From positions 1 through 10,888 of the forward strand of contig JAPLMO010000326.1 in the NCBI GenBank assembly GCA_026386995.1: a stretch of DNA of 10,888 nt, read 5' to 3'. This document shows positions 1-10,888 of the stretch, one piece after another. The notes beneath the pieces are model-generated. The model was not told where the DNA came from. It was given only the letters and a program-made list of their open reading frames with translations, and did not search any database. The first letter of the stretch is position 1. Each line of letters begins with the position of its first letter. A program made the position numbers and the translations under genes. Source of the DNA: Planctomycetota bacterium. GTDB taxonomy: Bacteria > Planctomycetota > Phycisphaerae > FEN-1346.

Positions 1-1383
1 CTGCATCGCCTGCTTCAGGAGCATCTCCCCGCCGTCGTCCAGGGCGCAGAACTTCTTGACCTGCCGGTGGCTCATGCGGCCGTTTGTGGATCGGCCGGTG
101 GAGAACCGGGCGGCCTGGCGCTGGCGGGCGACGTTCACCTGTTCGCGCATCGACGCGCTCGGCGTGCCGTCGGCCTGGCTGCGGAGTTCGCGGTACGGCA
201 CGGCCGGCACTTCCAGGTGGATGTCGATGCGGTCCAGGAGCGGCCCGCTTATCTTCCCCATGTACGCCTGCACCTGGCGGGGCGTACAGTGGCACTCGCG
301 CTTGGTGTCGGTCAGATAGCCGCACGGGCACGGGTTCAGGGCCGCCACGAGCATGATCTCGGCCGGGAAGGTGAGCGTGGCCTGCGCGCGGCTGATGGTG
401 ACGACGCCGTCCTCCAGCGGCTGGCGCAGCACCTCCAGCGTGTGGCGGTTGAACTCCGGCAACTCGTCGAGAAAGAGCACGCCGTGGTGCGCCAAACTGA
501 CCTCTCCCGGCGCCGGCATGGTTCCGCCGCCCACGAGGCCCGCCTCGCTGGTCGTATGGTGCGGCGAGCGGAACGGCCGCGTGGCAATGATCGCCTGGCC
601 CTTGGCGAGCAGCCCGAGGCTGGAGTAGATGCGCGTGGTCTCGAGCGATTCCTCAATACCGAGCATCGGCAGAATCGTGGGCAGCCTACGAGCGAGCATC
701 GTCTTGCCGCTGCCCGGCGGTCCGACCATGAGGATGTTGTGTCCGCCGGCGGCCGCAATGGTCAGGGCCCGCTTGGCGTGCTCCTGGCCGCGCACATCGG
801 AGAAGTCGACGTCGTCGCGGCGGGATTCCTCGAAGACGGCCGCAAGGTCCAGCGCGCACGGCTCGATCGCAAGGTCGGCCGTCAGGAAGCCCACCGCTTG
901 CGCCAGGGCCGTGACGGGCACGACCTCAAGACCTGAGACGACGGCCGCCTCGCGGGCGTTATCGGCCGGCAGAATAAGGCCCTTGAGGCCCTGCTCGCGC
1001 GCCATCATGGCCATCGACAGGGCCCCGCGCACAGGGCGCACCGAGCCGTCGAGCGCAAGTTCCCCGATGGCGGCGTAGTCCTTCAGCCGGTCCGAGAGCA
1101 TGTGCCCCGTGGCCGAGAGGCATCCGAGGGCCAGCGGCAGGTCGAACGCGGGCCCCTCCTTTTTCATGTCGGCCGGGGCCATGTTGATCGTGATGTGCCC
1201 GTCGGGCCAGGAGTAGCCGGAGTTCTTGAGGGCCGTCGCCACACGGTCCTTGGATTCCTTGACCGCCGCATCCGGCAGGCCGACGACGACCGTGGCCGGC
1301 AGGCCGCCTCGCACATCGAACTCCACTTCCACCATGTACCCGTCGATGCCGAAGACGCCGACCGAGAGGATCTTGCCGAGCAT
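1..1383 (-). CDS. comM: YifB/ComM family Mg-chelatase-like AAA+ ATPase (3' end cut by window edge)
   Basis: The reading frame runs from an ATG at 1383 leftward off the window, giving 461 residues without a stop. The N-terminus (MLGKILSVGVFGIDGY) and the ChlI-like domain over about residues 1-180 are typical of YifB. An AAA+ Mg-chelatase domain follows, with Walker A GPPGSGKT at residues 221-228, Walker B LFLDE at 303-307, and the family signature NPCPCGY at 350-356. The C-terminal Mg_chelatase_C domain is under way when the window ends. Family members are usually about 500-510 residues, so roughly 50 are missing. In Vibrio and Haemophilus, ComM is a hexameric branch-migration helicase that helps integrate transforming DNA; that role is known for the family and inferred here. 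No other competence gene is visible. The gene lies 113 bases downstream of the isomerase on the same strand and has only a weak G-rich Shine-Dalgarno region, so it may be partly dependent on upstream transcription. Confidence 0.95.
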   Translation of the reverse strand, partial: MLGKILSVGVFGIDGYMVEVEFDVRGGLPATVVVGLPDAAVKESKDRVATALKNSGYSWPDGHITINMAPADMKKEGPAFDLPLALGCLSATGHMLSDRLKDYAAIGELALDGSVRPVRGALSMAMMAREQGLKGLILPADNAREAAVVSGLEVVPVTALAQAVGFLTADLAIEPCALDLAAVFEESRRDDVDFSDVRGQEHAKRALTIAAAGGHNILMVGPPGSGKTMLARRLPTILPMLGIEESLETTRIYSSLGLLAKGQAIIATRPFRSPHHTTSEAGLVGGGTMPAPGEVSLAHHGVLFLDELPEFNRHTLEVLRQPLEDGVVTISRAQATLTFPAEIMLVAALNPCPCGYLTDTKRECHCTPRQVQAYMGKISGPLLDRIDIHLEVPAVPYRELRSQADGTPSASMREQVNVARQRQAARFSTGRSTNGRMSHRQVKKFCALDDGGEMLLKQAMQ

Positions 1384-1431
1384 AGAGGCCCCCGCTCTGC
1401 TGTCAGATGTCTAGGAAAATGAGTGCGCCGC

Positions 1432-1461
1432 ATGATACCGGCCCGAAGGCGAAACCTGCAA
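1432..1461 (-). promoter_or_regulatory. Possible promoter of the comM-like gene
   Basis: Read on the minus strand, TTGCAG (1461-1456) is followed after 18 bases by TATCAT (1437-1432), which matches the -10 consensus at five of six positions. The -35 match is only three of six. It lies about 50 bases upstream of the start at 1383. Just upstream on the same strand (about 1476-1488) a short G/C-rich stem (GCGGG/CCCGC) precedes a T-rich stretch and might act as a weak terminator for the isomerase gene. Both calls are tentative. Confidence 0.35.
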
Positions 1462-1496
1462 CAGGAAACGGAGCGGGCCGCCCGCAAGGCGTCCGG

Positions 1497-2402
1497 CTAT
1501 TTCGGCCCCACGGCTTTCTCGTAACAGCCCTTGAGGTACTCGCGCGACTTTTCGAGGGCCTTGCTCATCTCGTCGGGGACCGGCTCGTCGTGCATGAACG
1601 GGTTGACGTACCACTTGTAGTCGATCTTCGCCAGGGCCGCCAGCCACGGCGAAAAGTCGGTCGGCCCGTGACCGGGTAACTGGGCGAGGCCGCCGCCGTT
1701 CTGCCAGGCGTAGAAGAAGAGCAGTTGCTTGCCGGCAACCGCGATCGCATCTTCCACCGATGCCTTTGCTGCCTGAAGGTGATACGGCGCGAGGGCCAGC
1801 CCAAGACGCGGATTGGTGTTGTTGTCGACGAACGCCTTGAAGGAATCCAGGGAGTTCAGCATTGACCCGCCGTGGTTCTCGATGGCGATGTAAGAGTTGT
1901 ACTTCTCGGCCAGTTCCAGTTCGCGTTTGAGGCCCTCGATGAACGCCTTGGTCTTGGCGGTGAGTTGCGCAGGGTCGCACTGGCCGCCACTGCCGCGCAC
2001 GGCCACGCCTCCGCCCGCCTGGCCGAGGAGTTCGGCGTACTTTGGGTATCCGCCCGCGTACACCGAGAAGGCGTACAGTTTGAGTTTCGTCCTGGCCAGC
2101 AGGTCCTTCAGGCCCTGTGCCCCCAGCCGCTTCTGCACGTCGTCCAGGTGCGGGCACTTTGCGTGCGGCGACCAGATGTCGATCGCCTCGAAGCCGAGCG
2201 CGGCGATCCGCTCGCAGGCCTGCTCGATGGGCAGCCTGGTAAAGTCGATGGACGAGGCCGAGAGGTGCATCTTCCACGGGGCGTTCTCGCCCCATGCCGC
2301 CCGCGACCCCAGCATCCCCACGCCCGCCGCGCCGGCGGCAACGCACGCCGCACGCGAGAGGAACTCTCGCCGCGTGCTACCCTGCCGATTGCTCTCTTTC
2401 AT
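1497..2402 (-). CDS. Tat-exported sugar phosphate isomerase/epimerase (TIM barrel, AP_endonuc_2 family)
   Basis: A 301-residue protein. The N-terminus carries a twin-arginine signal: STRREFL at residues 9-15, then a hydrophobic stretch (about 19-33) ending near AWG. The mature part is a xylose-isomerase-like TIM barrel (PF01261 type), with IAIENHGG at 173-179 supplying the conserved Glu/His pair. LALAPYH at 203-208 and LLFFYAWQNGGG at 227-238 are typical of the sugar phosphate isomerase/epimerase groups common in Planctomycetota. Many family members have Asp where this protein has Ala205, and many have Glu in the segment where this one reads YVNPFMHDEP (265-274), so the metal site may be altered. 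Substrate unknown. The ATG at 2402 is preferred over an ATG 63 bases upstream because it has an AAAGG Shine-Dalgarno about 9 bases away and puts the Tat motif at its usual place. It is divergent from the PHP-like gene. Confidence 0.88.
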   Translation of the reverse strand: MKESNRQGSTRREFLSRAACVAAGAAGVGMLGSRAAWGENAPWKMHLSASSIDFTRLPIEQACERIAALGFEAIDIWSPHAKCPHLDDVQKRLGAQGLKDLLARTKLKLYAFSVYAGGYPKYAELLGQAGGGVAVRGSGGQCDPAQLTAKTKAFIEGLKRELELAEKYNSYIAIENHGGSMLNSLDSFKAFVDNNTNPRLGLALAPYHLQAAKASVEDAIAVAGKQLLFFYAWQNGGGLAQLPGHGPTDFSPWLAALAKIDYKWYVNPFMHDEPVPDEMSKALEKSREYLKGCYEKAVGPK

Positions 2403-2440
2403 GGTCGCCGCCTTTCGATTGACGTGCCTTGGCCGCGAAC

Positions 2441-2469
2441 ATAGTACCGGCCTTACGGGCAGCACTCAA
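2441..2469 (-). promoter_or_regulatory. Sigma70-like promoter of the isomerase gene
   Basis: On the minus strand, TTGAGT (2469-2464) and TACTAT (2446-2441) are separated by exactly 17 bases. The -35 matches consensus at four of six positions and the -10 at five of six. Transcription would begin near 2434, about 30 bases before the ATG at 2402. The box is part of a longer motif repeated in inverted orientation at the divergent promoter. Confidence 0.65.
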
Positions 2470-2503
2470 TCGGAAACATTGCGCACACCAGGAGCCAAGG
2501 CTG

Positions 2504-2532
2504 TTGAGTGCCGCCGCCCGGCTCGCTACAAT
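2504..2532 (+). promoter_or_regulatory. Sigma70-like promoter of the PHP-like gene
   Basis: TTGAGT (2504-2509) and TACAAT (2527-2532) are spaced by exactly 17 bases, with matches of four of six and five of six. Transcription would begin near 2539, leaving a leader of about 45 bases before the GTG start at 2585. The two divergent -35 boxes are 34 bases apart, which is room for an operator. Confidence 0.7.
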
Positions 2533-2584
2533 CATCACCCGCTGTCCGCACGGCCGCGGGCAGGAATAGGGAGCGAGAGACGAC

Positions 2585-3871
2585 GTGGAAAGCATGCAAG
2601 AACTGTTGGCTGCGATGAAGGGACTCGGGACGGTCGAGCAAATGCGGGCGGCCGCGGACGCGGGCCTCGCGCCGGCGGTCCGTCCGAAATCCAACGGCCA
2701 CATCCACCTGCCGCCGAACTTCTCGGCCCTGGAATCGGTCCGGCAACTGATGGACCTGGCCTCCGAGCAGGGCGTGACCGTGCTCGGCGCGAGCAACTAC
2801 TACGATTACGGCGTGTACGCCGAATTCGCAGCCCTCGCGCGCGTCAGGGGCATCTTCCCGATCTTCGGCCTCGAGGTCATCGCCCTCCTGGACGACCTTG
2901 CCCGGGCGGGCATCAAGGTGAACGACCCCGGCAACCCTGGTCGCATCTATTTCTGCGGCAAGGGCCTCGCGCGGTTCGCCCCGATGAACCGCGAGGCCAA
3001 GGCGATCATCGACCTCATCTGGAAGAACGACACTGACCGCATGACCCGCATGATCGACCTCCTGGCCCGGATCTTCGAGTCACAGGGCGTGCGGACGGGC
3101 CTTACGCTCGACGCGGTCAAGGACATGATCGTCCGCCGCCACGGCTCGCCGCGCGAGACGGTCTGCGTCCAGGAGCGCCACGTGGCCAAGGCGTTCCAGG
3201 AGGTGCTGTTCGAGCGTGCGGCGGCCGCGACGCGGACCGAGACGCTCACGCGCATCTTCGGCGCCAAGCCCAAGGACGCCGCCAGCGCGGTCGCGGTGCA
3301 GAACGACCTACGCTCGCACCTGATGAAGGCCGGCAAGCCGGCGTTCGTCGAGGAGGCGCTCGTCACGTTCGAGCAGGGTTACCGGCTGGTCCTGGAACTC
3401 GGCGGCATCCCCTGCTACCCGACGCTGGCCGACGGCACGCTGCCGATCTGCGGCTACGAGGCCCCGGTCGAGAAACTCATCGAGACGTTGCACGATGCGC
3501 GGGTCTACTCGGCTGAGTTCATCCCCATCCGCAACAAGCCCGAGGTGCTGAGCCATTACGTGAAGACGATGCGGGCCGCCGGCTTTGCCATCCTTGGCGG
3601 TACGGAGCACAACACGCTGGACCTTCTGCCGATCGAGCCGACGTGCCTGAAGGGCGAGCCCGTGCCGGAAGACGTAAAGGACATCTTCTGGGAAGGCGCG
3701 TGCGTGACCGCCGCCCACCAGTTCCTTACGCTGCACGGCAAGTGCGGCTTCGTCGACGCCGAAGGGCGGCCGAATCCGGCGTACTCCAGCGACGAGGCGC
3801 GGATCGCCGCCTTCCGCCGCCTCGGCGCGGCCGTGATGGAGACGTACTTCAAGAAGTGCCGGTGCCGCTAG
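2585..3871 (+). CDS. PHP-like putative metal-dependent hydrolase, uncharacterised
   Basis: A 428-residue soluble protein with no signal peptide. The N-terminal third resembles the PHP fold: NGHIH at 37-41 fits the first metal-binding HxH motif, and the strand-turn FGLEV at 94-98 fits the conserved Glu of PHP motif II. GGTEHNT at 338-344 near the C-terminus could supply a later metal-binding His (H342). The long middle part (about 130-330) is mostly helical in appearance and I do not recognise it. PHP enzymes hydrolyse phosphoesters using two or three metal ions; this activity is inferred, and the substrate is unknown. The start is a GTG with GAGAG five bases upstream; an ATG at 2594 is possible but sits less well. 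It is divergent from a sugar isomerase/epimerase, with paired promoters between them, which suggests a related role in carbohydrate metabolism. Confidence 0.75.
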   Translation: MESMQELLAAMKGLGTVEQMRAAADAGLAPAVRPKSNGHIHLPPNFSALESVRQLMDLASEQGVTVLGASNYYDYGVYAEFAALARVRGIFPIFGLEVIALLDDLARAGIKVNDPGNPGRIYFCGKGLARFAPMNREAKAIIDLIWKNDTDRMTRMIDLLARIFESQGVRTGLTLDAVKDMIVRRHGSPRETVCVQERHVAKAFQEVLFERAAAATRTETLTRIFGAKPKDAASAVAVQNDLRSHLMKAGKPAFVEEALVTFEQGYRLVLELGGIPCYPTLADGTLPICGYEAPVEKLIETLHDARVYSAEFIPIRNKPEVLSHYVKTMRAAGFAILGGTEHNTLDLLPIEPTCLKGEPVPEDVKDIFWEGACVTAAHQFLTLHGKCGFVDAEGRPNPAYSSDEARIAAFRRLGAAVMETYFKKCRCR

Positions 3872-3905
3872 CATAGTGCCACCGAATTATCGCATATTAT
3901 GGTAT

Positions 3906-3988
3906 CGGGTGCCACGGTTGCGCCGTTCAGCAACCGTGCCGCCGTTCGACGCAGAGCACGGCTGCAAACAGCGCAGCCGTGGCACCCG
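3906..3988. repeat. Paired-hairpin intergenic element, copy A
   Basis: Terminal inverted repeats of 12 bases (CGGGTGCCACGG at 3906-3917, its complement at 3977-3988) enclose two hairpins. The left stem is CACGGTTGC/GCAACCGTG (3913-3921 and 3930-3938, loop 8). The right stem is CACGGCTGC/GCAGCCGTG (3957-3965 and 3973-3981, loop 7). The two stems differ by a compensated base pair, as expected if the structure is selected. The element lies 34 bases after the stop of the PHP-like gene, where it could also attenuate transcription or protect the mRNA 3' end. The 85 bases 3906-3990 are identical to 7996-8080. Confidence 0.9.
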
Positions 3989-4022
3989 GCTTACGTTGCG
4001 TTGTAGTACTGGCACGAAAGGC

Positions 4023-4051
4023 TTGCAACCGCCCCCGGCGCGGCCTAGAAT
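4023..4051 (+). promoter_or_regulatory. Sigma70-like promoter of the methyltransferase gene
   Basis: TTGCAA (4023-4028) and TAGAAT (4046-4051) are separated by exactly 17 bases. The -10 matches consensus at five of six positions. Transcription would begin near 4058, leaving a leader of about 35 bases. It lies just downstream of repeat copy A, so this gene appears to start its own transcription unit. Confidence 0.6.
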
Positions 4052-4092
4052 CAGCCTCGCGTAACCACTCGTTGCAGCAAGGGGTGAATGCA

Positions 4093-4872
4093 ATGCCCGA
4101 CGCCCAATCGCCGTTCGACCCGTTTCAGCCCTACTACGACCTGCTCGTCAACTGGGAGAATCGCCTCGCGCTGGAGGGCCCCTTCTTCCAGAAGGTCTTC
4201 CACAGCGTCTCGGCGCGGCGGGTGCTGGACTGCGCCTGCGGCACGGGGCACCATGTGCGGATGTTCGCGCGGTGGGGCGTGGAGGCCGTCGGGACGGACC
4301 TTTCGCCGTCGATGATCTCGCAGGCCCTAGCCGATGCCCGGGCCGAGGGCAGCCGCATACGCTTCGAGGTCGCCGACTTCCGCGAACTGCCCGCGAAGTT
4401 CCCCGACCCGTTCCAGGCAGTCGTCTGCACGGGCAATAGTTTGCCCCTGGCGGGTTCGCCAGAGGGCCTGCGGCAGGCGATCAAGAGCATGCACGACGTG
4501 TTGTCGCCCGGCGGCGTGATCATCCTGCACATGCTCAACTATGCGCTGATCCACGAGGGCGCAAACGTTTACGAGGGTCCGCGCGTCCGCCAGGTCGAGG
4601 ACCGCGAGATTCTGTTCCTCAAGGTGTTCCGCAAGGTCCGGCGCCAATGCGACATGGACATCGTCGTCCTTGAGAAGCAGGCCGGCGAGTGGAAACGCTC
4701 CGAAACGCACGCGCGGGCGTGGGCCTTGGAACAACTGGAACTGGAGACGATGGTCAGCGGCGCGGGCTTCGTCCGATTGCAGTTCTACGGCGGCTACGAG
4801 CCTAAGCCGTTCGACCCGGCCGCCAGCCGCGACCTGATCCTCGTCGCCCGCAAAGAAAAGGCGGCCAAGTAA
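4093..4872 (+). CDS. Class I SAM-dependent methyltransferase
   Basis: A 259-residue protein with a Rossmann-type methyltransferase core. Motif I is VLDCACGTG at 44-52 (glycine-rich SAM loop). The acidic end of strand 2 is GTDLS at 67-71 (D69 expected to bind the SAM ribose). ADF at 94-96 fits the adenine-binding motif, and CTGNSLPL at 112-119 fits motif IV. A strand of the type LSPGGVIILHM follows. The rest (EGPRVRQVEDREILFLK onward, ending in a mixed beta region) resembles small-molecule methyltransferases of the methyltransf_11/25 type. The substrate cannot be told from sequence. The start at 4093 has an excellent AAGGGG Shine-Dalgarno 8 bases upstream; the in-frame GTG at 4084 overlaps that site and is less likely. 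The RidA-family gene follows 135 bases later across a large inverted repeat. Confidence 0.9.
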   Translation: MPDAQSPFDPFQPYYDLLVNWENRLALEGPFFQKVFHSVSARRVLDCACGTGHHVRMFARWGVEAVGTDLSPSMISQALADARAEGSRIRFEVADFRELPAKFPDPFQAVVCTGNSLPLAGSPEGLRQAIKSMHDVLSPGGVIILHMLNYALIHEGANVYEGPRVRQVEDREILFLKVFRKVRRQCDMDIVVLEKQAGEWKRSETHARAWALEQLELETMVSGAGFVRLQFYGGYEPKPFDPAASRDLILVARKEKAAK

Positions 4873-4905
4873 AACGTTTAGCCGCGAGTCGAAGCCAAGC
4901 GCGCC

Positions 4906-4989
4906 GGGTGGCATGGTCACGCTGTTGCGTGACCATGTTGCGCTTCTGTTCGGGGCACATGGTCACGCAACAGCGTGACCATGCCACCC
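4906..4989. repeat. Perfect 33-base inverted repeat, paired-hairpin element D
   Basis: Arms 4906-4938 and 4957-4989 are exact reverse complements around an 18-base loop. Each arm is itself a hairpin: CATGGTCACGC/GCGTGACCATG with a TGTT loop (4912-4922 with 4927-4937 on the left). The outer ends are GGGTGGCATGG and its complement, so each half reads GGTG followed by a hairpin, as in copies A-C, but with a different stem sequence. It begins 33 bases after the methyltransferase stop and ends 18 bases before the RidA start. The folded RNA would be a very strong stem and may separate the expression of the two genes. Confidence 0.93.
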
Positions 4990-5007
4990 AAAATGATAGG
5001 TGCTGTG

Positions 5008-5469
5008 ATGACCCCCGAAGAAAAACTTGCGGAACTCGGCCTGGCCCTGCCCCCTGCCCCCAAGCCCGTCGGCGCGTACGTGCCGGCGGTGCGCTCGGGC
5101 AACCTCGTGTTCGTCAGCGGCCAGTTGCCGATGCGCGACGGCTCGCTCCTGGCAACCGGCCACGTCGGCCGCGAGGTCACGCTGGAGACGGCCCAGGCGT
5201 GCGCGCGGCAGGCGACGCTGAACGCCCTGGCCGTGGTGGCGGCGGAGATCGGCGGCCTGGCGAAGGTCTCGCGGATCGTCCGCATCACCGGCCACGTCGC
5301 CAGCGCCCCCGGCTTTACGGACCAGGCCAAAGTCCTCAACGCGGCGAGCGAATTGCTGGCGCAGGCGTTCGGCGAAAGCGGCCGCCACAGCCGCGCGGCC
5401 CTGGGGGCGGCCGAGTTGCCGCTCGGGGCGCCGGTGGAGTTGGAGATGATCGCGGAAGTCCGCGGTTAA
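5008..5469 (+). CDS. RidA (YjgF/YER057c/UK114) family protein
   Basis: A 153-residue protein covering the whole YjgF/RidA fold with an N-terminal extension typical of the 150-residue RidA-like subgroup. Recognisable segments are GNLVFVSGQLP (31-41), ARQATLNALAVV (67-78) and SRAALGAAELPLGAPVELE (128-146). R129 corresponds to the arginine that binds the substrate carboxylate in RidA enamine/imine deaminases, so deaminase activity is plausible. RidA proteins hydrolyse reactive 2-aminoacrylate-type intermediates made by PLP enzymes; none is encoded nearby. The start at 5008 has AGG seven bases upstream. A GTG at 4975 in the same frame lies within inverted repeat D and is rejected. The next gene starts 9 bases after the stop, so the two are probably cotranscribed. 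Confidence 0.92.
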   Translation: MTPEEKLAELGLALPPAPKPVGAYVPAVRSGNLVFVSGQLPMRDGSLLATGHVGREVTLETAQACARQATLNALAVVAAEIGGLAKVSRIVRITGHVASAPGFTDQAKVLNAASELLAQAFGESGRHSRAALGAAELPLGAPVELEMIAEVRG

Positions 5470-5478
5470 GGGAACGCC

Positions 5479-6577
5479 ATGCGCAAGTTCGCCCCGCTTC
5501 TATCGCTCATTGTGCTATCCACTACCGCTTGGGCCGCCAACGCGCCGAAATCGCCACGAATCGACTACGTCGTCCCCTCCCCCCGCCAGCCGCAGGAGGC
5601 CGACGCGGCCACGATCTGGCATGACGATTTCAACGGGCCGCCCAAGGCTTACACAGAATCGACCGGCGACCTGGACGAGAAGACCGCTTTCGGCGGCGAA
5701 GGCAAGTCGATGCGGTGCCTCTACGAAAATGGGCAGCAAGGCAAAGGCAACCGCAAGGTCTTCTTCGGCGACTCGCCCACCGGCAAGGTCGTCCGCAAAG
5801 GCGAAACGTTCACCGACGTTTACTGGCGGATCTACGTCAAGCACCAGTACGGTTGGACGGGCGGCGGGCCCGACAAGATGTCGCGGGCCACGAGCATCGT
5901 CAGCCCGAAATGGAACCAGGCGATGATCGCCCACGTCTGGTCCAGCGGCGAGGCTTTGACGCTCGACCCGGCCTCCGGCGTGCGCGGCAGCGAGGTCGTC
6001 ACCACAAAGTACAACGATTTCCCCAACCTCCACTGGCTGGGCAACAAGCCAACGTCCACCTTTCTCATTCACTCGACAGCCGAGACGGGCTGGTGGGTAT
6101 GCGTTGAGTCGCGGGCCAAACTCAACACGCCGGGCGCCAAGGACGGCCTCAACCAACTCTGGATCGACGGACGCCTGGAGGCCGAGCGTAAGAACCTCGA
6201 TTGGCGCGGCTCGTACGCCGGCCACGGCATCAACGCCCTGTTCCTGGAGGCATACTGGAACAAGGGGTCGCCCGTCACGCAGGAGCGGTGTGCTCGTCAA
6301 GACGCCGTACCACGGACCGGGCGAGTTGGCCGCATGGGAGGCCGAGGTCGCGGCCGACCCGGCCGGCAAGGCCGTCGTGTGGGCGTCGAAGCCCGTAATC
6401 GCCGCCGACCGCGTGACGGTCGATAAGTCGGCCGGCGTGTTCGCCGGGCCGCTCGCCGGCAAGACCGCCCTCGCCCCCGGCGCAACGTACTGGTGCCGCG
6501 CGCGCCAGCAGGGCAAAGACAAGACCTGGTCCGCCTGGAGCCCGTGGCACCAGGCGCTGGGCACCGAAAGCCCCTAG
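5479..6577 (+). pseudogene. Secreted lectin/polysaccharide-lyase-like protein, frameshifted
   Basis: The gene begins at an ATG with AAGGGA five bases upstream. It encodes a Sec signal peptide (MRKFAPLLSLIVLSTTAWA, cleavage after residue 19). A beta-rich secreted domain follows, with TDVYWRIYVKHQYGWTGGG at 112-130, FPNLHWLGN at 181-189, LWIDGRLEA at 228-236 and INALFLEAYWNKGSPVTQER at 251-270. This pattern is that of concanavalin-A-like lectin or polysaccharide lyase folds; the exact family is not certain. After residue 270 (6288) the original frame turns arginine-rich and stops at 6426. The next frame continues sensibly from VLVKTPYHGPGEL (from 6290) to a stop at 6577, including a fibronectin-III-like tail (YWCRARQQ...WSAWSPW). 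The intact protein would be about 365-370 residues. Either the gene is decayed or the sequence has an error near 6289. Confidence 0.7.
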
Positions 6578-6601
6578 TGGCCTGTCAGGACTAAATCTGT
6601 T

Positions 6602-6677
6602 GGTGCCACGGCTGCGCTGTTTGCAGCGGTGGGGGGCGGCGGGGACGCACGGCTGCAAACGGCGCAGCCGTGGCACC
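6602..6677. repeat. Paired-hairpin intergenic element, copy C
   Basis: Inverted arms of 30 bases (6602-6631 and 6648-6677) match with two mismatches, and the outer 16 bases (GGTGCCACGGCTGCGC and complement) match perfectly. Each arm also folds on itself (CACGGCTGC with GCAGCGGTG on the left, one mismatch; CACGGCTGC with GCAGCCGTG on the right). It closely resembles the right half of copies A and B. It starts 24 bases after the stop of the frameshifted lyase-like gene and ends 48 bases before the UroD-like gene. Confidence 0.88.
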
Positions 6678-6725
6678 CACATAATTAAAGTTGACGCACT
6701 ACTAGAGCAAAGGAAAAGAGTTCCC

Positions 6726-7985
6726 ATGAATTCCCGCGAGAGGCTCCAAGCCACGCTCAACCACCGCCAGCCCGACCGCGTGTGCGTTGATTTCGGGTCC
6801 ACCGCCGTCACGGGCATGCACGTGGCCGCCGTCAGCCGCCTCAGGCGCGCCGTGCTCGGCCAGCCGGATTACCGCGTCAAGGTAATCGAGCCGTACCAGA
6901 TGCTGGGCGAGATCGACGAGCCCCTGCGCGAGGCCCTCGGCATCGACGTCGTCGGCCTTACGCCGCGCACCACGCTCTTCGGCTTCGAGAACGCGGGCTG
7001 GAAACCGTTCACGCTCTTTGACGGCACGCCCGTGCTCGTCCCCGAGAACTTCAACGTGACTGCCGAGCCCGATGGCGGCCTCCTGATGTACCCCGAGGGC
7101 GACCTCGTGGCCCCGCCGAGCGGCCGCATGCCGGCGGGCGGCTACTTCTTCGACTCGATCATCCGCCAGCCGCCGATCGACGAGGACAAACTCGACCCAG
7201 CGGACAACCTGGAGGAGTTCGCCCCCTTCGGTCCGCGCGAGATCGCCTACTACGAGCGCGAGGCCGGGCATCTCGCCCGGCGGCCCGACCTCGGTGCGAT
7301 CCTGACCATGCCCGGCACGGCCTTCGGCGACATCGCCCTGGTGCCCGCGCCGTGGATGAAGCACCCCAAAGGCATCCGCGACGTCGCCGAGTGGTACATG
7401 TCGACGGCCATACGGCGTGACTACGTCCGCAAGGTTTTCGAGAAACAGTGCGAGATCGCCCTCGGCAACATCGACCGGCTGGCCGCCATCCTCGGCGATT
7501 GCGTCCAGGCGGTGTTCCTGACGGGAACCGACTTCGGCACGCAGCGGGGCCTCTTCATATCGCTTGCGGCGTACCGCGATCTCTTCAAGCCGTTCCACGT
7601 CGCCGTCAACAAGCGCATCCACGAGAAGACGCGGTGGAAGACGTTCATCCACTCGTGCGGGGCGGTGGTGGACCTGATTCCGGACCTCATCGAGGCGGGC
7701 TTCGACATCCTGAACCCCGTCCAGACCGCGGCGGCCGGGATGGACCCGAAGCGCCTGAAGAAGGAATTCGGCGACCGGCTCGTCTTCTGGGGCGGCGGGA
7801 CCGACACGCAACACACGATGGCCTTCGGCACGCCCGACGAGGTGTACCGCGAGATCCGCGAGCGGATCCACATTTTCGGCGAGGGCGGCGGGTTCGTCTT
7901 CGACTCGGTCCACAACATCCAGGCCACCACGCCGACGGAAAACTTGCTTGCGATGTTCAAGGCAATCCGCGAAAGTAGCCGCTAG
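6726..7985 (+). CDS. Uroporphyrinogen decarboxylase-like (UroD/MtaA/CmuA superfamily) protein
   Basis: A 419-residue cytoplasmic protein of the URO-D superfamily (PF01208 type). The N-terminus MNSRERLQATLNHRQPDRV is typical of the non-haem branch found in many anaerobes and Planctomycetota. HSCG at 309-312 resembles the zinc-binding HxC motif of the MtaA/CmuA corrinoid methyltransferases. DLIPDLIEAGFDILNPVQ follows, then GGGTDTQ where many methyltransferase members have a further metal ligand, and finally FVFDSVHNIQATTPTENLLAMF, a standard C-terminal signature of this branch. No haem genes or corrinoid protein genes are in the window, so true uroporphyrinogen decarboxylase activity is unlikely; a methyl-transfer or sugar-linked role is possible but unproven. 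GAG lies five bases and AGGA 11 bases upstream of the ATG. An earlier start in the same frame at 6600 would lie across repeat C and is rejected. No clear promoter was seen. Confidence 0.88.
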   Translation: MNSRERLQATLNHRQPDRVCVDFGSTAVTGMHVAAVSRLRRAVLGQPDYRVKVIEPYQMLGEIDEPLREALGIDVVGLTPRTTLFGFENAGWKPFTLFDGTPVLVPENFNVTAEPDGGLLMYPEGDLVAPPSGRMPAGGYFFDSIIRQPPIDEDKLDPADNLEEFAPFGPREIAYYEREAGHLARRPDLGAILTMPGTAFGDIALVPAPWMKHPKGIRDVAEWYMSTAIRRDYVRKVFEKQCEIALGNIDRLAAILGDCVQAVFLTGTDFGTQRGLFISLAAYRDLFKPFHVAVNKRIHEKTRWKTFIHSCGAVVDLIPDLIEAGFDILNPVQTAAAGMDPKRLKKEFGDRLVFWGGGTDTQHTMAFGTPDEVYREIRERIHIFGEGGGFVFDSVHNIQATTPTENLLAMFKAIRESSR

Positions 7986-7995
7986 CGGCAGTGGC

Positions 7996-8078
7996 CGGGT
8001 GCCACGGTTGCGCCGTTCAGCAACCGTGCCGCCGTTCGACGCAGAGCACGGCTGCAAACAGCGCAGCCGTGGCACCCG
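7996..8078. repeat. Paired-hairpin intergenic element, copy B
   Basis: This is base-for-base identical to copy A (85 bases, 7996-8080 equal to 3906-3990), in the same orientation and 4,090 bases away. It starts 10 bases after the stop of the UroD-like gene and ends 35 bases before the likely start of the binding-protein gene. The two hairpins probably reduce read-through between these genes. Confidence 0.92.
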
Positions 8079-8100
8079 GCGTCTTGGATAATGTGCAATC

Positions 8101-8116
8101 GGAGTGATGCACCATA
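8101..8116 (+). promoter_or_regulatory. Shine-Dalgarno and probable AUA start of the binding-protein gene
   Basis: GGAG at 8101-8104 is followed after 9 bases by ATA (8114-8116), then AAG AGG, which begins a classic lipoprotein signal sequence. No ATG, GTG or TTG exists in this frame between the upstream stop (TGA at 8105) and 8279. The ATG at 8107 is in another frame and too close to the Shine-Dalgarno. Either AUA is used or a G-to-A change has removed the ATG. Confidence 0.6.
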
Positions 8117-9100
8117 AAGAGGCTCAACGTACTTCTTACGGTCCTGGCGGCAGTCCTCGCCGTCGGATGCAGCAAGCCCGGCCCCGCCCCGGCCGAAAAA
8201 GGCCGGACGGACGCATCCGACCAACTTTACATCGAGGTCTCGGCCCTCGGTAGCCTCGACTACTTCTACGACCACAAGATGGGCATGGAGATGGCCGGCA
8301 AGGCCCTCGGCGTGCGGACCGAGTACGTCGGCCCGGCCGACTACGACATGAACGCCATGGCGAACGTCTTTGAACTGGCGATCGCCAAGAACCCCAAGGG
8401 CATCGTCGTCGTCGGCTTCGAGAACTCCCTCAGCGCCCTCGTCGACAAGGCCGCCGCCAAGGGCATCCCCGTCGTCACGGTCGACGCCGATCTGCCCGGC
8501 TCCAAGCGCATCGCCTTCGTCGGCACGGGCAACTATCGCGCGGGCTTCGAGGGCGGCAAGAAGATGGCGGCCCTCCTGGACGGCAAGGGCAAGGTCGCCC
8601 TCATGACCAAGCCCGGCCAGTCAAACCTGGAGGAGCGGGTCCGCGGATACCAGGAGGCCCTCAAGCAGTCGCCCGGCATCGAGGTCGTCCGCGTCGCCGA
8701 CACGCAGTCCGACCCCGTGGTAGCCGCCCAGGCGGCGGGATCGCTGCTCCAGCAGTACCCGGACCTGGCGGGCATCGCGTGCGTCGAGGCGGCCGGCGGC
8801 ACGGGCGCCGCCACGGCCGTCCGAGAGGCCAACCGCGCCGGCAAGGTCAAGATCGTGGCGATGGACCGCGGCAACGAGGTCCTCGAGTACATCAAGGACG
8901 GCGTCATCAGCGCAACCGTCGCCCAGCAGACCGCCCTCATGCCCTTCTACGCGGTCCAGATACTCTACAACCTGAGCAACCATCCGGTCCCCGTGACCTC
9001 GGACAACGCCAAGGCCGGCATCACGGGCGTACCCGAGGTGATCGACACCGGCGTCGTCATCGTGGACAAGGACAACTGCCAGTACTTTGTGAGGAAATAG
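8114..9100 (+). CDS. Sugar ABC transporter periplasmic substrate-binding lipoprotein (Peripla_BP_4 type)
   Basis: From the ATA at 8114 the product is 328 residues. It has a lipoprotein signal (KRLNVLLTVLAAVLAVGC, lipobox Cys19 encoded at 8168-8170), a short Pro/Ala-rich linker, and a two-lobed periplasmic binding domain of the LacI/ribose-binding type. Recognisable segments include PKGIVVVGFENSLSALVDKA, GIPVVTVDADLPGS, AFVGTGNYRAGFEGGKKM, ERVRGYQEAL, KIVAMDRGNEVLEYIKDGVISATVAQ and ITGVPEVIDTGVVIV. It captures a sugar in the periplasm and delivers it to a CUT2 permease; the sugar is not predictable. A model beginning at the first ATG (8279) would lose the signal peptide and the first strand of the domain. 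The DUF4380 gene begins 2 bases after the stop, and a sugar ABC ATPase follows, so this is the first gene of a transport operon. Confidence 0.85.
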   Translation: MKRLNVLLTVLAAVLAVGCSKPGPAPAEKGRTDASDQLYIEVSALGSLDYFYDHKMGMEMAGKALGVRTEYVGPADYDMNAMANVFELAIAKNPKGIVVVGFENSLSALVDKAAAKGIPVVTVDADLPGSKRIAFVGTGNYRAGFEGGKKMAALLDGKGKVALMTKPGQSNLEERVRGYQEALKQSPGIEVVRVADTQSDPVVAAQAAGSLLQQYPDLAGIACVEAAGGTGAATAVREANRAGKVKIVAMDRGNEVLEYIKDGVISATVAQQTALMPFYAVQILYNLSNHPVPVTSDNAKAGITGVPEVIDTGVVIVDKDNCQYFVRK

Positions 9101-9102
9101 CC

Positions 9103-10626
9103 ATGCATGCAGCAGCCTCGCAATACGTTCTTCTGCGGCCGAGGTCCCCCGCCTGGTGGCATGCCCACAGCCTGCCCGCCCTGTGGCGGGCCGCTGTTCG
9201 CGTGGGCATGCACGGTGCCGGGGGCATAAACATGCCCAGGCAATCCCGGCGCGCCGGGAGGCATGCCACCCTTCTGGTGGGAGCCGCCCTCCTTTTTCTT
9301 GCGGCGGTGCCGGCGCTGGGCGCGGGCACTAGCAAGTCCACCTACCGCGGCTGGGAGTCGCTTGCCCTCAGCAACGGCCTCGTCGAGGTCCAGATCGTGC
9401 CGCAGATCGGCGGCCGGGTCATCCAGTTCAAACTCGGCGACTTCGAGTTTCTATGGGTCAATCCACAACTGGCGGGCAAACTGCCGCCACCGAGCGGCCT
9501 GGGGCCGAAGGGCGAGTGGCTGAACTACGGCGGCGACAAACTCTGGCCCGCCCCGCAAGGGTGGGACAACGACCAGCAGTGGCCCGGCCCGCCTGATGCC
9601 GTTCTCGACGGCGGCCCGCACAGGGGCAGAATCGTCGTCGAGAAGGCCGATGACATGCACACGGTCAGCCTTGACAGCCCCGAGGACAAGCGCAGCGGCA
9701 TACAGTTCACGCGCTGGATCCGCGTTTACACCGGCAGCCGGGGCGGCGCCAACGTCACTTTCGACACGACGATGAAGAACATCGACACCAAGCCCCGCCG
9801 CTGGGGCATCTGGCAGGTCACGCAGATCAATGCCTGCAACCGCGCGGGCGATGGGTACAACAAGGAAATCCGCTGCTGGTCGCCCGTCAACCCCGCGAGC
9901 ATCTACCCGCGCGGCTACTGCGAGATGTTCGGCCTCGTCAACAACCCGTCTTTCCGCGTCGACCCGGCGACGAAAATGTTCTCGGCCAACTACAAGCGCA
10001 TCGTCGGCAAGGTCGGCCTCGACAACTCCGCCGGCTGGGTGGCCGTCGTGGATGGCACGGCCGGCTACGTCTTCGTCGAGCGGTTCGAGCACTATCCCGA
10101 CAAGAAGTACCCCGACCAGGCGTCGGTCGAGTTCTGGATGAACGGCACGGGGCAGATCGTGACCGGCGACAAGATCGTCGACTGCAAGGACGATCCGGTC
10201 GAGACGCCGTACCTCGTAGAGACCGAGATCCTGAGCCCCTTTGCCGAACTCCGGCCCGGCGATAGTTACTCGTTCCGCCTCGATTGGTTTGCCGCGCGGA
10301 TCGGCGGCAACTACCCCGTCCTGGCCTGCACGGACAGGGGCGTGACGTGCGAGCCGCTGACAGCAAAGGCCGCGGTCGACGGCAAGGTGCATCTGGCGGG
10401 CCGCTTCGGCGTCTTCTACGTCGCCCGCGCGGCCGTCGTGGCCCTGGACGGAGATGGAAAAGACCTCGAGACGATCGACCTCAAACTCCCGGTCTCGCCC
10501 CTGGAGGCGCTCGTCCTGGAGAAGGACGAGCCCCTGCCGCCCAAGGCCGCCTCGGTGCGGCTGGTGCTCCTCGATTCCGCCGGCAAGGAGATCGGGGAAC
10601 TGGCGCGGACGCAGATCGCGAAATAA
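9103..10626 (+). CDS. Secreted DUF4380-type protein (galactose-mutarotase-like fold), start uncertain
   Basis: The body of the protein begins [20 protein letters not shown], then [21 protein letters not shown], which is the start of DUF4380 proteins. [19 protein letters not shown] and [13 protein letters not shown] follow; the fold is related to galactose mutarotase and glycoside-hydrolase beta-sandwiches, and the biochemical role is unknown. A hydrophobic segment ([18 protein letters not shown]) is a Sec signal peptide. The ATG at 9103 has GAGG eight bases upstream and sits 2 bases after the binding-protein stop (507 residues). However, about 40 codons between 9154 and 9270 are repeat element E, which gives an odd N-terminal extension. 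The ATG at 9232, inside the repeat, with a G-rich stretch seven bases upstream, gives 464 residues and a normal n-region ([11 protein letters not shown]). Its position between the binding protein and ATPase suggests it handles the transported sugar. Confidence 0.85.
9154..9270. repeat. Paired-hairpin element E inside the DUF4380 signal-peptide region
   Basis: The ends are GGTGGCATGCC (9155-9165) and its exact complement (9260-9270). The left half folds as GCATGCCCAC/GTGGGCATGC (9159-9168 with 9202-9211) around an inner stem GCCCGCC/GGCGGGC (9174-9180 with 9185-9191). The right half folds as CATGCC/GGCATG (with 9231-9237) around the 14-base palindrome CCCGGCGCGCCGGG (9245-9258). The GGTG-hairpin layout equals that of element D but with larger loops. 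Counting the T at 9154 it spans 117 bases, exactly 39 codons. Confidence 0.8.
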
Positions 10627-10639
10627 GGCGATCACTCGG

Positions 10640-10888
10640 ATGGCCGACGACGTCATTCTCCAACTTCGCGACATCACCAAGACCTTTCCGGGCGTTCGCG
10701 CGCTGGACCGCGTGAACTTCGACCTGCGTTGCGGCGAGGTCCACGCCCTCGTCGGCGAAAACGGCGCCGGCAAGAGCACCCTGATGCACATTGTGGGCGG
10801 CATCTACCGGGCCGACTCGGGCGAGATCCTCGTGGGAGGCCGGCCGGTCCGCTTCCGCAGCGCCCACGACGCGGCCATGCAGGGCATC
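10640..10888 (+). CDS. Sugar ABC transporter ATP-binding protein, CUT2 type (N-terminal fragment, cut by window end)
   Basis: 83 residues are visible from the ATG at 10640 to the window end. The opening [43 protein letters not shown] is characteristic of the RbsA/MglA/XylG group of duplicated ATPases that power ribose-type sugar importers, with Walker [10 protein letters not shown] at 39-47. [20 protein letters not shown] follows, with the second half lying outside the window. Full-length family members are about 500 residues with two ATPase domains. It starts 13 bases after the DUF4380 stop with only a weak AAGG 11 bases upstream, so translation is probably coupled. A permease gene would be expected next. 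Confidence 0.94.

Follow-up and report, generated by a model that had tools for sequence, protein, structure and literature searches.

The window analysed here, a stretch of 10,888 nt from a planctomycete contig, contains five inverted hairpin pairs of common layout, and the question is what these elements are and whether they are mobile. The first-pass annotation had tentatively read them as paired REP sequences, with GGTG as a possible guide and mobilisation by a RAYT transposase as an inference. All five pairs are present where it placed them, each running from GGTG to CACC:

Element 1, 3908..3986, no strand assigned: inverted pair of GTGC-tagged hairpins with stems CACGGTTGC and CACGGCTGC; putative REPIN.
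Element 2, 4907..4988, no strand assigned: inverted pair of GTGG-tagged hairpins with stem CATGGTCACGC; putative REPIN.
Element 3, 6602..6677, no strand assigned: inverted pair of GTGC-tagged hairpins with stem CACGGCTGC and a mismatch in the left one; putative REPIN.
Element 4, 7998..8076, no strand assigned: copy of element 1 at another site; putative REPIN.
Element 5, 9155..9270, no strand assigned: GTGG-tagged pair with stem CATGCCCAC, enlarged loops and a degenerate right half.

Only four of these elements are independent, as element 4 repeats element 1 without a difference over 85 bp (3906–3990 for element 1) at a site 4 kb away, a sign of recent copying. Tagged hairpins are far more frequent than expected: a scan for GGTG followed within 0–2 nt by nine perfectly paired bases and a 3–16-nt loop finds seven, whereas 200 first-order shuffles average 0.025 and never exceed one, so that the comparison with shuffled sequence proposed at first pass, run here on the window, bears out its expectation. 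A laxer rule (GTG[C/G]C, at least 8 of 9 bases paired, longer loops allowed) recovers nine of the ten expected half-elements, the missing one being the degenerate right half of 9155–9270, together with one unrelated match at 5163 on the minus strand. When folded as single-stranded DNA, all five elements outdo every one of 200 shuffled versions (z −5.0 to −15.4). Searches of Rfam returned only microRNA-precursor models, all below their gathering scores, and were set aside as a chance result of long hairpins.

The position of the elements relative to genes invites a different explanation, namely that they are immobile terminators or RNA-stabilising hairpins selected at gene ends. As noted at first pass, four of the five lie just past stop codons (35, 33, 24, and 11 bp for elements 1–4), and the strong folding of all of them would suit such a role. 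Element 5 lies 54 bp past a stop codon, yet is in frame in the 5′ part of an open reading frame at 9103–10626. A terminator scan of positions 3700–9500 flags eight sites as opposed to 4.4 in shuffled sequence, including two inside element 2, two just behind element 5 and, on the opposite strand, a weak one within element 5. However, elements 1, 3, and 4 are not flagged, and element 2 has a mixed tail only.

Several observations concern the genes around the elements. At 9103–9330, element 5 seems to code for the initial part of a DUF4380 protein's signal peptide. Among its 33 nearest relatives (P0242–P0274, the window's own protein excluded), the repeat-coded stretch recurs in one (P0243), and most others have a short signal peptide right at the start; in P0244 the start codon lies just past the repeat, a case that the protein sequence alone cannot settle. 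The gene following RidA (5479–6577) appears to be split into two frames near 6290 (open reading frames 5479–6426 and 6104–6577), representing a frameshift, a decayed gene or a sequencing error. At 8100–8280, a substrate-binding protein gene ending at 9100 lacks a clear ATG, GTG, or TTG before its lipoprotein-like signal, the earliest listed start being 8279. No transposase gene is found within the 10,888 nt.

Repeats and transposases were both looked for in related genomes. For the 428-aa protein encoded at 2585–3871, the genome that matches best is a Planctomycetia assembly (73%; L001, fen_1346, in G001), in keeping with a probable planctomycete origin. Three elements resemble stretches of these genomes directly: element 2 (80% identity over 90 bp, L147) and element 3 (78% over 77 bp, L156) in G057, and element 5 (80% over 124 bp, L259) in the nearest genome, G001. 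In a set of 150 G001 relatives, the stem word of elements 1, 3, and 4, GGTGSCACGGYTGC, reaches 68, 64, and 10 copies in G057, G137, and G081, with 0–3 in each of the remaining 147; its reversed control occurs 0–6 times per genome in the whole set. The stem type of elements 2 and 5, GGTGGCATGSYCACGC, occurs 132, 96, and 72 times in G001, G057, and G011 and 0–14 times in the other 58 of 61 genomes, its control being absent from all 61. The genome-wide copy search called for at first pass thus yields, in relatives, tens to more than 100 copies in a few genomes and numbers near background in most. Within 363 kb of G001 there are 76 tagged hairpins (GTG[C/G]C, perfect 8-bp stems), 40 of them from one stem family.

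The repeated unit is the pair, as is characteristic of REPINs. This holds for the window and for 70 of 84 matches in relatives, which have a second tagged hairpin facing them within 200 bp (36/43 in G001, 19/23 in G137, and 15/18 in G057). In the samples of these three genomes the facing pairs carry their tags on the outside, and tag-to-tag lengths are mostly 84–88, 130–132 or 171–175, and 61–69 bp. None of nine matches in G081 satisfies the facing rule, which omits loops below 3 nt; by eye, the facing CACC end is present. A further hairpin family of the same layout, GTGGCACAG/GTGGCACC, is seen in L126, L128 (G137), L170, L247 (G001). The high copy number and extragenic location typical of REPINs are likewise found in the relatives: using a gene model trained on long open reading frames, only 18 of 93 word matches fall inside predicted coding sequence, which makes up 81–87% of the sampled DNA. 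An earlier, crude coding model had placed 25/43, 20/23, 9/18, and 5/9 matches in coding sequence, with an intergenic bias that was weak or missing; it was dropped since spurious reading frames filled the intergenic DNA. Many assemblies of the relatives are fragmented and several repeat matches stand at contig starts, so such repeats may explain why some assemblies end there.

Y1 transposases are present in all ten genomes tested. Three of four proteins exceed the cut-off of the NCBIfam model NF047646 (REP_Tyr_transpos), while the IS200 model also matches one of the four, below its cut-off (24 vs. 55 bits); the top PDB match is Escherichia coli TnpAREP (4er8, E 2.7e-5). The four, including a fourth gene from G057, align well with each other. 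Searched with a profile of this clade at E 1e-30, 40 of 150 genomes yield a total of 68 matches, with five transposases in G057 and four in G137. Part of these matches formed the DNA sample for the flank tests described below, comprising 58 distinct proteins, 55 of them at 140 bits or more. All 55 contain P-x-H-x-H (48 under the stricter rule H-hydrophobic-H) and 53 contain the Y---NP motif, so that the Y1 domain with HUH and catalytic tyrosine known from RAYT/TnpAREP proteins is present; the CnGA foot and Y----Q motif of class 3 TnpAY1 are not. Transposase and repeat tend to occur together, as the former is found in 10 of 11 genomes with the GGTGGCATGSYCACGC word and in 7 of 50 without it (Fisher p 2e-6). 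Repeats can also stand without a detected partner: at E 1e-30, no clade transposase is found in G081 (10 word matches, nine with a hairpin) or in G012 (nine GGTGGCATGSYCACGC matches). In 15 genomes of other lineages the profile has no match at E 1e-20, a result that is uninformative taken alone.

The link between gene and repeat is closest at the gene ends. For 47 of the 55 transposase genes, the best inverted repeat linking the two flanks has GTG[C/G] in each arm, as opposed to 0 of 444 random open reading frames (500 drawn from the same loci, the rest having short flanks); under a strict flank rule the figures are 24/53 vs. 1/511. The Y1/HUH transposase flanked by the same hairpins, which the first-pass annotation had proposed to look for, hence exists in relatives. 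In G057, where the dispersed pairs join two stems, a transposase gene has a hairpin of one stem on one side and a hairpin of the second stem on the other; in G137, two genes lie between hairpins of the dispersed type. Both cases correspond to the RAYT/TnpAREP arrangement of a gene flanked by its REP family. Eight of the 55 clade genes fail the test. Four of 17 other Y1 transposases pass it, within longer arms of another make-up (26 of 30 loci entered this comparison and nine were skipped for short flanks). The inverted repeats that flank these other transposases (L087–L116, same set of genomes) are often of quite another sequence, e.g. AGCCCCGAAGGGGC; a motif search meant to read their tags located the gene in only 8 of 24 loci.

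Furthermore, each transposase tested matches a repeat family of its own. A single stem is mostly common to both ends of a transposase gene. Where a genome has more than one transposase, their stems differ, and each of these stems is amplified in that genome. Samples from four genomes (340–363 kb each, transposase genes masked) were probed with 11 end hairpins, 10 of them distinct; each occurs 8–49 times in its own genome and 0–2 times in the other samples. The one exception, GTGCCACGGCTGC, is shared by transposases from G057 and G137, and copies of it are frequent in either genome. In 948 kb of other genomes (L001–L064) the probes have no copies. That transposase genes are merely located in repeat-rich intergenic DNA is scarcely credible, since dense as the repeats are in these genomes, the absence of tagged inverted repeats from all 444 control frames at the same loci, the shared stems at gene ends and the separate amplification of each stem all speak against such a chance association.

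The ends of the transposase genes also define the tag. The GGTG noticed at first pass is real, but the conserved block exceeds it and is better written as GTG[C/G], usually preceded by G and directly abutting a stem that starts with C. Among 94 ends of 47 transposase genes, the foot is GTGC in 62 and GTGG in 32, the following base is C in all 94, and the preceding base is G in 66, T in 18, C in 8, and A in 2. The stems vary, with 39 distinct 9-nt sequences among the 47 left ends, and only 27 of the 47 genes have at least 8 of 9 bases paired at both ends. Such a foot, constant while the stems change, is the pattern to be expected of a guide. When all feet are counted without bias, the 142 hairpins in transposase flanks comprise 62 with GTGC and 12 with GTGG (runner-up, 6); in random flanks (885 hairpins) GTGC (51) and GTGG (29) are again commonest, because those stretches are repeat-rich. 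On a quick tree of 55 transposases, in which 9 of 52 inner branches are well supported, the base before the tag (G vs. other, 44 rows) changes five times compared with a shuffled mean of 10.8 (0/1000 as low) and the fourth tag base (47 rows) ten times compared with 13.5 (24/1000 as low), both tests being inflated by near relatives.

Comparisons of sites speak for mobility. One G001 stretch (L244) holds four pairs, two of which were compared with orthologous loci at about 70–79% DNA identity: G012 and G013 both lack the element at the first site and G013 lacks it at the second, and no tagged hairpin lies between recognisable flanks at these two orthologous loci. The presence/absence comparison suggested at first pass thus shows absence at two sites, in diverged genomes with inexact ends and no base-exact empty site; the relatives of G057 are too diverged for a site comparison. 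G080 carries several near-identical transposase units (L214, L215, L218, L219), three of them neighbours 1578 bp apart. Seven of its eight transposase matches were aligned. The unit starts with GGGGTGGCAC in six of seven copies and ends with CAGTGCCACCCCG in all seven, and the DNA outside it is unrelated except that the three neighbours share flanks in part. These copies are evidence, at the level of sequence, that the transposase gene itself has moved.

These results weigh against the proposal that the hairpins are fixed terminators. Identical copies at different sites, large copy-number differences among relatives, a match to the hairpins at transposase ends and absence at two orthologous sites are all unexpected under it, which makes it very unlikely. 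Even fainter is the prospect that the elements are miniature derivatives of an unrelated DD(E/D) transposon; their symmetrical GGTG…CACC ends do resemble terminal inverted repeats, but both halves fold into hairpins of their own, in which the stem varies and the foot is constant, and the search, directed at Y1 transposases, located a gene of that type between such ends. The elements are, very probably, REPINs, that is, non-autonomous partners of a RAYT (Y1 HUH) clade in planctomycete-like genomes. The mobilisation by a RAYT proposed at first pass gains support in relatives from copy number, flanked transposases, matched families and the two orthologous absences, all of it drawn from sequence comparison.

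As in other members of its family, the transposase would bind the hairpin as single-stranded DNA, the GTG[C/G] foot may act as the guide by which it picks the cleavage site, and the hairpin pair would then be copied or moved into intergenic DNA. Since two stem families are present, the window's genome probably carries at least two such transposase genes. Secondary effects of the elements on host transcripts are possible because most of those in the window directly follow genes. A more far-reaching suggestion, made tentatively and with more doubt than conviction, is that this is a RAYT clade with a changed guide, GTG[C/G], standing between domesticated RAYTs and free insertion sequences, with several private REPIN families per genome and its own gene still mobile in at least one lineage.

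Published descriptions allow a comparison with known systems. REPINs are described as REP doublets forming hairpins, reported in Pseudomonas and also in E. coli and Nostoc (Bertels and Rainey, 2011, PMC3116915). Like these, the elements described here are inverted REP pairs with a less conserved spacer, extragenic and RAYT-linked; unlike them, they have planctomycete-like hosts, a GTGC or GTGG foot and other stems. One Pseudomonas REP group in that study starts with GTGG. GTGG is already a published REP tag, and the GTGC variant is the form not listed in the literature consulted. A literature search on planctomycete RAYTs and REPs, which left most subscription papers outside its range, gave no description of a GTGC foot, and none of the terms sought occurs in PMC2817692. 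The PVC superphylum is reported to contain GTAG families (Di Nocera et al., 2013, PMC3733652); the tags listed in that study are GTAG (GTGG in most O. terrae members) and CGTC. Those REPs resemble the present ones in being tagged palindromes located mostly downstream of coding regions and often in opposite pairs. The TIRYT consensus of the same study, GGGGWSAS, is similar but not equal to the outer GGGGTGGC of the G080 unit.

Further counterparts are REPtrons and TnpAREP class 2 (Quentin et al., 2018, PMC6006769), with which the clade shares a Y1 gene flanked by its own REP family, the possibility of more than one family per genome, the Y---NP motif and a tag at the hairpin foot. The foot published there is GT[AG]G, with CnGA for class 3; the GTGG part of the feet found here (32/94) fits the former, whereas the GTGC part (62/94) does not. 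In the stretch where E. coli TnpAREP has its tag-contacting residues, the clade shows one additional residue in the alignment, and E and H are replaced by D and R. Should the published guide rule apply, in which GTGG corresponds to CC and GTAC to GA or GT (PMC8266576), GTGC would be expected to send cleavage to another dinucleotide than GTAG. In the literature consulted, the RAYTs tested biochemically come from E. coli, Stenotrophomonas, and Marinomonas (PMC8266576), and the large set of natural transposase–hairpin pairs in the present clade, with changed feet, variable stems and a near one-to-one match, would allow tests of the guide rule in a distant lineage. With IS200/IS605 elements, the clade has in common single-strand Y1 chemistry and subterminal hairpins (PMC6006769), as well as a whole unit in several copies in one genome (G080); unlike theirs, its transposase falls in the REP family.
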